From Shewanella frigidimarina (GTDB lineage: Bacteria > Pseudomonadota > Gammaproteobacteria > Enterobacterales > Shewanellaceae): DNA of 64,000 nucleotides. The stretch spans positions 1 to 64,000 of the forward strand of contig NZ_RKKE01000009.1 in NCBI RefSeq assembly GCF_003797125.1. The letters are read 5' to 3'. The notes under the pieces were generated by a model. That model ran no database searches and had not been told where the DNA came from. It saw nothing but the letters and a program-made list of their open reading frames with translations. Every line of letters starts with the position of its first letter. The first letter of the stretch is position 1. The translations under genes and the position numbers were made by a program. Below are positions 1-64,000 of this stretch, one piece after another.

Positions 1-70
1 ATTCCGAAGAACAGAAGACAATTTCGAATAACTCAATACCTGTGAATGTCCACACAGATTACTTGATAAA

Positions 71-103
71 TTGTTAAAGAGCGTTGACCGTTTCAGTAGG
101 TCA
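71..103 (-). promoter_or_regulatory. rRNA leader antitermination region (boxB-like hairpin, boxA)
   Basis: On the minus strand a small hairpin, TGACC/GGTCA (99-103 with 85-89), is followed by GCTCTTTAACAA (71-82), which matches the boxA element bound by NusB/S10 in rRNA leaders. The sequence from 70 down to 1 resembles the pre-16S leader. The 16S gene itself must lie left of the window and is not visible. Confidence 0.8.
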
Positions 104-112
104 GGGCTGCGT

Positions 113-140
113 ATTCTACGCATTCCCCTTATGGCGTCAA
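113..140 (-). promoter_or_regulatory. rRNA operon promoter P2 (leftward)
   Basis: On the minus strand, TTGACG (135-140) and TAGAAT (113-118) are separated by 16 bp. The position, about 130 bp downstream of P1 and just before the antiterminator element, matches the tandem P1/P2 layout of gammaproteobacterial rRNA operons. Confidence 0.75.
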
Positions 141-244
141 GTGTTTTTTCAAACTTCTTTTTGCCTGTTATCAACATCACTAAGTGACTGTTAATAACGC
201 TAACTGGTTTTCGCTTTCGCTGTATGCCGTGTCAGTGGATGCGC

Positions 245-272
245 ATTATAGGCAGCTTAAGATTTAGTGCAA
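245..272 (-). promoter_or_regulatory. rRNA operon promoter P1 (leftward)
   Basis: Read on the minus strand, a -35 box TTGCAC (267-272) lies 16 bp from a perfect -10 box TATAAT (245-250), followed by a GC-rich discriminator GCGC. The DNA upstream (about 275-350) has T/A-rich tracts like an UP element. A 16-bp spacer and GC discriminator are typical of growth-rate and ppGpp controlled rRNA promoters. The identification rests on the boxA-like leader further downstream. Confidence 0.8.
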
Positions 273-508
273 GCGCTTTTGTGCAAGATATGTTTCGAGC
301 GTTGAACTTTTATGCAGATCGTTCTTTTTTTAACTTTTTTGATTAAAGAACCACCTTTGGTTAATTAGTAAATTACTTGTTTTTGATATTTAAGTCGCTT
401 TTGAGCTCAATTTTTCAACAGTGGTCTGGTTTATCTGGTAATTTTTAATTAGTATGTAATAGTATTTAACAGTTATTTATCATTTTTATATTCATTAGAG
501 ATTATTTT

Positions 509-952
509 ATGCAGAAATCATTCGTGATTGTTTTGATTGCGGCGCTTCTTGGCGCTTTTGTTTTTTCTCAGTTTGGCGGCACATCATCTTCGGTAGCGTT
601 TATTGCTGGTGTAGTCGTTGCAACGTTAATTTTCACCTTTATGCCATCTAGTGGTTCAAGCTCTTCTGACGAACCTTATGTTGGTCCTACAATGACACTA
701 TATGTTGGCAACTTGCCTTATCGTGTTCATGAGGGAGAAGTAAAGGCATTGTTTGGTGAGTACGGGCCTGTTAACTCAGTTCGTTTAGTACGAGACCGTA
801 AAACTGGACGTCGCAAGGGATTTGGATTTGTTGAGATGTCTGAGGCGGGAGCTCAAAAAGCAATGTCGAAATTAAACGACTATAGCTTTCAAGAGCGCAC
901 GTTAAAGGTAAGAGAAGCTAAATCACAAGAATCTGATTCAGAAAATAGCTAA
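509..952 (+). CDS. membrane-anchored RRM-type RNA-binding protein
   Basis: A 147-residue protein. Two hydrophobic segments (about residues 3-20 and 28-45) are followed by a Ser-rich linker and one RNA recognition motif (about 62-140). The RRM has RNP2 (LYVGNL) and RNP1 (KGFGFVEM) both intact, so RNA binding is likely. Bacterial RRM proteins are normally short soluble proteins; the N-terminal hydrophobic pair would tether this one to the inner membrane, or act as an uncleaved signal. The Shine-Dalgarno is weak (AGAG about 9 nt before ATG). It is transcribed away from the rRNA promoters. The RNA target is unknown and nothing nearby indicates it. Confidence 0.85.
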   Translation: MQKSFVIVLIAALLGAFVFSQFGGTSSSVAFIAGVVVATLIFTFMPSSGSSSSDEPYVGPTMTLYVGNLPYRVHEGEVKALFGEYGPVNSVRLVRDRKTGRRKGFGFVEMSEAGAQKAMSKLNDYSFQERTLKVREAKSQESDSENS

Positions 953-999
953 TCGTTATTGAACTAGGTTCTTAGCACTATCGTTAATTAATAGTGTTG

Positions 1000-1779
1000 T
1001 TAGTCGGTTATGGTTACCAGCGAAAAATCACTAAAACCATAATCGACTAATGCTGCTTTCAGCCCTTGGCCAATATCTTTGGTATAACACGCTTGTAATT
1101 GTTTATTACTATTACTTTCTTTACTCAGTAAAAACCTTACCCGCTTTGCTACCGCCTCCCCTGAATCTAATAGTGTTACCCCTTCACCAAGATAATGACT
1201 TATTTCTGTCGCTATCATAGGGAAATGGGTACAGCCCAATACTAGGACATCAATATTTGATGCCGCTATTGGTGCTAAGATTTCGTTTAGCTTGTCCATA
1301 TCTATTTGCTGTTGAGCAACATACTGCTCAGCAAGTAATACTAAATCTGAAGTCCCAAATAATTCAACTTTACAGTTTCCTGCAAACTGATTGATTAATG
1401 CTTGAGTGTAATCTCGTTTCACTGTTCCAGGCGTAGCCAATAAGCCAATGTGCTTTTTCTTCGATAACATTGCCGCAGGTTTAATAGCAGGAACAACTCC
1501 CACGATAGGAATGGTTAATTGCTGGCGTAATAGAGGCAATACCAAAGTGCTGGCGGTATTACAGGCAACCACCACAATACTGGCATTCAAACGTCGCGCA
1601 TGATGAGTAATAAGTGCAACACATCCAGTTATTAACTCTTGCTCTGATAAATTGCCATAGGGTAAACGTGCATTATCAAATAAGTAACAATAATCATGCA
1701 GTGGTAGCTGTTTTCTAATTTCGTTCATTACCGACAATCCGCCGATACCAGAATCAAACACTAAAATAGGTCCAGACAA
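1000..1779 (-). CDS. murI: glutamate racemase
   Basis: It interconverts L- and D-glutamate in the cytoplasm, supplying D-Glu for peptidoglycan. The two catalytic cysteines are visible in ACNTAS (Cys73) and LGCTHFP (Cys183), and the N-terminal FDSGIGGLS motif (Asp9) is intact. There is no ATG near the N-terminus. The best start is TTG at 1779, preceded by GGAG at a 6-nt spacing; a TTG at 1791 in the same frame would add four residues. From TTG 1779 the protein is 259 residues, close to the family norm. It is divergent from trmA. Confidence 0.93.
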   Translation of the reverse strand: MSGPILVFDSGIGGLSVMNEIRKQLPLHDYCYLFDNARLPYGNLSEQELITGCVALITHHARRLNASIVVVACNTASTLVLPLLRQQLTIPIVGVVPAIKPAAMLSKKKHIGLLATPGTVKRDYTQALINQFAGNCKVELFGTSDLVLLAEQYVAQQQIDMDKLNEILAPIAASNIDVLVLGCTHFPMIATEISHYLGEGVTLLDSGEAVAKRVRFLLSKESNSNKQLQACYTKDIGQGLKAALVDYGFSDFSLVTITD

Positions 1780-1908
1780 TATGGGCTCCAAATATGTATA
1801 TGCTCAGCATTAATCGTCGGGTCACTTTATACTTAGGTGCGTAATACTAGACATCAGCGTCATTTAGTATAATATTTGCGCCCTTTTTTACGTAATTAGG
1901 TGGACGAT

Positions 1909-3006
1909 ATGAATTTAGCTGCAATGGATCCTAAAAACTACGATGCACAATTACAACAAAAGCGCATCAAGCTAGAAAAGGCCTTTGCCGATTTCAATCC
2001 ACCAGCACTTGAAGTCTTTGCTTCTGAGCCTATGCATTATCGTATGCGTGCTGAATTTAGGATGTGGCATCAAGGTGATGACTTATATTACTACATGTTT
2101 GATAAAGCACTGAATGTAAAAGTGCGTTGCGATCAATATTTACCTGCGGGTTTAATCATTAATCAAATGATGGCTGCATTAATTGCAGAATTAACACCTA
2201 ACCCTGCATTACGTTATCGGTTGTTTCAAGTTGATTTCTTGTCGACGTTAAGTGGCGAAATTTTAGTGTCTTTGTTGTACCACCGCCAGCTTGATGAAGA
2301 ATGGCGTGAACAAGCGACTCAATTAAAAGCTAAGCTATCTGCTCAATTCAATGTCAACATTATAGGCCGTGCGCGTAAGCAAAAAATCGATTTAGACAAA
2401 GATTTTGTTGTTGAGACCTTAACGGTTAATGAACAGGTATTGCATTACAAACAAATTGAAAACAGCTTTACTCAGCCGAATGCAAAAGTCTCTGTAAAAA
2501 TGTTGGAATGGGCTATTGATGCGACTAAAGACAGCCAGGGTGATTTACTAGAATTGTACTGTGGTAATGGTAATTTTACGATTGCACTGGCACAAAATTT
2601 CAATCGTGTATTGGCAACAGAGCTGGCCAAGCCTTCAGTTGATGCAGCGCAATACAACATCGATATTAATCACGTTGATAATGTTCAAATTATTCGCATG
2701 TCTGCTGAAGACTTTAGTGATGCTATGGCGAAAAAGCGCCAATTTAGACGTTTAGAAGGCATCGACTTAGACAGTTACGATTGTAATACTATCTTTGTTG
2801 ACCCTCCTCGTGCAGGCATTGACCCTGAAACATTAAAGCTTATCCAAGGTTATGAGCGGATTTTGTATATTTCATGTAATCCAGAAACACTGAATGACAA
2901 TTTGTTAACCTTAGGCCAAACGCATAAAATAACGCGCTTTGCGCTATTTGACCAATTTCCATATACCGACCATATGGAATCGGGCGTATTACTGGTTCGC
3001 AAGTAA
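1909..3006 (+). CDS. trmA: tRNA (uracil-5-)-methyltransferase
   Basis: It methylates U54 of tRNA (ribothymidine in the T loop) using S-adenosylmethionine. The protein aligns along its length with E. coli TrmA. The SAM-binding [11 protein letters not shown] motif, the FVDPPR motif and the catalytic cysteine in YISCNPETL (about Cys323) are all present. The ATG at 1909 is preferred because AGGTGGA sits four bases upstream; a GTG at 1900 lies in frame but overlaps that site. A TATAAT -10 box is seen at about 1868-1873. The gene stands alone and ends at a strong terminator. Confidence 0.95.
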
Positions 3007-3036
3007 CCTGATTAATTTTAGTTACACATAATACTA

Positions 3037-3061
3037 GGGCGCGAATATTCGCGCCCTTTTT
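3037..3061 (+). terminator. Rho-independent terminator of trmA
   Basis: A perfect 20-bp palindrome (GGGCGCGAAT/ATTCGCGCCC, 3037-3056) is followed by five T. The opposite strand has no T run, so it acts on trmA only. Confidence 0.9.
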
Positions 3062-3085
3062 GTATCTATCACGTAATGCTTATAC

Positions 3086-3703
3086 TTAGGCGCGATTGTC
3101 TATTTTGTGCTGTAGCGCTTCAGCTCCCGTTGCGACCATACGCAACTGCAGTACGAGCTGATCGGCCAATGATTTACGCTCACTACGTTTAGAGTCCAAA
3201 GCTGATGCTCCCGCATTAAACACTAAAATAACCAACGCTTCAGCTTGAGCACGCGCTAATACAGGTGTTCGGTTTGCCTGTGCTTCGGTGTAATGGGCAA
3301 GTTCAGAAATAAAATGTTCAATTTCACGCTCAACTGCAGCTCTAAATGCTGCTGAGGTACCGGAGCGTTCGTGTAATAGTATTCGAAATACGTTCGGATT
3401 TGACTCTAATACTTCCATAAAAGTGTCGACAGAAATACGGATCACACTACCACCAGCTTCCGCACGTTGACGACCTTTACGCATCATTTGACGTAATGTT
3501 AATCCGCCTTCATCGACCATGGTCAAGCCAAGTTCGTTCATATCTTTAAAATGGCGATAGAATGATGTGGGCGCAATACCAGCTTCGCGAGCAACTTCAC
3601 GTAAGCTTAGGCTGGAAAAACTTCGTTCAGCACTGAGTTGATTAAATGCAGCATCCACTAATGCACGACGTGTTTTTTCCTTTTGTTGTGCTCTAACACC
3701 CAT
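3086..3703 (-). CDS. fabR: TetR-family repressor of unsaturated fatty acid synthesis
   Basis: A 205-residue TetR-family regulator. The N-terminal helix-turn-helix (about residues 10-55, with [20 protein letters not shown]) matches FabR, which senses the balance of saturated and unsaturated acyl thioesters and represses genes for unsaturated fatty acids. It is divergent from a membrane desaturase, and an 18-bp palindrome of FabR type lies in the shared intergenic region. Together these support FabR rather than a generic TetR. The ligand-binding C-terminal domain looks complete. Confidence 0.9.
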
Positions 3704-3776
3704 TTACTAATCCATTCAGTCAATATTAATTCACAGATAATACCGTTTTTAAAACAGAAACACAGCCCTGTTAAGC

Positions 3777-3805
3777 TTGACCATGACTAGTTCACTAAGT
3801 TAAAT
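3777..3805 (+). promoter_or_regulatory. desaturase promoter
   Basis: TTGACC (3777-3782) and TTAAAT (3800-3805) are separated by 17 bp, upstream of the desaturase. The FabR-type palindrome begins one base after the -10 box, so a bound repressor would cover the transcription start. Confidence 0.6.
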
Positions 3806-3806
3806 T

Positions 3807-3824
3807 AGCGTACAATTGTACGCT
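3807..3824. promoter_or_regulatory. FabR-type operator (18-bp perfect palindrome)
   Basis: AGCGTACAATTGTACGCT is a perfect inverted repeat. It agrees with the FabR operator described upstream of fabA/fabB in enterobacteria, as I recall it (AGCGTACA, two bases, then its complement). It lies 36 bp before the desaturase start codon, over the predicted transcription start, and 103 bp from the fabR start. Confidence 0.8.
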
Positions 3825-3859
3825 CAACTTATTTAAACCTATTATTGGAACCCTACTAA

Positions 3860-4969
3860 ATGAAAAAACCTCCAATCATTTGGCTTAATACCTTGTTATT
3901 TGCCATTACTTTTATCGGCGCCGTGGTATTAATCCCTTGGCGTGGTTTTACCCATGGCTTTGATGGCATTGAATGGATTGCATTTGTTGTTTTCGCTTAC
4001 GCAAGTGGTCTATCGATTACTGCGGGTTACCACAGATTATGGTCACACAAAGCTTATAAAGCCCATGCATCAGTTCGTTTTTTATACGCATTAGGTGGAG
4101 CATTGGCGCTACAGAACAGCGCATTGCATTGGTGTAGTGATCACCGCATCCATCACAAACATGTTGATAATAATGATAAAGACCCGTACTCAGCTCAAAT
4201 GGGATTTTGGTACAGCCACATAGGTTGGATGCTACGTGAGTATCAAGCGAGTCGTTACAGCGACTACAACAACGTGCGCGACTTACAAAACGATCGTATC
4301 GTTATGTGGCAGCACAAGCACTACTTAGCCTTAGTGATCTTAATGAATATTGGTTTACCAGCATTTATAGGTTGGTTAAATGGCGATATTTTATCAATGG
4401 TTCTTATGGCCGGTTTACTACGCCTAGTGGTTGTACATCACTGTACTTTCTTTATTAACTCATTAGCCCATATTTGGGGTAAACAACCGTACACAGATAA
4501 AAACTCAGCCCGAGATAATGCATTTTTAGCGTTACTTACATACGGTGAGGGGTATCACAACTTCCATCATATTTTTGAAAATGATTATCGCAATGGCATC
4601 AAATGGTGGGACTACGATCCAACCAAATGGTTAATCAAGCTTATGAACTGGTTTGGTTTAGCGAGTGATTTACGTAAAGTGCCACAAGAGCGTATTGAAA
4701 GTGCACGTTTGCAGATGCAACTTTTACAAGCTCAGAATCAGGTTGCTCACTTACCTAACTGCGATGAAATTATAGAAAAGTTTCAAGCAGAGTATGAGCT
4801 GATGAAGCAACACTTAGTTGACTATTATCAAGCCAAAAAGAGTTTGTTAGAGGCGAAGCGTAAGCAACTTACAGATCACAATCTGAAGCAACAAGTGCAA
4901 TTATTACGTAATCAGTTTCTTGAACAACAACGAAATTGGAAAAGCCTCACAGCTGCCTACGCCCAGTAA
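3860..4969 (+). CDS. membrane fatty acid (acyl-CoA/phospholipid) desaturase
   Basis: A 369-residue integral membrane di-iron desaturase, predicted to place a double bond in saturated acyl chains (probably delta-9) at the inner membrane. The three histidine boxes are visible: HRLWSH (58-63), HRIHHKH (95-101) and HNFHH (233-237). About four membrane helices occur between residues 5 and 200. The last 85 residues are a charged, Gln-rich, probably coiled-coil tail beyond the catalytic core. The divergent fabR and the operator just upstream imply FabR control. The exact substrate, acyl-CoA or phospholipid, cannot be told from sequence. Confidence 0.92.
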   Translation: MKKPPIIWLNTLLFAITFIGAVVLIPWRGFTHGFDGIEWIAFVVFAYASGLSITAGYHRLWSHKAYKAHASVRFLYALGGALALQNSALHWCSDHRIHHKHVDNNDKDPYSAQMGFWYSHIGWMLREYQASRYSDYNNVRDLQNDRIVMWQHKHYLALVILMNIGLPAFIGWLNGDILSMVLMAGLLRLVVVHHCTFFINSLAHIWGKQPYTDKNSARDNAFLALLTYGEGYHNFHHIFENDYRNGIKWWDYDPTKWLIKLMNWFGLASDLRKVPQERIESARLQMQLLQAQNQVAHLPNCDEIIEKFQAEYELMKQHLVDYYQAKKSLLEAKRKQLTDHNLKQQVQLLRNQFLEQQRNWKSLTAAYAQ

Positions 4970-4988
4970 AGCTAATGCCTAACCATTT

Positions 4989-5017
4989 AAAAGGTCACGT
5001 ACGCACGTGACCTTTTT
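4989..5017 (+). terminator. terminator between desaturase and the convergent acyltransferase gene
   Basis: A 12-bp stem, AAAAGGTCACGT with ACGTGACCTTTT and a 4-nt loop, runs straight into six T. The A run at its left end gives a short T run on the other strand, so it may also serve the convergent gene ending at 5050. Confidence 0.88.
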
Positions 5018-5049
5018 TGTTTTGAGCAGCTTCACTAGTACATCATGTG

Positions 5050-6906
5050 CTAATTAAATTGCTGAGTCACCTGCTGCTGTAACGCTTTGCAATTGGTCGT
5101 AGCTCCGTCAACTGAAGGTGCAATACTCACCGATACTTTAGACCAGAAACGTTTAGGAAAAGTGGTCAGTGCATGCCCACCTTTATGGCTAAAGTAAGAT
5201 CCCCATAACCCTGTTAACGCTAACGGTATTACCGTCACAGGATCCCGTTGTAAAATTTTATCAATGCCAGGTCTAAACTCACCAATTTCACCGTCTGGAG
5301 TTAACTTCCCTTCCGGAAAAATACACACTAACTCATCGTTAGCTAATGCTTGGTGTATCTGTTCAAATGCATTTAGATATGTCGACTCACACTTTTTAGG
5401 TGAACAGATTGGGATAACGCCAGCGTGCCGAAACAAATACTTTAATAATGGAATTTCGCTAATCGACTTATCCATTACAAACCGAATAGGTCGAGTCGAT
5501 GCGCCCATAATGACTAACGCATCAACGTAACTCACATGATTACTGACAATAATTCCTGCCCCTTGTGCCGGAATATGTTCTCTACCTCGTACATTCACCC
5601 TATACATAACATGGCTCAGCAAATAACTGATAAAGCGTTGGGTAAACTCTGGCACTTGCGAGTAAACATATAACAGCACAACCAAATTAAGCACGCCGAC
5701 AAGCATAAATAATTCAGGGATACTCCACTGAAATACCCCAAGCAACACTATCGATAATACTGCAGAGCCCACCATAAAGAAGGCATTAATGATGTTATTC
5801 GCCGCAATAGCTTGAGCACATTCTTGTTTTTCTGCACGAGTTTGAATAAAAGCATACAGTGGCACAATGAATATCCCGCCACTTAGGCCGACAAGAAACA
5901 AATCGATCATCACACGATAATGCTGCGCGTTAGCGATAAATGACTCGAAGCTATACACAAAACCTGGCTCAACAAGCTCTAGCGGAATAGCTGCTATCAT
6001 GTCAAAACTAAATACGCTTAAGCCCAAGACCCCAAATGGTAATAAGCCTAACTCAACATGCCCAAACGAAAAACGCTCACACACGTACGACCCAACCGCA
6101 ATACCGACAGAAAATAACGCCAGTAACAATGATACTACCGTAGCATCCGCATGTAAGTGCAGCTTGGCAAAGTTAGGGAATTGAGTTAAATAGGTGGCAC
6201 CCAAGAACCAAAACCAGCTAATGGCGAGAATGGCCATCCAAATAGTCTTGGTTTGTCGCGCTTTATTAATACAACGCCAAGTGCCAGAAAATAACGAAAA
6301 TTTACTAGGGTTTAAATCACCTTGGGCAGGCAATGAAGGAATCGCACGGCTGGCAAGATAACCACAAATAGCCAACACACAGACAATGATTGCAGCCCAC
6401 GTTAAACCATTTTCATTAGACACCACCAAACCGGCGCTTAGGGTACCGACAAGAATCGACAAAAAAGTGCCCATTTCAACCAGAGCATTACCTTTTACTA
6501 ACTCTGCTTCGCTTAGGGCTTGAGGTAATAATGAGTATTTTACTGGACCAAAGTATGCAGACTGGCTGCCGGTTAAAAATAGCAGCAGCAACATCACCAT
6601 ATAACTCTGACTGATAATCGCGATAGCCGCTGTCGACATGATAATCAGCTCTAACAACTTTAACCGTCGAATCAATTTTGCCTTATTCATATTGTCAGCC
6701 ACGATACCAGCATGAGCAGAAAACAAGAAAAAAGGTAAAATGAACACGCCAGCAGCTAAATTAACAAACAAGTTAACGTCAATCGGTAATGCATTTAATT
6801 GGCTGTACGTCACTAACAAGAGCAACACATTTTTATAAAAGTTGTCATTAAGCGCACCTAGGCATAAGGTCGCAAAATAGGGGAAAAATCGTTTAGTTAG
6901 CAGCAT
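5050..6906 (-). CDS. LplT-like MFS transporter fused to PlsC-like acyltransferase
   Basis: A 618-residue two-domain membrane protein. Residues 1-410 form a major-facilitator domain of about 12 helices, like the lysophospholipid flippase LplT (FFPYFATLCLGALNDNFYKN at the start). Residues 430-618 are a PlsC/LPLAT acyltransferase with the HX4D motif NHVSYVD (His457, Asp462) and FPEG (530-533). In E. coli, LplT works with Aas, which joins this acyltransferase to an acyl-ACP synthetase; here the synthetase domain is absent. The likely role is import and re-acylation of lysophospholipids. The ATG has AAGGA upstream and overlaps the end of the TetR gene by 14 bp, so the two are co-transcribed. Confidence 0.87.
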   Translation of the reverse strand: MLLTKRFFPYFATLCLGALNDNFYKNVLLLLVTYSQLNALPIDVNLFVNLAAGVFILPFFLFSAHAGIVADNMNKAKLIRRLKLLELIIMSTAAIAIISQSYMVMLLLLFLTGSQSAYFGPVKYSLLPQALSEAELVKGNALVEMGTFLSILVGTLSAGLVVSNENGLTWAAIIVCVLAICGYLASRAIPSLPAQGDLNPSKFSLFSGTWRCINKARQTKTIWMAILAISWFWFLGATYLTQFPNFAKLHLHADATVVSLLLALFSVGIAVGSYVCERFSFGHVELGLLPFGVLGLSVFSFDMIAAIPLELVEPGFVYSFESFIANAQHYRVMIDLFLVGLSGGIFIVPLYAFIQTRAEKQECAQAIAANNIINAFFMVGSAVLSIVLLGVFQWSIPELFMLVGVLNLVVLLYVYSQVPEFTQRFISYLLSHVMYRVNVRGREHIPAQGAGIIVSNHVSYVDALVIMGASTRPIRFVMDKSISEIPLLKYLFRHAGVIPICSPKKCESTYLNAFEQIHQALANDELVCIFPEGKLTPDGEIGEFRPGIDKILQRDPVTVIPLALTGLWGSYFSHKGGHALTTFPKRFWSKVSVSIAPSVDGATTNCKALQQQVTQQFN

Positions 6907-7507
6907 TTGAATTCCTTTTTATGCTCATTCCATCAATATAACTGCTTACATGACTCATCAACATGTCTTGTAAACAGGATTGTGTCTCAAATAGTTTTCC
7001 ATCCAATGACAAACACGTTAACCCATGTATCCCACCCCAAAGTACGCGGCTCATCGTTTCAACCTCTTGCTCACATGCAAGAGGAAAGTATTGACTTAGC
7101 TGAGACTCAACGTCAGAAAATAATGATTTAATCAGCCCGAGGTGAGCCACAGGTAAAGGCTGGTCACCCGCCATTGATAATTCAAATACCAATCGGAAAC
7201 AGCGTCGATTCGCGAAAGCAAACTGACTATAAACTAATGCCATTTGCTCAATTGTTTGTTTTGGCGTGGTCGGTTTAATTAACTGTAACTGCGCAGCAAG
7301 CTGTAACAATGTTTGCTCAGATACCGCGAGTAATAAGTATTGGTAACTACCAAAAATATTAATTAACGTACTTGGCACGTAACCAATGGTTGCCGCAACT
7401 TTTCGTAAACTTAAGTTATCGACGCCATGGCATTGTAAATGCTCAACCACTGCACTAATAGCCATATGGCGGATCTGCTCATGCGTATGCTCTTTTCGTC
7501 TCGCCAC
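6893..7507 (-). CDS. TetR-family transcriptional regulator
   Basis: A 204-residue TetR-type protein: the N-terminal helix-turn-helix (about 8-55, with NLSLRKVAATIGYVPSTL) is clear, followed by an alpha-helical ligand-binding domain that I cannot assign to a subfamily. Its stop overlaps the start of the lysophospholipid transporter/acyltransferase gene by 14 bp. It probably controls that operon in response to a lipid or membrane-active ligand; this is an inference from position only. It is divergent from selD. Confidence 0.85.
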   Translation of the reverse strand: MARRKEHTHEQIRHMAISAVVEHLQCHGVDNLSLRKVAATIGYVPSTLINIFGSYQYLLLAVSEQTLLQLAAQLQLIKPTTPKQTIEQMALVYSQFAFANRRCFRLVFELSMAGDQPLPVAHLGLIKSLFSDVESQLSQYFPLACEQEVETMSRVLWGGIHGLTCLSLDGKLFETQSCLQDMLMSHVSSYIDGMSIKRNSNAAN

Positions 7508-7704
7508 AATACCAACCTAAAAATGATATGCACCTTATGTAAGTTGATAAATTAACAGCAAGCAAAATAAAAAACAACGTTCATAATAATTATTTTTTTA
7601 ATTAAAAATACACGACTAGGTTTGATAAACCGCGAATAACCAAGAAATAATCCTTGAGAAACATTATAATTGCTCATCAATAAGCCAGCGACAGAAACAC
7701 AACC

Positions 7705-8760
7705 ATGCCTCATACCAATATAAAACTTACCGAATATAGCCATGGCGCAGGCTGCGGCTGTAAGATCTCTCCTAAAGTCTTAAGCACTATTCTTGCGTCA
7801 CAACTCCCCGTGTTTACTGACCCCAATTTATTAGTCGGTAATCAAACCCGTGACGATGCTGCAGTTTACAAACTCAATGAACAAACCGGCATTATCAGTA
7901 CCACCGACTTCTTTATGCCCATTGTGGATGATCCATTTACCTTTGGAAGAATTGCCGCAACCAATGCCATCAGCGATATTTATGCCATGGGCGGCACGCC
8001 AATTATGGCTATTGCCATTTTAGGCTGGCCAGTTAATGTATTGCCACCAGAAGTGGCACAGCAAGTGGTTGATGGCGGACGCCAAGCTTGTGCCGATGCA
8101 GGTATTATGTTGGCTGGAGGTCACAGTATTGATGCGCCTGAACCTATTTTTGGTTTAGCGGTTACAGGCCAAATCCCGCTTGAGCGAGTAAAACAGAACA
8201 ACACTGCCAAAGCGAATGATCGTCTATATCTCACCAAACCGATTGGTATTGGCATTCTGACTACAGCACAGAAACAGAAAAAGCTGCGTGATGAAGACAG
8301 TCAAATTGCCCCAAATGCGATGTGCCAGCTCAACACGATAGGTATTGATATCGCTAAAATTACTGGGGTTAATGCATTAACGGACGTCACAGGATTTGGA
8401 CTGGCAGGTCACTTAATTGAAGTCTGCCAAGGTGCACAACTTAAAGCTAATATCGTTTTATCCCAAGTCCCTTTACTCCCTAAAGTCAGTGATTACCTCG
8501 CTCAAGGTTGTATTCCAGGCGGTACCCATCGCAATTTTGACAGTTATAGCGAACATTTGCCGCCATTAACAGATGACCAGAAAGCGATTATTTGCGATCC
8601 ACAAACCAGTGGAGGACTATTAGTTGCCGTGAGTGCAGAGGCTGAACAGGAACTTAAAACACTATTAGAAGCCAATGGAATTGACGCTATTTGTATCGGT
8701 ATGCTCAATACTTATGAGCCACGCGCTGACGGACACGATATCCTTGTGGAATTAAACTAA
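7705..8760 (+). CDS. selD: selenide, water dikinase (selenophosphate synthetase)
   Basis: It makes selenophosphate from selenide and ATP, the selenium donor for selenocysteine and for tRNA 2-selenouridine. The 351-residue protein matches E. coli SelD along its length. The catalytic Cys17 and Lys20 lie in GAGCGCK, so this is the cysteine form, not the selenocysteine form. The CDPQTSGG motif near the C-terminus is intact. It ends TAATG, overlapping the next gene by one base, so selD-selU form a coupled operon. No selA or selB is in the window, so use in tRNA modification is the only role seen here. Confidence 0.96.
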
Positions 8761-9860
8761 TGAGCGAGGTCATCCCCAGCTCAGAATATGGCAGACTTCT
8801 ATTAGAAAACCGTCCATTAATTGACGTAAGAGCGCCTATCGAATTCATTAAAGGTGCTTTTGGCCACTCGATTAATTTACCATTAATGCAAGATGGTGAA
8901 CGCGAAAAAGTGGGCACATGCTATAAAAGACGTGGCCAAGAGGCTGCTATAGCATTAGGTCATGAGCTGGTGAAAGGTAAAATTAAACAGCAACGTATAG
9001 ATGCTTGGCTTGCTCAATTGTCACAACATCCTGACAGCTATTTATATTGTTTTCGTGGCGGTTTGCGCTCAAAGCTATCACAGCAATGGATTAAAGAATC
9101 AGGCATAGACATCCCTTATATTGAAGGGGGTTATAAAGCCATACGTAGTTTTTTAATTAATACTATTGAGCAAGCGCCAAGCCAATCTAAAGTGCTGATT
9201 TTAAGTGGCATAACAGGTAGTGGTAAAACGGAAGTTATCCATCAGCGAGATGAGTCTGTCGACCTTGAAGGCCTTGCCAACCATAAAGGGTCGAGCTTTG
9301 GCAAAAATATCGATCCGCAACCCAGTCAAATTAACTTCGAAAATAATTTAGCCGTGGCATTGCTGCAGCATCAACAACAGCAACATAACCATTTGCTGTT
9401 AGAAGATGAAAGTATGCTAATTGGTCGTTCAGCCCTGCCAAAGCATTTTTACAGCGCAATGCAACAAGCTGATATTATCGTACTCGACGAGCCATTAGAC
9501 GCGCGTTTACCGCGTTTATTAAATGACTATGTTGAGCAAAAACTGGCTGATTATGTATCTGGATTAGGTGAGCAAGCCGGTTTCGATGCATTTAAAGCAT
9601 ATTTGACTCAAAGTTTATTGGGCATTCGTAAACGCTTAGGCGGTAAGCAACATCAAGAATTGCAGGACTTGGTTGATAATGCGCTAAACGTACAACAAAG
9701 CCAAAATGATACCAGTAAGCATTTAGACTGGATAAATCTGTTACTCGATATTTATTATGACCCGATGTATCTATATCAACTTGAAAAGAAACAGGACAGA
9801 GTTATCTTTCAAGGCGACAGACAGGCGATACATCAATGGTTAGATAGTCATAAGTCATAA
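8760..9860 (+). CDS. selU: tRNA 2-selenouridine synthase
   Basis: It replaces sulfur by selenium in 2-thiouridine at wobble position 34 of certain tRNAs, using selenophosphate (also named ybbB/mnmH). The 366-residue protein has an N-terminal rhodanese domain with the essential Cys97 in YCFRGG, and a P-loop domain with GITGSGKT (150-157). Its start codon overlaps the selD stop, so it is translationally coupled to the enzyme that makes its substrate. Confidence 0.95.
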
Positions 9861-9871
9861 GTTATTTCAGC

Positions 9872-9900
9872 AAAAATGCCCTCATGATGAGGGCATTTTT
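9872..9900 (+). terminator. terminator of selD-selU
   Basis: AAAAATGCCCTCA and TGAGGGCATTTTT pair with a short loop. The flanking A and T runs make it potentially bidirectional, though cysQ on the other strand points away. The 215 bp from 9901 to 10115 hold nothing I recognise. Confidence 0.9.
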
Positions 9901-10115
9901 ATGTGTATCTCACCAAATTCAGTATTGAAATCAACATAAATCTGGTCACAGTAGTTCAAGACTCACTGTTATTAACGGGTAAAACTGCACACAGCCATCA
10001 CGACTTACATCACGTGTTTAATGTCGTTGCCAAGTATATGATTAATAAATTGACCTATGTTTAAAAAAACAACACATCAAAAAATCAATTAATCTTCATT
10101 GAAAATATAAACAAA

Positions 10116-10925
10116 CTAATTAGTTAACAATATATCCCACGGGAGATTTGCACTGCCTACAACAATAAAATTTGGGTTTTCGAGTGTTTCACGCTCATTG
10201 TAGGTCATAGGCTGTAAATTAATATCAATCAGTGCACCGCCTGCTTCTTCAATAATGATCTGCGCAGCACCGGTGTCCCATTCCCCAGTAGGTCCTAAGC
10301 GTACATAGCAATCAGCACGTCCTTCGGCCACTAAACAACTTTTTAATGCTGCACCACCCATCACCACTAACTCACAATGATTAGGTTTATTGAGTAACTT
10401 TAAAACTGATTGCGGATCTTGACGACGACTGACCGCTAAACGTAAATTCTCTGGTTCATCACCGGTTAATTGTTTACTGGTGATACGTATCTCGTTCTTA
10501 CCATCACGCTTATAAGCACCTAGCCCGGCTATTGCGTAATAACACACCTTAGTCATCGGCACATAAACCACTCCCATAATAGGACGGTTATGTTCAACTA
10601 AGGCAATAATCACAGAAAAATCACCACTACCCGCAATAAACTCACCCGTGCCATCTAATGGATCAACTAACCAATAGCGTTTCCATGTTTCACGGACACT
10701 TAATGGAATATCTGCAGCTTCCTCACTTAAAATAGGAATATCAGGCGTTAGCTCCGCTAACTGGCGGCAAATAATATCGTGCGCGGCTAAATCGGCAGAC
10801 GTGACAGGAGTATTGTCGGACTTAATTTCGCGCTTGAAGTTACCTTTAAGGTAAATATCACGAATTTTTTGCCCAGCTTCCGTTGCGATGTCTATAACTT
10901 GCTCAATTACATCTTCTGGCTTCAT
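10116..10925 (-). CDS. cysQ: 3'(2'),5'-bisphosphate nucleotidase
   Basis: It hydrolyses PAP (adenosine 3',5'-bisphosphate), the by-product of sulfate assimilation and acyl-carrier phosphopantetheinylation. This 269-residue inositol-monophosphatase-fold enzyme shows EEAAD, the metal-binding WLVDPLDGTGEF motif, and GEWDTGAAQIIIEEAGG. The ATG at 10925 is chosen because GGAG lies five bases upstream; an upstream in-frame codon at 10964 would add 13 unlikely residues. nudE is next upstream on the same strand, about 115 bp away. Confidence 0.93.
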   Translation of the reverse strand: MKPEDVIEQVIDIATEAGQKIRDIYLKGNFKREIKSDNTPVTSADLAAHDIICRQLAELTPDIPILSEEAADIPLSVRETWKRYWLVDPLDGTGEFIAGSGDFSVIIALVEHNRPIMGVVYVPMTKVCYYAIAGLGAYKRDGKNEIRITSKQLTGDEPENLRLAVSRRQDPQSVLKLLNKPNHCELVVMGGAALKSCLVAEGRADCYVRLGPTGEWDTGAAQIIIEEAGGALIDINLQPMTYNERETLENPNFIVVGSANLPWDILLTN

Positions 10926-11041
10926 TATTACTCCAATTGCTGGATTCGATAAAGATGACCTCACAAGGACATCAATAAATAAGGCTATTGCCTATTCGAT
11001 GTTGCTGTTTAATGACTAACTCAATACCACTAGTGAATAAT

Positions 11042-11629
11042 CTATTTTACGCCGTTGACTTCATTTGTAAGATTATCTGTTGGTTTATTGAGATATTGCT
11101 GAGTTAAAAAAAGCGCACTAACACTACGAGATTCTGAAAAATCAACATTTTCGAGTAATAACTGCCAATCCGATAATGGCCAAGGGATCACGTCTATTGG
11201 CTCAGGCTCATCCCCTTCTAAACGGCTAGGGTACAGTTTTTCAGCGACAAAAATATGCATTTTGCTGGAAAAGTAGCCTGGCGCAAGTGATAACTCTTTT
11301 AGATGAGTCAATTGATAACTGCCAAAACCAATTTCTTCTTGGAGCTCACGATTAGCGGCTTCAACTGCTGTTTCGCCAGGGTCTATCAACCCTTTAGGAA
11401 AACCGAGCTCATAATTATCAGTGCCGGCTGCGTATTCACTAGCTAATAGTAAATTACCTTGATGAATAGGCACAATCATCACAGCACCTCTGCTACCGCC
11501 CTTCATTCTTTCATATTGACGCTCTACGCCATTAGAAAACTTAAGGTGTACCTGCTCGATTTGAAACAGTCTGCTTTTGGCAACAATTTCAGTATGCAGG
11601 ATTTCCGGCTTTTTATGCCGCTGTGTCAT
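11042..11629 (-). CDS. nudE: ADP compounds hydrolase NudE (Nudix)
   Basis: A 195-residue Nudix hydrolase, expected to cleave ADP-ribose, NADH and Ap(n)A. The Nudix box is complete (GLIDPGETAVEAANRELQEE and following residues), and the N-terminal KPEILHTEIVAKSRLF segment is typical of NudE. The ATG at 11629 is chosen because GAGG lies five bases upstream; the frame stays open for 18 more codons. In enterobacteria nudE also lies close to yrfG, hslR and hslO, as here. Confidence 0.92.
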   Translation of the reverse strand: MTQRHKKPEILHTEIVAKSRLFQIEQVHLKFSNGVERQYERMKGGSRGAVMIVPIHQGNLLLASEYAAGTDNYELGFPKGLIDPGETAVEAANRELQEEIGFGSYQLTHLKELSLAPGYFSSKMHIFVAEKLYPSRLEGDEPEPIDVIPWPLSDWQLLLENVDFSESRSVSALFLTQQYLNKPTDNLTNEVNGVK

Positions 11630-11788
11630 TGAAGCCTCGTCAAATGATGTGATGTTCACAAAGGTCAATCTTATACCAAACACAAAAAATATGTGACCTG
11701 TTTTTACCCCTATAAAACGCCTAAAACAGCGATAAAAAGTGATAATACAAGCTAATAACGACTCAAAACAGCGATAGAATTATGACAT

Positions 11789-11842
11789 AAAAAATATCCC
11801 CTTATCTAAGCATTAGAAATAACATGCTGATAAGAGGATATA
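11789..11842 (-). terminator. terminator of the giant surface protein gene
   Basis: On the minus strand, ATATCC TCTTATC A GCAT and ATGC TTA GATAAG GGGATAT form a long, slightly imperfect stem followed by six T, 14 bp after the stop codon at 11857. Confidence 0.82.
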
Positions 11843-11856
11843 AAAACCACTAAAGA

Positions 11857-14800
11857 TTAAAACTGATAGCGAAGGTTTAATTGATAACTCAAAATATCGT
11901 TAGGTGCCAAAGCAATATAATCAATGCCCAAACCTGCTGACCAATTGCGAGTAAATTGATAATCTAAATGCATGCCGGTGTACCAATCTGTACCATCAAA
12001 CTTAGTCGTTAACGTTTGCCCTTGAGAGTAACTTTTGACTTCAGACTCCCACACTAACACCCCTACAGGCACGGAAAATCGCCATCCATCATGCTCTACT
12101 AAACTCAAGTCGACACCCACATTGAATCCTGTAGGTAATATTGGCGACACGGATTTGAATAACTCATGATATTGGTCAGTATTTAAACTCTCGCCACTTA
12201 TCTGCGTAGAGCCTTCACCAAAATCGATATATCCAAGCTCAAAAGCAAGTACTGAATTAACTTGATAGCCGATACTGAAGCCAAAGCTCGTATCGGATTT
12301 ATCGAAGGCCTCTATCTGTCCTGTTGGGATTTCCCGCTGTAACTCTGCTTGGGTATTTACGGATTCGCTAAAACCAACAACAGCATCCAAATACCAAGGT
12401 GATACCGAAGATGATCCTTGGGCTTGAACATGGCTCGAGCTGGCCAGCAACACCACTAAACCCAATGATAAAACCTTATAATATTTAAAACCGCTCTCCG
12501 GTTTGAGACGCAGCATTATCACCAACAATAGCAAACCACTCCAAAGCCAGTGCATGCTACCGCCACTTGACTCATTTTCGACCACTTGAGCCTGATAAGC
12601 CTTCACTGTAACCATTACGTTCGCAGTAGCCTCGCCACCTTCACCGTCACTAATGGTATAACTCACGGTATCAACACCTTCAAAACCAGTTATTGGGGTA
12701 TAACGGATTTTGTTGTTTTCAATCATTACGCTACCTTGCTGTGCACTAACTGCAATCACGCTTAATGTTTGATTGTCAGCATCAGTATCATTACTCAACA
12801 CATCCAATATCAATGTGGTTTTATCATCAGTACTGGCCATATCATCCACTGCTATTGGGGCTCTATTCGCCACAACAGTCACGGTTAACTTGCTGCTACC
12901 AGTCCCACCTTTACCATCACTGATGCTATACACCAATACATCTGTCCCAATGAAATCTTCCGCTGGTAAGTAACTTATTTGCTGATTATCCAACACCTCT
13001 GCAGTACCAAACTGGCTAATGACTTGCTTCACCGTCAAGGTATCGCCATCAGCGTCACTGTCGTTCGCCAGCACATCAATTTCAATGCCCTGATTAACTG
13101 GCACTGTAACTGCATCGGCAATCGCAAGGGGCAATGCATTACCGTTGAGCATAACCGCTACCCCACCCGGATCTACTATGGTGCCATTGGCGATACCATC
13201 ATCATCATTCGGACCACCATCTTCTATGGTTAGTTGCACACACCAGTGCCCTTCAGTTAATCCCGCCAGCCATTCAGCAGCGCCTGGTGGAGGACAATAA
13301 CCGGAGTTACCTGCACTAGACATCACTTCGTTGTTGGCGTTGGACACAAAGTCTTGCCAGCTACCGCGTACAAATTTGCGATACACGGCATTTGTGGGGA
13401 CGGGTAATGTTTGAGGAATAACGACTCTCACACTGTCGCCTTGTTTAGGTAAATCCGTGAGTTCAAAATCAAACAGACCACCGAGATTATCCGCTTGTAG
13501 ATCGTCAATTAAATCATCTTCTTGAACTTCGATACCATCACTACCGTTTAGCTGCGCAGTATTACCCAAGCGCAAACAAACTCCTGATTGGCTCTCGGCA
13601 AGGAAAAGCGATTGGTCATTGTTTTGCTCTTGCAGCACGTTACATTCATTAATCGCATCAAGGTAATCCGCAATACCATCATTATCGGTATCAGCAAAAC
13701 CTTCTTGATCATCAGGTATTAAATCACCATCAGAATCATCACCAGTAAGTATTGGTAATGCAGCTTTGACCAGCAAGGTTAATTGCACTGTTGTCGATAA
13801 TTCAGGAATACCATCATCAGTCACTACAACACTAATTGGGTAATTACCCTCATCAAGCTCACTTGGGTCAAAATAACTTCCCTGTTCGTCGCTTTCTAAT
13901 ATCAAGGTACCTGTAGACCAAACCTCCGAGAGATTATCTTGTACATTAGCATCGCGAGTGCGCGCTTTAAGATACACCTTGCCTTCTTGCTTACTCACTT
14001 GACTGCGCAGTTCATCTGATTGCGTCACCTGAATACTGGCCTGCGGAGCAATATTGGCTTCAGTGATTAATAACCGTGTTTCATGTTGTCCACTGAGATT
14101 CAGGCTTGGGTCTAAGCTGATAATCAACTCTTCATCTGCTTCTGTTATGCCATCATCGAACACATTGACGCTAAAGCTTGCGCTTAAACCTGAAGTAATT
14201 TCAAACACACCATCCACTAAGTCATGGTCATTAGCATCGCTACTACCAGACACTGTATAAGGAATACTCACGGGGTACTGCACTGATATGCCATTTAAGT
14301 ACACACTAAATTGCACCTCACCACCTTCCGCAACCACCTGATTTCGACTAATCGAAATCAAAGGATTCACCGTCACTTTTTGAGATTTAATTGAGCTGAG
14401 ACCTTGGCTATCAGTCGCTTGCCAATAGGCTAAGTGTTCGCTTGGTGCAAATAATTGTTGAGTATTGACTAAAGATACCGCCAATTTATTACCCGCTTTA
14501 TCTACTGCTTTAGCAACGCCTAATTTAATATTAGTGAACAACCCGGTCGCATTCGCGGTAATGTCCTCAGGCACGGTAATCACAGGCGCATCCGCAGAGC
14601 CTTCTCCTGTAATAAGCAGCTGGACTTTGGCATTGCTTCTGCCTTTTTGACCATCAGAGATGGTGTAACGCAAGGTTACAGGACCGACAAAATCAGTAGG
14701 TGCTTGATACTTAAGCTGCGACGCCACTACTTGTACACTACCCACATCGGCAGCTGCACCATCAATGATCAAAATATCGCCATCAACGTCGGTATCATTA

Positions 14801-17800
14801 TCAAGTACAGCAATGGTATAACTGCTATCTGTTGATGCACTTTGACTATAACTGTCATCCACAGCCTGAGGTTCATCATTAATTGGATTAACTTTGATAC
14901 TCACCAAACCAGGTTGTGAACTTAGCTCGGCATCTTTGGCAATAAAACTCACGCTATCATCACCATTAAAATCGGCCTCTGGTGTGTATAACCAAACCGA
15001 TCCATGCTTGTCTAACTTACCTGATGTTGGTTGAGTTAAAACCTCAAAACTGAGGACATCGTTTTCAGGATCGGTGGCACTAAAGCTAATACTCAATGAG
15101 CCATCTTCGTCTAATGTGACACTGGTGTCGCTCGCAACCGGAGCACTATTGGTCGCATTAACGTCCAAAGTAAATGCTTGCGTCGCAAATAAACCTGCGG
15201 CATCGGTTACTTTTAATTCAACAGCATGGCTACCAATATTCTCTTTACTAGGCACACCAGTTAAATTACCTGTTGTCGTATTAAGGCTTAACCAAATAGG
15301 TATGTTTACAGCACTATAGGTGAGAGTATCGCCAACGGTATCCACAGCTGTCAGTGTGTAGCTATAACTTGCACCTTGATCAACGTTCAATATTGGACTC
15401 GAATTAATCACTGGAGCACCATTAGGTGTCACGCTGTTAGAGGCACTCGACGCGGCACTAGTGCCCGAAGAGCTTTTAGCCGTGACACTAAAGGTATAAG
15501 CGGTGCCATTGGTTAGCCCCAATACTGTTAATGGTGAGCCTGCACCGCTGGCGGTCAGACTACCTGGGGTTGAGGTCACTGTATAACCCGTAATAGTTGC
15601 ACCACCATTATTCGTTGGAGGCGTAAAACTCACTGTTGCTTGGGTATCTCCGGCTACTGCAGTACCTATACTCGGCACTCCCGCTACGACTGCATTAACA
15701 TCAAACGTCTGACTCACTTGCGCTGCTGCTGAATAAGCCGCATTACCAGCCTGGTTAGCATTAATCGTACAGCTTCCTGTCGTGACAAAACTCAAGGCCC
15801 CGCCACTGCTGATAGTACACACCCCGGAAGTCGATGAGGTAAAGCTTGGTGTTAAGCTTGAGCTGACACTCGCTACCAACGTTGGCATAGTGCCAAAATT
15901 TTGTGCTCCTGGATTAGTAAAAGTAATAGTTTGCAGAGCCTGAGGAATGACACTGTTAGAGCTTACCGAAGCCACACTACTACCAGCAGAATTGGTTGCC
16001 GTGACACTAAAGGTATAGACCGTACCATTAGTCAAGCCTGTTACAATTAATGGAGAAGAAGCACCACTAGCAGTAAAGCCTCCAGGACTAGAGGTAACTG
16101 TATAACCTGTTATCACCGCACCACCATTATTAGTTGGCGCGGTAAAGCTAACACTCGCCTCACCAATACCTGCTACTACAGTACCTATAATAGGCGCATC
16201 CGACACTGTTGCAGCATTACTCACAGTGATACCGTTACCTGTCAAATCAGCGATATTAATCGCAAGATCTGCACCTGTATTCCAGTCTTCTGCTGCTGCA
16301 ATATTATAAGTTACAGCGCCCGTTGAACTAGTACCATTTTTATTGAGACGACTGATTAATTCGTTTTTATCAGTACTATTAAGAGTAACTGAAAAACTAC
16401 TGCCATTGGTAATTTCAACGCTATTTGAAGTTAAGGTATGACTGCTCGCGTCACCCGTGAGGGTGAATTTGGAGATGTCGATATCATTTCCCCCCCCAGT
16501 TTTACTCAACAATCCGCTACCAGTGACCACTAACATCCCGGTACTTACATCATAAGTTGCACTGCTAATGGAAGGCGAAGGGACATTCGATACAGTAACG
16601 CCATTTGAGGCATCTGCAATATTGCCACCAGTGATTTCACTATTCCAATCATCCGCTGCGGCTAAATTGTAAGTCGTGCCGCTAGTGGAGCTATTGCCGT
16701 TTTTATTGAAAATGGTCTCAACCACGCCATAATCAGTGGTATTTAAGGTAACGGAAAATGAACTTGTGCTCGAAGTTTCAACATCAGGAGACGTCAACGT
16801 ATAGGTCGCACCACCTTCAGCGGTAAGGGTTAACAGACTAACGCTAATATCATTGTTAGCGCCAGGCAGGCCAACTAAATTGGTACCTGTGGCGGTGAGT
16901 ATATGGGTACTGCTATCGTAAGTCGCTGAGGTAATGGTAGGTGCACTCACATTACTGACTGTGATGCCATTGCCAGTTAAATCTGCTGGCGAAGATTTTG
17001 TAACATTCCAGTTAGCTGCTGCAGCCAAGTTATAAACGCTTCCGTTAATAGCATCGAAACCGTTTTGATTTAATAAACCATTAATAGCCAGTTTATCAGC
17101 AGCATTTAACGTAACAGAGAAGGCACTTGAGCTACTGGCTGTTACATTAGAGCTAGTCAGGGTATAAGTGTCATCATTGCGACCAGTTAACGTCAGTTTA
17201 CTCACATCAATAGCGTCGCCAGCAGTCATACTAGGCGCTGTAACAGCCAATATTCCAGTATTGGCATCATAGTTAGCACTGGTAATACTCGGGGGAGCGG
17301 TAACAGTAAACACTAAGTTATCAAGACCATTTCTCCAGCCCGAAGCGGAATAGGAATAAGTTAATGATGTAACTCCGACCCAAGTAGAGGGGGTGTGGGT
17401 CGTAACACTTCCCGCAAGCGCGCCGTCGTTATCTGCGATGCTAAAAGCTGTGCCAATATTGGGCGTCAGCACATAATGGTTGCCTGTTGAGTTATTAGTA
17501 AACTCTGCGATTTGAATCGAAGATATGGTGATTGGGACATTAAATGTCACAGTATAAGTATCGGAACCGCCCATGACGCCTGGGTCTAGAAAGCCTGAGG
17601 ATACACCATTGAGATTACCGCCATCGGAACGTGTGGCCGTCAAAGTCGTAGTGCCATCATCGGCGGTTGTCATTACTGTCGGAGTTCCTCCGCCTGTGTA
17701 TATTGACATAGTGAATTTAGCAGCCAAAAGCTGATTAGAGCAAAGAAACAATGGCAAGATAAGCAGCCACCGAGAAAATAATGTAAATTGGTATTGTCTC

Positions 17801-17874
17801 TTCTCTACAACCCTGTTTTTTCTATTGGTCGACGGAAAAAGCGACCAATAAAAGTTTTTTTGTAGAATATTCAT
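11857..17874 (-). CDS. 2005-residue multidomain surface protein with GlyGly-CTERM-like signal and C-terminal outer-membrane barrel
   Basis: Start ATG 17874 has AAGGGA five bases upstream. Domains in order: N-terminal signal (hydrophobic 37-52, cut near LLAA); a beta-rich domain 55-190; three tandem modules of about 115 residues (195-309, 312-431, 434-555); two fibronectin-III-like domains flanking an MBG-like Ig; a putative-Ig; two cadherin-like/tandem-95 repeats; a HYR-like segment; Calx-beta; Asp-rich calcium motifs (DSDGD, DTDNDG); a domain like 'choice-of-anchor U' (GPNDDDGIANGTIVDPGG); two more cadherin-like repeats. Then comes SSGGS plus a hydrophobic segment and basic residues (1769-1792), like a GlyGly-CTERM sorting signal. 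The frame continues through a second signal-like segment ending HVQAQ into a barrel of about 185 residues ending in Phe. Likely a secreted adhesin or scaffold. The function is unknown and it may be two genes fused. Confidence 0.85.
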   Translation of the reverse strand: MNILQKNFYWSLFPSTNRKNRVVEKRQYQFTLFSRWLLILPLFLCSNQLLAAKFTMSIYTGGGTPTVMTTADDGTTTLTATRSDGGNLNGVSSGFLDPGVMGGSDTYTVTFNVPITISSIQIAEFTNNSTGNHYVLTPNIGTAFSIADNDGALAGSVTTHTPSTWVGVTSLTYSYSASGWRNGLDNLVFTVTAPPSITSANYDANTGILAVTAPSMTAGDAIDVSKLTLTGRNDDTYTLTSSNVTASSSSAFSVTLNAADKLAINGLLNQNGFDAINGSVYNLAAAANWNVTKSSPADLTGNGITVSNVSAPTITSATYDSSTHILTATGTNLVGLPGANNDISVSLLTLTAEGGATYTLTSPDVETSSTSSFSVTLNTTDYGVVETIFNKNGNSSTSGTTYNLAAADDWNSEITGGNIADASNGVTVSNVPSPSISSATYDVSTGMLVVTGSGLLSKTGGGNDIDISKFTLTGDASSHTLTSNSVEITNGSSFSVTLNSTDKNELISRLNKNGTSSTGAVTYNIAAAEDWNTGADLAINIADLTGNGITVSNAATVSDAPIIGTVVAGIGEASVSFTAPTNNGGAVITGYTVTSSPGGFTASGASSPLIVTGLTNGTVYTFSVTATNSAGSSVASVSSNSVIPQALQTITFTNPGAQNFGTMPTLVASVSSSLTPSFTSSTSGVCTISSGGALSFVTTGSCTINANQAGNAAYSAAAQVSQTFDVNAVVAGVPSIGTAVAGDTQATVSFTPPTNNGGATITGYTVTSTPGSLTASGAGSPLTVLGLTNGTAYTFSVTAKSSSGTSAASSASNSVTPNGAPVINSSPILNVDQGASYSYTLTAVDTVGDTLTYSAVNIPIWLSLNTTTGNLTGVPSKENIGSHAVELKVTDAAGLFATQAFTLDVNATNSAPVASDTSVTLDEDGSLSISFSATDPENDVLSFEVLTQPTSGKLDKHGSVWLYTPEADFNGDDSVSFIAKDAELSSQPGLVSIKVNPINDEPQAVDDSYSQSASTDSSYTIAVLDNDTDVDGDILIIDGAAADVGSVQVVASQLKYQAPTDFVGPVTLRYTISDGQKGRSNAKVQLLITGEGSADAPVITVPEDITANATGLFTNIKLGVAKAVDKAGNKLAVSLVNTQQLFAPSEHLAYWQATDSQGLSSIKSQKVTVNPLISISRNQVVAEGGEVQFSVYLNGISVQYPVSIPYTVSGSSDANDHDLVDGVFEITSGLSASFSVNVFDDGITEADEELIISLDPSLNLSGQHETRLLITEANIAPQASIQVTQSDELRSQVSKQEGKVYLKARTRDANVQDNLSEVWSTGTLILESDEQGSYFDPSELDEGNYPISVVVTDDGIPELSTTVQLTLLVKAALPILTGDDSDGDLIPDDQEGFADTDNDGIADYLDAINECNVLQEQNNDQSLFLAESQSGVCLRLGNTAQLNGSDGIEVQEDDLIDDLQADNLGGLFDFELTDLPKQGDSVRVVIPQTLPVPTNAVYRKFVRGSWQDFVSNANNEVMSSAGNSGYCPPPGAAEWLAGLTEGHWCVQLTIEDGGPNDDDGIANGTIVDPGGVAVMLNGNALPLAIADAVTVPVNQGIEIDVLANDSDADGDTLTVKQVISQFGTAEVLDNQQISYLPAEDFIGTDVLVYSISDGKGGTGSSKLTVTVVANRAPIAVDDMASTDDKTTLILDVLSNDTDADNQTLSVIAVSAQQGSVMIENNKIRYTPITGFEGVDTVSYTISDGEGGEATANVMVTVKAYQAQVVENESSGGSMHWLWSGLLLLVIMLRLKPESGFKYYKVLSLGLVVLLASSSHVQAQGSSSVSPWYLDAVVGFSESVNTQAELQREIPTGQIEAFDKSDTSFGFSIGYQVNSVLAFELGYIDFGEGSTQISGESLNTDQYHELFKSVSPILPTGFNVGVDLSLVEHDGWRFSVPVGVLVWESEVKSYSQGQTLTTKFDGTDWYTGMHLDYQFTRNWSAGLGIDYIALAPNDILSYQLNLRYQF
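12418..12564 (-). other. junction: GlyGly-CTERM-like segment followed by signal-peptide-like segment
   Basis: The codons read GGS, then WLWSGLLLLVIML, then RLKPESGFKYYK, then VLSLGLVVLLASSSHVQA and Q. The first part fits a rhombosortase substrate tail (Gly-rich, membrane helix, basic end); the second fits a signal peptide with cleavage after A-Q-A type residues. An internal ATG (12514-12516) preceded by GGTGATA could start a separate barrel protein of about 219 residues. There is no stop codon between the two parts. Confidence 0.7.
16210..17292 (-). repeat. three tandem ~115-residue modules in the giant protein
   Basis: Each module begins P(S/T)I(T/S)SA(N/T)YD and carries a TLTLTG-like strand, SxSSFSVTLN, an (L/F)NKNG-type turn, YNLAAAxDWN and ends GITVSN or GVTVSN. 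The modules are clearly homologous but diverged, so the duplication is not recent. Confidence 0.8.
16490..16497 (-). repeat. G8 homopolymer inside the giant gene
   Basis: The coding strand carries eight consecutive G (codons GGG GGG GGA within TGGGND of the third module). The aligned positions of the other two modules have no such run. A one-base change would frameshift the protein after about residue 462. Confidence 0.85.
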
Positions 17875-17880
17875 TTGCAT

Positions 17881-18366
17881 CCCTTAAACTTAGATTGATT
17901 ATTATTTATAAAGTAATACAGCTTTTACTACACACGCCTTGTATTTTTTATTGAAACACGATTGGCGACAACCAACATAACTACATGATTGTAAATATTA
18001 AAAATTAAATATTACTTTATTAAAACTTATGATGGAGTCACGCTATTAAGTAAAAAGTGTTCAATGACTCCTTAGAGTATTTATGATTAAGCTAATTAAC
18101 CTTGACTGTTTTAAACGTCATAACTTCTGAAACCAAGCGTAAAAATAGAGACCTAGAGTTATCGATAATGAGTCCCTTGCAATTTACTACCTACCACCAG
18201 TAAAAAAATACAATGAGACGAGTGATACAATTGTAGTAAAAAAAACAACATTGTAACCTTTAGGTAACAGGAATATACATTAGAATATGCTTATCATAAA
18301 GTAGACCAACATCAAAAAACCTTCTTTTAATCTTCTACCTTTCAATCTTATTCTCAATATCAATCA
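17881..18366. other. AT-rich intergenic region upstream of the giant gene
   Basis: About 490 bp without a convincing coding frame. It presumably holds the promoter of the giant gene, but I see no clear -35/-10 pair. A weak inverted repeat GGAGTCA/TGACTCC (18034-18040 and 18065-18071) has no T run and no assigned role. Confidence 0.5.
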
Positions 18367-18394
18367 CATACATACATACATACATACATACATA
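18367..18394. repeat. tetranucleotide microsatellite (CATA)7
   Basis: Seven perfect copies of CATA, with a further CA before them. They lie six bases beyond the stop codon of the broken GNAT gene and about 490 bp upstream of the giant gene. Confidence 0.95.
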
Positions 18395-18400
18395 ATTGCA

Positions 18401-18860
18401 CTACATACTTCCATGAGTGTCTGACACGCCTATAAGATTAAATCCTTGTCGAAGGTAAAGCGCTTTTGCTCTTGGATTGTCTAGCGCGACAGACAAGCAA
18501 ATAGGGACCTGCCGTACCTTGGTATCATATTTAAGCGCTTCTAAAACCGCTGAACAAATGCCTTTACTGCGCGCCTCTGGAGCGCAAACCAAATCAACAA
18601 GGTGCAAACATTCTGGATTAATCGCTAAGGCCTGCTTGGCGGCATAGAATATAATCCCTTGAACTAGGAAACTGGCTTTTATAGGACATTTGTTGCAGTT
18701 GATATTGCTGCTGCAATATCAGATCCACTGCTGTTTGGGGTAAACCAAGCTGATTGAAATCGCTGCGAGTAGCATGAAACAGCTCTGCCATGATAAATAC
18801 GTCATCATCACTAGCTGGGCGTACACTGAAATTCAATAGCGGGTTTAGCTGATTTAACAT
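18401..18860 (-). pseudogene. GNAT-family acetyltransferase, frameshifted
   Basis: The N-terminal part (18860 down to 18618, ATG start, NFSVRPASDDDVFIMAELF) and the C-terminal part (to 18401; HLVDLVCAPEARSKGICSAVLEAL, then NPRAKALYLRQGFNLIG) are two halves of one GNAT acetyltransferase in different frames. The acetyl-CoA loop is readable as RSKGIC. The frame is lost around 18617-18645, where the first half runs into TAA. The joined product would be about 150 residues, slightly short, which suggests a small deletion. A sequencing error is the main alternative. Confidence 0.75.
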
Positions 18861-19109
18861 TAATACCTACCAACGGATGACAAGGTTAGCAATTGATTGT
18901 AGCTGGCTGATAATGCCACGATGCAACTCGTTTGAATTTAGCCACAAGCAAATATTTTAATAACCATGGTTAACAAGAGTTATACATTTAGGCCCTGATC
19001 TTTGCAGTATCAAAGTGGTGCCATAAATGTTAAAAACTAACTTCAAGGCTAGTACAAGTAGAGATAACCACAAGTGATTGCAATGCTTTTTTCTGCAAAG
19101 GATTAATTG

Positions 19110-19775
19110 ATGTTTGACTGGAATGCTATAGACACAGTACTGCTCGATATGGATGGTACCTTGCTTGATCTGCATTTTGATAACCACTTTTGGTTACATC
19201 TTGTACCGCAACAATTAAGCATGCAACGCAAAATAAGCTTGGATGAAGCCAATACTCTAGTCAAACAAGCTTATTATGATGTGGTTGGCACCTTAGATTG
19301 GTATTGTCTTGATTACTGGCAACGCTATTTACAACTCGATATTTTGGCGCTACACCATGCATCGGCAGACAGAATTAAACTTCGCCAAGACAGCATGCCT
19401 TTTTTACAGGCATTGGCTGGGGCAAGTAAACAACGTATTTTATTTACCAATGCTCACCCTCAAAGCTTAGCGCTTAAGCTAACTCATACCAATTTAGGCC
19501 ACGGTTTAGATAAAATGTTATCGAGCCATGAAAGCGGTTATCCCAAAGAACATCCGCAATTTTGGCAGTATGCACTGACTAAGTTCAACTTGGATCCGTC
19601 ACGGTGTTTATTTATTGATGACAGCGAAGTGATATTAGCGGCATCGAAAAAGGCAGGTATAGGTTATCAACTCGGGATTAAAAATCCCGATAGCCAGAAA
19701 CCTCATATTGAATTTGCCAACTTTCCCGCGATTACAGATTACCAGCCGCTATCGTTGGCACTGAACTCGGTATAA
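19110..19775 (+). CDS. yrfG: HAD-family GMP/IMP nucleotidase
   Basis: A 221-residue haloacid-dehalogenase-type hydrolase matching E. coli YrfG, which dephosphorylates purine nucleotides such as GMP and IMP. Motif I is DMDGT (nucleophile Asp13, acid Asp15), motif II is LFTNAH, and motif IV is FIDDSE. The ATG at 19110 has AAAGGA seven bases upstream; the TTG just before it is less likely. Its position near nudE, hslR and hslO is the same neighbourhood as in enterobacteria. Confidence 0.92.
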   Translation: MFDWNAIDTVLLDMDGTLLDLHFDNHFWLHLVPQQLSMQRKISLDEANTLVKQAYYDVVGTLDWYCLDYWQRYLQLDILALHHASADRIKLRQDSMPFLQALAGASKQRILFTNAHPQSLALKLTHTNLGHGLDKMLSSHESGYPKEHPQFWQYALTKFNLDPSRCLFIDDSEVILAASKKAGIGYQLGIKNPDSQKPHIEFANFPAITDYQPLSLALNSV

Positions 19776-19889
19776 GCGATGTCGCTATAAAAACGACCCA
19801 AGTAGTGAATGATCGTTAAATAGCGGTTGATGTCTGATCATAGTTAATAAGGTAGTTGTTGAGGTTATTCGATAAATTATTGCCGATAT

Positions 19890-19923
19890 AAAAATGCCTT
19901 GATAGTGATATCAAGGCATTAGT
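19890..19923 (-). terminator. terminator of the type II secretion operon (possibly also yrfG)
   Basis: A perfect 12-bp stem, AATGCCTTGATA and TATCAAGGCATT with a GTGA loop, is followed on the minus strand by TTTTATAT. It lies 24 bp after the gspN stop. On the plus strand the T run is poor. Confidence 0.82.
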
Positions 19924-19943
19924 TATTCAAATATCAACCGATT

Positions 19944-20705
19944 TTACAAGCCAGGCACAACGCCTTGATAGTTGATAGGGTAATAACCTTGGCTGTCTTG
20001 TCGGCCTAAAAAGGATAACGAATCGCGTAAATCTTTAGGTTGGGCATCGGTCGGTTTAATTTTAGCACTTACTTTAATCAAGTTTGACTCGCCTAGAATA
20101 GCGGTTCCCGTTAAGCCTAATACGTTTTGGGTTTCATCAGTGGCAATTTGTAATTGACCATCAAGACAACTGAGCCCCAATGCAATGTTACCTAAAGGGT
20201 ACACACCATATTGATTTTTAACATTGGTGTTATTTAAAAATAATTTACCGTTTAATTGTTCGCACCATGGTTTACCTTGCTCTAGCACTGCAACCATTAA
20301 ACTCACATCGCCATCAATTTTGGTTTTAAAAGGTAAACGGGCGCCCGCTAATAAAAAACTATCGGGTAGATCAAGTCGAATATTTTTCGCACTCAACCCA
20401 GATAACGACCAACTCACACTACCTTTACCACTAACAGCCGTAGCTCGATTACCAATATTAAAATCGATATCGGCTTTACCAAGCAGTAATCCCCACGGAC
20501 TTAACTGCCAACTAACGTGTTCTATTTGGCGTTGTTCAATAGTGATTAACGCCGCCTTTCCTTGCCAAAGCGTACCTTCGGCACCTGTGATAACCACATT
20601 ATTAGGTAACGGAGCGATACTGACTAACCAGTTCGCCGGTAAATAAACCAATAAAAACGCTAGGTAAATAATGACGCCAATGACTATTTTTGAAAATAAG
20701 CTCAC
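19944..20705 (-). CDS. gspN: type II secretion system protein N
   Basis: A 253-residue inner-membrane protein with one N-terminal membrane segment (about residues 6-30) and a periplasmic beta-rich domain. It is the last gene of the gspC-N operon, and the fold type and position fit GspN, an accessory component present in some type II systems and dispensable in several. It contains a short segment with two cysteines (CEQLNG and SCLDGQL) that may form a periplasmic disulfide. Confidence 0.85.
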   Translation of the reverse strand: MSLFSKIVIGVIIYLAFLLVYLPANWLVSIAPLPNNVVITGAEGTLWQGKAALITIEQRQIEHVSWQLSPWGLLLGKADIDFNIGNRATAVSGKGSVSWSLSGLSAKNIRLDLPDSFLLAGARLPFKTKIDGDVSLMVAVLEQGKPWCEQLNGKLFLNNTNVKNQYGVYPLGNIALGLSCLDGQLQIATDETQNVLGLTGTAILGESNLIKVSAKIKPTDAQPKDLRDSLSFLGRQDSQGYYPINYQGVVPGL

Positions 20706-20714
20706 AAAAAATCC

Positions 20715-21191
20715 TTACTGAGAAAGCTGAATACGTCTTACTTTTACAAAGCCAGCAACGTCTGATTCGGTTAGATCTACGCTGTCTAACGTTAAGCCCT
20801 TTTGCTCTACTAAGTCATGTAAGTAACCCAGTAACGCATCAAATGGTACGTCATCCATCCATAGCTGAATTTTATCGCCTTGCGGCTGCATACGGGTGAT
20901 CTCTAATTTATATTGTCCGGCCGTTTGATTTACCACAGAACTTAAACTGCCACGGACTTTAGCTTGCGCACCCGCTTGTTTCAGACCCGCTATTTTATTG
21001 GCGGTTTGTTTAACATAATTTAACGTTTGTTGCGCTGCGCTGTTATCACGTTCGGCGGTATCTTGAGCATTCGAAATGGGTGTCCAAATGCCCCAATAAA
21101 TAATGCCAATTGCCAATACTGCTGCACAAAAACCAACAAGTTGTTGTTCTCTAATGGCTAAACCTTGCCACCAACTACGCATGTTTTCCAT
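20715..21191 (-). CDS. gspM: type II secretion system protein M
   Basis: A 158-residue bitopic inner-membrane protein: a short cytoplasmic start, WWQGLAIREQQLVGF, a membrane helix at about 19-36, and a periplasmic ferredoxin-like domain. GspM pairs with GspL to hold the assembly platform around the ATPase GspE. It lies one base after gspL, as expected for tightly coupled partners. Confidence 0.9.
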   Translation of the reverse strand: MENMRSWWQGLAIREQQLVGFCAAVLAIGIIYWGIWTPISNAQDTAERDNSAAQQTLNYVKQTANKIAGLKQAGAQAKVRGSLSSVVNQTAGQYKLEITRMQPQGDKIQLWMDDVPFDALLGYLHDLVEQKGLTLDSVDLTESDVAGFVKVRRIQLSQ

Positions 21192-21192
21192 G

Positions 21193-22398
21193 TTATTTAT
21201 TCCTTAACGTCAGCGTACTGGTAACGCTTTCTTCGCTACTATTCATGGCACCACCTTCGAGGAGGTAGTCTTTGCTAACAAGCTCTTTAAATGTATCTAT
21301 TTGGCCGTACGTTTTTGCTGTGACTTGCATTCGTAACTCATTACGATTGGCTTCGTAACGCAAAGTGTTCGGTTTAAGTTCTGGCACCTTACTAAATGCA
21401 GGCTTTAAACCATCTAGCATTTCAAAAAATTCGGCTCCGCCACCTTGGCCTTGCATGCTGCGTAATTCACTGCCCATTTGTGATCGCATATTAACAATAC
21501 GGTTAACACCCGGCACGGCTTGTTTAAAAATCATTTCGCTTTGAGCTTGCAGCTCTGTGGTCTGATTATTCAGTTGATGGATGGCGATGCCTTTATTTGC
21601 TAAGGCTAAAACAATCGCAATCATCACTACAATCGCCGCGTTTTTCCAGGTGAGTAACTGTTTACTGTATTCATGCTTAGGTTTATAAATGCCACTTAGT
21701 AAATTGATTGGGGCGTTCAAAATGCCTTTTGCTAGTACCATCATCGGTAAATCTAGTGGCTTGTTATTAATATCCACACCTTCAAATACAATATCGTCAC
21801 TGTAGCTTGCAACACTAATCGATTCATTATCATTAGGTTTTGCAGCTATTAATAGCTTTGGCAGTGCAAATGCAGACCATGCTTTAGGCACGCTAACACC
21901 GCTACCTTCAGACGTTCGGATTAAATACTCGCTACCAACACTCATTGCTGCCCAACGACATTGCTCTAACGGCAACGCTAAACAATCTGGCACGATACGT
22001 TTTACTTTTAAGCCTGCATGATGAAGCCATTCAAGCCATATTTGCATTTGCTCATGTGCCACTGCAGCCACATTAAGCTGCTCACCTTCACGAGGCCCAA
22101 CAACAAAATGCATATTGTCTACATTCGTCGCTAATGATTCCTCTAACATGTATGGCAACGCCTTTAATGCTTGGCGTTGGCCTTTTTCGGGCAACATAAT
22201 TTGTGTCAATGTCATGTTGGCCGCAGGCACAAGTACATCAACAGGACGATTACCCGCACGCTCAGCTAAAGTGCTGAGACTGGCGGCATCAGATAATTCA
22301 CCAGAAGCGATGATCTCTTGCTCTTGTTCTGACCATACAAGCCACGAACATGGGTGTTCTGATGATTTTCCTAACCGGATAAATAGCCGTTCAGACAC
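21193..22398 (-). CDS. gspL: type II secretion system protein L
   Basis: A 401-residue protein with a large actin-like cytoplasmic domain (about 1-245) that recruits the GspE ATPase, one membrane helix near residues 253-272 (NAAIVVMIAIVLALANKG), and a periplasmic domain that pairs with GspM. The first residues MSERLFIRLG and length are typical of GspL. Confidence 0.92.
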   Translation of the reverse strand: MSERLFIRLGKSSEHPCSWLVWSEQEQEIIASGELSDAASLSTLAERAGNRPVDVLVPAANMTLTQIMLPEKGQRQALKALPYMLEESLATNVDNMHFVVGPREGEQLNVAAVAHEQMQIWLEWLHHAGLKVKRIVPDCLALPLEQCRWAAMSVGSEYLIRTSEGSGVSVPKAWSAFALPKLLIAAKPNDNESISVASYSDDIVFEGVDINNKPLDLPMMVLAKGILNAPINLLSGIYKPKHEYSKQLLTWKNAAIVVMIAIVLALANKGIAIHQLNNQTTELQAQSEMIFKQAVPGVNRIVNMRSQMGSELRSMQGQGGGAEFFEMLDGLKPAFSKVPELKPNTLRYEANRNELRMQVTAKTYGQIDTFKELVSKDYLLEGGAMNSSEESVTSTLTLRNK

Positions 22399-22449
22399 TG
22401 TTTATTCTCCACCGATCTCAATACGTATTGTTACGCAATGAATTTGTTA

Positions 22450-23436
22450 TTATTGTTGGCCACCATACTGACGGGTGAGCACATCTAAATCTTTACCATT
22501 ACGCTTCAGGACACTTTCCATTCGAAATATTGCTGTATCGACTTTGGCGCCAGCTTTCAATAAAAAGTACTGGCTATCAACCACAAAACTCGACTTTACA
22601 TTCGCTTCGGATTTTATGCCACTAAGTGACGATCCTTCCCAAAACTCTTCAATTTTTTCATATCCATCAGCTGGACGATTGTTAATAATATTTTCAGCCT
22701 CGCTGACTGATATTTTATTTTCTAGCATTGCTGCCAGTAAAGCAGCTTGCTCAACCTTAATGGTATTTACATTTAATAATTGGCTGTCTTCACCAGGTAT
22801 TGCACATACATAAGGTATAAGATTCAGGTAAACATCTTGGCTGAATCCTAACACTGCACGTAACTCACTGCGATGCTGCATTAAGGTATTGGCTGCACGA
22901 TATGGCACATTACGAGATTCATATTCGGCATCTTCAGCACCATATGGGCCAGATAACGTGTCTTCATCGATATAATCTTTAAGAGTTGACGTTAATTGCT
23001 CTGCGCCAAACTCATCAACCCCTAAGCTGATCAGTAACGATTGAAACTGTATGGCTGCAACGGTCATTTCGGGCTGACCATTTTTGTTTTTTTCCGATGC
23101 CTGACCGACGGCATTAACATTAAAGCATGCCCGCATATCTTGTATTTCACCGACAATTTCACCGTATTCAGCCGGAAATGCCACATTGGCCAAGGCCCAA
23201 TACTGTTGTAAATGTACGGTTCCCTCTGAATCTTCAAAATCTTGCTTGAGCACTTTCATCGCCAGCTCTTCAGCAGAAAGGGCATACCAATAAGCCTGAT
23301 CGTATTGGGCTAGATTAAGCGTTCGGCGCATTGACAGCTGATTACGACTACTAATGTTGGTGGCAATAATCACCACCATAGCAACAATTAGCATCACTAC
23401 TATTAATGCAACCCCGCGTTGCTTTTGGCCGCCCAT
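22450..23436 (-). CDS. gspK: minor pseudopilin GspK
   Basis: The largest minor pseudopilin, capping the pseudopilus tip with GspI and GspJ. The 328-residue protein has the prepilin site MGGQKQRG followed by VALIVVMLIVAMVVIIATN, and lacks Glu5 of the mature chain (VALIV), as GspK proteins do. The large domain contains the helical insertion characteristic of GspK. It overlaps gspJ by one base. A 51-bp gap separates it from gspL. Confidence 0.92.
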   Translation of the reverse strand: MGGQKQRGVALIVVMLIVAMVVIIATNISSRNQLSMRRTLNLAQYDQAYWYALSAEELAMKVLKQDFEDSEGTVHLQQYWALANVAFPAEYGEIVGEIQDMRACFNVNAVGQASEKNKNGQPEMTVAAIQFQSLLISLGVDEFGAEQLTSTLKDYIDEDTLSGPYGAEDAEYESRNVPYRAANTLMQHRSELRAVLGFSQDVYLNLIPYVCAIPGEDSQLLNVNTIKVEQAALLAAMLENKISVSEAENIINNRPADGYEKIEEFWEGSSLSGIKSEANVKSSFVVDSQYFLLKAGAKVDTAIFRMESVLKRNGKDLDVLTRQYGGQQ

Positions 23437-24092
23437 TATGAGGGTTTCCCATCATCGGAGGAGTCAGACTTAGTTGCTGGTGCACCTTTAGGCAGTAAAA
23501 AACGACGTTGAATTTTACCTAAACCTTCTAATTCTATTTCCATCGCAATCCCTTTTGGCATCACGGTTCCATCAACTTGCTTCTGCCATTTATCATCCAT
23601 ATAAAACGAATACTCAATTGACAGCACATGGTCAATAACCACGCTTTTTAATGGTTCAGCACCTGATACAGGTTCAGGATAAGGATAATACCAACGCTCA
23701 AGGCGGCCATTTTGAACCACATAAGCAACCGATTGCAGACTTCCTCTAGGTAACATGCCATCTGGGTTTAACCAGCCCAAACGGTAAAATACCAGTGCTT
23801 CGGTTTCTGAGTCGAGAATATTATCGCCAGCCTGAAAAAAACGGCTGCCACGATCACCTTCAAATAATCTAGGGCTACGCGCCACCATTTGGCCCAAATC
23901 ACGTTCTAACGCACCAAAACCTTGCTGTAATGACTTAAGCCGAGTAGCAAACTCTTTGGTCACTTCATCATTTTTCATTACCGTCGACAATACTGAGTTT
24001 GCCGCGATACCCAGCATGGCAAAAATCGCAATCGCGATAAGCATTTCGAGTAAGGTAAAGCCGCTAAAATGCCTAGGCTTTGTTATGGACAT
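23436..24092 (-). CDS. gspJ: minor pseudopilin GspJ
   Basis: A 218-residue pseudopilin. The leader MSITKPRHFSG precedes the cleavage site and FTLLEMLIAIAIFAMLG, with Glu5 conserved. It forms the tip complex with GspI and GspK. The start overlaps the end of gspI by 20 bp and has GGTAAG five bases upstream. Confidence 0.92.
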   Translation of the reverse strand: MSITKPRHFSGFTLLEMLIAIAIFAMLGIAANSVLSTVMKNDEVTKEFATRLKSLQQGFGALERDLGQMVARSPRLFEGDRGSRFFQAGDNILDSETEALVFYRLGWLNPDGMLPRGSLQSVAYVVQNGRLERWYYPYPEPVSGAEPLKSVVIDHVLSIEYSFYMDDKWQKQVDGTVMPKGIAMEIELEGLGKIQRRFLLPKGAPATKSDSSDDGKPS

Positions 24093-24510
24093 AACTGCTT
24101 ACCTGAGCCACTACGCGTTTAAATTTGTCGTCGTCACTGACGCTAATACGGATCATTCTAAATTTATCATCGGTGGTTTTAATCACTTCTTGGCGCCAAT
24201 ACCATTCACGACCTGCGAGCTCTGACTGACCCGTTTTTTGGCCTATATCAGGAAAGGTACCAGGTAAACGCACGTCGACCATTTGATTACTGGCTACCCA
24301 TTGCGCTAACGTTCGTTCTTCTAAAATGGGCATGTTCGCCATTTGTTCGCCCAAACTTTTGGTCACCGATACCGCTGCAATGGAAAACACCGCTAAAGCA
24401 ACGATAACTTCAAGTAAAGTCATACCACGATTCTTACCGCGTAAGCTTTTAATATCTGAGCTGTTAACTTTCCAGTATTGAGGGCGTCGATATGATGTGA
24501 GTTTATTCAT
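24073..24510 (-). CDS. gspI: minor pseudopilin GspI
   Basis: A 145-residue pseudopilin with RG then MTLLEVIVALAVFSIAAVS, Glu5 conserved. The first ATG in frame gives a 29-residue leader before the cleavage site, much longer than the 6-8 usual for GspI. No ATG, GTG or TTG lies between it and the cleavage site, so either the leader is really long or a rare codon such as ATT is used. It overlaps gspH by 8 bp. Confidence 0.9.
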   Translation of the reverse strand: MNKLTSYRRPQYWKVNSSDIKSLRGKNRGMTLLEVIVALAVFSIAAVSVTKSLGEQMANMPILEERTLAQWVASNQMVDVRLPGTFPDIGQKTGQSELAGREWYWRQEVIKTTDDKFRMIRISVSDDDKFKRVVAQVSSYVHNKA

Positions 24511-25075
24511 CTACACGCCCTAATGTTAAGCGACCTAACGCGTCACCCACAACCAGCACATTGACTGGCTGACGGTCATCATTGATCGTATTAAAACCCA
24601 GTTCAAAGGGAGTCATCTCTCCGCTGGGAAACAATAAAATTTGCGGTTCAGGATGTTTCTTTTTATCTTCTTCGCTCTCTTCGTCGATAAAAGGCTCATC
24701 AAACCAAGACTCATTTTGCTCGTCTTCTTGAACTAATGGCATGCCATCGATCACAATATCTAAGGTAATACCGGTATCCATTTTTTTGGCCGATAATAGC
24801 CGGTCTTGATCAACAGGCATCCATTTACCTTCTTTATAAAACACAAACTGATATTGATCTTCGTCAATCACAATGCCAATAAACTGACCGCTTAAGACAC
24901 TTTCATCAAGTACCATCTCAGTTGCAGTCATAAAACGTTGCGCCTGTTTTTTGAGCATTTGTTCCGGCCCAGCAACACTAATAGACATGGTTACCGCAGA
25001 GGCAACCAAACCCATTAGCAATGCCACAATTAACACCTCTAATAAAGTGAAACCGGCTTGACGATGATGAATCAT
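24503..25075 (-). CDS. gspH: minor pseudopilin GspH
   Basis: A 190-residue pseudopilin: leader MIHHRQAG, then FTLLEVLIVALLMGLVASA with Glu5. The ATG at 25075 begins one base after the gspG stop codon and gives a normal leader; the frame stays open upstream to 25174, but that stretch overlaps gspG and would not yield a pilin leader. An acidic loop (EDEQNESWFDEPFIDEESEE, about residues 120-140) is unusual and could bind cation. Confidence 0.9.
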   Translation of the reverse strand: MIHHRQAGFTLLEVLIVALLMGLVASAVTMSISVAGPEQMLKKQAQRFMTATEMVLDESVLSGQFIGIVIDEDQYQFVFYKEGKWMPVDQDRLLSAKKMDTGITLDIVIDGMPLVQEDEQNESWFDEPFIDEESEEDKKKHPEPQILLFPSGEMTPFELGFNTINDDRQPVNVLVVGDALGRLTLGRVDE

Positions 25076-25076
25076 C

Positions 25077-25511
25077 TTATTGGAAATCTTGTAAATTCCA
25101 GCTTCCGATATCGTCTTCAGAACCTGGTTGTCCATCTGGTCCTGCGCTGAAGATGTCAATTTTGCCATTTTCACCAGGGCTTAATAATAAATAGTCACTG
25201 CGCCATGGATCTTGTGGTAAACGTTTAACATACCCACCTTCACGGAAATTACGCGGCTCTGGTGACGAGGTAGGTTTTTGCACCAACGCATCGAGACCTT
25301 GTTCTGTGGTTGGATAAATACTGTTATCTAACTTATACATATCCAATGCATTTTCTAATGCCACAATATCTGATACCGCTTTTTGTTGATCGGCTTTATC
25401 TTTGTTACCCATCAGATTGGGCACAACCATTGACGCTAAAATACCTAAAATAACAATCACCACCATTACTTCGAGTAAGGTGAAACCACGTTGTTTATTA
25501 TTATGTTGCAT
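25077..25511 (-). CDS. gspG: major pseudopilin GspG
   Basis: The main subunit of the pseudopilus. The 144-residue precursor has leader MQHNNKQRG then FTLLEVMVVIVILGILASMVVPNL, with Glu5 conserved. The C-terminal loop PWRSDYLLLSPG and FSAGPDGQPGSEDDIGSW carries the calcium-binding aspartates typical of GspG. A 96-bp gap with a stem-loop separates it from gspF, which may help raise its expression. Confidence 0.95.
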   Translation of the reverse strand: MQHNNKQRGFTLLEVMVVIVILGILASMVVPNLMGNKDKADQQKAVSDIVALENALDMYKLDNSIYPTTEQGLDALVQKPTSSPEPRNFREGGYVKRLPQDPWRSDYLLLSPGENGKIDIFSAGPDGQPGSEDDIGSWNLQDFQ

Positions 25512-25564
25512 TAATTACTTCCTCTAAAAATTGTCTATATATTCGTGCGTAAAATTAAGTATTA

Positions 25565-25593
25565 ATCTTGGTATACGGTTATCCCACCAAGAT
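25565..25593 (-). promoter_or_regulatory. stem-loop between gspF and gspG
   Basis: ATCTTGGT and ACCAAGAT form a perfect 8-bp stem with a 13-nt loop in the only sizeable gap of the operon upstream of the pseudopilin genes. No T run follows, so it is more likely an mRNA processing or stability element than a terminator. Confidence 0.55.
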
Positions 25594-25607
25594 ACACAAC
25601 TTCAAAA

Positions 25608-26840
25608 CTAGCCGCTGATTAAGTTATTTAACTCTAAAATAGGCTGTAAAATGGCCATTACAATAAATAATACAACCGATGCCATGCTCACGACTAGCAT
25701 AGGTTCAAATACTCCCAATGCAATATTAACGTTCGACTCGAACTCTCGGTCTTGGTTGTCTGCTGCACGTTCCAGCATGTTTTCAAGCTGGCCACTTTTT
25801 TCACCCGATGCAATCATATACAACATCATTGCAGGGAATAGCTTAGTATTAGTCAACGCCGTGCCTAAACTAGTTCCCTCACGGACTCGCGCCGTAGCCT
25901 CATCAACAGCAGCGCGCACCTTAACATTTTGCAAAACTTCGCTGGCAATTCGCATCCCATCAAGTAATGGGACCGAGCTGGCTGACAAAATACTTAATGT
26001 TCGCGCAAATCGGGCGGTATTAAGCCCTTTACTGACTTTGCCAATTACGGGCATTTGCAAAAGAGCTGTATCATATTTCATCCGCATAATCGGATTGGTC
26101 AGCAGCCGCTGGAACATCACCATAGCAGCAAAAATAAGCAGTACGACCACAACCCCCCAATGTTGTACAAAATCTGAGGCAAGAATCAAAAACTGAGTTG
26201 TGCCGGGTAATTCTTGGCCCATGTGCTCAAACTGCCCAACAACCTTTGGCACCACAGCTGCCAATAACACGGCAATAACACCAATAGCGACCACGGTTAA
26301 TACAATAGGGTAAATCATTGCTTGAGTAAGCTTGGATTTGAGTTGCTGACGACGCTCTGTGTAATCGGCAAGTCGATTAAGCACTACTTCTAAATGGCCT
26401 GATTTCTCACCCGACGCTACCATCGCGCGGTATAAGTCATCAAACACATGCGGAAATTCGGCCATTGAGTCAGCTAAGCTGTAACCTTCAACCACCCGAG
26501 AACGCACCGCCATAATCATGCTACCTAAGCGATCTTTCTCAGACTGTTGCCCCACCGCTTTTAACGCTTCTTCAATGGGTAAGCCTGCGGCCACTAATGT
26601 CGCTATTTGGCGCGTGATCAATGCCAATTCGGCAACAGAAATACGCTTTTTAAATAGGGAGGCTAAATTAAAACCGCCACGCTGTGAACGGGCTTCTTTC
26701 TCACTGACAGGCTGAAGTTCTAGCGGCATAAGGCGCTGCTCACGCAGCTGGCTTCTTGCATGACGCGCAGTATCAGCTTCTATCACACCTTTTTGTTGCT
26801 TGCCTTTACTATCAAGGGCTTTGTATTCAAACGCCGCCAT
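25608..26840 (-). CDS. gspF: type II secretion system inner-membrane platform protein F
   Basis: A polytopic protein of 410 residues that forms the inner-membrane core and is thought to couple ATPase motion to pseudopilus assembly. It starts MAAFEYKALDSKGKQ, typical of GspF/PilC, and has two repeated cytoplasmic domains (about 70-195 and 275-395) with three membrane helices between and after them. The ATG lies four bases after gspE. Confidence 0.95.
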   Translation of the reverse strand: MAAFEYKALDSKGKQQKGVIEADTARHARSQLREQRLMPLELQPVSEKEARSQRGGFNLASLFKKRISVAELALITRQIATLVAAGLPIEEALKAVGQQSEKDRLGSMIMAVRSRVVEGYSLADSMAEFPHVFDDLYRAMVASGEKSGHLEVVLNRLADYTERRQQLKSKLTQAMIYPIVLTVVAIGVIAVLLAAVVPKVVGQFEHMGQELPGTTQFLILASDFVQHWGVVVVLLIFAAMVMFQRLLTNPIMRMKYDTALLQMPVIGKVSKGLNTARFARTLSILSASSVPLLDGMRIASEVLQNVKVRAAVDEATARVREGTSLGTALTNTKLFPAMMLYMIASGEKSGQLENMLERAADNQDREFESNVNIALGVFEPMLVVSMASVVLFIVMAILQPILELNNLISG

Positions 26841-26843
26841 TGA

Positions 26844-28403
26844 TTACTCCTCGCGCGTAACGCGCAATACTTCTTCTAGCGTTGTCACACCTGTGAGTAC
26901 TTTACTCATGCCGTCATGACGAATACTTGGAATCGATTTACGTACATATTTTTCAATGGCTAATTCGCCCCTGCCGCCATGAATTAACTCACGGACATTG
27001 TCATCAACGGTAAGTAACTCATGAATACCTGTTCGACCACGATAACCATTTTGACCACAGGCCTTACAACCTTTAGCGCGATAAATAATACGTGTGTCGT
27101 TTGCGGTAATACCCAGCAACTCGCGTTCACGCTCATCAGGCTCATGTGCTTCTTTACACTGTGGGCATAATGTCCGAATTAAGCGTTGAGCAAGCACGCC
27201 AAGCAAACTTGATGACACTAAAAAGGGTTCTACGCCCATGTCTTGCAAACGGGTAATTGCCCCAGATGCGGTATTGGTATGCAAGGTTGAAATAACTAAG
27301 TGACCAGTTAATGATGCTTGAACTGCAATTTGCGCCGTTTCTAAATCACGAATTTCACCAATCATGACTACATCGGGATCTTGACGTAAAATTGCGCGTA
27401 ATCCTCGAGCAAAAGTCATGTCGACTTTAGTGTTTACCTGAGTTTGTCCAACGCCCTCTAACTCATACTCAATAGGATCTTCAACGGTTAAAATATTGGT
27501 ATCTTTAGAATTGATTTCCGTTAACCCAGCGTACAAGGTGGTACTTTTACCAGAACCAGTAGGCCCGGTAACAAGAATAATGCCGTGTGGCTTACGAATT
27601 AATTCATCGAATTTTTCACGAATGCCTGGTGTCATACCCAGTTGTTGTAAGTCTAAGTTGCCGGTATTTTTGTCCAATAAACGCATTACCACACGCTCAC
27701 CATGACTTGATGGCATAGTTGATACCCGCACATCGACAGCACGACCAGCAATACGCAACGAAATACGGCCATCTTGTGGCAGGCGTTTCTCGGCGATGTC
27801 TAAACGTGCCATCACTTTAATACGCGACACTAACAAAGACGACAATTTACGATTTGGCTTTAATACTTCTTTCAACACGCCATCAATACGGAAACGAACA
27901 ACCAGTTGTTTCTCATAGGTTTCGACGTGAATGTCTGAGGCTTCTTCTTTAATCGCTTCTGATAACAGCGCATTAATTAATTTAATAATCGGCGCGTCAT
28001 CGTCGCCCTCAAGCAAGTCTTCCGTTTGTGGCAGTTCTTCAGCCAGAGTAAACAAGTCCATTTCGTTACCAATATCTTCCATAAGCTGTTGGGCTTCTGA
28101 AGAATTAGCTTGATATGCTTGAGTTAGTTTGGCTTCAAACTTAGCCACTTCTAGTTTAATTAACGGTAACTCAACACCCGCGTAGCGCCGTACCTCTAGC
28201 ATGGCGCTAAGTGGTGTGTTATCGGTATAGAAAAGACAAAGCTGCTCGTTTTCTTTCGCTAACACTAATTGAAAGCGGTGCGAGAAGGCAAACGGCAAGC
28301 GCTCTTTACTCGTCGAATGAAAAACCTCATCACCTTCAACAACTTCCATGGCAACTTCACTAGATACTTGGGCTAATGGTTCTGTCATCACGCTATCAGT
28401 CAT
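26844..28403 (-). CDS. gspE: type II secretion system ATPase E
   Basis: The cytoplasmic hexameric ATPase of the secretion system. The 519-residue product has Walker [10 protein letters not shown], an Asp box ([13 protein letters not shown]), Walker B with [10 protein letters not shown], a His box, and the zinc-binding CPQC...CKAC motif. The ATG at 28403 overlaps the gspD stop (ATGACTGA, 8-bp overlap) and is better than the more upstream in-frame codon, which would lie inside gspD. Confidence 0.95.
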
Positions 28404-30528
28404 TGTTTTGAGCCTTGTCCTTTTGCATGTTTTCATCGATAGTGCGCAAGGCTGGGTCTGAATCACGTATATCGGTGCTCAGCCCTTTGCCGCTTTTATA
28501 GCGATCAAGCATGTCATTCACTTCATCTGGCAAGTAGGCCTCTTGATCCCATTCTTCAAGAACTGGGACTTGAGTATTTGGCATTAAATTAATACCACGA
28601 GCTTGTTGTTCCAGCTGTAATGCTCTGAAATAATTATATTTACGACCAGCAATCCCTTCCATTGTCATACCGTCACGGATAATGGTGGGCTTAATGAAAA
28701 TCATTAAATTCTTTTTCGTTTTCTTACTAGAAGAAGACTTGAATAAATGACCTATAAAAGGAATATCGCCAAGAATTGGGACTTTTTGAATACTTTCTTG
28801 TACTTCTTCGTTAATTAATCCACCCAGCACTACAATTTGACCTGAATCTGCCATAACCGTAGTCGTTAAACGACGAGTAGAGAAACTGATATCGACACCA
28901 GTATTACCATTAACACCCGACACTTCTTGCTCGATAGTTAATTTAACCGATGAACCTTCGTTGATTTGCGGTACCACTTTTAGCTTAACCCCGACTTCCT
29001 TACGTTCTACCGTTTGGAATGGATTATCATTGTTAGAGCTTGAGGTTGAACCGGTAATAATCGGCACTTCATCACCGACAATAAACGAGGCTTCTTGGTT
29101 ATCTAGTGTGGTAATAGACGGTGTTGCTAGTACGTTTGAATTTGTATCACTCGACACAGCTTGGATTAACGCCGCAAAGTTACCTGTGGTCACGCCCCAC
29201 GCCATACCATTAACTTTACCCAATGCTTGGGCAATCAAGGTATAGTCACCGTCTGAAGTTGGATTAGTTGTCGTAACCAGATTACCATTACCATCAATAG
29301 TCGTCACGCTAGTGCCATCCTCTTCACGTGCCGCCCAGACTCCAGCGCCGACTTCCCCAATGGTTGGGCCAATGTTGTTAAACTGCGTTAAGCCACCGGC
29401 TTTACTGCCCCATTGCACTCCAAAACCAACGTTATCGCCTTCCGCTATTTCAACAATAATGGCTTCAACGAGCACTTGAGCACGACGAATATCGAGCTGA
29501 TTAATGACGCTTTCAATGGTACGCAGTTGATCTGGTTCAGCACTAATCACCAGTGAGTTAGTATCGCTGTGGGCCATAATATTGATATCACTACGACGCT
29601 TACTTGAGTTGCCTTGCTGAGTACTGGCACCCTCTTTATTATCTTGTAAGTTTTGTGCAAACCCGGTTAATACTTCAACCAAGTCTTCAGCTTTGGCGTA
29701 ACGTAAATAACGTACCTTGGTGTTACCCGTACTCGCCTGTTCAGCATCAAGTCGTTTAATGAGTTCGATTACACGTTGGCGGCTTTTTTCATCGCCACTG
29801 ACAATAACAGCATTCATGCGCTCATCAGCCACCACTTTAGGCGCTTGGCCAGGCAGTTGTGATTGATTAGCACTTGAGCGATATAAGGTATCGACTATGC
29901 GAACAATTTCCCCTGCAGAGGCGTAATCTAAAGCCACGACTTGTACGTCGGTGTCGCCTTGCTTATCAACTCGGCGAACAATCTCTACCAACTTGTTCAC
30001 TACCGCTGCACGACCAGAAATCATTAACACGTTTGATTGATCATAGTTAACAACGTTACCGCCACCAGCATTATCATTTAACTGGCGAAGTAAGGGAGCA
30101 AGTTGTTTAGCTTCAGAATTGTATAAAGGAACAATTCGGGTGACCATTTCATCACCAACACCAGGCGACTTGTCATCGGCGACACGAATAGAAGCCATTT
30201 TGGCGTCTTTGTCTTTAATGACTTTAATGACGTGGTTTTCCATTTCAACCACTGCATAACCATACACTTGAAGTACGTTAAGGAAGAATTGGTAATATTG
30301 ATCATCATTAAGTAAATCGTAACTACGGACATTAATTTTGCCACGTACTGTTGGATCTACAATAATGGTTTTATTGAGGTTTTTACCGACAATATTAATA
30401 AATTCTTGAATGTCAGTGCCTTTAAAATTGGCGGCATATTGTTCCGACCAAGCACTCGGTGCCGCTATCATTGCAGCGCCCATAAGCATTCCAGCAATAA
30501 TGTTATGTCGGATCCCTTTATTATTCAT
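28396..30528 (-). CDS. gspD: type II secretion system outer-membrane secretin D
   Basis: The outer-membrane channel of the type II system. The 710-residue precursor has a signal peptide (about 1-27, cut after SAWS or near it), N0-N3 domains ([27 protein letters not shown] and later repeats) and the secretin core with [16 protein letters not shown] near the C-terminus. ATG 30528 has AGAGGA nine bases upstream; the in-frame TTG at 30537 touches that site. No obvious pilotin-binding extension is recognised. Confidence 0.95.
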
Positions 30529-30552
30529 TCTTCTCAATCCTCTAACGCCAAA

Positions 30553-31467
30553 TTATTCTGGCAAACTAAACATGATTTCGACCAACTGCCCTTCACGCTC
30601 AACCATGACAGCCATTTCGGTGAGCTCAGGCAGTTGTGCCATCACTTCTAATGCCTGACCCATATCGGTCAGATCAAATCCATTTATTGATTTTGCTAAA
30701 TCATTAGCTTGAAAACCCGCTTGCTTAAACAACGCGACATCTTTACCAGGATTTAAACGGTAACCCGCTAATTCATCACCATTACGTACCGGTGAAATAG
30801 CTAAAAAGTCTGTAATTTTACTTGGGTCTGCTAACAACTCATCACGAGAATTAGACAAATCTTCAGAAAAACGTTGATTATCGCGACGATCAACTCGGGT
30901 TACCTGTTGACCTACTTTTGCTTGTTGCAACTGGGAGTTAGCTTCACTTTGGGTAGTATATTTAAGGCCATCAAGCATTAAAGTTTCATAACGACCACTA
31001 TTACTAATAATAATTCGGTCGGCATAAACCTCTTTTAAAGAAGCTGAAGTCCCTTTAATTTTATCGCCTAAGCTATAGGTTTCTTGTTGCCCACTTGATT
31101 CAATAACTGCTAAACCTTGAGCTTCTTCGGTAGACGCAACAACCCCTGTCAATTGGATAGACAAGTTTGTTTTAGGCGCATCGGTGATTTGCTCTACGAC
31201 TTCAGCTTTGGGTTTATTGCTATTATTGTCTAAGCGACCAAAAAGCAATAGGTTACGTACACCGGCAAGCTCAATACGCTTTGCAGTGCCTGCTGATATG
31301 GGGGATGGTTGCCACATCGCAGACTGCGATGATACTGGCATCAACTTCCATGTGATCTGTGCAGCGAGTAGCAACACAATGACCAATCCAAGCCAAAATA
31401 CAATCATACTCAATAGCTTATGTGGTATTTTTGCAGCGTTGGTGATCAGTTTATCTAATAAATCCAT
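30553..31467 (-). CDS. gspC: type II secretion system protein C
   Basis: A 304-residue bitopic inner-membrane protein that links the inner platform to the secretin. It has one membrane helix (about 16-37), a homology region (LSIQLTGVVASTEEAQGLAVIES) contacting GspD, and a C-terminal PDZ-like domain (PVRNGDELAGYRLNPGKDVALFKQAGFQANDLAKSINGFDL in outline). It is the first gene of the operon, divergent from hslR across 264 bp. Confidence 0.93.
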   Translation of the reverse strand: MDLLDKLITNAAKIPHKLLSMIVFWLGLVIVLLLAAQITWKLMPVSSQSAMWQPSPISAGTAKRIELAGVRNLLLFGRLDNNSNKPKAEVVEQITDAPKTNLSIQLTGVVASTEEAQGLAVIESSGQQETYSLGDKIKGTSASLKEVYADRIIISNSGRYETLMLDGLKYTTQSEANSQLQQAKVGQQVTRVDRRDNQRFSEDLSNSRDELLADPSKITDFLAISPVRNGDELAGYRLNPGKDVALFKQAGFQANDLAKSINGFDLTDMGQALEVMAQLPELTEMAVMVEREGQLVEIMFSLPE

Positions 31468-31731
31468 ATGTTATTGGACCCTCTATACGACTTGGTACAG
31501 GTCTCTGTTCTAATTGTTAATAAAATGCGAAAATATATGTGCAGCGGTCATGCTAACCCACACAGGATAAAGCAACAACCCCAGAGCATATCGATTGGCG
31601 AATCTCCATCAAATATGCTAACTTTGCGCCCATAAAAAGAGCCATAATATTGCCCTCTATTACGATAATACACACATTGTATGGCAGTTAGGTTACTCAG
31701 TCTGTGAAATCATCCCTGTTTTGGAGGTCAT

Positions 31732-32130
31732 GTGACTCAAAATCAGCCCGAAAAAAGCTTTATTCGGCTCGATAAATGGTTATGGGCGGCACGATTTTAT
31801 AAAACCCGCGCTATCGCAAAAGACATGATCAATGGCGGTAAAGTACATTACAACGGTCAACGGACTAAATCCAGTAAGAATGCTGAAGCTGGTGCAAAAA
31901 TCCGTCTTCGCCAAGGTAATGATGATAAAGAGATTATTGTCCTCCAATTATCTGGCCATAGACAAAGTGCTAATGTGGCGCAAACCCTATACGAAGAAAC
32001 ACCTGAAAGTATTAGCAAACGGATTATAAACGCTGAAGCCCGACGGCTAAATATTTTGAACAATCCGGCACCAGACCATAAACCGGATAAAAAACAAAGA
32101 CGACAGATTATGCGCTTTAAAGATTACTAG
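31732..32130 (+). CDS. hslR: heat shock protein 15, S4-domain ribosome rescue factor
   Basis: It binds stalled 50S subunits carrying a peptidyl-tRNA. The 132-residue protein has an N-terminal S4 RNA-binding domain ([19 protein letters not shown]) and a basic C-terminal tail. The start is GTG at 31732 with a strong GGAGG four bases upstream; the overlapping ATG at 31730 is followed directly by a stop. hslO follows after 25 bp, so they are probably one operon. No clear heat-shock promoter is seen by eye. Confidence 0.93.
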
Positions 32131-32155
32131 GCGCCCAAAAAGTAAGAGAATACAA

Positions 32156-33016
32156 ATGAACAACGATATTTTACATCGCTACATTTTTGATAATGCCGAT
32201 GTGCGAGGCGAGATAGTCCAATTAGAAAGCAGTTACCAAGAAGTGCTTTCTGCACATATTTATCCGGTTGCATTACAAGCTCTAATCGGTGAGTTAATGG
32301 CCGCGACATCATTACTCACGGCAACGATCAAGTTCAGTGGTGACATTAGCGTGCAGTTACAGGGCGATGGTCCGGTTTCTTTAGCGGTAATTAATGGTAA
32401 CAATAAGCAAGTATTACGTGGTGTTGCACGTTGGAACGGCGATATTGCTGCCGATGCAAGCTTGCAACAAATGTTCGGTAAAGGCTACATGGTCATTACG
32501 TTAACGCCTGATGAAGGCGAACGTTATCAAGGCATTGTGTCATTAGACCACGTAAACTTAGCTGCTTGCTTAGAAGAGTATTTTAATCAATCAGAGCAGT
32601 TACCTACCCAAATACAGTTATTTGCTAACGGCAAACAAGCTGCAGGAATGTTGTTGCAAGTATTGCCAGCAAAATCTGGTAATAATGACGACTTTGAACA
32701 TCTCTCAGCATTGACCTCGACCATTAAAGCAGAAGAGTTATTCACTCTTGATGCTGAACAAGTATTACATCGCTTGTATCATCAAGAAGAAGTACGCTTA
32801 TTTGATCCTGTTGATGTTACATTCAAATGTAGCTGTTCTCGTGATCGCAGTGCTGCAGCAATCAAAACGTTACCCCAAACTGAAGTTGAAGAGATTCTAG
32901 CTGAAGAAGGGAAGATTGAGATGGATTGTGAGTATTGCACAGCAAAGTACTCTTTTGATGCGATAGATATTGCAGCGTTATATTCTGGTAGTCATAGCAG
33001 CCAGTCACAACAGTAA
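32156..33016 (+). CDS. hslO: redox-regulated chaperonin Hsp33
   Basis: A 286-residue chaperone activated by oxidative unfolding, which holds damaged proteins. The zinc-binding switch is complete: CSC (Cys225, Cys227) and CEYC (Cys258, Cys261), in the CXC-X30-CXXC layout. It is paired with hslR as in enterobacteria. A terminator follows at 33050. Confidence 0.95.
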
Positions 33017-33049
33017 CCAATATCGTTACCGACAACGTAACAACTTACA

Positions 33050-33075
33050 AAAAAAGCGCTTAACGCGCTTTTTTT
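33050..33075 (+). terminator. terminator of hslR-hslO
   Basis: AAAAAAGCGC and GCGCTTTTTTT pair around a TTAAC loop, giving a short GC stem with long A/T arms and seven T. Confidence 0.85.
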
Positions 33076-33285
33076 ACGTCTTAACCGTCTAAACAAAACA
33101 TCAAACAGCAAAAACTTTCAAAAAAATTACCAAACTGTTCGTTACCACGGCATTAACTTGCGTTACAATCCCCCACATTAGCTTATAGCCATCGCGCAAA
33201 AATAATAACAAGCTAAGTTTGAACACCTAACCCCCAATAGCAGTTCACAGCGAAACACGACCTAAAAGACATGGAGATCAACACT

Positions 33286-34827
33286 ATGGCGGATGTATCT
33301 AACCGCGTTCACCTCAACCCTACGACTGCACAGCTAGTAGAAATCGCGCTTCTTCGTGGAGAAGGTCAACTGACCGCAAATGGTGCCTTAGTGGCCAAGA
33401 CAGGAGAAAGAACGGGTCGTTCACCTAATGACCGATTTATCGTCAAAGAGGCAAATACAGAAGCCGACATTGAATGGGGCAAAGTAAACCGCCCGTTTGA
33501 TGCAGGCAAATTTGATGCATTATGGGGCCGGGTAGAAGCCTACCTTGCAGACAAAGAGTTGTTTACATCTGAACTCGAAGTTGGTGCTGATGATGAACAT
33601 TATATTCCTGTACGTGTAACCACTGAGTTCGCATGGCATCAATTGTTTGCACGTAATTTATTTATCGCTCCAGAAACCTTTAATCGTGGTAACAAAGACA
33701 CCTGGCAAATCATCAATGCGCCAGGGTTCGTATGTGAACCTCAACGTGATGGTACAAACTCTGAAGCCGCTGTTATTCTCAACTTTGCCGAGCGAAAAGT
33801 ACTGCTTGCTGGGTTGAAATATGCAGGTGAAATGAAGAAGTCGATGTTCTCGGTACAGAACTTCTTATTACCCGCTAAAGGTGTGTTACCCATGCATTGT
33901 TCGGCTAACGTCGGCCACGATGGTGATACCACATTATTCTTCGGCCTATCGGGTACCGGTAAAACCACGCTTTCAGCTGATCCAAAACGTTTCTTGATCG
34001 GTGATGATGAGCACGGCTGGGCACCCGGTGGCGTATTTAATATCGAAGGCGGTTGCTATGCAAAATGTATCGACCTGAGCCAAAAAAATGAACCTGTGAT
34101 TTGGGATGCAATTCGTTTCGGTACCGTACTCGAAAACGTGGTGCTTGATGAACAGCGAGTGCCTGATTATAAAGATACTAGCCTAACCGAAAATAGCCGT
34201 GCTGCTTATCCTTTAGAGCACATTGCTCAACGTAAAGAAGATAACCGTGGTGCAGAACCTCATGCTGTGGTTTTCTTAACTTGTGATGTATCAGGTGTAT
34301 TACCGCCAGTATCGATATTAAGCAAAGAACAAGCTGCATATCACTTCTTATCAGGTTACACCGCGAAGGTAGGCTCTACAGAAATGGGTTCTACGTCTGC
34401 AATTCAGTCAACCTTCTCGACGTGTTTTGGTGCACCATTCTTCCCACGTCCAGCTGGAGTGTATGCAGAGCTGTTGATGAAACGCATTGAGTCGTTTGGC
34501 AGCCAAGTTTACCTTGTTAATACTGGCTGGACCGGTGGTCCACATGGTGTAGGTAAACGTTTTGATATCCCGACAACTCGCGCCATTGTGGATGCTATTG
34601 TCAGTGGTGAGCTAAAAGATGTTGAAACCGTTTATATCGATAAACTGAACTTAAACGTACCTGTTAGTGTATCGGGTGTTGATACCGCTTTGTTAAACCC
34701 AGTCAACACTTGGGCAGATAAAGCTGAGTATGACAAATATGCACAGCAGCTAGCACAAGAGTTCAGTGATAACTTTGCAAAATATAAAGTGTCTGAAGCC
34801 ATTAAAAATGCTGGCCCTAACGTATAA
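33286..34827 (+). CDS. pckA: phosphoenolpyruvate carboxykinase (ATP)
   Basis: It converts oxaloacetate and ATP to phosphoenolpyruvate and CO2, the first step of gluconeogenesis. The 513-residue protein has the kinase P-loop [11 protein letters not shown], the metal-binding DDEHGW motif and a LVNTGWTGG motif near the C-terminus. ATG 33286 is preferred because TGGAG lies nine bases upstream; the in-frame ATG at 33271 overlaps that site. It stands alone with its own terminator. Confidence 0.95.
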
Positions 34828-34874
34828 ACAAGCTCCTCATTATTCGCAACGCTTTATTTAATGCGATGTAATTT

Positions 34875-34904
34875 AAAAATCCCAACTTCGGTTGGGATTT
34901 TTTA
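34875..34904 (+). terminator. terminator of pckA
   Basis: AAAAATCCCAAC and GTTGGGATTTTTT pair around a TTCG tetraloop, a very stable form. Confidence 0.92.
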
Positions 34905-35015
34905 TCTGCACAAAACCAGTTTATTTATAAGGGTAAAAGCAACTGAAACTGTTGATAGGCAGTGTTATGATGCCATTACCGTATTTCGACACAATCACCA
35001 TTCACAGGGATATTC

Positions 35016-36875
35016 ATGCGCCGCTTTTTGCTTGCTAGTTTAATGGTTAGTCCGTTACTTATCTGTTCCACTTTCACCTATGCTAACAATGCTGTGCCTA
35101 CTGCCCCTCAGGTACCAGCAGAGCAAATAACGCATCTCGAAAACGACAGCATACTGCCACCCATTCACCCTTGGTCAGGCGCCAGTGAAACGTTACTGTT
35201 AAGTGCAGATCAGCCATGGGCAACCCCTTTTGAGCAACAAGGTTATGTTTCCAGCCCAAACTATCACGACACCATGGAATGGTTAGACAAACTCGTCGAC
35301 AGTAGCGACGTGTTACAAAAAGTCAGCATTGGTAAAAGCCCCCAAGGACGAGATATATGGATGATTGTTGCGTCACAAGATGGGGTGTCAACGGCACAAG
35401 CATTAAGTGATAACGGTAAAGCAACGGTATTAGTGCAAGCAGGTATTCATTCAGGTGAAATTGACGGTAAAGATGCAGGCATGATGCTACTACGTGATAT
35501 CAGCCATCGTAACAAACGCGATTTACTTGAAAACGTTAATTTACTGTTTATTCCTATCTTCAGTGTCGATGCCCATGAACGTAGCAGCAAATTCAATCGG
35601 GTCAATCAGCGTGGGCCGATCAATATGGGCTGGCGCACCACGGCCAACAATCTAAATTTAAACCGTGATTATGCTAAAGGTGATGCATTGGAAATGCAGC
35701 ACCTCATTCAAGCGATTAATATATGGCAGCCAGACTTATATATTGATATCCATGTGACCGATGGTATTGACTACCAATACGATGTCACCTTTGGTTACAA
35801 CGTTGCACAAGGCTATAGCCCAAGTATTTTTACATGGTTAGATTCTATTTACCGCCCTGCGGTTGAACATGCATTAACCGAACAAGGCCACATTCCGGGC
35901 CAGTTGGTATTTGCTAACGATAATACTGACATGACTAAAGGCCTGTCATTGTGGAACCCTAGCCCACGTTTTTCCAATGGTTACGGTGATGCTCGTCATT
36001 TGCCGACTATTCTAATAGAGAACCATAGCCTTAAACCTTATAAGCAACGCGTTCTAGGTACTTACGTTACGCTCGAGCAAACCCTTAAAACGGTGGCAAA
36101 AAATAGCACTAAACTAAAGTCTGCGATTAATGAAGATAAATATCGTAATCCAAGCGAGTTAACCATTAGTTGGCAAAGTGAAACCTTAGCAGAAGGAAAA
36201 GACTTTAAAGGGATTGATTACCGTGTTGAGCAAAGCCCAATCAGTGGTGACAAAGTAGTACGCTGGACTGGTGAACCTAAGTTATATGAAAACTTACCAA
36301 TTGTGGCTAATACAAAAGCTGATATCACGGTAACTCGTCCTGTGGCTTATTATATTCCACCACAATGGACAAACGTTATTGAGCGTTTATCTTTACATGG
36401 TATTCGAATGACACGACTGAATAAGCCAGCCTCGATAACCGCGCAGCAATATCAATTTAGCGATCCATTATTCTCAAGCGCTGATTATGAAGGTCATCAA
36501 ACGGTAACGGCAACAACGGCTATTCATAAAATAAACGCCTACCTTCCTGCAGGTAGCATGCGTATTCCAACCGACCAGCCTTTGGGTGACTTAGCAATGC
36601 TATTACTTGAACCTCAAGCTGAGGATTCATTGTTTTATTGGGGCATGTTTAATACCATTTTCACCCGTACAGAATACATTGAAGACTATGCAGTGGAACC
36701 TTTAGCGGCAAAAATGTTACTCGACAATCCAGCTCTACAAGCTGAGTTTGATCAAGCGCTTAAAGACCCTGATTTTGCGAAAGATAGCCAAGCAAGATTA
36801 CGCTGGTTTTACCAACGTAGCCCATACTACGACAGCGAATACATGAAGTACCCTGTGTTGCGAGCATCTAAATAA
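35016..36875 (+). CDS. secreted M14-family zinc carboxypeptidase
   Basis: A 619-residue periplasmic or secreted metallopeptidase. The signal peptide spans about 1-23 (cut after TYA). The M14 domain (about 75-390) has zinc ligands His145 and Glu148 in HSGE and His246 in DIHVTDG, an NLNRD motif (Arg217) and a possible catalytic Glu in LIENHSLKPYKQR. The C-terminal 200 residues are beta-rich and unassigned. Family members remove C-terminal residues from peptides; the substrate here is not known. It is not in an operon, and its terminator lies inside the end of the convergent gene. Confidence 0.88.
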   Translation: MRRFLLASLMVSPLLICSTFTYANNAVPTAPQVPAEQITHLENDSILPPIHPWSGASETLLLSADQPWATPFEQQGYVSSPNYHDTMEWLDKLVDSSDVLQKVSIGKSPQGRDIWMIVASQDGVSTAQALSDNGKATVLVQAGIHSGEIDGKDAGMMLLRDISHRNKRDLLENVNLLFIPIFSVDAHERSSKFNRVNQRGPINMGWRTTANNLNLNRDYAKGDALEMQHLIQAINIWQPDLYIDIHVTDGIDYQYDVTFGYNVAQGYSPSIFTWLDSIYRPAVEHALTEQGHIPGQLVFANDNTDMTKGLSLWNPSPRFSNGYGDARHLPTILIENHSLKPYKQRVLGTYVTLEQTLKTVAKNSTKLKSAINEDKYRNPSELTISWQSETLAEGKDFKGIDYRVEQSPISGDKVVRWTGEPKLYENLPIVANTKADITVTRPVAYYIPPQWTNVIERLSLHGIRMTRLNKPASITAQQYQFSDPLFSSADYEGHQTVTATTAIHKINAYLPAGSMRIPTDQPLGDLAMLLLEPQAEDSLFYWGMFNTIFTRTEYIEDYAVEPLAAKMLLDNPALQAEFDQALKDPDFAKDSQARLRWFYQRSPYYDSEYMKYPVLRASK

Positions 36876-36907
36876 GCTTCAACGCTGTATAAACGATGAA
36901 ATTAAAT

Positions 36908-36944
36908 AACGCCGTATCACTCCACAAGTGCTGCGGCGTTTTTT
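36908..36944 (+). terminator. terminator of the M14 peptidase gene, overlapping the convergent gene
   Basis: AACGCCG and CGGCGTT pair, with an inner CACT/AGTG stem, followed by TTTT. The hairpin covers the last codons and stop of the convergent gene ending at 36917. Confidence 0.75.
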
Positions 36945-37810
36945 GTGGGATGCGGTAAATCAATCCATAAATCTTGGTTTTGAAAAGGTGTTTGTGGCGG
37001 TAACAGTGGATTAGCTAAGTCAAAAATACGACTGTTGTTATATTTACTGAGCGGGAACATATCTCGAGTTGTTTCATGCTGCTCAATAAACACATGTAGC
37101 AGACCTGTCGTAATGAGTGCCTCTAAACCTTGAGTAATGCGTTGAGCTAAGCGCGGGTGGTCATTACTAACAAAAAAATACATCGGTAATGGATAATGTA
37201 ATATGAGTTTATCGTACACCATCAAGCTTTCGTTACCTTTCGTGTTCACCTCAGCATAAGCCTCATTTAAACCACGAGGAAAATAATCACAGCGCTGCTG
37301 TTTCAACATGCTGTAAATTAACTGGAAGGTAATCACCCGTTCAACTCGATAACCGTTATATTCTAAAATATCCGAATCTGGCCACTGTGCCCCTTGGCAC
37401 GCGACTAATTGCTGCAGTTGCCTTGGCGTGTTTATCGCTTCAAATTCCGCGAATCTATCACGAACAATTACCGGTACTCTAGCACCCAATAAGCCACCAA
37501 CCAGAGGAATTTTAATTGCATGGAACTTACGCTCGCGCTCAACAGTGGTGCCAGCCCAAAAGACATCTAGCAAATCGGCTTTTAACATACTAAAACCACG
37601 AGACTGTGACAATGGGGTGTTGATAACAACAATATCAGCCGAGCCATAATCGTCAGCGGTTTGGGTTAATATTAGCTGTAACAAATCGTAATAATATTGG
37701 TAGGTGATATTTTCTGAAGATTGAACAGATTGAATGCGTACTTGTTGTGCGGCTAAAGGAAATGCAAAACAACAAATGATCAGCGCAACACTCATTAACA
37801 ACTTAACCAT
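36917..37810 (-). CDS. periplasmic solute-binding-like protein
   Basis: A 297-residue protein. The signal peptide MVKLLMSVALIICCFAFPLAA is followed by a domain like the periplasmic amino-acid-binding type (SBP_bac_3-like) with no attached transporter gene. No catalytic motif is seen. Such lone proteins in Shewanella relatives often serve sensory or unknown roles. The ATG at 37810 puts the signal peptide at the N-terminus and has GGTGG seven bases upstream; ATG 37831 in the same frame has GATGG at the same spacing and is nearly as good. The ligand is unknown. Confidence 0.75.
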   Translation of the reverse strand: MVKLLMSVALIICCFAFPLAAQQVRIQSVQSSENITYQYYYDLLQLILTQTADDYGSADIVVINTPLSQSRGFSMLKADLLDVFWAGTTVERERKFHAIKIPLVGGLLGARVPVIVRDRFAEFEAINTPRQLQQLVACQGAQWPDSDILEYNGYRVERVITFQLIYSMLKQQRCDYFPRGLNEAYAEVNTKGNESLMVYDKLILHYPLPMYFFVSNDHPRLAQRITQGLEALITTGLLHVFIEQHETTRDMFPLSKYNNSRIFDLANPLLPPQTPFQNQDLWIDLPHPTKNAAALVE

Positions 37811-37846
37811 TGTACTGCCACCATTCACCATTGTGATGCCATCATT
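37805..37846 (-). repeat. tandem 21-bp near-duplication at a start site
   Basis: Two adjacent 21-bp units (17 of 21 identical) each hold a purine-rich site and an ATG in the same frame, giving two candidate starts for the binding-like protein. Confidence 0.75.
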
Positions 37847-37912
37847 CAGTTTAGTCGTAAAACAATTGCAGACTAACTTTTTCAATATAGAAAAGTCATA
37901 AATATAGGCAAC

Positions 37913-38209
37913 TTATCGTTCCGTTGGGTGGATTAACGCATGCTGTTCAATCAACAATAATTTTTGCTGCCTAGTATATTTTTTAACAGTAATCTCGCGT
38001 TTTGACGCTTCACTTCGATCAGTTAATGATTCTTGATAAACTAAGGTTAACGGGCCTTTACCTTTTAAATATTTAGCCGCTTTAGGACCACTGGCTTGAT
38101 GCTCGGCAAAACGACGAGCAATATCCGTGGTGATACCCGTGTATAAATGTGAGTTTGCACAGCGAATAATGTACAAGTACCAACCCGTCTTGGCATTATT
38201 TTTCGACAT
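37913..38209 (-). CDS. GIY-YIG nuclease-superfamily protein (YhbQ-like)
   Basis: A 98-residue single-domain protein. The GIY-YIG core is present as WYLYIIRC and LYTGITTDIARRFAEHQ, with Arg and Glu in later positions (SKREITVKK). Small stand-alone members such as E. coli YhbQ may have DNA-cleaving activity, but their role is unclear. The ATG at 38209 gives the standard start; the frame extends nine codons upstream without a better ribosome site. Confidence 0.85.
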   Translation of the reverse strand: MSKNNAKTGWYLYIIRCANSHLYTGITTDIARRFAEHQASGPKAAKYLKGKGPLTLVYQESLTDRSEASKREITVKKYTRQQKLLLIEQHALIHPTER

Positions 38210-38342
38210 AAAATATAAAACCTTAAGTGTGATCATAAAACTCTTGTGCCATCATGGCATACTAAGCACCATTAAAAAGCAAAGACCTATTTCAACCAAG
38301 ATACAGTTGATAGTATTTTAGCTATTCATTAAGGAAGTTCTG

Positions 38343-39596
38343 ATGTCCAGTAATCAAGATCCTTGCGCTCAACCAGCATTGCTTCATCCCGATCAAGCAA
38401 TTGAGCAACTTTTAGCTCAAGTTGAAGCAACCCAAGATACCGAGCTAGTCACATTAACCCAAGCTATCGACAGAGTGCTCGCGGAAGATCTGGCATCGAG
38501 TATTGATTTACCCCCATTTGATAACTCGGCAATGGACGGTTATGCATTTCGTTTTACCGATTTAGCTGCATCACAGGATAAAACAACCCTTACCCTCGTG
38601 GGTAGTTCTTTTGCTGGCCACCCTTTCAAGGGTCATGTATTACCCAATAGCTGTATTCGTATAATGACTGGCGCCCCTGTACCAGTGGGTTTTGATACCG
38701 TGCAAATGCAAGAAAAAGTCCAAGCAAACGAAAATAAAATTACTATCGAACATCCACATCGATTAGGCGCTAATGTACGCCTATGTGGTGAAGAACTGCT
38801 TGCTGGCACAAAAGTATTGCATAAAGGCATCACTATCCGCGCTGCAGAAATGGGTGTACTCGCCACTATTGGTATTAACCAGGTTAGAGTGACACGCAAA
38901 TTAAAAGTCGCCTTCTTTTCTACTGGTGATGAGTTACGCCCAGTGGGAAGTGAACTGGCTCCTGGACAGATTTATGATTCTAACCGCTATTCAATCCAAG
39001 GCTTACTCAGTAAAAGCCATGTTGAATGGATTGATTTAGGCGTAATAGCCGACAATAAAGAAGCCATTCGAGGTGCATTTAAAGAAGCAGCCAGCAAGGC
39101 TGATATGGTATTAACATCCGGCGGAGTTTCTGTTGGTGAAGCTGACTTTACTAAACAAATTTTGTCTGAAGAAGGCCAAATTACCTTTTGGAAACTCGCT
39201 ATTAAGCCAGGTAAACCATTCGCATTTGGTAAAATAGATAATGCGATTTTTTGCGGTTTACCCGGTAATCCCGTTTCTTCAATGGTAACGTTTTATAAAC
39301 TCGTGTTACCCATTTTAAATAAAATGCAGGGACTTAAGCCTATTAAGCCGTTATTTTGCCAAGCAAAGTTGCTGACAGATATACGAAAACACCCTGGTAG
39401 AGTCGAATATCAACGCGGCATACTCAGTCGAAATGAAGCGGGCGAACTTGAAGTTGCGATTACTGGCGGCCAAGGTTCAGGCATGCTCACATCAATGAGT
39501 TTAGCTAATTGCTTTGTGATATTAGATCAATTCCAAGGCGACACACCAACAGGCACCCAAGTCACCGTAGAGCCTTTTAATAACGTGTTGTGTTAG
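38343..39596 (+). CDS. moeA: molybdopterin molybdenumtransferase
   Basis: It inserts molybdate into adenylylated molybdopterin, the last step to active cofactor. The 417-residue length matches E. coli MoeA (411). Visible motifs include PPFDNSAMDGYA, a GAPVP segment, the STGDEL and SGGVSVGEADF motifs and FCGLPGNPVSS. moeB follows after seven bases, so the pair is an operon. The gene is on the opposite strand from, and about 10 kb away from, the moa-mod operon. Confidence 0.95.
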   Translation: MSSNQDPCAQPALLHPDQAIEQLLAQVEATQDTELVTLTQAIDRVLAEDLASSIDLPPFDNSAMDGYAFRFTDLAASQDKTTLTLVGSSFAGHPFKGHVLPNSCIRIMTGAPVPVGFDTVQMQEKVQANENKITIEHPHRLGANVRLCGEELLAGTKVLHKGITIRAAEMGVLATIGINQVRVTRKLKVAFFSTGDELRPVGSELAPGQIYDSNRYSIQGLLSKSHVEWIDLGVIADNKEAIRGAFKEAASKADMVLTSGGVSVGEADFTKQILSEEGQITFWKLAIKPGKPFAFGKIDNAIFCGLPGNPVSSMVTFYKLVLPILNKMQGLKPIKPLFCQAKLLTDIRKHPGRVEYQRGILSRNEAGELEVAITGGQGSGMLTSMSLANCFVILDQFQGDTPTGTQVTVEPFNNVLC

Positions 39597-39603
39597 GAAT
39601 AGT

Positions 39604-40374
39604 ATGGATTCACTTGATCAAGAGATACTCACTGATAATGAAATGCTGCGCTATAGCCGGCAGATCTCTATTAAGGCTATCGATATCGATGGCCAAGAAA
39701 AGCTCAAGCTTGCCAAAGTATTAATTATTGGTGCAGGCGGACTCGGCTGTGCAGCAAGTCAATACCTTGCCGTGGCTGGGGTTGGTGAAATCACCTTAGT
39801 TGATTTTGATACCGTAGAGCTGTCTAATTTGCAGCGCCAAGTATTGCACTATGACGCCAATATTGGCCAAGCAAAAGTTGAATCGGCTAAGCAATCGCTG
39901 ATGCTGCTAAATCCATTAATTAACATCAATACCATTAATGCGTTATTAGATGATGATGAGATTAACGTGTTGGTGAGTCAACATAGCTTAATTCTGGATT
40001 GCACAGACAATATGTTAGTGCGTGAACAGCTTAATAAAAGCTGTTTTGAGCACCAAGTGCCTTTAGTTTCAGCCGCGGCTATTAGAATGGAAGGCACTGT
40101 TACAGTATTTGACTACCAACAAGACAGCCCTTGCTATCAATGCTTTAGTGCTTTATTTGGTGAACAACAGCTAACTTGTGTTGAAGCGGGCATTCTTGCG
40201 CCTGTGGTCGGCATGATTGGCTGCATTCAAGCAACAGAAGCAATAAAAGTCATCACGGCTATCGGCGAGCCATTAACCGGAAAATTGTTGATGATTGATG
40301 CGATGACCATGGAGTTTAGGCAAATGCGTTTACCTAAACAACCACATTGTAAAGTATGCGGTGTTAATCCGTAG
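39604..40374 (+). CDS. moeB: molybdopterin-synthase adenylyltransferase
   Basis: It adenylates the C-terminal Gly-Gly of MoaD so that it can receive sulfur. The 256-residue E1-like enzyme has the nucleotide motif GAGGLGCAASQYLA, a QRQVL segment, DCTDN, and the zinc pairs CYQC and CKVC. It is coupled to moeA. Its substrate MoaD is encoded at 49127-49375. Confidence 0.94.
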   Translation: MDSLDQEILTDNEMLRYSRQISIKAIDIDGQEKLKLAKVLIIGAGGLGCAASQYLAVAGVGEITLVDFDTVELSNLQRQVLHYDANIGQAKVESAKQSLMLLNPLININTINALLDDDEINVLVSQHSLILDCTDNMLVREQLNKSCFEHQVPLVSAAAIRMEGTVTVFDYQQDSPCYQCFSALFGEQQLTCVEAGILAPVVGMIGCIQATEAIKVITAIGEPLTGKLLMIDAMTMEFRQMRLPKQPHCKVCGVNP

Positions 40375-40406
40375 ATAAAATCATCTCTAGGGTCATCGCT
40401 ATAGTG

Positions 40407-40613
40407 TTACAGTGCTGGCGAATGTGCAGCATCAGAGTCGCTTAATACGCTGTCAGCTACACCGGCTGATGGCGCTATAACCAATTGCGCTTGGGCAAGC
40501 TGCTCACGGTCTGCTTTGGCAATATATGGCGATTTATTGGCAGCATGAAGCTTAGCATTGGCTTTTTTTGCTTTAGCTTTAAGAGTTTGATTAATTTTCT
40601 TTTTACGATTCAT
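40407..40613 (-). CDS. small basic protein, DUF2986-like
   Basis: A 68-residue protein that is highly basic in its first half (NRKKKINQTLKAKAKKANAKL) and resembles the DUF2986 family seen in Shewanella and Vibrio. The ATG at 40613 is preferred over an in-frame GTG at 40622. The function is unknown; the Lys-rich start suggests nucleic-acid or ribosome binding, but nothing shows it. Confidence 0.7.
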   Translation of the reverse strand: MNRKKKINQTLKAKAKKANAKLHAANKSPYIAKADREQLAQAQLVIAPSAGVADSVLSDSDAAHSPAL

Positions 40614-40727
40614 ATTGGTCACTTGATAGCATTTACACGAGGCAATTATAATCTCAAACTGATTAAAACCCTATAAATTCCAACTTATCAGTGACCAAAC
40701 AATATCGATAGCATAGGGTGTTAAACA

Positions 40728-40895
40728 TTATTCTTGTAACACTACCCACAAAGCATGAACAAGCCCCGGTACAAAAAAGAAAATACATAATAAGATATTT
40801 ATTAATAAGTCTTTACCCATGCCTTTTTTGAGTAAAACCGCCACTGGCGGCAGTAAAATCGCAATAATCACCAGTAATAATTTATTAGAATCCAT
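40728..40895 (-). CDS. Pmp3/YqaE-family small membrane protein
   Basis: A 55-residue hydrophobic protein: MDSNKLLLVIIAILLPPVAV, a short loop KKGMGKDLLINI, then a second helix LLCIFFFVPGLVHALWVV. The PP in the first helix and the PGxxHAxW motif are the mark of the Pmp3/YqaE (UPF0057) family, two-helix proteins linked to membrane potential and salt or cold stress. TAAGGT lies upstream of the ATG. The gene is single and short. Confidence 0.9.
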   Translation of the reverse strand: MDSNKLLLVIIAILLPPVAVLLKKGMGKDLLINILLCIFFFVPGLVHALWVVLQE

Positions 40896-41016
40896 TTGAG
40901 TTACCTTATTTAAGTTGATTAATTTCGCTATAGTTATTATAAAAACAGTATACGATACAATTTGTTAACTAGGACAATTTCTTAATTAGAACAATTAGCC
41001 TATTATTGTAGTTGCG

Positions 41017-42297
41017 ATGTTGATATCACATTATGGAATAGTCTTTTTCACGAAACTAATGAGTCATATGGAACATAACCAAAGTATTATTTTCGTTCAA
41101 TTTTTTAGCTTAATAGCAGTAAGTTGCGCCATAGCTTGGACATTACTTGCCTGCCTATTACGCATTGCACCTAAAGCCAGTTGGTGTTTCGCCGCCACCA
41201 ATATTTGTACACTTATCGGCATTATGCTTTATACCCAACGTACTGAAGCAATTAACTATTTATACTGGTTTGTGGCAGACATGACAATACTTGTGGGGTT
41301 TGCTCTGGTGCGTTGGGGCAGCCAACATTTATTTAAGCAGCCTTTATCTTACCGATTCGATCTTATTTTGCTGGCAACCACGGCATTATTAATGCTGTTG
41401 GTTCCACCATCCCTGACCTACGCTGTCTACTTAGTTATTGTAATGAGTATTACCGCAGCAACGTTCATCACCCTTAGTGGTATTGATAATTTTCGGGCGG
41501 TAAAAAAACACTTACCGCTGCATTATGCCGCGTTGATTAACGTACCTTTTTTCACCATAGGCTTACTGTTTATCATACGCGCAGTTGTTTTATTACTTTT
41601 CCCCGACGAACTTGCCAACATTTCAGCTGCAGACAAGCTTAACTCATCGTTAGTGATGTGGAGCTACATCATATTACTGCTACTCACTAATCTAGTATTG
41701 TTTGGTAATGCGCTAACTCGCTTAGTCTACAAGGTCGCTCGATTAGCCAACAAAGATCAACTAACTGGCTTATGGAATAGGCACTCTTTATTAAACAAGC
41801 TCGAAGAAGTTGATGCCCTATGGCTTCGAAATGGGTTGGCGTATAGTTTAATGGTACTCGACTTAGACCACTTCAAACGCATTAATGATACTTACGGGCA
41901 TTTAGCGGGTGATATGGTGCTCAAAAATACTGCCGACATATTACAAAAATCATTGAGGAAAATTGATTTCGTTTGTCGTTATGGTGGTGAGGAGTTTTTA
42001 ATCATACTGCCATTAACCAATAAAAAAGAGGCTCAAATAGTGGCCGAAAAAGTACAACAAAAAATCAATGAAAATACTGTTTTATGGCAGAAGACCCATA
42101 TCAATACCACTCTCAGCATTGGTTATGCTACCTGTAAAACTCACCTTAGTATTGAACAATTATTACAACTAGCTGACGACGCTATGTACCTTGCTAAAAG
42201 TAAAGGCCGCAATACAATTTGCTCAATGGATGCAATGGAAGATTCAATGGATTCAATGGAAGAATCAAATGCTGCGATAATAACAGAGCAATCGTAA
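41017..42297 (+). CDS. membrane-bound diguanylate cyclase (GGDEF)
   Basis: A 426-residue protein: about six membrane helices in residues 20-235, then a GGDEF domain (about 250-410) with the active-site RYGGEEF. It should make cyclic di-GMP; an RxxD inhibitory site is not evident. The membrane part may sense an unknown signal. ATG 41017 is the first in frame; starts at 41059 or 41068 would remove a short polar tail before the first helix and are possible. The C-terminus has a low-complexity Met/Glu/Ser tail from a 21-bp duplication. Confidence 0.88.
   Translation: MLISHYGIVFFTKLMSHMEHNQSIIFVQFFSLIAVSCAIAWTLLACLLRIAPKASWCFAATNICTLIGIMLYTQRTEAINYLYWFVADMTILVGFALVRWGSQHLFKQPLSYRFDLILLATTALLMLLVPPSLTYAVYLVIVMSITAATFITLSGIDNFRAVKKHLPLHYAALINVPFFTIGLLFIIRAVVLLLFPDELANISAADKLNSSLVMWSYIILLLLTNLVLFGNALTRLVYKVARLANKDQLTGLWNRHSLLNKLEEVDALWLRNGLAYSLMVLDLDHFKRINDTYGHLAGDMVLKNTADILQKSLRKIDFVCRYGGEEFLIILPLTNKKEAQIVAEKVQQKINENTVLWQKTHINTTLSIGYATCKTHLSIEQLLQLADDAMYLAKSKGRNTICSMDAMEDSMDSMEESNAAIITEQS
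42223..42264 (+). repeat. tandem 21-bp duplication in the diguanylate cyclase tail
   Basis: TCAATGGA(T)GCAATGGAAGAT and a second copy with two changes follow directly, encoding SMDAMED and SMDSMEE, beyond the GGDEF domain. Confidence 0.85.
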
Positions 42298-42373
42298 CGG
42301 CTATCCAGTCAGCTCTTTCACATTATGATTTTAGTCAATTAACCAATACCCTATTAGGGTAAGCGGGAGACAA

Positions 42374-43051
42374 TTAGTCTTTACTCGGCCACGGCAAGTC
42401 ATTCGGTGATTGCCATTGATTCATCATAAGTTGTTGGCATTCAGGTAACAAAAACTGCTTACCGAATTGAGGCTGTTGCTTAAAAGAATAATCCTGTTCT
42501 AAGTAGGTAAAATGCACACTATAAGCATGTAAATAACATCTACCGCTCAGCTCATCACCATATAGTTTATCACCTAAAATAGGCACGCCAATACTGGCTA
42601 AAGCCACTCTTAATTGATGGGTTTTACCGCTCAACGGTTTCAGTAAATACATCCGCATACCAGAGGCAATACTCTGACTAAAAAACTGTGTCACTGCAGG
42701 GTTTTCAGTGGTCCGCAGTAACTTATACATACTGCGACGTGACTTAGCCATGTCGCCGATAATCCAGCCTTGTTTCTTTTTCGGTTTACCACAAGCAATC
42801 GCCAAATAATATTTTTGTACTTTATGCTCAGTAAACATTTTGGTAAACACATTTGCAGCTTGAGGAGATTTCGCCACAATCAGCAACCCTGAAGTCGGTG
42901 TATCGAGTCGATGAACAGGGTAAAGCTTGTAACCTAAATCAGCCTCAGCCTGCGCAATCACCCCAGCACTTCCATCTTGACTGTGAAAATGAACATTCAC
43001 GGACTTGCTGATGACAATAAAGTCTGGTTGATCACTGAGCACTTGATACAT
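42374..43051 (-). CDS. RluA-family pseudouridine synthase
   Basis: A 225-residue RNA pseudouridine synthase with the catalytic HRLDTPTSGLL motif (Asp about 49) and a KPLSGKTHQLRV segment. There is no S4 domain; it is short for RluA/C/D and belongs to a small RluA-like group. The target RNA and position are not known. It is followed on the same strand, 39 bp further upstream, by the sensor kinase gene, but may be separate. Confidence 0.88.
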   Translation of the reverse strand: MYQVLSDQPDFIVISKSVNVHFHSQDGSAGVIAQAEADLGYKLYPVHRLDTPTSGLLIVAKSPQAANVFTKMFTEHKVQKYYLAIACGKPKKKQGWIIGDMAKSRRSMYKLLRTTENPAVTQFFSQSIASGMRMYLLKPLSGKTHQLRVALASIGVPILGDKLYGDELSGRCYLHAYSVHFTYLEQDYSFKQQPQFGKQFLLPECQQLMMNQWQSPNDLPWPSKD

Positions 43052-43089
43052 AGATTATCCAACAACGATTAAATGGGAGGCTTGTGGGG

Positions 43090-44445
43090 TTATTTAAAGT
43101 GAATACTCACGAGTAAACCAGGGTTATTATCATGGAGTGAAATCGTCGCTTTGTGACGCGATAGAATAGCCTTTACCATCGATAACCCTAAACCAGTGCC
43201 TTTGTAATGCCGGCTAGGGTCTAAACGCACTAAGCGATCGAATACCCGCTCTTTATCTTCGTCAATAATACCCGGTCCATTATCACTAATTTGAATGTGT
43301 TTACCGTGTTGAATAATATTAATCGTGGCGCCATTAGGTGAATACTTTATCGCATTATCCACTAGATTAAACAAAGCTTGGAACAACAGATACTTATCAC
43401 CATTCACGTGAACATCATCGTTTAAACTAATACTCAACACTTGGTCATGACTCTCGGCAATCACCTCTGCCATTTCAAATAAATCTTGGCAGATTTGCTG
43501 TAAACTCACCGGCTGCAAATCAAGCATTTGCTGACCTTCTTCGATGCGCGTTAACGATAACATCGCATCAAAAGTTCCTAAACAGTGGTCTAACTCTTCA
43601 AGTAACTCAGCAGTGGCATCGGCAAGTTCAGCTGTAGGTTTTTGCGACAACTGCTCAATACCAATGCGTAAATGCGATAGTGGCGTGCGTAAATCATGGG
43701 CAATGTTATCGGTCACACCGCGAACAGCACGTAAGTTTTGCTCTAAGGTGTCGAGCACTAAATTAAACTGCCGTGCCAACATATCAAATTCATCTTGGCT
43801 TTCACTGACTGGTAGACGGGTTTCATAGTGCCCGGCTTCAATTTGTTCACTCAAACGGTTATATTCGACCAGTCGTCTAAGGATGGCTTTTGAGAAAATA
43901 TAGCCTAACGCTAACGTGAGTCCAAGCGTGAATGCCACGGCCCAAAATGCAGCGTTAATAAATTTCTCTATTAAGGCCGCGAGTTGATCGGTACGCGTAG
44001 CAATTAATACTGGGCCATAACGGGTGATAACTAAGCCACCAGTTAAGATATGCAGTTTATCTGGACCACCAGTAAAGATAGGGAAATCTTTCGTTTCAGG
44101 CAGCTGTGGCATATTTTCAGGTAAGAAAGTCAATGCGCCCACCATATCAACACTGTTGCGCCAGGCAATCAGTGCTGTTTTAGGATCGGCTGCACGAATT
44201 TGAGCCGCAAAGCTGCGACGGTTAACCGTTAATGCTAACTGTTGATAGCGCTGCATTTCTGCAGCTAGATGTTTATCTACTTGATTTTGTTGCTCAATCA
44301 CTAACTGTCTATAGAGACTAAGCACCAACATAACAATGAGTATGGTTACTAGTGTCGAGAAGATCAGCGTGATCCGCCACGCACTACTTTGGTAAGGCTT
44401 AATGCCTTTTACAAAGGCGATATCCAGCCCCTCTAACGGTTTCAA
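43090..44445 (-). CDS. sensor histidine kinase
   Basis: A 451-residue two-component sensor: membrane helices at about 22-45 and 165-187, a periplasmic loop of about 115 residues, a HAMP linker (about 185-240), the phospho-accepting His250 in NIAHDLRTPLSHLR, and an ATPase domain with NLVDNAIKYSP and GTGLGLSMVKAI. The only ordinary start is TTG at 44445, which overlaps the response regulator by 47 bp; a rarer start nearer residue 16 is possible. The signal is unknown. Confidence 0.9.
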   Translation of the reverse strand: MKPLEGLDIAFVKGIKPYQSSAWRITLIFSTLVTILIVMLVLSLYRQLVIEQQNQVDKHLAAEMQRYQQLALTVNRRSFAAQIRAADPKTALIAWRNSVDMVGALTFLPENMPQLPETKDFPIFTGGPDKLHILTGGLVITRYGPVLIATRTDQLAALIEKFINAAFWAVAFTLGLTLALGYIFSKAILRRLVEYNRLSEQIEAGHYETRLPVSESQDEFDMLARQFNLVLDTLEQNLRAVRGVTDNIAHDLRTPLSHLRIGIEQLSQKPTAELADATAELLEELDHCLGTFDAMLSLTRIEEGQQMLDLQPVSLQQICQDLFEMAEVIAESHDQVLSISLNDDVHVNGDKYLLFQALFNLVDNAIKYSPNGATINIIQHGKHIQISDNGPGIIDEDKERVFDRLVRLDPSRHYKGTGLGLSMVKAILSRHKATISLHDNNPGLLVSIHFK

Positions 44446-45082
44446 TTAACTCACCGTGACCAAGTTCTTCAAATTTGCGACGTAACTTGGCAATATGTAC
44501 ATCAATCACGTTGGTGCGAGGATCAAAATGGTAGTCCCACACTGCTTCAAATAATAATGTACGGCTAATCACTTGATTAGGATGTTCCATTAAGTATTTA
44601 AGCAATTGAAATTCTTTTGGTTGAAGCATTAACTCGCTATCGTCAAGGGTGACTTTACGAGTTAATAATTCCATTTTTAAACTACCCACTTCAATTTCAG
44701 TGGCAGCGGGTTCAACCACGTTACGTTGCGCAAGTTTTTCAGCACGTACTAACAATTCAGCAAAGGCAAATGGCTTGGTCATGTAATCATCACCACCCGC
44801 ACGTAAACCTTTTACACGCTCATCAACATGGCTTAATGCCGATAAAATAAGTACTGGTGTTTTATTACCACTGGTACGTAGAGCAGACAATAATGTTAAG
44901 CCGTCTAGCTTTGGTAACATGCGATCGAGGATCAGTAAATCATATTGGTTATGTTTAGCTAACGTGAGGCCTTCTTGGCCATCTGTCGCGCTATCAACTT
45001 GATATTTCTGAGCCGTAAATCCGTCGGCTACATACTTTAACGTAGTAGCATCATCTTCAACCAATAAAATACGCATAGTCAT
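44399..45082 (-). CDS. OmpR-family response regulator
   Basis: A 227-residue regulator: receiver domain (phospho-acceptor Asp53 in LILDRMLP) and a C-terminal winged-helix DNA-binding domain (ETVRGAGYRL). The ATG at 45082 lies seven bases after the PepSY gene stop; an ATG two codons later is equally possible. It is partner to the overlapping sensor kinase. The genes it controls are not shown by the sequence; the PepSY gene upstream may be one. Confidence 0.92.
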   Translation of the reverse strand: MTMRILLVEDDATTLKYVADGFTAQKYQVDSATDGQEGLTLAKHNQYDLLILDRMLPKLDGLTLLSALRTSGNKTPVLILSALSHVDERVKGLRAGGDDYMTKPFAFAELLVRAEKLAQRNVVEPAATEIEVGSLKMELLTRKVTLDDSELMLQPKEFQLLKYLMEHPNQVISRTLLFEAVWDYHFDPRTNVIDVHIAKLRRKFEELGHGELIETVRGAGYRLCKRH

Positions 45083-45089
45083 AGAGTCT

Positions 45090-45611
45090 TTAATCCCATT
45101 TGAGCAGAGGTAGTGGACGTAGAGTCTCAATATCGAAAGCAATAGTATTTCTACTATCTTGATTGAGTAATTTTAGTTCGAGATAACTAATCGATAAATC
45201 GTGGTCTAATTCCGCCTGTGTTAAATATCCTTGTTGATTTTTAATCGCGAGGGTCACTAGTTCTGAAAACTTCATGTGCTTAGCTTGCAGCTTTTTTGCC
45301 GCATTAACTTGGCCAATATCATCAGAGGCATAAGCAGATGATTTTTCGGTTAATAATGTACCGTCTAAGGCTCGGTATTCGTATTTATTGATTCGGTGTG
45401 TCTCTACATTTATCATAGAAATCTTATACACCAGCAAACCTTCTTCAACATCAACATCAAAGTCACAAATGGTGCCTTTGTCTTGTTGCTCTAATTGTTC
45501 CATGACCGTTATTGGCTTTAAAAAGTCGCCATTGATCAATAAAGAGTGCATAGATGGAGTGGCCATCACGGCACAAGGAAGAAAGCATATTGCTAGCAGC
45601 AACCGAACCAT
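45090..45611 (-). CDS. periplasmic PepSY-like protein of a two-component operon
   Basis: A 173-residue protein with a signal peptide (about 1-17, cut after VMA) and two PepSY-like halves (a TEKSSAYASDD linker between them). PepSY proteins often lie beside two-component systems and may inhibit or modulate the sensor. ATG 45611 has AGAGG six bases upstream. It is the first gene of a three-gene operon with the response regulator and kinase. Confidence 0.8.
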   Translation of the reverse strand: MVRLLLAICFLPCAVMATPSMHSLLINGDFLKPITVMEQLEQQDKGTICDFDVDVEEGLLVYKISMINVETHRINKYEYRALDGTLLTEKSSAYASDDIGQVNAAKKLQAKHMKFSELVTLAIKNQQGYLTQAELDHDLSISYLELKLLNQDSRNTIAFDIETLRPLPLLKWD

Positions 45612-45614
45612 CAC

Positions 45615-45981
45615 AAGCCTCTATATAATTGAAAATTCTATCACACGACTACTCTACCTAAGAGCAGCCAAAGTCCCAAGAAATCTAAGATTAATAATTG
45701 ATCATAAATACCATTTTTCAGTGAGATGGGTTGTCGTTGTACAATGTTTTTTAGAAATACAGGTTCTGGTAAACCTATACAAATCAGCCCAAATGGGACG
45801 GTTTTATATCAAATGCGCTATTTAGATCGTTAAATGGCCTTATTCAAACATAAATCCCCGGTTTATTATCCGAAAAATGACATTCTGAGCGATAAAAAGA
45901 ATTATTTAACCTCAACGCGGGTTAAGAAGTGGGATCTGTAAGGCAAAAATACAATATTCGCCTATTTTATTTCAAACTTGG
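45615..45981. other. intergenic region between the PepSY operon and modC
   Basis: About 370 bp without a supported gene. It lies downstream of modC and upstream of the PepSY operon, so it should contain the promoter of the latter. A weak hairpin TTAACC/GGTTAA (45906-45925), followed on the minus strand by ATAATTCTTTTT, could end the mod transcript. Confidence 0.5.
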
Positions 45982-47103
45982 TTATCCGAGTTCTGACTGT
46001 GCACTTAAAATATGAATTTGATCTGACTTAAGCGCAATAGTCGTTTGCACTCCTGGCGCTAAGGCTAACTTATGGACTAAATGTGTCGGCACATCTGCAT
46101 TGATAATAGATCCAATGCCTACAACTGACGCTATCACTCGTGACGATTCACCCATCACCAACACAGACTCAATTAATACTTCTAATTTATTTAAGCTTTT
46201 ACACAGACGACCGCTGCTAATGGCGTTAAAACGAATACCTTGGTTTGGAATAACCCAACGGATAGATTGGCCGACAGTTAATGCTGGTGCACTGTCGCTG
46301 ACAATCAATTCATCACCCAGCGTAAACTGGGTCATATTACGTTCAATATCTTGCGATACGACTTGACCGTCAAAAATATTCCTCAAGCCCATTTGCCGTG
46401 CAACCGCTTCGTTATTGGGATGAGATAACACCTCAAATGGTTTGCCTTGTTGCAGCATTTGGCCCTGACTAATAAGTATCATCTTATCAGCCAATAGCAA
46501 TGCCTCATGGATGTCATGCGTTACCATGACCACCGGGATAGACAATTGCTGTTTTAAGCGAGCTAACTCAATATACAAGCGTTCACGGGTTTCCCGGTCT
46601 ACTGCAGAAAAGGGTTCATCTAACAGTAAGATAGCTGGCTCACGTGCAAGAGCACGGGCTAGCGCAACTCGTTGACGTTGTCCGCCAGACAATTGCGCGG
46701 GTAAACGATCAGGCAACCCATGTAAATTGACACGTTCTAGCCAATCTAATGCTCGCTGCTTTCGTAATTCTTTTGGCACATGATCAAGCCCAGAAATAAC
46801 ATTGTCTAGTGCTGTTAAATGTGGGAACAGACCAAAATGTTGTGGCATATAACCGATATGCCGCTGCTGGGGAGTTAACGAAATAGACTGCTTTGCATCA
46901 AACCATAATCTATCACCACAATGAATGTGGCCCCGTTGAGGTAAACTCAAACCGGCAATCATTCTCAGCAAAGTCGTTTTACCGCCACCAGAAGGGCCAA
47001 CCACGGCTAGCACTTCACCAGCCCGACAACTGAAATGAGCTTCCAATGGAATAGGCAATGTTTGTGAAATATCACATATAAGGTCAGCGTTGTGTGGCAC
47101 CAC
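45982..47103 (-). CDS. modC: molybdate ABC transporter ATP-binding protein
   Basis: The ATPase of the molybdate importer. The 373-residue protein has Walker A GPSGGGKTTLL, the signature LSGGQRQRVALARAL, and a C-terminal MOP-like regulatory domain (about 295-370) that may sense oxyanion. The start is GTG at 47103, with GGAGG five bases upstream, overlapping modB by 20 bp. Confidence 0.94.
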   Translation of the reverse strand: MVPHNADLICDISQTLPIPLEAHFSCRAGEVLAVVGPSGGGKTTLLRMIAGLSLPQRGHIHCGDRLWFDAKQSISLTPQQRHIGYMPQHFGLFPHLTALDNVISGLDHVPKELRKQRALDWLERVNLHGLPDRLPAQLSGGQRQRVALARALAREPAILLLDEPFSAVDRETRERLYIELARLKQQLSIPVVMVTHDIHEALLLADKMILISQGQMLQQGKPFEVLSHPNNEAVARQMGLRNIFDGQVVSQDIERNMTQFTLGDELIVSDSAPALTVGQSIRWVIPNQGIRFNAISSGRLCKSLNKLEVLIESVLVMGESSRVIASVVGIGSIINADVPTHLVHKLALAPGVQTTIALKSDQIHILSAQSELG

Positions 47104-47764
47104 GATGCCCTCCTAAACGCTTCGACATACTTGTAGTGAGTGCTAACGCACTTACCGCAAACAACAATAATACCAAAGACATCATTCCTGCTGAATCAAA
47201 ATCGAATGCCTGCACACTATCATAAATCGCTATTGAGATAGTTTTGGTTTCGCCGGCAATATTACCGCCCAGCATCAACACCACACCAAATTCGCCCAGC
47301 ACATGGGAAAAACACAGTACAACGGCCGTTAAAACGCCAGGCCATATCATAGGCAATTCTATTCGAAAAAATATCCGTAATCGACTCATGCCACAACAAG
47401 CAGCGGCATCACGAATGTCGATCGGAATCGTTTCAAAAGCACGTTGAATGGGTTGAACTGCAAAGGGAATATTAACGATGATAGAAGCTATTACTAATCC
47501 AGAGAAATGAAACACCAATTGTTGTCCGGTTAATTGCTCAACCCATTGACCAATCATGCTCTGATTGCCTAACCCGACTAGCAGGTAATAACCAATGACT
47601 GTTGGCGGTAACACTAACGGCACCATGATCAAAGCCTCAAGCCATGATTTACCTTTAAATTGGCGATATGCCAACGCCCGCCCGACAATAATCGCCAACG
47701 GAATTAACAACACTACGGTAAAACAACTCAGTTTGACCGACAGCCACAGAGCTTGCCAATCCAT
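47084..47764 (-). CDS. modB: molybdate ABC transporter permease
   Basis: A 226-residue inner-membrane permease with about five helices and the EAA-type contact loop (AAACCGMSRLRIFFRIELPMIWPG). Its start shares one base with the modA stop (TAATG), indicating coupling. Confidence 0.95.
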   Translation of the reverse strand: MDWQALWLSVKLSCFTVVLLIPLAIIVGRALAYRQFKGKSWLEALIMVPLVLPPTVIGYYLLVGLGNQSMIGQWVEQLTGQQLVFHFSGLVIASIIVNIPFAVQPIQRAFETIPIDIRDAAACCGMSRLRIFFRIELPMIWPGVLTAVVLCFSHVLGEFGVVLMLGGNIAGETKTISIAIYDSVQAFDFDSAGMMSLVLLLFAVSALALTTSMSKRLGGHRGATQR

Positions 47765-48615
47765 TAATCAGCCTTCTTAACAGCAGGTTTGGGTAAATTA
47801 AACCCAAATTGAGTTAATACTTCCTGCGCATCGGGTGATTGCATGTATTGATAGAATCGCTCAGCAGTTTCAGATGCATTAGGCATTAATGCCATACGTT
47901 GATTAAGCGGTTGATATAGCGAATCAGGAATAACCACATAGTTACCACGCTTGGTAAACTCAGGAGTGAGCACCAATGATAACGGTACGATACCGCCTTG
48001 AGTTGATCCACTAATGGTAAATTGGGCAGCTTGTGAAGCATTTTCGCCTAGAATCAGTTTAGATTGCAGTGCGTCCCACAAACCTTTTGCTTTAAGTACT
48101 TCACGCGCACGTTCACCATAGGGAGCATGATCAGGATTTGCTATTGCAAAACGAGACACCTTTCCATCGGCGATTAATTGCGTTAATCCAACTAACTCAG
48201 GATCTAAAACTAACGGCGACTTCTTTGGTGCAGCAAGAGCAAGTCGACCGATGGCATAAACAACACCATCATTTTGCGTAAAGCCTGCTTGATGCAACCG
48301 CTCAATATATTCTTCATCAGCACTGAGCATCATCTCAAACGGTGCACCATGCTGAATTTGGGTCACAAAATTACCTGAAGAACCATAACTGATCCGCAGA
48401 GCTAAACCCGTTTGCTGCTGAAAACGTATCGCTATCTCATCTACCGCAAATTTAATGTTAGCAGCCGCAGCAATGGCAGGAGCATCACTCGCGACACTTG
48501 CAGAACTAAACCCTACGGAACTAACAATGGCAAAGAATAATGCGATAGCAGCAGCACGGAATCGAGGCCTAAATGAGTCTGCAAGCTGAGTAATGTTGGC
48601 GTAAATAAAAGACAT
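47764..48615 (-). CDS. modA: molybdate-binding periplasmic protein
   Basis: A 283-residue substrate-binding protein. A long signal region (cut near SASVASDA, about residue 42) is followed by AAAANIKFAVDEIA and a SYGSSGNF ligand loop, as in ModA. It lies 39 bp after moaE on the same strand without a terminator between, so it is probably in the moa transcript. Confidence 0.94.
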   Translation of the reverse strand: MSFIYANITQLADSFRPRFRAAAIALFFAIVSSVGFSSASVASDAPAIAAAANIKFAVDEIAIRFQQQTGLALRISYGSSGNFVTQIQHGAPFEMMLSADEEYIERLHQAGFTQNDGVVYAIGRLALAAPKKSPLVLDPELVGLTQLIADGKVSRFAIANPDHAPYGERAREVLKAKGLWDALQSKLILGENASQAAQFTISGSTQGGIVPLSLVLTPEFTKRGNYVVIPDSLYQPLNQRMALMPNASETAERFYQYMQSPDAQEVLTQFGFNLPKPAVKKAD

Positions 48616-48654
48616 TGAGGGTTTATCCTTGCGATGTACGAGTCATAGAGACGA

Positions 48655-49125
48655 TTACTTTTGCCACATTTTGGCTGCTTGCTGATCGCTATCACGCGCT
48701 TCAACCCACTTAGCGCCAGTATCGCCAGCTTCAAGCTTCCAAAAAGGCGCTTTCGTTTTTAAAAAATCGATTAAAAACTCACATGCCGCGAAAGCTGCTT
48801 TACGATGAGCGCTAGTCACACCAATAAACACAATTTGTTCACCAAGCGACAACCTACCAACTCGATGAATAATCGTCACTTTATTTAAAGGCCAACGTTC
48901 ACAAGCCTGTTGGCTAATCTGCAGTAATACCGATTCAGTCATACCAGGATAATGTTCTAGGGTTAAGTCAGTTACAGCACTACCATCGTTAAATTCTCGT
49001 ACTTTGCCAACAAAATTAACCACGGCACCGTCCTGCTTATCACAGGCAAGTAGGGTATATTCATCGGCGACACTAAAGTCTTCCGTATGGACTCGTACAA
49101 CAATTTGGTTACTATGATGCTCCAT
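48655..49125 (-). CDS. moaE: molybdopterin synthase catalytic subunit
   Basis: The large subunit that, with MoaD, inserts two sulfurs into cyclic pyranopterin monophosphate. The 156-residue protein has the FVGKVREFN and HRVGRLSLGE motifs and the catalytic Lys region KTKAPFWKLE. ATG 49125 has AGGGGG five bases upstream and lies two bases after the moaD stop; the longer frame upstream lies inside moaD. Confidence 0.94.
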   Translation of the reverse strand: MEHHSNQIVVRVHTEDFSVADEYTLLACDKQDGAVVNFVGKVREFNDGSAVTDLTLEHYPGMTESVLLQISQQACERWPLNKVTIIHRVGRLSLGEQIVFIGVTSAHRKAAFAACEFLIDFLKTKAPFWKLEAGDTGAKWVEARDSDQQAAKMWQK

Positions 49126-49126
49126 G

Positions 49127-49375
49127 TTATCCCCCTGTGACTGGAGGGAAAAAGGCCACTTCATCGCCGTCATTTACCGGTGAATCCCACTGGCTCATGG
49201 TTTGATTAATCGCCACCAGCAATTTGTCTGATGCCAACACTTTGGCCCACTTATCATCAGTAGCGGCAAGCGCTGCACGTAATGCTTCAGCAGTATCAAT
49301 ATTATCGCCACTATGTTCGACTTTAGCGGTGCCTAATAACTCACGGATTTGCGCAAAAAATAACACTTGGATCAT
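49127..49375 (-). CDS. moaD: molybdopterin synthase sulfur-carrier subunit
   Basis: A ubiquitin-like protein of 82 residues ending in Gly-Gly, the site adenylated by MoeB and thiocarboxylated. It begins MIQVLFFAQIRELLG, as MoaD does. It is tightly coupled to moaE. Confidence 0.93.
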   Translation of the reverse strand: MIQVLFFAQIRELLGTAKVEHSGDNIDTAEALRAALAATDDKWAKVLASDKLLVAINQTMSQWDSPVNDGDEVAFFPPVTGG

Positions 49376-49439
49376 AGTGGTCTCTCAATGCATTTATTTA
49401 TACAATATACTGGGTGTACGTTAGCTCATAATGGGCGGA

Positions 49440-49916
49440 TTAGGCTTTAAAATGGCCAGATTTCCCGCCACGTTTTTCAAGCAAACGAACTTGAGAAATA
49501 ATCATGTCTTTTTGTACGGCTTTACACATGTCGTAAATGGTTAAGGCTGCCACAGAAGCTGCGGTTAGCGCTTCCATTTCAACACCGGTTTTACCCGACA
49601 ACTTACACAAACTGGTAATGCGCACACGGTTATGCTCAGGCTGAGCTTCAAGCTCCACTTCCACCTTAGTCAACATCAAAGGATGACATAATGGGATCAA
49701 ATCAGATGTTTTCTTTGCCGCTTGAATACCGGCAATACGTGCGGTAGCAAATACATCGCCTTTGTGATGGCTGCCATTCATGATCATGGCTAAGGTATCT
49801 GGCGCCATATCAATAAAGGCTTCAGCGCGGGCTTCACGCTCGGTGACGGCTTTTTCAGTCACATCGACCATATGGGCATTACCATCGGCGTTAATATGGG
49901 TAAAACAATTGCTCAT
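49440..49916 (-). CDS. moaC: cyclic pyranopterin monophosphate synthase
   Basis: It converts the MoaA product to cyclic pyranopterin monophosphate. The 158-residue protein has [27 protein letters not shown], and the C-terminal [23 protein letters not shown] motif. ATG 49916 starts the conserved protein; the frame runs 16 codons further upstream. Confidence 0.94.
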
Positions 49917-50002
49917 GCTTTTTACTGCCTTAATCAAATTCAATGTCCATCGACTGAGCGTCACAAGTATTGCCGCGTCAGTCGGTTTAACTCAATGACG
50001 GC

Positions 50003-50983
50003 TTAACCACCAATAGAGGCGAGGTGTTGAGTCACACCTGTAATACCTTGATGTAAAAAGTGGGTTTCTTTTTTCTGCGCTAATTGACCGTGTAAGCGGC
50101 TAATTAATTCATCTCGCTGCGAAGGGTTTTGTATTAAATCGCGTAAATCGACGCCATTTTCAGTAAACAAACATAAATGCAATTTACCCTTTGCAGAGAC
50201 TCGTAAGCGGTTACAGCTGGCACAGAAATTCTTTGCGTAAGGCATAATTAATCCAATACGACCTTGATAATCTGCATGGCTGAAGTTTTGCGCAGGACCA
50301 TCATCAACACTTGGCAAGTCATATAACCAGCCTTCTCGCTCAAGTTGTTTTTTAATGTCTACACCCGCTAAATGATGTGCATTGAAGTAGTCGTGACCTA
50401 AGCCAGTTTCCATTAATTCAATAAAACGTAAATCAATAGGTGTGTTTTTAATCCACTGTAAAAAACGCGGTAAATCTTTGTCGTTTAAGCCTTTCAATAA
50501 CACGGCATTGACTTTAACTCGCTCAAAACCCGCTTCAAGAGCCGCTTCAATGCCACGCATCACTTGGTTGAATTTATTTTCGCCAGTGATTTGGTAAAAC
50601 ATTTTAGGATCTAAGCTATCAACTGACACATTAATACGTCGTAAACCTGCGTCATACCATTCTTTGGCATGCTGCTGTAAACGATACCCATTGGTGGTCA
50701 TCGCTACGGTATTAATATTAGGATTGTCGGCAACGATCCGCACAATATCTGTGAAATCTTTGCGCAAAGTGGGCTCGCCACCAGTGATACGAACTTTTTG
50801 TGTGCCTACTTCACCGAAACCAGCAACCAGATTTTCAATCTCGTTGAGCGTTAAGAAAGTAGGTTTACCATCTGGACGATATCCGTCGGGTAAACAATAA
50901 GTGCATTTGAAATTGCAAACATCAGTAACTGACATCCGCAAATAGTGAAATCGTCGACCAAAGCTGTCTTGTAGTTGGGACAT
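50003..50983 (-). CDS. moaA: GTP 3',8-cyclase (radical SAM)
   Basis: It starts molybdopterin synthesis from GTP. The 326-residue enzyme has the N-terminal [4Fe-4S] site CNFKCTYC (Cys23, 27, 30), a C-terminal cluster with CASCNRLRVSAKGKLHLC, and ends near GG (ITGVTQHLASIGG). ATG 50983 is used; the extra 41 upstream codons in frame are part of the leader RNA. It is the first gene behind the Moco riboswitch-like element. Confidence 0.95.
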   Translation of the reverse strand: MSQLQDSFGRRFHYLRMSVTDVCNFKCTYCLPDGYRPDGKPTFLTLNEIENLVAGFGEVGTQKVRITGGEPTLRKDFTDIVRIVADNPNINTVAMTTNGYRLQQHAKEWYDAGLRRINVSVDSLDPKMFYQITGENKFNQVMRGIEAALEAGFERVKVNAVLLKGLNDKDLPRFLQWIKNTPIDLRFIELMETGLGHDYFNAHHLAGVDIKKQLEREGWLYDLPSVDDGPAQNFSHADYQGRIGLIMPYAKNFCASCNRLRVSAKGKLHLCLFTENGVDLRDLIQNPSQRDELISRLHGQLAQKKETHFLHQGITGVTQHLASIGG

Positions 50984-51002
50984 GTTAACCTTTCCAAGTG
51001 TG

Positions 51003-51095
51003 GGAGGTGAGTGCATTTCTTTACTCACCCCGGTGGCAAAATTACCACGGCTAACTGCCCATATCATTGACGTAGGGCAAAAAGCTCGGAGAACC
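51003..51095 (-). ncRNA. Moco riboswitch-like leader of moaA
   Basis: On the minus strand this leader holds CTCCGAGC (51084-51091), then helices GCCC/GGGC (51057-51060 with 51075-51078), GTGG/CCAC (51033-51036 with 51045-51048), and a perfect GGTGAGT/ACTCACC stem (51006-51012 with 51023-51029), ending close to the moaA ribosome site (GGAAAGG). The layout and motif agree with the Moco RNA motif (Rfam RF01055), known to sense molybdenum cofactor upstream of moaA. I assign it from motif memory and have not folded it. Confidence 0.75.
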
Positions 51096-51105
51096 GTCAG
51101 ATCCA

Positions 51106-51111
51106 ATTATA
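51106..51111 (-). promoter_or_regulatory. possible -10 box for the moaA operon
   Basis: A perfect TATAAT on the minus strand lies about 11 bp upstream of the riboswitch region. The -35 (ATTTGT at 17 bp) is weak, which leaves room for an activator. Confidence 0.5.
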
Positions 51112-51339
51112 GGCCTAATTACCGCTATACAAATACCCCTTTAGGTGAATATCTTGGATCGAAAGACTATATCGTTGACTATTTGTGACTCGACTCACGC
51201 TAACAAGATTGTGTTTGCCACTGTGACAAACGTTCATTTTGCGGTAAGGTGAGTAAAGGATAAACGATCGTTTACTTATTTTAATCGTTATAAAAAACAA
51301 TAAACCCGCAATGAACGGGAAACTTTGAAAGGTGAGAAG

Positions 51340-52989
51340 ATGGAACGCGAGTCAATGGAGTTCGACGTAGTAATTGTCGGTGCTGGCCCTGCAGGTTTAG
51401 CGACCGCTTGTCGTTTAATGCAAATATCTAAAGATGCCGATAAAGAAATCACCGTTTGTGTGGTAGAAAAAGGCTCTGAAGTGGGTGCTCATATTTTGTC
51501 GGGTGCGGTATTCGAACCTGATGTACTGGACGAATTATTTAATGATTGGCGAGATTCAGACATCCCGCTAACCACTAAAGTCACTCATGACGAAATCTAC
51601 CTGCTTAACTCAGAAACACAATCTCGCTTAATGCCCAACAGCTTAGTGCCTAAAACCATGCACAATGATGGTAACTACATCATTAGTGTGGGTAACTTGG
51701 CCCGCTGGTTAGCCAACAGAGCCGAAGCCATGGGCGTAGAGATTTTCCCTGGTTTTGCAGCCAGTGAATTACTGTTTAATGAAGACAACAGTGTTAAAGG
51801 TATTTTAATCGGTGACATGGGTGTTGGTGAAAATGGTCAACATAAAGACAGCTATATGCCGGGTATGGAATTACATGCCAAATACACCGTATTTTCAGAA
51901 GGCTGTCGTGGCCATCTAGGTAAACAACTGATCCAAAAATACCATTTAGACAATGGTAAAACACCACAACATTATGGCTTAGGCTTTAAAGAAATTTGGA
52001 AAATCCCTGCTGAACAACATCAGCAAGGTAAAGTGGTTCACACTGGTGGTTGGCCACTCGTGAATGGCTCATCTGGTGGTGGCTTCCTATATCATATGGA
52101 AGACAACCAAGTTGCTGTAGGGTTAATTATCGACTTAAATTATAAAAACCCTCACCTCAGCCCATTTGATGAATTTCAACGCTATAAAACTCACCCTGTA
52201 ATTGCCGCAACATTAACGGGCGGAGAGCGATTATCTTATGGTGCACGAGCCATTGCCAAAGGTGGTTTAAACTCACTACCGAAAATGAGCTTCCCTGGTG
52301 GTTTAATTATTGGTTGTAATGCGGGCACACTTAACTTTGCTAAAATCAAAGGCACGCATACAGCGATTAAGAGCGGTATTATTGCGGCAAAAACCTTAGG
52401 TGAAGGCTTAATTGCCGGACTAGAAGGTGGCAAAGATCTTGACTGTTTCCAAGACCGTTTCGAAAAAAGCTGGCTTCATGAAGAGCTTTATAGCTCGCGC
52501 AACTTTGGCCCGGCCATGCATAAGTTTGGTACGCTACTCGGTGGCGCCTTTAACTATATCGACCAAAATTGGTTTGGTGGTAAGTTTCCGGTGACCTTTA
52601 GAGACACCACTCCAGATTATGCCACGATGGGGCTAGCGAGCGATTACAATAAAATTGACTATCCTAAACCTGACGGCAAGTTGAGTTTTGATAAGTTATC
52701 GTCGGTATATCTGTCGAATACTTTTCATGAAGAAGATCAGCTGTGTCATTTACATCTAAAAGACCAAAGCATCCCAATATCGGTAAACTTAGTTAAATTT
52801 GATGAACCCGCGCAACGTTACTGTCCTGCCGGTGTTTATGAAGTGGTTGAAGAAGCCGGTGACAAAAAATTTGTCATTAATGGTCAAAATTGCATTCATT
52901 GTAAGACTTGTGACATTAAAGACCCAAGCCAAAACATTACCTGGGTCACACCAGAAGGCGGCGGCGGGCCAAACTACCCAAATATGTAA
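51340..52989 (+). CDS. electron-transfer flavoprotein:ubiquinone oxidoreductase
   Basis: A 549-residue membrane-associated flavoprotein that passes electrons from ETF to ubiquinone. It has an N-terminal FAD site VVIVGAGPAGLATA and a C-terminal [4Fe-4S] domain with YCPAGVYEV and NCIHCKTCDIKDP. ATG 51340 has AGGTGAG three bases upstream; the in-frame TTG at 51325 overlaps that site. It is divergent from moaA. The ETF subunits themselves are not in the window. Confidence 0.95.
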   Translation: MERESMEFDVVIVGAGPAGLATACRLMQISKDADKEITVCVVEKGSEVGAHILSGAVFEPDVLDELFNDWRDSDIPLTTKVTHDEIYLLNSETQSRLMPNSLVPKTMHNDGNYIISVGNLARWLANRAEAMGVEIFPGFAASELLFNEDNSVKGILIGDMGVGENGQHKDSYMPGMELHAKYTVFSEGCRGHLGKQLIQKYHLDNGKTPQHYGLGFKEIWKIPAEQHQQGKVVHTGGWPLVNGSSGGGFLYHMEDNQVAVGLIIDLNYKNPHLSPFDEFQRYKTHPVIAATLTGGERLSYGARAIAKGGLNSLPKMSFPGGLIIGCNAGTLNFAKIKGTHTAIKSGIIAAKTLGEGLIAGLEGGKDLDCFQDRFEKSWLHEELYSSRNFGPAMHKFGTLLGGAFNYIDQNWFGGKFPVTFRDTTPDYATMGLASDYNKIDYPKPDGKLSFDKLSSVYLSNTFHEEDQLCHLHLKDQSIPISVNLVKFDEPAQRYCPAGVYEVVEEAGDKKFVINGQNCIHCKTCDIKDPSQNITWVTPEGGGGPNYPNM

Positions 52990-53023
52990 GCGAACCAATC
53001 GTTAAAATATTGGCATAGTCAAT

Positions 53024-53058
53024 AAAACGCACTTAAATATAGGTGCGTTTTTTTTGTT
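53024..53058 (+). terminator. terminator of ETF-QO
   Basis: AAAACGCAC and GTGCGTTTT form a stem with a long loop, followed by more T. Confidence 0.85.
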
Positions 53059-53207
53059 TTATCGACTATCATTACCCACATAAAATCAAAACAACCTACA
53101 CCAAAAGACTATTTTGCTGATTAAATCAACTTAACAGCAAAATAACTATCAATTTATTGCCATTGTGTCCGATATACCATAGAGATACTCCCAAGAGGCT
53201 GTTGTAG

Positions 53208-55118
53208 ATGAATACACTTACCATTAAACAAAAAATATTACTGACCGTGACGGTTGCTGTATTGCTATCGACGATCTTAGTCGGATTATTAAGTCAACGC
53301 AGTGCTAAGCAAATCGTTGAACAGCGGATGCTTAATTCGGAACTGCCAAGCTTAGTCATGCAAATCCGCAATGACGTAGACCTGCAAATTAGTAGTTTAA
53401 TGAATGCTGCAGAACAACTAGCCAATAGCAGAATGTTACTTGGCTGGCTCCAAAATGGTCGCCCGGCGGACCAAGAAAGCCTAGTCATCGCGCAATTAAA
53501 TGACCTAAAAAGTCAATACGGCTTAGCTCAAGCGTCTTACGCCGATCGAGAAACCGCAGCTTACTATACCCAAGACGGCTTTTTACGGGTATTAACCCCA
53601 GAGCAAGATGGTTGGTTTTTTGATTATCGCGACAGTAAACAAGAGCGCATGCTCAATGTTTTTACCGAAGCCAATGGTGAAGTGAAATTATTTATCAACT
53701 ACCAGCAACCTAATGGTCGTGGCCTTGTTGGTTTAGCCAAATCATTAGATGACATGGTTAACTTACTGGCTTCGTTTAAAATTGAAGACACTGGACTTGT
53801 GTATTTAGTTGATGCAAAAGGCGACGTCAAACTGCACCAAGACACTCGTAAAGTGGGTAAATCTAAACTCAGTAACCTTTACCCTAACGCCAATACTAAC
53901 CAGCTACTCAACAAAAGTGACTTCAATTTAGTTAAAGCCGATGTCGATGGTCAGCACATGCTGATTGCCAGTAGCTACATTAAATCAATGGATTGGTACT
54001 TGGTTGCTCAAGTACCTGAAGCAGAAGTATTTGCCCTGCTACAAGAGTCGGCTTATCAGATATTATTATGGACCGTACTCATCGCCGCGGTATTTATTGC
54101 TATTTCGATTGCCGTTGCCGGTTCGGTTAGTCGTCCTATTGCACACATTGCCGAGCTATTTCGTAACATTGGAGAAGGTGAAGGCGATTTGCGCCAAAGA
54201 CTACCTGTTAATGGTGATGACGAAATTGCCCAGCTTGCCCGAGGTTTTAATAGCTTCATCAGCAAAATCCAAGATACTGTCGTCGAAGTAGCTAAAACCA
54301 GTGAGCAGCTTGGTTTATCGGCACTTGATGTATCAAACCAATCCAATCAAACATTAGCTGATAGCCAGTTACAAAAAGACCGTACCATCATGGTTGTTAC
54401 TGCTATTAACGAAATGGGCGCCACGGTTAACGAAATTGCTAGCAATGCAGCTCAAGCAGCGGTCACCGCTCGTGATGCCGATACTGAATCAGTGGATGGT
54501 CAAAAAGTTGTAACCCGTGCACGTTCGACTATCAATCAGTTGTCTAAAGACGTCGAGCAAGTCGGTGAAGTGATTGAGTCACTAGCGACGCACACTAAAT
54601 CGATTGGCAGTATTTTAGATGTTATCCGTGCCATTTCAGAGCAAACAAACTTACTGGCACTTAACGCCGCGATTGAAGCTGCTCGTGCTGGAGAAGCGGG
54701 ACGTGGCTTTGCTGTAGTTGCAGATGAAGTGCGTAACTTAGCCTCTCGAACTGCGGCGTCGACCAACGAAGTGCAAACTATGATTGATAAACTTCAATCA
54801 GAAACCAGTCGTGCTGTTAACGCTATGGAGCAATCTCGTAGCCGCTCACACGAAGGTGTTACAGCTGTCGATGAAGCAAGCCAGTCGCTAAGTGGTATTA
54901 GCGAACGTATTGCACTGATTAGCGATATGAACATTCAAGTGGCTGCTGCGACAGAAGAGCAATCTACTGTGGTTGAAGACATTAATCGTAATGTGACCGA
55001 AATCAACGATATTACTCAGCGAACAGCAGATACTGCTCACGCAGCTGCAAATGCGAGTAAATCATTGAATCAGTTAGCCAGTAGACTTGATATCTTAGTG
55101 GCTCGCTTTAAAGTGTAG
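53208..55118 (+). CDS. methyl-accepting chemotaxis protein
   Basis: A 636-residue chemoreceptor. Membrane helix 1 (about 8-27), a periplasmic sensor of about 255 residues (dCache-like), helix 2 (about 284-306), a HAMP domain (about 308-360), and a signalling domain with the conserved hairpin tip [32 protein letters not shown] (about 472-500). No C-terminal NWETF-type pentapeptide is present. The signal is unknown. The gene stands alone with its own terminator. Confidence 0.93.
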
Positions 55119-55140
55119 TCCGTAGTTAACTCGCTTTAAC

Positions 55141-55172
55141 AAAAACGCCACTCATTTGAGTGGCGTTTTTTT
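55141..55172. terminator. bidirectional terminator between chemoreceptor and DUF4870 genes
   Basis: AAAAACGCCACTC and GAGTGGCGTTTTTTT pair around an ATTT loop. A and T arms on each side serve the two convergent genes. Confidence 0.9.
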
Positions 55173-55215
55173 ATGGCCATTCTATTCGGCCATCACGACA
55201 TGCTTATAGTGCGGG

Positions 55216-55575
55216 TTACTTAATAAACCGGATAGTGAGCGGGTATTGGTAAGCTATACCATCGTTAGCTTTAACAATAGCGATAATAGTACAAATAATA
55301 TCAAGCAATGCTAGAGCGGCTAATAGTATGACTCCCACACCAATCAAAATTAATATTGCAGATACCATGGCATATATCATTAAGCTCAATTTAAAATTAA
55401 GACAGTTCTTTCCGCATTGATTGGCAAACTCAAATTCATCACGCTTCATTAACCAGACAATTAAAGGGCCCAAAACACTTCCTAGCGGAAATACGTAACC
55501 GGCAAAACTGGCGGCATGGATCAATAACCCCATATCTTTGGCTTGCTTGCTAACGTCGTCTATCGGTTCAGTCAT
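55216..55575 (-). CDS. DUF4870 (Tic20-like) membrane protein
   Basis: A 119-residue protein with about three hydrophobic segments and the MKRDEFEFANQCGKNCLNF motif typical of DUF4870. Its function is unknown. It lies near the yiiM-like gene on the same strand with a 56-bp gap. Confidence 0.85.
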   Translation of the reverse strand: MTEPIDDVSKQAKDMGLLIHAASFAGYVFPLGSVLGPLIVWLMKRDEFEFANQCGKNCLNFKLSLMIYAMVSAILILIGVGVILLAALALLDIICTIIAIVKANDGIAYQYPLTIRFIK

Positions 55576-55631
55576 TTGATATTCCTTATCATGTTATTTT
55601 TATCATATCGTTCTTATCATACTGGGAGGCA

Positions 55632-56324
55632 TTAACTGGCGTTGCCATATAAGCGCATTGCCCAATCTTCTATACTTTGCAGATCTAGTCGGCGTTGTAA
55701 TGAGTTAACCCAACTTTGCGCTAAGCCTTCGCACCCAAGCAATGTCTGATATTGTTCTGCATCAAATTCAGCTAAAAAATAAATCTGCATCGCTTTAGCC
55801 ACACTGATATCCGATTTTCTCTCTAGCAGAAAAATACTGTCACTTGGACGAATGTCACCTTCAGACAGCACCCGATAAAACCAACCGCACATACGACTTT
55901 CTTGCATGGCTAAGGCAAATTTAGGGTGGCCAAACTGTAAATTGAGCTTAAAACAAGGAGAACGAGGTTGAGTCACTTGTAATGTCACATCACCAATTTG
56001 AACGATGTCACCGATATTAACCTGTGCTTCATTAAGGCCAACGGTACTGATATTTTCACCCATTGAAGGGGCATCACAAAACGTAGACATTAAATCCCAG
56101 CGGCGATATTGACCATAATGCTCACGCGGAAAATGATGCAACACCCTATCGAGGCCGCCGTGATGTTTAGGGTCGGCCTCACGATTGCCGATTACGTGGT
56201 CAAATTGCACGGTCAACTGCTTAGCGGCATGTTTTTGGTTAATACAACTGGCAACACCGTTATGCATTTGCACTTGGTCGCCTAAATACAGCCCAGAAAT
56301 ACTCTTTACCAATCGCTTACTCAT
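55632..56324 (-). CDS. MOSC-domain protein, YiiM-like
   Basis: A 230-residue protein with a MOSC domain (NREADPKHHGGLDRVLHHFPREHY and the cysteine in QPRSPCFKL). It matches E. coli YiiM, which uses molybdenum cofactor to reduce N-hydroxylated base analogues. The Moco genes lie a few kb away, but on a different transcript. Confidence 0.87.
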   Translation of the reverse strand: MSKRLVKSISGLYLGDQVQMHNGVASCINQKHAAKQLTVQFDHVIGNREADPKHHGGLDRVLHHFPREHYGQYRRWDLMSTFCDAPSMGENISTVGLNEAQVNIGDIVQIGDVTLQVTQPRSPCFKLNLQFGHPKFALAMQESRMCGWFYRVLSEGDIRPSDSIFLLERKSDISVAKAMQIYFLAEFDAEQYQTLLGCEGLAQSWVNSLQRRLDLQSIEDWAMRLYGNAS

Positions 56325-56381
56325 CCAGCATACCCTTGCTTAAGCATGATTATAGAGTGCCAATATACCCAATTTTCAGAC

Positions 56382-56413
56382 AAAAAAAAGCCTTACTGGG
56401 GAAGAGTAAGGCT
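56382..56413 (-). terminator. terminator downstream of the PfkB kinase gene
   Basis: AGCCTTAC and GTAAGGCT form an 8-bp stem; on the minus strand seven or eight T follow. It lies about 205 bp after the PfkB stop at 56618. No gene is supported in the 205 bp between. Confidence 0.85.
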
Positions 56414-56617
56414 ATAAATAAAATGGGAGATAATATAGCAAAAATAATAGCTAAGAATAGCCTGAACCATTAGACACTATAAAAGTTGTTTAGACGGGCT
56501 CATCATAAAGGCCAACAATGACACTAAAATGACAAAGTAATACTATTTGAGTTATCCGCATACACTTAACAAATACACAATGTTCGTCAGCAAACCATCG
56601 CTTAAGCCAAATTGGGT

Positions 56618-57463
56618 TTAGGCTAGATACTGTTTAAGTGCCTCACCAGGAATCGAGCTTTTTGTTGCTACCGCAAATGATGCCCACAACGCACCTTCAT
56701 GCATCGCATCTGTAATAGGCATCTGCTCGCATAGGCCATGAATAACGCCTGCTGCATAAGCATCCCCTGCTCCCGTAGTATCGACCACATCGGCAATGAC
56801 AGCTGGCACATGTTGTTCTCCAGCAGCGCTGTACACCATCGCCCCTTTGTCGCCGTCGGTCACAATAAAGTATTCTAATGCATTGCCAGCAATAGCCTGT
56901 GCAAATCGCCATGGATCCTGGTTGCAACGACCTTGCATATCAGTAATTGACGCAATCAACACATGACAAGGACGATTACGCTCATCCTTGGCTAATTGCG
57001 ATATCACTTTGCAGTTAGGGTTGCTCACCATCGCATCAGCTGCCCAAGCACCAGCGCCTTTGGCAGAAGAGTTAATATAAAAAGCATCCCAATGTTGCCA
57101 GTCTGGTGGTGCAGGAAGTTCAAAAATAGGTCGCTGAGGTCGAATAATGGTTCGTTCACCATCAGGCGTCATCACCAGTAACATCTCACAAGTATTACCA
57201 ACAAAACGATGAACTAAACGACAATCAAGCCCTAAGGTACTGGCTTTAGCTAAAATCCAGTCGCCGATGTCATCGCTACCGACTTCACTTACCAGTGAAA
57301 CATTATGTTGAGCCCACACTAAACCTAATCCCGTGTTTGCGCCGCCGCCACCTAAACGCAATCCACCATCCTGATAATGAAATCGACCACCCGTTTGTAA
57401 GGGCTTATCAAGCATTAAAATGCGATCACAATTGATATTGGCAAGCAAAAGAATATTGGCCAT
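56618..57463 (-). CDS. PfkB-family carbohydrate kinase
   Basis: A 281-residue ribokinase-fold kinase. It has an N-terminal GGGGANTGLGLVWA motif and the C-terminal DTTGAGDAYAAGVIHGL motif with catalytic Asp. The substrate (a sugar or nucleoside) is not clear. ATG 57463 has AGGTGA five bases upstream; the in-frame GTG at 57472 overlaps it. Confidence 0.88.
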   Translation of the reverse strand: MANILLLANINCDRILMLDKPLQTGGRFHYQDGGLRLGGGGANTGLGLVWAQHNVSLVSEVGSDDIGDWILAKASTLGLDCRLVHRFVGNTCEMLLVMTPDGERTIIRPQRPIFELPAPPDWQHWDAFYINSSAKGAGAWAADAMVSNPNCKVISQLAKDERNRPCHVLIASITDMQGRCNQDPWRFAQAIAGNALEYFIVTDGDKGAMVYSAAGEQHVPAVIADVVDTTGAGDAYAAGVIHGLCEQMPITDAMHEGALWASFAVATKSSIPGEALKQYLA

Positions 57464-57505
57464 GCAACTCACCTAAAAAACGTAGATAAAAAGAGCCTTG
57501 AGTAT

Positions 57506-57535
57506 AACAAAAAGGCCGTGATAATCACGGCCTTT
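57506..57535 (-). terminator. terminator of the radical SAM gene
   Basis: AAAGGCCGTGAT and ATCACGGCCTTT pair; on the minus strand the stem is followed by T. It lies 17 bp after the stop codon at 57552. Confidence 0.85.
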
Positions 57536-57551
57536 GCTAATCTAAACAAGA

Positions 57552-58889
57552 TTACATATCAGTTGCGCCAAGTGGTTGTCGTAATTGGGCGCGCACATTG
57601 TCCATACCAGAGTAAAACTCCTTCATCATCAACAACCCCAACATTTTGCCATTATCGGTTACGATCAATTCGTCTGGATTAACTGGGTCATTTTTAAGGG
57701 CTCCCATGGCTTTCATTGAGGTCATTTCTTTAAACAACGCAGTGTCTAAATTAACGTTAAAAGTGTCACGGAAATATTTACGCGATAAACGCCCCGAAAA
57801 CATTCCTAATAAAAAGCGATATTGCATCACTTCTTTTAATTGATATTTTTTCTGTTGCTCAACTGCCATACGACCTTCAGCAATACGTTGTTGGTATTTT
57901 TTCAGTGAAAATGTATTCACGTATAGGGTGTCATTTAAAAAACTAAACGAGCCAGAACCGACACCGAGATATTCATCATAATCAATAACATACTCATCAA
58001 AACCTTCATCATTGGTTTTACCAAACGCCCAAGCCGACAATTGTGTATATTGCCCCGTCAAGTGATTTAAAATCTGTCGATACTGATTCACCATGTCACC
58101 ATGAGGTGCAGCTAACTGACCTTTAACGCTTTTACGGGTCTGGTGGGTAATCATCAATGGATACGTGGTAATTTGGCGAGGGTCGAGCTTAGAAGCCATT
58201 TCAAGATCCGACTGAATAATCTCATCCGTTTGACCACGGAAACCGAAAATGAGGTCGACATTGATGATCGGAAACAATTCTTTTGCCGCCATAATGCGGT
58301 CAAAGGTTTGTTGGCCAGAGCCAAACTTGTCTAAGCGATCGGTCATTTTTAAAATGCCATCGTCAAAGCTTTGTACCCCAATCGACATTCTGTCTACTAG
58401 GCCTTTTAATTGCTTAAATTCAGGGCTGGCTAAATGTTGTGGATCAGACTCACAAGACACTTCTTTAATGCCAGGAAACAGATTTTTTGCATGCTCGATG
58501 GTACGAGCTAACTCGTCTTCAAGCACAGTAGTCGTGCCGCCGCCAATGTACATAGACTCAAACTCATAGCCCAAATCTTTGGCCATTTGCATCTCTTTGC
58601 GCAGCGCGACAAAGTATTCGCGTGCTTTGTCTTCACGGAATAAAAAACGGTGAAAAGTACAAAACGAGCACAAGGTATGACAAAACGGAATGTGGGCATA
58701 CAACATGTACTTTTTGCCTTCAACAGGTTTAGGCATACGGTCTGTAGAAATGGTGTCTAGACGTAAATTTTTATCAACATAATACTGCATCACCCGCTCC
58801 ATAGAGCTGATCATCCAATTGGGGACGGTAATATTAGATTGATAAGGTTTAATCAACTCTTGGCTGGCTGATTGAATAATTGAAGACAT
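57552..58889 (-). CDS. HemN/HemW-like radical SAM protein
   Basis: A 445-residue radical SAM enzyme with the cluster site FCHTLCSFC (CX3CX2C), then GGGTTTVLEDE and GVQSFDDGIL segments of the coproporphyrinogen-oxidase-like family. Unlike HemN there is no fourth Cys straight after the third (TF follows), as in HemW and in heme-utilisation relatives (ChuW/HutW). Its substrate cannot be read from sequence. ATG 58889 has TTAGGA six bases upstream; the frame is open 32 codons further. Confidence 0.85.
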   Translation of the reverse strand: MSSIIQSASQELIKPYQSNITVPNWMISSMERVMQYYVDKNLRLDTISTDRMPKPVEGKKYMLYAHIPFCHTLCSFCTFHRFLFREDKAREYFVALRKEMQMAKDLGYEFESMYIGGGTTTVLEDELARTIEHAKNLFPGIKEVSCESDPQHLASPEFKQLKGLVDRMSIGVQSFDDGILKMTDRLDKFGSGQQTFDRIMAAKELFPIINVDLIFGFRGQTDEIIQSDLEMASKLDPRQITTYPLMITHQTRKSVKGQLAAPHGDMVNQYRQILNHLTGQYTQLSAWAFGKTNDEGFDEYVIDYDEYLGVGSGSFSFLNDTLYVNTFSLKKYQQRIAEGRMAVEQQKKYQLKEVMQYRFLLGMFSGRLSRKYFRDTFNVNLDTALFKEMTSMKAMGALKNDPVNPDELIVTDNGKMLGLLMMKEFYSGMDNVRAQLRQPLGATDM

Positions 58890-59227
58890 AAAAAATCCTA
58901 ACTGAATGAAGCCCTGAGAGCAAAACCATTGAATAACAAGCGCTAATAAAAGACGCATACCATAAGCAGAAAAACAAAATATCACTTTAGAGATAGCTAA
59001 AATGTGAGATAGCTAATAGATATGCAAACTAGCACGGTTATCATCGCTCATTTGTTAAGCAGATCATGTTTTAGACATTGCTGTTGAGCAATGATGGAAG
59101 GATTATCACGAGAATAAAACAATAATAAAGACAAATAGATAACACACAGCAAGCGACACGTACAACTAAAGTCAGATACGAACACAATAAACAGCATTGG
59201 AAATATTAACTAGCGTTTATTAAAGAG

Positions 59228-59557
59228 TCACGAGTATGACGCATCAACCAATTTAAATGAAATCATAAACAGAGCTTGCTGATTAGGGTACACAGTTTGA
59301 ATAAGCTGTTTTAACTCGACCAATGGCAAGCTTTCTTGAGTAGCATGAAACTCATTAATATCATCAAATGCTAATGGCTCAACAGCCAAAATAATGATAT
59401 CGCACACCTTAATATGGTTTTCGAGCGTAAACACTTCAACCTGGTTGCCGGGCCGATAATGATTTTCGCTGGCATCACGAATGGTTATCGTCTTCAGCCC
59501 CGATGCAACTAGCGGCGTTAAAAACTCAAAAAAGGTAATTTGCGTAGGGGCAGTCAT
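59228..59557 (-). CDS. yqfB: ASCH-domain N4-acetylcytidine amidohydrolase, YqfB-like
   Basis: A 109-residue ASCH-domain protein similar to E. coli YqfB along its length (ITFFEFLTPLVASGLKTITIRD and LKQLIQTVYPNQ). YqfB removes the acetyl group from N4-acetylcytidine. Catalytic Lys, Thr and Glu of the family lie in the LKTIT and ASENHY regions. ATG 59557 is preferred to the TTG at 59566. Confidence 0.88.
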   Translation of the reverse strand: MTAPTQITFFEFLTPLVASGLKTITIRDASENHYRPGNQVEVFTLENHIKVCDIIILAVEPLAFDDINEFHATQESLPLVELKQLIQTVYPNQQALFMISFKLVDASYS

Positions 59558-59624
59558 CAGTGGCAACCTTCATTAACACTATAAAGTGCCCATCAAGAGC
59601 ACATTAGTTAAGCTCAAATTCGCA

Positions 59625-60494
59625 TTATAATCTAGCGCACTCGCCAGGGCTTTGATCAAAGTAGCGTTTAAACTCACGGCTAAATTGAGCCGTACTTTCA
59701 TAACCCACCTGAGTTGATACCTCTTTTACTTTTAGATTCTGCAGTTGTAATAACGCTTTGGCTTTATTGAGGCGAATCTTTTTTAAATATTGTATTGGTG
59801 ATGAAGCAGTAACTTCTTTAAAGCTACGATGGAATGCCGACGGACTCATATTCACCAAGCTTGCTAATGTGTCAACTTCAACCGACTCACCATAATGCTT
59901 ATGAATGTAGTTAAGCGCTTTTTCTACCCTCGATAAACGGGTATGACTTAACGACAACGCATAGAGTGGTGCAGCATCAGGTGAATCCAATAGGCGATAT
60001 AATAATTCAAGCACTAACGCTTCACCCATTACTTTTGCTTCTAACGGCGACTGCAACGCCTGTAATAACCGAATAACACTGCAATCCATATCTTCAGTGT
60101 TATCAGCAACAAAAAAACCACTCTGGCGCGATTCGTTTAAATCTTTAGGGATTTGATGATGCTCATCCATTAAACGGATAATGTAATTGAGTTGTACTAA
60201 ATCAATATCAACCATCAACACCAGCACAGGTTCTTCAATGCTGGCAAAGGTTTCACATTCTACTGGCAATGGCACGGTCATCACTAATGAGTGCTGACGG
60301 TCGTATTCAAAGGTTTGATTATCTAAATAGACCCGCTTTTTACCTTGGCCAACAATAAGCACGCCTTGTGAATAGCACATTGGCCCGCGCGCACCATATT
60401 GTGAGCTACGAAACACATGCACGCCGGATAAGTGAGTATCATTGACCCCTTCTTTTGGGGCAAGCTGTGCCATTAATGTTGCTATCTCATTCAT
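59625..60494 (-). CDS. AraC-family regulator, YqhC-like
   Basis: A 289-residue regulator with an N-terminal cupin-like AraC_N domain (about 15-175) and a C-terminal double helix-turn-helix (about 190-285; NMSPSAFHRSFKEVTASSP and VGYESTAQFSREFKRYF). It is divergent from yqhD, as E. coli yqhC is, and probably activates it in response to reactive aldehydes. Confidence 0.88.
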   Translation of the reverse strand: MNEIATLMAQLAPKEGVNDTHLSGVHVFRSSQYGARGPMCYSQGVLIVGQGKKRVYLDNQTFEYDRQHSLVMTVPLPVECETFASIEEPVLVLMVDIDLVQLNYIIRLMDEHHQIPKDLNESRQSGFFVADNTEDMDCSVIRLLQALQSPLEAKVMGEALVLELLYRLLDSPDAAPLYALSLSHTRLSRVEKALNYIHKHYGESVEVDTLASLVNMSPSAFHRSFKEVTASSPIQYLKKIRLNKAKALLQLQNLKVKEVSTQVGYESTAQFSREFKRYFDQSPGECARL

Positions 60495-60632
60495 ACTCTT
60501 CCCCTCAGAAAAACCATGACACCGATACTACCAAAAAAGCAGTAAAAGGTATTAAAATTATCAATATTTAGTCATATAAACACAAAAAAGATAGGAATAG
60601 GCATGAACACGACAGTTCTGTGTATGTTTATT

Positions 60633-60661
60633 TTGACTCAAAGGACTATCATAGCTACATG
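60633..60661 (+). promoter_or_regulatory. possible yqhD promoter
   Basis: TTGACT (60633-60638) and TACATG (60656-60661) are 17 bp apart. The -10 is poor, as expected if the AraC-type regulator must help. No operator is identified. Confidence 0.4.
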
Positions 60662-60746
60662 ATTTATCGTTGCTGTTGTGTACAAATAATCTATATACAC
60701 AATCAGCCACTTATTTGTTTCACTGCTAAACCAAAAGGCAACAATT

Positions 60747-61910
60747 ATGCTTAATTTTGATTATCGTAACCCTACTCATGTTGTTTTCGGTAAAGACCGT
60801 ATTGCAGAGCTAGACCAACTTGTCCCAGAAAATGCAAGAGTATTAATCACTTACGGTGGCGGCAGCGTACAACGTTTCGGCACACTAGATAAAGTTAAAG
60901 CAGCATTAGGTAACCGCACAGTATTTGAATTTGGCGGTATTGAAGCTAACCCTAAGTACGACACACTCGTTAAAGCAGTTGAAGTTGCTCGTAAAGAAAA
61001 TATCGACTTCTTACTCGCTGTTGGCGGCGGGTCAGTGATGGACGGCACCAAGTTTATCGCCCTTGCAACTCAGTTTGATGGCGACACGGCAAGCTTATTA
61101 CATCACGGCTTTACACCTGTTCCAGTTGCTAATGACAAGGTTATTCCACTTGGCGTTATTGCGACCCTGCCGGCTACGGGTTCAGAAATGAACGCCTTTG
61201 CAGTCGTAAGCTATCAAGGTGGTAAGTTCCCAGTAAACCACCCATGTGCTTATCCAACATTTGCCATGCTTGACCCTGAATTGACCTTCAGCTTACCAAA
61301 AATCCAAGTCGCAAACGGTGTTGTCGATGCGTTTGTACATGTACTTGAGCAATATGCGACTTACCCAGTTGATGCCCGCGTACAAGACCGCATGGCAGAA
61401 GGTATTATGCGTACCCTCATTGAAATTGGCCCAATCACTGTTGAAGAGCCAACAAACTATGATGCCCGTGCCAACTTAATGTGGAGTGCTACATCTGCCT
61501 TAAATGGCGTGATAGGCACAGGCGTGCCGTTAGATTGGTCTACTCACATGATTGGACATGAGCTAACCGCGCTATTCCATATCGACCACGCACAAACGTT
61601 AGCCGTTGTATTGCCATCACTATGGCGTGTGTTGAAAGAGCAAAAACACGCTAAATTAGTGCAATACGCAGCACGTGTTTGGGATATCACTGAAGGTGAT
61701 GAAGCTAGCCGTGTAGATCAAGCCATTGATAAAACAGAGGCTTTCTTCAAGCAAGTGGGTTTACCGGTACGTTTACGCGATCACGGTGTAACGCAAGAAC
61801 AACTTGGCCTAGTAGTAGATGCTTTAGAAGCACATGGTATGACGGCATTATCTGAAAGCGGCAAAGTCGATTTAGCCACCAGCCGTAAGATTTTAGACAT
61901 GGCGTGGTAA
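60747..61910 (+). CDS. yqhD: NADPH-dependent aldehyde reductase (iron/zinc alcohol dehydrogenase)
   Basis: A 387-residue group III alcohol dehydrogenase. Cofactor motifs GGGS (37-40 and 93-96, with Asp99) and metal ligands Asp193, His197, His266 and His280 are present, as in E. coli YqhD, which detoxifies short aldehydes. The divergent YqhC-like regulator supports the assignment. Confidence 0.95.
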   Translation: MLNFDYRNPTHVVFGKDRIAELDQLVPENARVLITYGGGSVQRFGTLDKVKAALGNRTVFEFGGIEANPKYDTLVKAVEVARKENIDFLLAVGGGSVMDGTKFIALATQFDGDTASLLHHGFTPVPVANDKVIPLGVIATLPATGSEMNAFAVVSYQGGKFPVNHPCAYPTFAMLDPELTFSLPKIQVANGVVDAFVHVLEQYATYPVDARVQDRMAEGIMRTLIEIGPITVEEPTNYDARANLMWSATSALNGVIGTGVPLDWSTHMIGHELTALFHIDHAQTLAVVLPSLWRVLKEQKHAKLVQYAARVWDITEGDEASRVDQAIDKTEAFFKQVGLPVRLRDHGVTQEQLGLVVDALEAHGMTALSESGKVDLATSRKILDMAW

Positions 61911-61973
61911 TAGCTCTTATAACCCAAACGATGCACTTATTCATCGATTGGGCTTGAGTGACTATCTGATACT

Positions 61974-62016
61974 AAAAAAGGGCTTAACAATGGTTATCAT
62001 TGTTAAGCCCTTTTTT
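61974..62016 (+). terminator. terminator of yqhD
   Basis: A perfect 13-bp stem, GGGCTTAACAATG with CATTGTTAAGCCC, a 5-nt loop, and six A and six T flanks. Confidence 0.93.
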
Positions 62017-62107
62017 GTTACCCAAAAATGAGCGGCGCATTAGCCCCTATACAAAAAATGAATGCCGTATTAAAGAGAGAAACGAAACCACGCAGCTCGG
62101 TTAACGA

Positions 62108-62440
62108 TTAATGCGGCGTAACGTTTGAGAATAAATTCATCACAACGACACCGACTAAAATAAACGTCATACCCACCAGAGCACCTAAATCGAGTTTTTG
62201 CCCATACATCAACCAAGCGATAGCTGTAATTAACACAATACCCAATCCAGCCCAAGTTGCATAAGCAATACCAACAGGAATACCTTTTAGCGCTAAGGAT
62301 AAAAAATAAAACGACAACACGTAGCCCACAATAACTACAATTGAAGGCGCTAATTTTGAAAATCCATCACTGGCTTTAAGCGCTGAAGTGGCTACAACCT
62401 CAGTTAAAATTGCCACACTTAAAAATATCCAACTTTTCAT
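62108..62440 (-). CDS. SMR-family multidrug efflux protein (EmrE-like)
   Basis: A 110-residue small multidrug resistance protein with four helices. The essential Glu14 lies in [13 protein letters not shown], and the [14 protein letters not shown] motif of the QAC-type group is intact, favouring export of cationic drugs over guanidinium. It functions as a dimer. It stands alone. Confidence 0.9.
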
Positions 62441-62601
62441 TTTTACATTCTATAGAGACAAAATAGCTGCGGAGTATAAAGACTAAACAGTGATAAGCAA
62501 AAAATAATATCAAACAGGACACCATTGATCACAGGCTAGTACAAAATACATCTTGGAAGATTAACACGCCCTATAAATCCGCGAGGAGATTTGCAGCAAC
62601 G

Positions 62602-63471
62602 TTACACGCCCATTTCAATGGCTTTCTTAGGCGTAAAACTACTGCCGATAGAGGCAATAATCACTAAACCAATGGCAGACCACTGCAGCATGGTTAATTG
62701 CTCACTTAAAATAACAAAACCAGCCAATGCGGCGATGGCAGGTTCTAGACTCATTAGCACGCTAAAGGCCTGTGTTGGCATGTTTCTAAGGGCTATCATT
62801 TCCAACGAGTATGGTAATGCACTCGATAACACCCCAACCAATAAGCCAAGCGGCAAGACTTCCCAGCTAAGTAACGCTAAACCTTGGCTAACGGCGCCTA
62901 CAGGCACTAACACCACTGCAGCAACAGTCATCCCGAGAGCAACCGTAATACCGCCTGATGCCTGCTTACCAGTACGGGTGCCAAATAAAATGTATCCAGC
63001 CCAACATGCTCCCGCCCCCAACGCCATTAATGCACCGACTAAATCGAGGCCTTGTGTACTAGACAAGCTTGGCATAAGAAGCAAAATACCCGCTATCGCA
63101 CAGGCAACCCAAAATAAATCGCTTTTACGCTTTGAGCCAAACAATGCCACCGCTAAAGGACCCGTGAACTCTAGCGCAACAGCAATCCCTAAGGGAATCC
63201 GTTCAATGGCTAAATAAAACAGGATATTCATCCCACCTAAACACAAACCATAAATAATAATACTCTGCCAATCTCGGCCTTGGGGTAAGGCTCTCCATGG
63301 ACGAAACACCAACCAAAGTACGGCCGCGGCAAAACCTAAACGTAATGCTGTAGTGCCTTCCGGCCCAACCAAGGGAAAAAGTTGCTTTGCTAAAGAAGCA
63401 CCTGATTGAATGGTCACCATTGCCAGCAAAACACTACCGACAGCGGTCAGAAGTACACGATTGATTTTCAT
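62602..63471 (-). CDS. rhtA: threonine/homoserine exporter RhtA (DMT family)
   Basis: A 289-residue ten-helix EamA transporter that resembles E. coli RhtA along its length (QSGASLAKQLFPLVGPEGTTALRL, PLGIAVALEFTGPLAVALFGS, SSALPYSLEMIAL). It exports threonine and homoserine. A GGATAT site precedes ATG 63471, and a terminator-like hairpin with a T tract ends 13 bp before the start codon. Confidence 0.9.
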   Translation of the reverse strand: MKINRVLLTAVGSVLLAMVTIQSGASLAKQLFPLVGPEGTTALRLGFAAAVLWLVFRPWRALPQGRDWQSIIIYGLCLGGMNILFYLAIERIPLGIAVALEFTGPLAVALFGSKRKSDLFWVACAIAGILLLMPSLSSTQGLDLVGALMALGAGACWAGYILFGTRTGKQASGGITVALGMTVAAVVLVPVGAVSQGLALLSWEVLPLGLLVGVLSSALPYSLEMIALRNMPTQAFSVLMSLEPAIAALAGFVILSEQLTMLQWSAIGLVIIASIGSSFTPKKAIEMGV

Positions 63472-63484
63472 CTAGAATATATCC

Positions 63485-63523
63485 AAAAAAAGAAAAACCT
63501 CAGAGTCGGCATTCTACCTGAGG
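63485..63523 (-). promoter_or_regulatory. terminator-like hairpin in the rhtA leader (possible attenuator)
   Basis: On the minus strand CCTCAG and CTGAGG (63518-63523 with 63498-63503) form a 6-bp stem with a 14-nt loop, followed by TTTTTCTTTTTTT. It ends 13 bp before the rhtA start, so transcription of rhtA must pass through it unless a promoter lies within. A 13-codon frame (MTSAHDGNKCCRV) ends just upstream; whether it is translated is unknown. Confidence 0.55.
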
Positions 63524-63741
63524 CAAGTCAAACACGGCAGCACTTATTACCATCATGCGCAGAAGTCATACCATTGAGTAAATTGCGCCAGCCTCTAATT
63601 TACCTAGGCATTTTCATAATGGTTTTTGATAAGTTAATTGACCTAATTACCCACATTTAGTTGGAGTATTAGTAACATGGCATATTAAGTAGGTTCACGC
63701 CGACTTAATAAATGCAGCCCACAGCAGCTTGTTTATTTGTT

Positions 63742-64000
63742 TCATTGTGGCTGCAAAAATTTAATAAACTCGATCTTACTCTTGGCAATTGATCCGTTAT
63801 TCTCATAACCACAGATTTGATAGCCGCTCGCGATAAGCATCTGCAACATGGCCGGAAACTGGTTCATGGATTTAACCTTAATAGAATTAAAACCATTCTC
63901 AACAGCCCATGACTCTTGAAGTAGGCGTAATTGAGAGGCCACTTTCATTTGGCGATGTTCAGGAATTACACCACCTAACCAACTGTAAAACTGACCATCA
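63742..64000 (-). CDS. GNAT-family acetyltransferase, partial
   Basis: The C-terminal part of a GNAT protein whose start lies right of the window. The readable end begins DGQFYSWLGGVIPEHRQMKVAS and has QMKVASQLRLLQESWA (acetyl-CoA loop) and a C-terminal EFIKFLQPQ. Substrate unknown. It is on the same strand as rhtA, about 270 bp upstream of it. Confidence 0.75.
   Translation of the reverse strand, partial: DGQFYSWLGGVIPEHRQMKVASQLRLLQESWAVENGFNSIKVKSMNQFPAMLQMLIASGYQICGYENNGSIAKSKIEFIKFLQPQ

Follow-up and report, generated by a model that had tools for sequence, protein, structure and literature searches.

The window analysed here, a 64,000-nt stretch of the Shewanella frigidimarina contig NZ_RKKE01000009.1, carries on its minus strand a single unbroken open reading frame of 2007 amino acids (17880-11857) in which a giant repeat-bearing protein continues in frame into a barrel. 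An earlier note on this DNA, which gave no strand, had described a GlyGly-CTERM-like sorting signal running into a barrel with no stop codon between them, and this description was borne out: SSGGS, a hydrophobic helix, the basic residues RLK, a signal-like segment ending in HVQA and a barrel ending in Phe are all present in that order. The junction sequence is SSGGSMHWLWSGLLLLVIMLRLKPESGFKYYKVLSLGLVVLLASSSHVQA, followed by the 187-aa barrel. Domain models place fn3, He_PIG, several Big_9/cadherin-like repeats and tandem-95 repeats in the giant half. The parts of the frame are as follows.

11857..17880, minus strand: whole fused ORF of 2007 aa, comprising an Ig/cadherin-like surface protein, a GlyGly-CTERM signal, an internal signal peptide and an OmpA-type barrel
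17719..17880, minus strand: probable N-terminal signal peptide of the giant half, ...LFSRWLLILPLFLCSNQLLAA, read by eye from a putative start codon
13153..13479, minus strand: choice-of-anchor U domain (NF041766, aa 1468-1576; 52.2 bits, cut-off 32)
12586..13143, minus strand: last tandem-95/Big_9/cadherin-like repeats ahead of the junction, outer limits approximate
12502..12567, minus strand: internal GlyGly-CTERM signal matching TIGR03501 (SGGS, helix 1 and RLK)
12564-12559, minus strand: Gly-Gly; rhombosortase is predicted, from the example of VesB, to cut behind the second Gly (12559/12558)
12555-12511, minus strand: helix 1, hydrophobic
12516-12514, minus strand: internal in-frame ATG with GGTGATA directly ahead, kept in L040-L042 and absent from most fused relatives
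12475..12510, minus strand: short basic loop RLKPESGFKYYK between the hydrophobic segments, predicted to be cytoplasmic
12421..12474, minus strand: second hydrophobic segment, signal-peptide-like and ending in V-Q-A, with a predicted signal peptidase I cut at 12421/12420
11860..12420, minus strand: eight-stranded OmpA-type β-barrel of 187 aa (PF13505), ending in ...LRYQF and then TAA

Downstream of the barrel, nudE and cysQ lie on the same strand (window positions 10116-11683), a placement common to loci L040, L041, L044, L047-L051, L054, L056 and L079. The region directly upstream of the giant gene (17881-18700) holds what appears by eye to be a C-terminal fragment of an acetyltransferase-like gene; at the matching place, L041 has a longer acetyltransferase-like ORF together with a collar-type gene. 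Genes related to the phage-tail-collar-domain genes of L050 (PF07484; L050:63-1755) occur upstream of the giant gene in 19 of the 39 fused loci that include the ORF start and at least 500 nt of upstream sequence, a sample in which upstream length varies and absence is uncertain in several loci. The collar-type gene is mostly directly upstream of the giant gene, and it is found in this position outside the genus as well (L133 and L154).

The available text of the 2011 GlyGly-CTERM paper (PMC3237569) places this signal at the extreme C-terminus, where it ends the protein, and a study of VesB from V. cholerae (PMC6219818) describes cleavage after the second Gly and attachment of glycerophosphoethanolamine. 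Six places in the window's genome score above the TIGR03501 cut-off; at the other five, the protein stops a few residues later, and here 214 residues follow in frame after the matched stretch. The tripartite motif of a Gly-rich stretch, a helix and basic residues is recognised narrowly by score: 17.7 bits in a search of the whole genome (cut-off 15.5) and 15.1 bits, under the cut-off, with an E-value of 0.03 in a 105-aa context. TIGR03501 is a short model that matches in 11 of 14 control genomes, in one of them above the cut-off. As the window's own match is weak, the case rests on its relatives.

Among 69 fused junctions, TIGR03501 matches 52 at a lenient E-value of 10 or below (best E 1.9e-5), more than any other family at this threshold (tandem-95 is second, with 48), and the remaining 17 have no match even at E 10; at the same threshold it matches 12 of 13 split tails. 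Two glycines and one arginine (G66, G67 and R84 in the numbering of the first sequence) are at least 90% conserved in the alignment of the 69 junctions, and most other columns vary. A loose pattern recovered the motif in 67 of the 68 fused sequences of at least 85 bits, with L147 mis-parsed and the motif of L180 lying further upstream. At least five of these 68 sequences (L074, L159, L176, L179 and L181) have SG-x instead of Gly-Gly right ahead of the helix, and SG-x forms are likewise present in the split tails of L149, L156 and L158.

A second hydrophobic segment with positive residues ahead of it follows the GlyGly helix in the fused sequences examined, with the exception of L161 (L161:6405-6719), where the GlyGly helix is present and no clear second segment lies ahead of the barrel. 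After this segment, 63 of 65 fused sequences have an [AVST]xA site, whereas 200 shuffles of the search window average 39.7 and reach 51 at most; the sites were called by a home-made sequence rule that by construction always returns its best candidate, which in a few sequences (e.g., L144 and L150) wrongly falls within the barrel. The features of a signal peptidase I substrate (basic n-region, hydrophobic core and small residues at -3 and -1) are recognised by this home-made rule only, and the HVQA of the window was read by eye. Both these counts and the start-codon counts given below omit L147 (motif mis-parsed), L161 (no second segment) and L180, a fused locus with several tandem repeat copies between the internal signal peptide and the barrel. 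In L050, the putative N-terminus of the mature barrel is TDWYIEGFIGQAK, after AQA. A structural model of the window's junction together with the barrel has helices at residues 16-33 and 40-57 ahead of the barrel, with low confidence in that region.

For the mature 187 residues, aligned with eleven relatives, AlphaFold2 predicted eight long strands with a mean pLDDT of 91.1, the first of which starts 8 residues past the predicted cut in the window. In the PDB, the transmembrane domains of OmpA match best (9fzc, E 3.5e-9, and 9fzd; TM 0.70-0.78, 17-19% identity), and the barrel matches PF13505 with 42.6 bits (cut-off 28.7). The model, the best match and the family assignment together place the domain among closed eight-stranded barrels of OmpA type, which agrees with the barrel-like domain ending in Phe that the earlier note had recognised. 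Some barrel halves exceed a barrel: L073 and L075 have OmpA C-terminal-type sequence behind it (by eye), L145, L147 and L173 have extra length, and tandem-95-like domains lie ahead of the barrel in L213 (by model) and L227 (by eye). The barrel half of L213 is a separate protein with its own signal peptide.

A search profile built from 33 barrels gave 62 matches of at least 150 bits in 51 of 129 genomes of the genus (counted by row). Reading of the junctions assigned 55 of these as fused in one frame to a GlyGly-CTERM-like segment, six as split and one, in G078, as solo; the 55 include one passenger broken by frameshifts further upstream (G122, L041) and one truncated by a contig end (G096). 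All six split genes lie right behind a GlyGly-CTERM-type gene (two each in G022 and G002, one each in G065 and G117). Across the order, in a sample of 394 genomes that includes 29 from the genus, 125 genomes have a match at an E-value of 1e-12 or better, many of these being plain OmpA-like frames of 350-420 aa. Outside the genus, 27 of 40 examined loci are fused, from 23 genomes that include members of other families, and 30 non-genus genomes carry the module when fused genes and split pairs are taken together. In the class, 32 of 369 genomes match at 1e-20, the window's genome included; nine of 20 examined loci are fused with a GlyGly-like segment inside (L214-L220, L222 and L227), and in L230 the two genes are separate and overlap by 4 nt. 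Passengers differ among fused loci, and of the five fused class loci searched, L220 and L222 had no match to choice-of-anchor U or tandem-95 at E 0.01. Among the matches listed, those below 85 bits that were examined (L171, L172 and L183-L187, and in addition the frames of 350-420 aa) resemble common stand-alone proteins of OmpA-like or small-barrel type.

Where the halves are split, the stop codon of the GlyGly-CTERM-type gene lies between -7 and +22 nt from the barrel start in 12 of 14 cases. The distance to the barrel ATG is -4 nt in six cases, which is an ATGA overlap, -7 in one, -1 in two, and +1, +7 and +22 nt once each; it is +216 nt in L168 and ambiguous in L162, where several ATGs are possible. 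One genome has two tandem copies of the split pair (L059), and their barrel parts in the tree are identical. The earlier note had proposed comparing orthologues for a stop codon between the two parts; the junctions prove mostly stop-free (55 of 62 genus matches), and a stop separates the halves in the split versions. Its suggestion that two adjacent genes became fused through a lost stop therefore survives as history, in view of the split versions and the six 4-nt overlaps, but not as a recent event, given the 55 of 62 genus matches that are fused. A recent lost stop or a sequencing error is ruled out by the retention of the fusion across the genus and beyond.

Fused and split forms were mapped on a tree of 86 barrels and 182 alignment columns (68 fused, 14 split, three solo and one at a contig edge). 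This tree needs seven changes between fused and split states, and its well-supported branches alone force five changes of the fused label and four of the split label; it was made by a quick method and has several long branches, which leaves the number of changes unsure, and the direction of change was not inferred. Matches below 85 bits were omitted, among them L170 (78.7 bits), which looks fused; the partial barrel of L078 was dropped for fill, and L139, at a contig edge, was scored as neither fused nor split. Summed over pairs, dN/dS at the junction is 0.22 in the window's clade (four sequences), 0.10 in a set of 11 sequences and 0.23 in a set of six; it is 0.07-0.11 in the barrel and 0.06-0.07 in the stretch ahead of the motif, all of these being rough values as synonymous differences are large. 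Among these three stretches, conservation is lowest at the junction. The low ratios nevertheless show that the junction is translated in the fused frame and is under purifying selection.

The earlier note had also proposed looking for a rhombosortase gene, and the window's genome has one (TIGR03902, 185.3 bits, cut-off 84). Within the genus, 128 of 129 genomes have a rhombosortase above the cut-off, the exception being 52% complete; 232 of 394 genomes of the order sample have one, and none of 14 control genomes does. Outside the genus, 28 of the 30 genomes in which the module was verified have it, versus 175 of 335 others (Fisher p 4e-6, status called by E-value); the others are genomes with no verified module rather than with proven absence of one. 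The p-value ignores shared ancestry and is not a clean probability, and the absence of the module from lineages that have no rhombosortase may have other causes. The two module genomes without rhombosortase above the cut-off are G227 (99% complete) and G284 (80% complete).

One explanation for these results, which we favor with a rough probability of 0.68, is that the frame encodes a secretory polyprotein that would be cut by rhombosortase and signal peptidase I to give a surface protein and a partner barrel. The N-terminal signal peptide would route the giant Ig-repeat half through Sec, helix 1 of the GlyGly-CTERM would stop transfer, and the second, signal-peptide-like segment would restart it and bring the barrel into the periplasm. 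Under the positive-inside rule, RLK would stay on the cytoplasmic side of helix 1, and the second segment would send the chain outward again. Signal peptidase I, cutting after VQA, would free the barrel for outer-membrane assembly; rhombosortase, cutting after GlyGly, would create a new C-terminus with a glycerophosphoethanolamine-type anchor, and the giant protein would reach the surface by type II secretion. A surface protein and a partner barrel would thus be made 1:1 from a single ORF. The two cuts, the membrane topology, the lipid tag, export by the type II system and the joint working of the two products are all inferences.

The foundation of this polyprotein reading is an unbroken and conserved frame under purifying selection, the existence of split counterparts, repeated switching between fused and split forms, recurring motifs, the predicted barrel fold and a rhombosortase in the genome. 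Processing of the fused chain into two proteins is argued for most strongly by the existence of the pair elsewhere as overlapping genes. In addition, as the first strand begins so soon after the predicted cut, the uncut chain would be too short to bridge the inner and outer membranes; with almost no linker, the barrel would arrive in the outer membrane only after at least a signal-peptidase-like cut. The frame, the selection on it and the split homologs support a putative bacterial polyprotein with two predicted products. Several observations count against this reading: the marginal TIGR03501 score of the window, the 17 of 69 fused junctions with no match, the SG-x forms, the lower conservation of the junction, the missing second segment of L161, the two module genomes with no rhombosortase above the cut-off, the enrichment at the junction of start codons with an SD-like (Shine-Dalgarno-like) match, and the misplaced calls of the cleavage-site rule. 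One may postulate more broadly, at somewhat less than even odds, a general and evolutionarily reversible polyprotein that supplies a lipid-anchored giant adhesin and a dedicated barrel 1:1, in which two membrane proteases act on a helical hairpin, switching between polyprotein and overlapping pair recurs as both yield the same products, and the barrel serves as the surface receptor or dock of the giant.

One alternative is that translation starts within the loop (here at ATG 12516-12514) and yields a separate pre-barrel, the fused product being minor or unprocessed. The internal ATG and the GGTGATA upstream of it are both present as the earlier note described, and the window's three closest relatives (L040-L042) have an ATG with a Shine-Dalgarno (SD)-like match of 4, the window itself being unscored; however, only ~2 nt separate the GGTGA of the window from the ATG, a short spacing for a ribosome-binding site. 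An in-frame ATG lies in the usable stretch of 27 of 65 fused sequences (12.4% in random windows of the same ORFs), and an ATG with an SD-like match of at least 4 in 11 of 65, several of them near-copies of each other (3.8% in random windows). When GTG and TTG are admitted, the counts are 52 of 65 for any start (56.2% in random windows) and 23 of 65 for a start with such a match (19.7%). Hydrophobic stretches rich in Met and Leu may give this enrichment anyway. Against the alternative, 13 of 65 fused genes offer no ATG, GTG or TTG in the usable loop, and an ATG accompanied by an SD-like match of at least 4 is missing from 54 of 65; among the split barrels, by contrast, such a match precedes the start in 11 of 13. 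General internal initiation is unsupported, as starts are absent or weak in most fused genes; the idea of a separately started barrel accordingly fails as a rule, but internal starts may add a product in some clades, that of the window included. We regard dual coding as improbable overall, and marginally less probable than a version of processing in which only the signal-peptidase-like cut is made, with the barrel freed, the giant half held in the inner membrane by helix 1 or cut by another rhomboid, and GlyGly left as a relic.

This single-cut alternative, also improbable, would account for the weak TIGR03501 score in the window and for the SG-x forms, and it gains from the hairpin partner of the fused helices, which free GlyGly-CTERM tails are without, and from a report of two rhomboid proteases that cleave VesB in V. 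cholerae (PMC11389362). It is at odds with the conservation of the two glycines among otherwise mostly variable columns, with the C-terminal GlyGly-CTERM-type tails of split relatives, and with the enrichment of rhombosortase in module genomes. We consider it very unlikely that the halves stay joined, an arrangement in which the barrel would serve as the outer-membrane anchor of the passenger and the hydrophobic segments would be tolerated. The single ORF would suit such an arrangement, as would the further domains in the barrel half of some relatives (tandem-95-like in L213 and L227), but the second hydrophobic segment and its preceding positive residues recur in the fused sequences examined (L161 excepted), an AxA-type site stands just ahead of the barrel, and the pair also exists as two genes. 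The new architecture with an internal sorting signal that the earlier note envisaged is therefore upheld as an architecture, but with cleavage more likely than display on the barrel, because a signal-peptidase-like site separates the second segment from the barrel. An accidental fusion or assembly artefact in this genome, which might be suspected as GlyGly-CTERM signals normally end proteins according to the available text of the 2011 paper (PMC3237569), is scarcely credible: the fusion recurs across many genomes that were assembled independently, that of Shewanella sp. ANA-3 (NC_008577.1) among them, and dN/dS is far below 1 across the junction. Conservation already refutes this explanation.

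Searches for C-terminal sorting signals, and the current understanding of them, treat these signals as the ends of proteins. If the internal signal works, two envelope proteins in one ORF would escape annotation, rhombosortase would not need to see a free C-terminus, and there would be a simple genetic route to a stoichiometric secreted protein and outer-membrane partner. The natural fused and split versions are a ready-made experiment on processing. For one class of surface proteins with GlyGly-CTERM signals, the barrel is a candidate partner, and if it is the dock of the lipid-tagged giant, this would be relevant to the retention of GlyGly-CTERM proteins at the cell surface. In the portion of the open-licence PMC literature accessible to us, we found no published account of a GlyGly-CTERM/barrel fusion; the available text of the 2011 paper (PMC3237569) has no mention of barrel, fusion, internal, polyprotein or frameshift, and that of a 2026 paper (PMC13393428) none of barrel or internal.

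Relative to known systems, the polyprotein that we favor shares Gly-Gly, a hydrophobic helix, basic residues and a genome-encoded rhombosortase with GlyGly-CTERM/rhombosortase sorting (TIGR03501/TIGR03902; VesB), but here the signal is internal and is followed in frame by a second signal peptide and an outer-membrane barrel. Predicted fold, size and C-terminal Phe liken the barrel to the eight-stranded OmpA type (PF13505, PF01389), unlike which it is the C-terminal part of a giant secreted protein or the product of an overlapping neighbor gene. In type V autotransporters, the passenger is covalently continuous with the secretion barrel, with no membrane-helix signal between. Classical and inverse autotransporters (types Va and Ve) similarly combine a large repeat passenger and a barrel in one ORF; here, by contrast, the barrel is small and OmpA-like, and two hydrophobic segments of inner-membrane type and a signal-peptidase-like (AxA-type) site separate it from the passenger, which sets the locus apart from type V. 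FbcH of Bradyrhizobium is a cytochrome b/c1 polyprotein cut at an internal signal sequence. Like FbcH, the frame described here is one bacterial ORF for two envelope proteins with a cut, in this case predicted, at an internal signal peptide; unlike FbcH, its upstream protein ends in a dedicated C-terminal sorting signal, and its products are predicted for the surface and the outer membrane.
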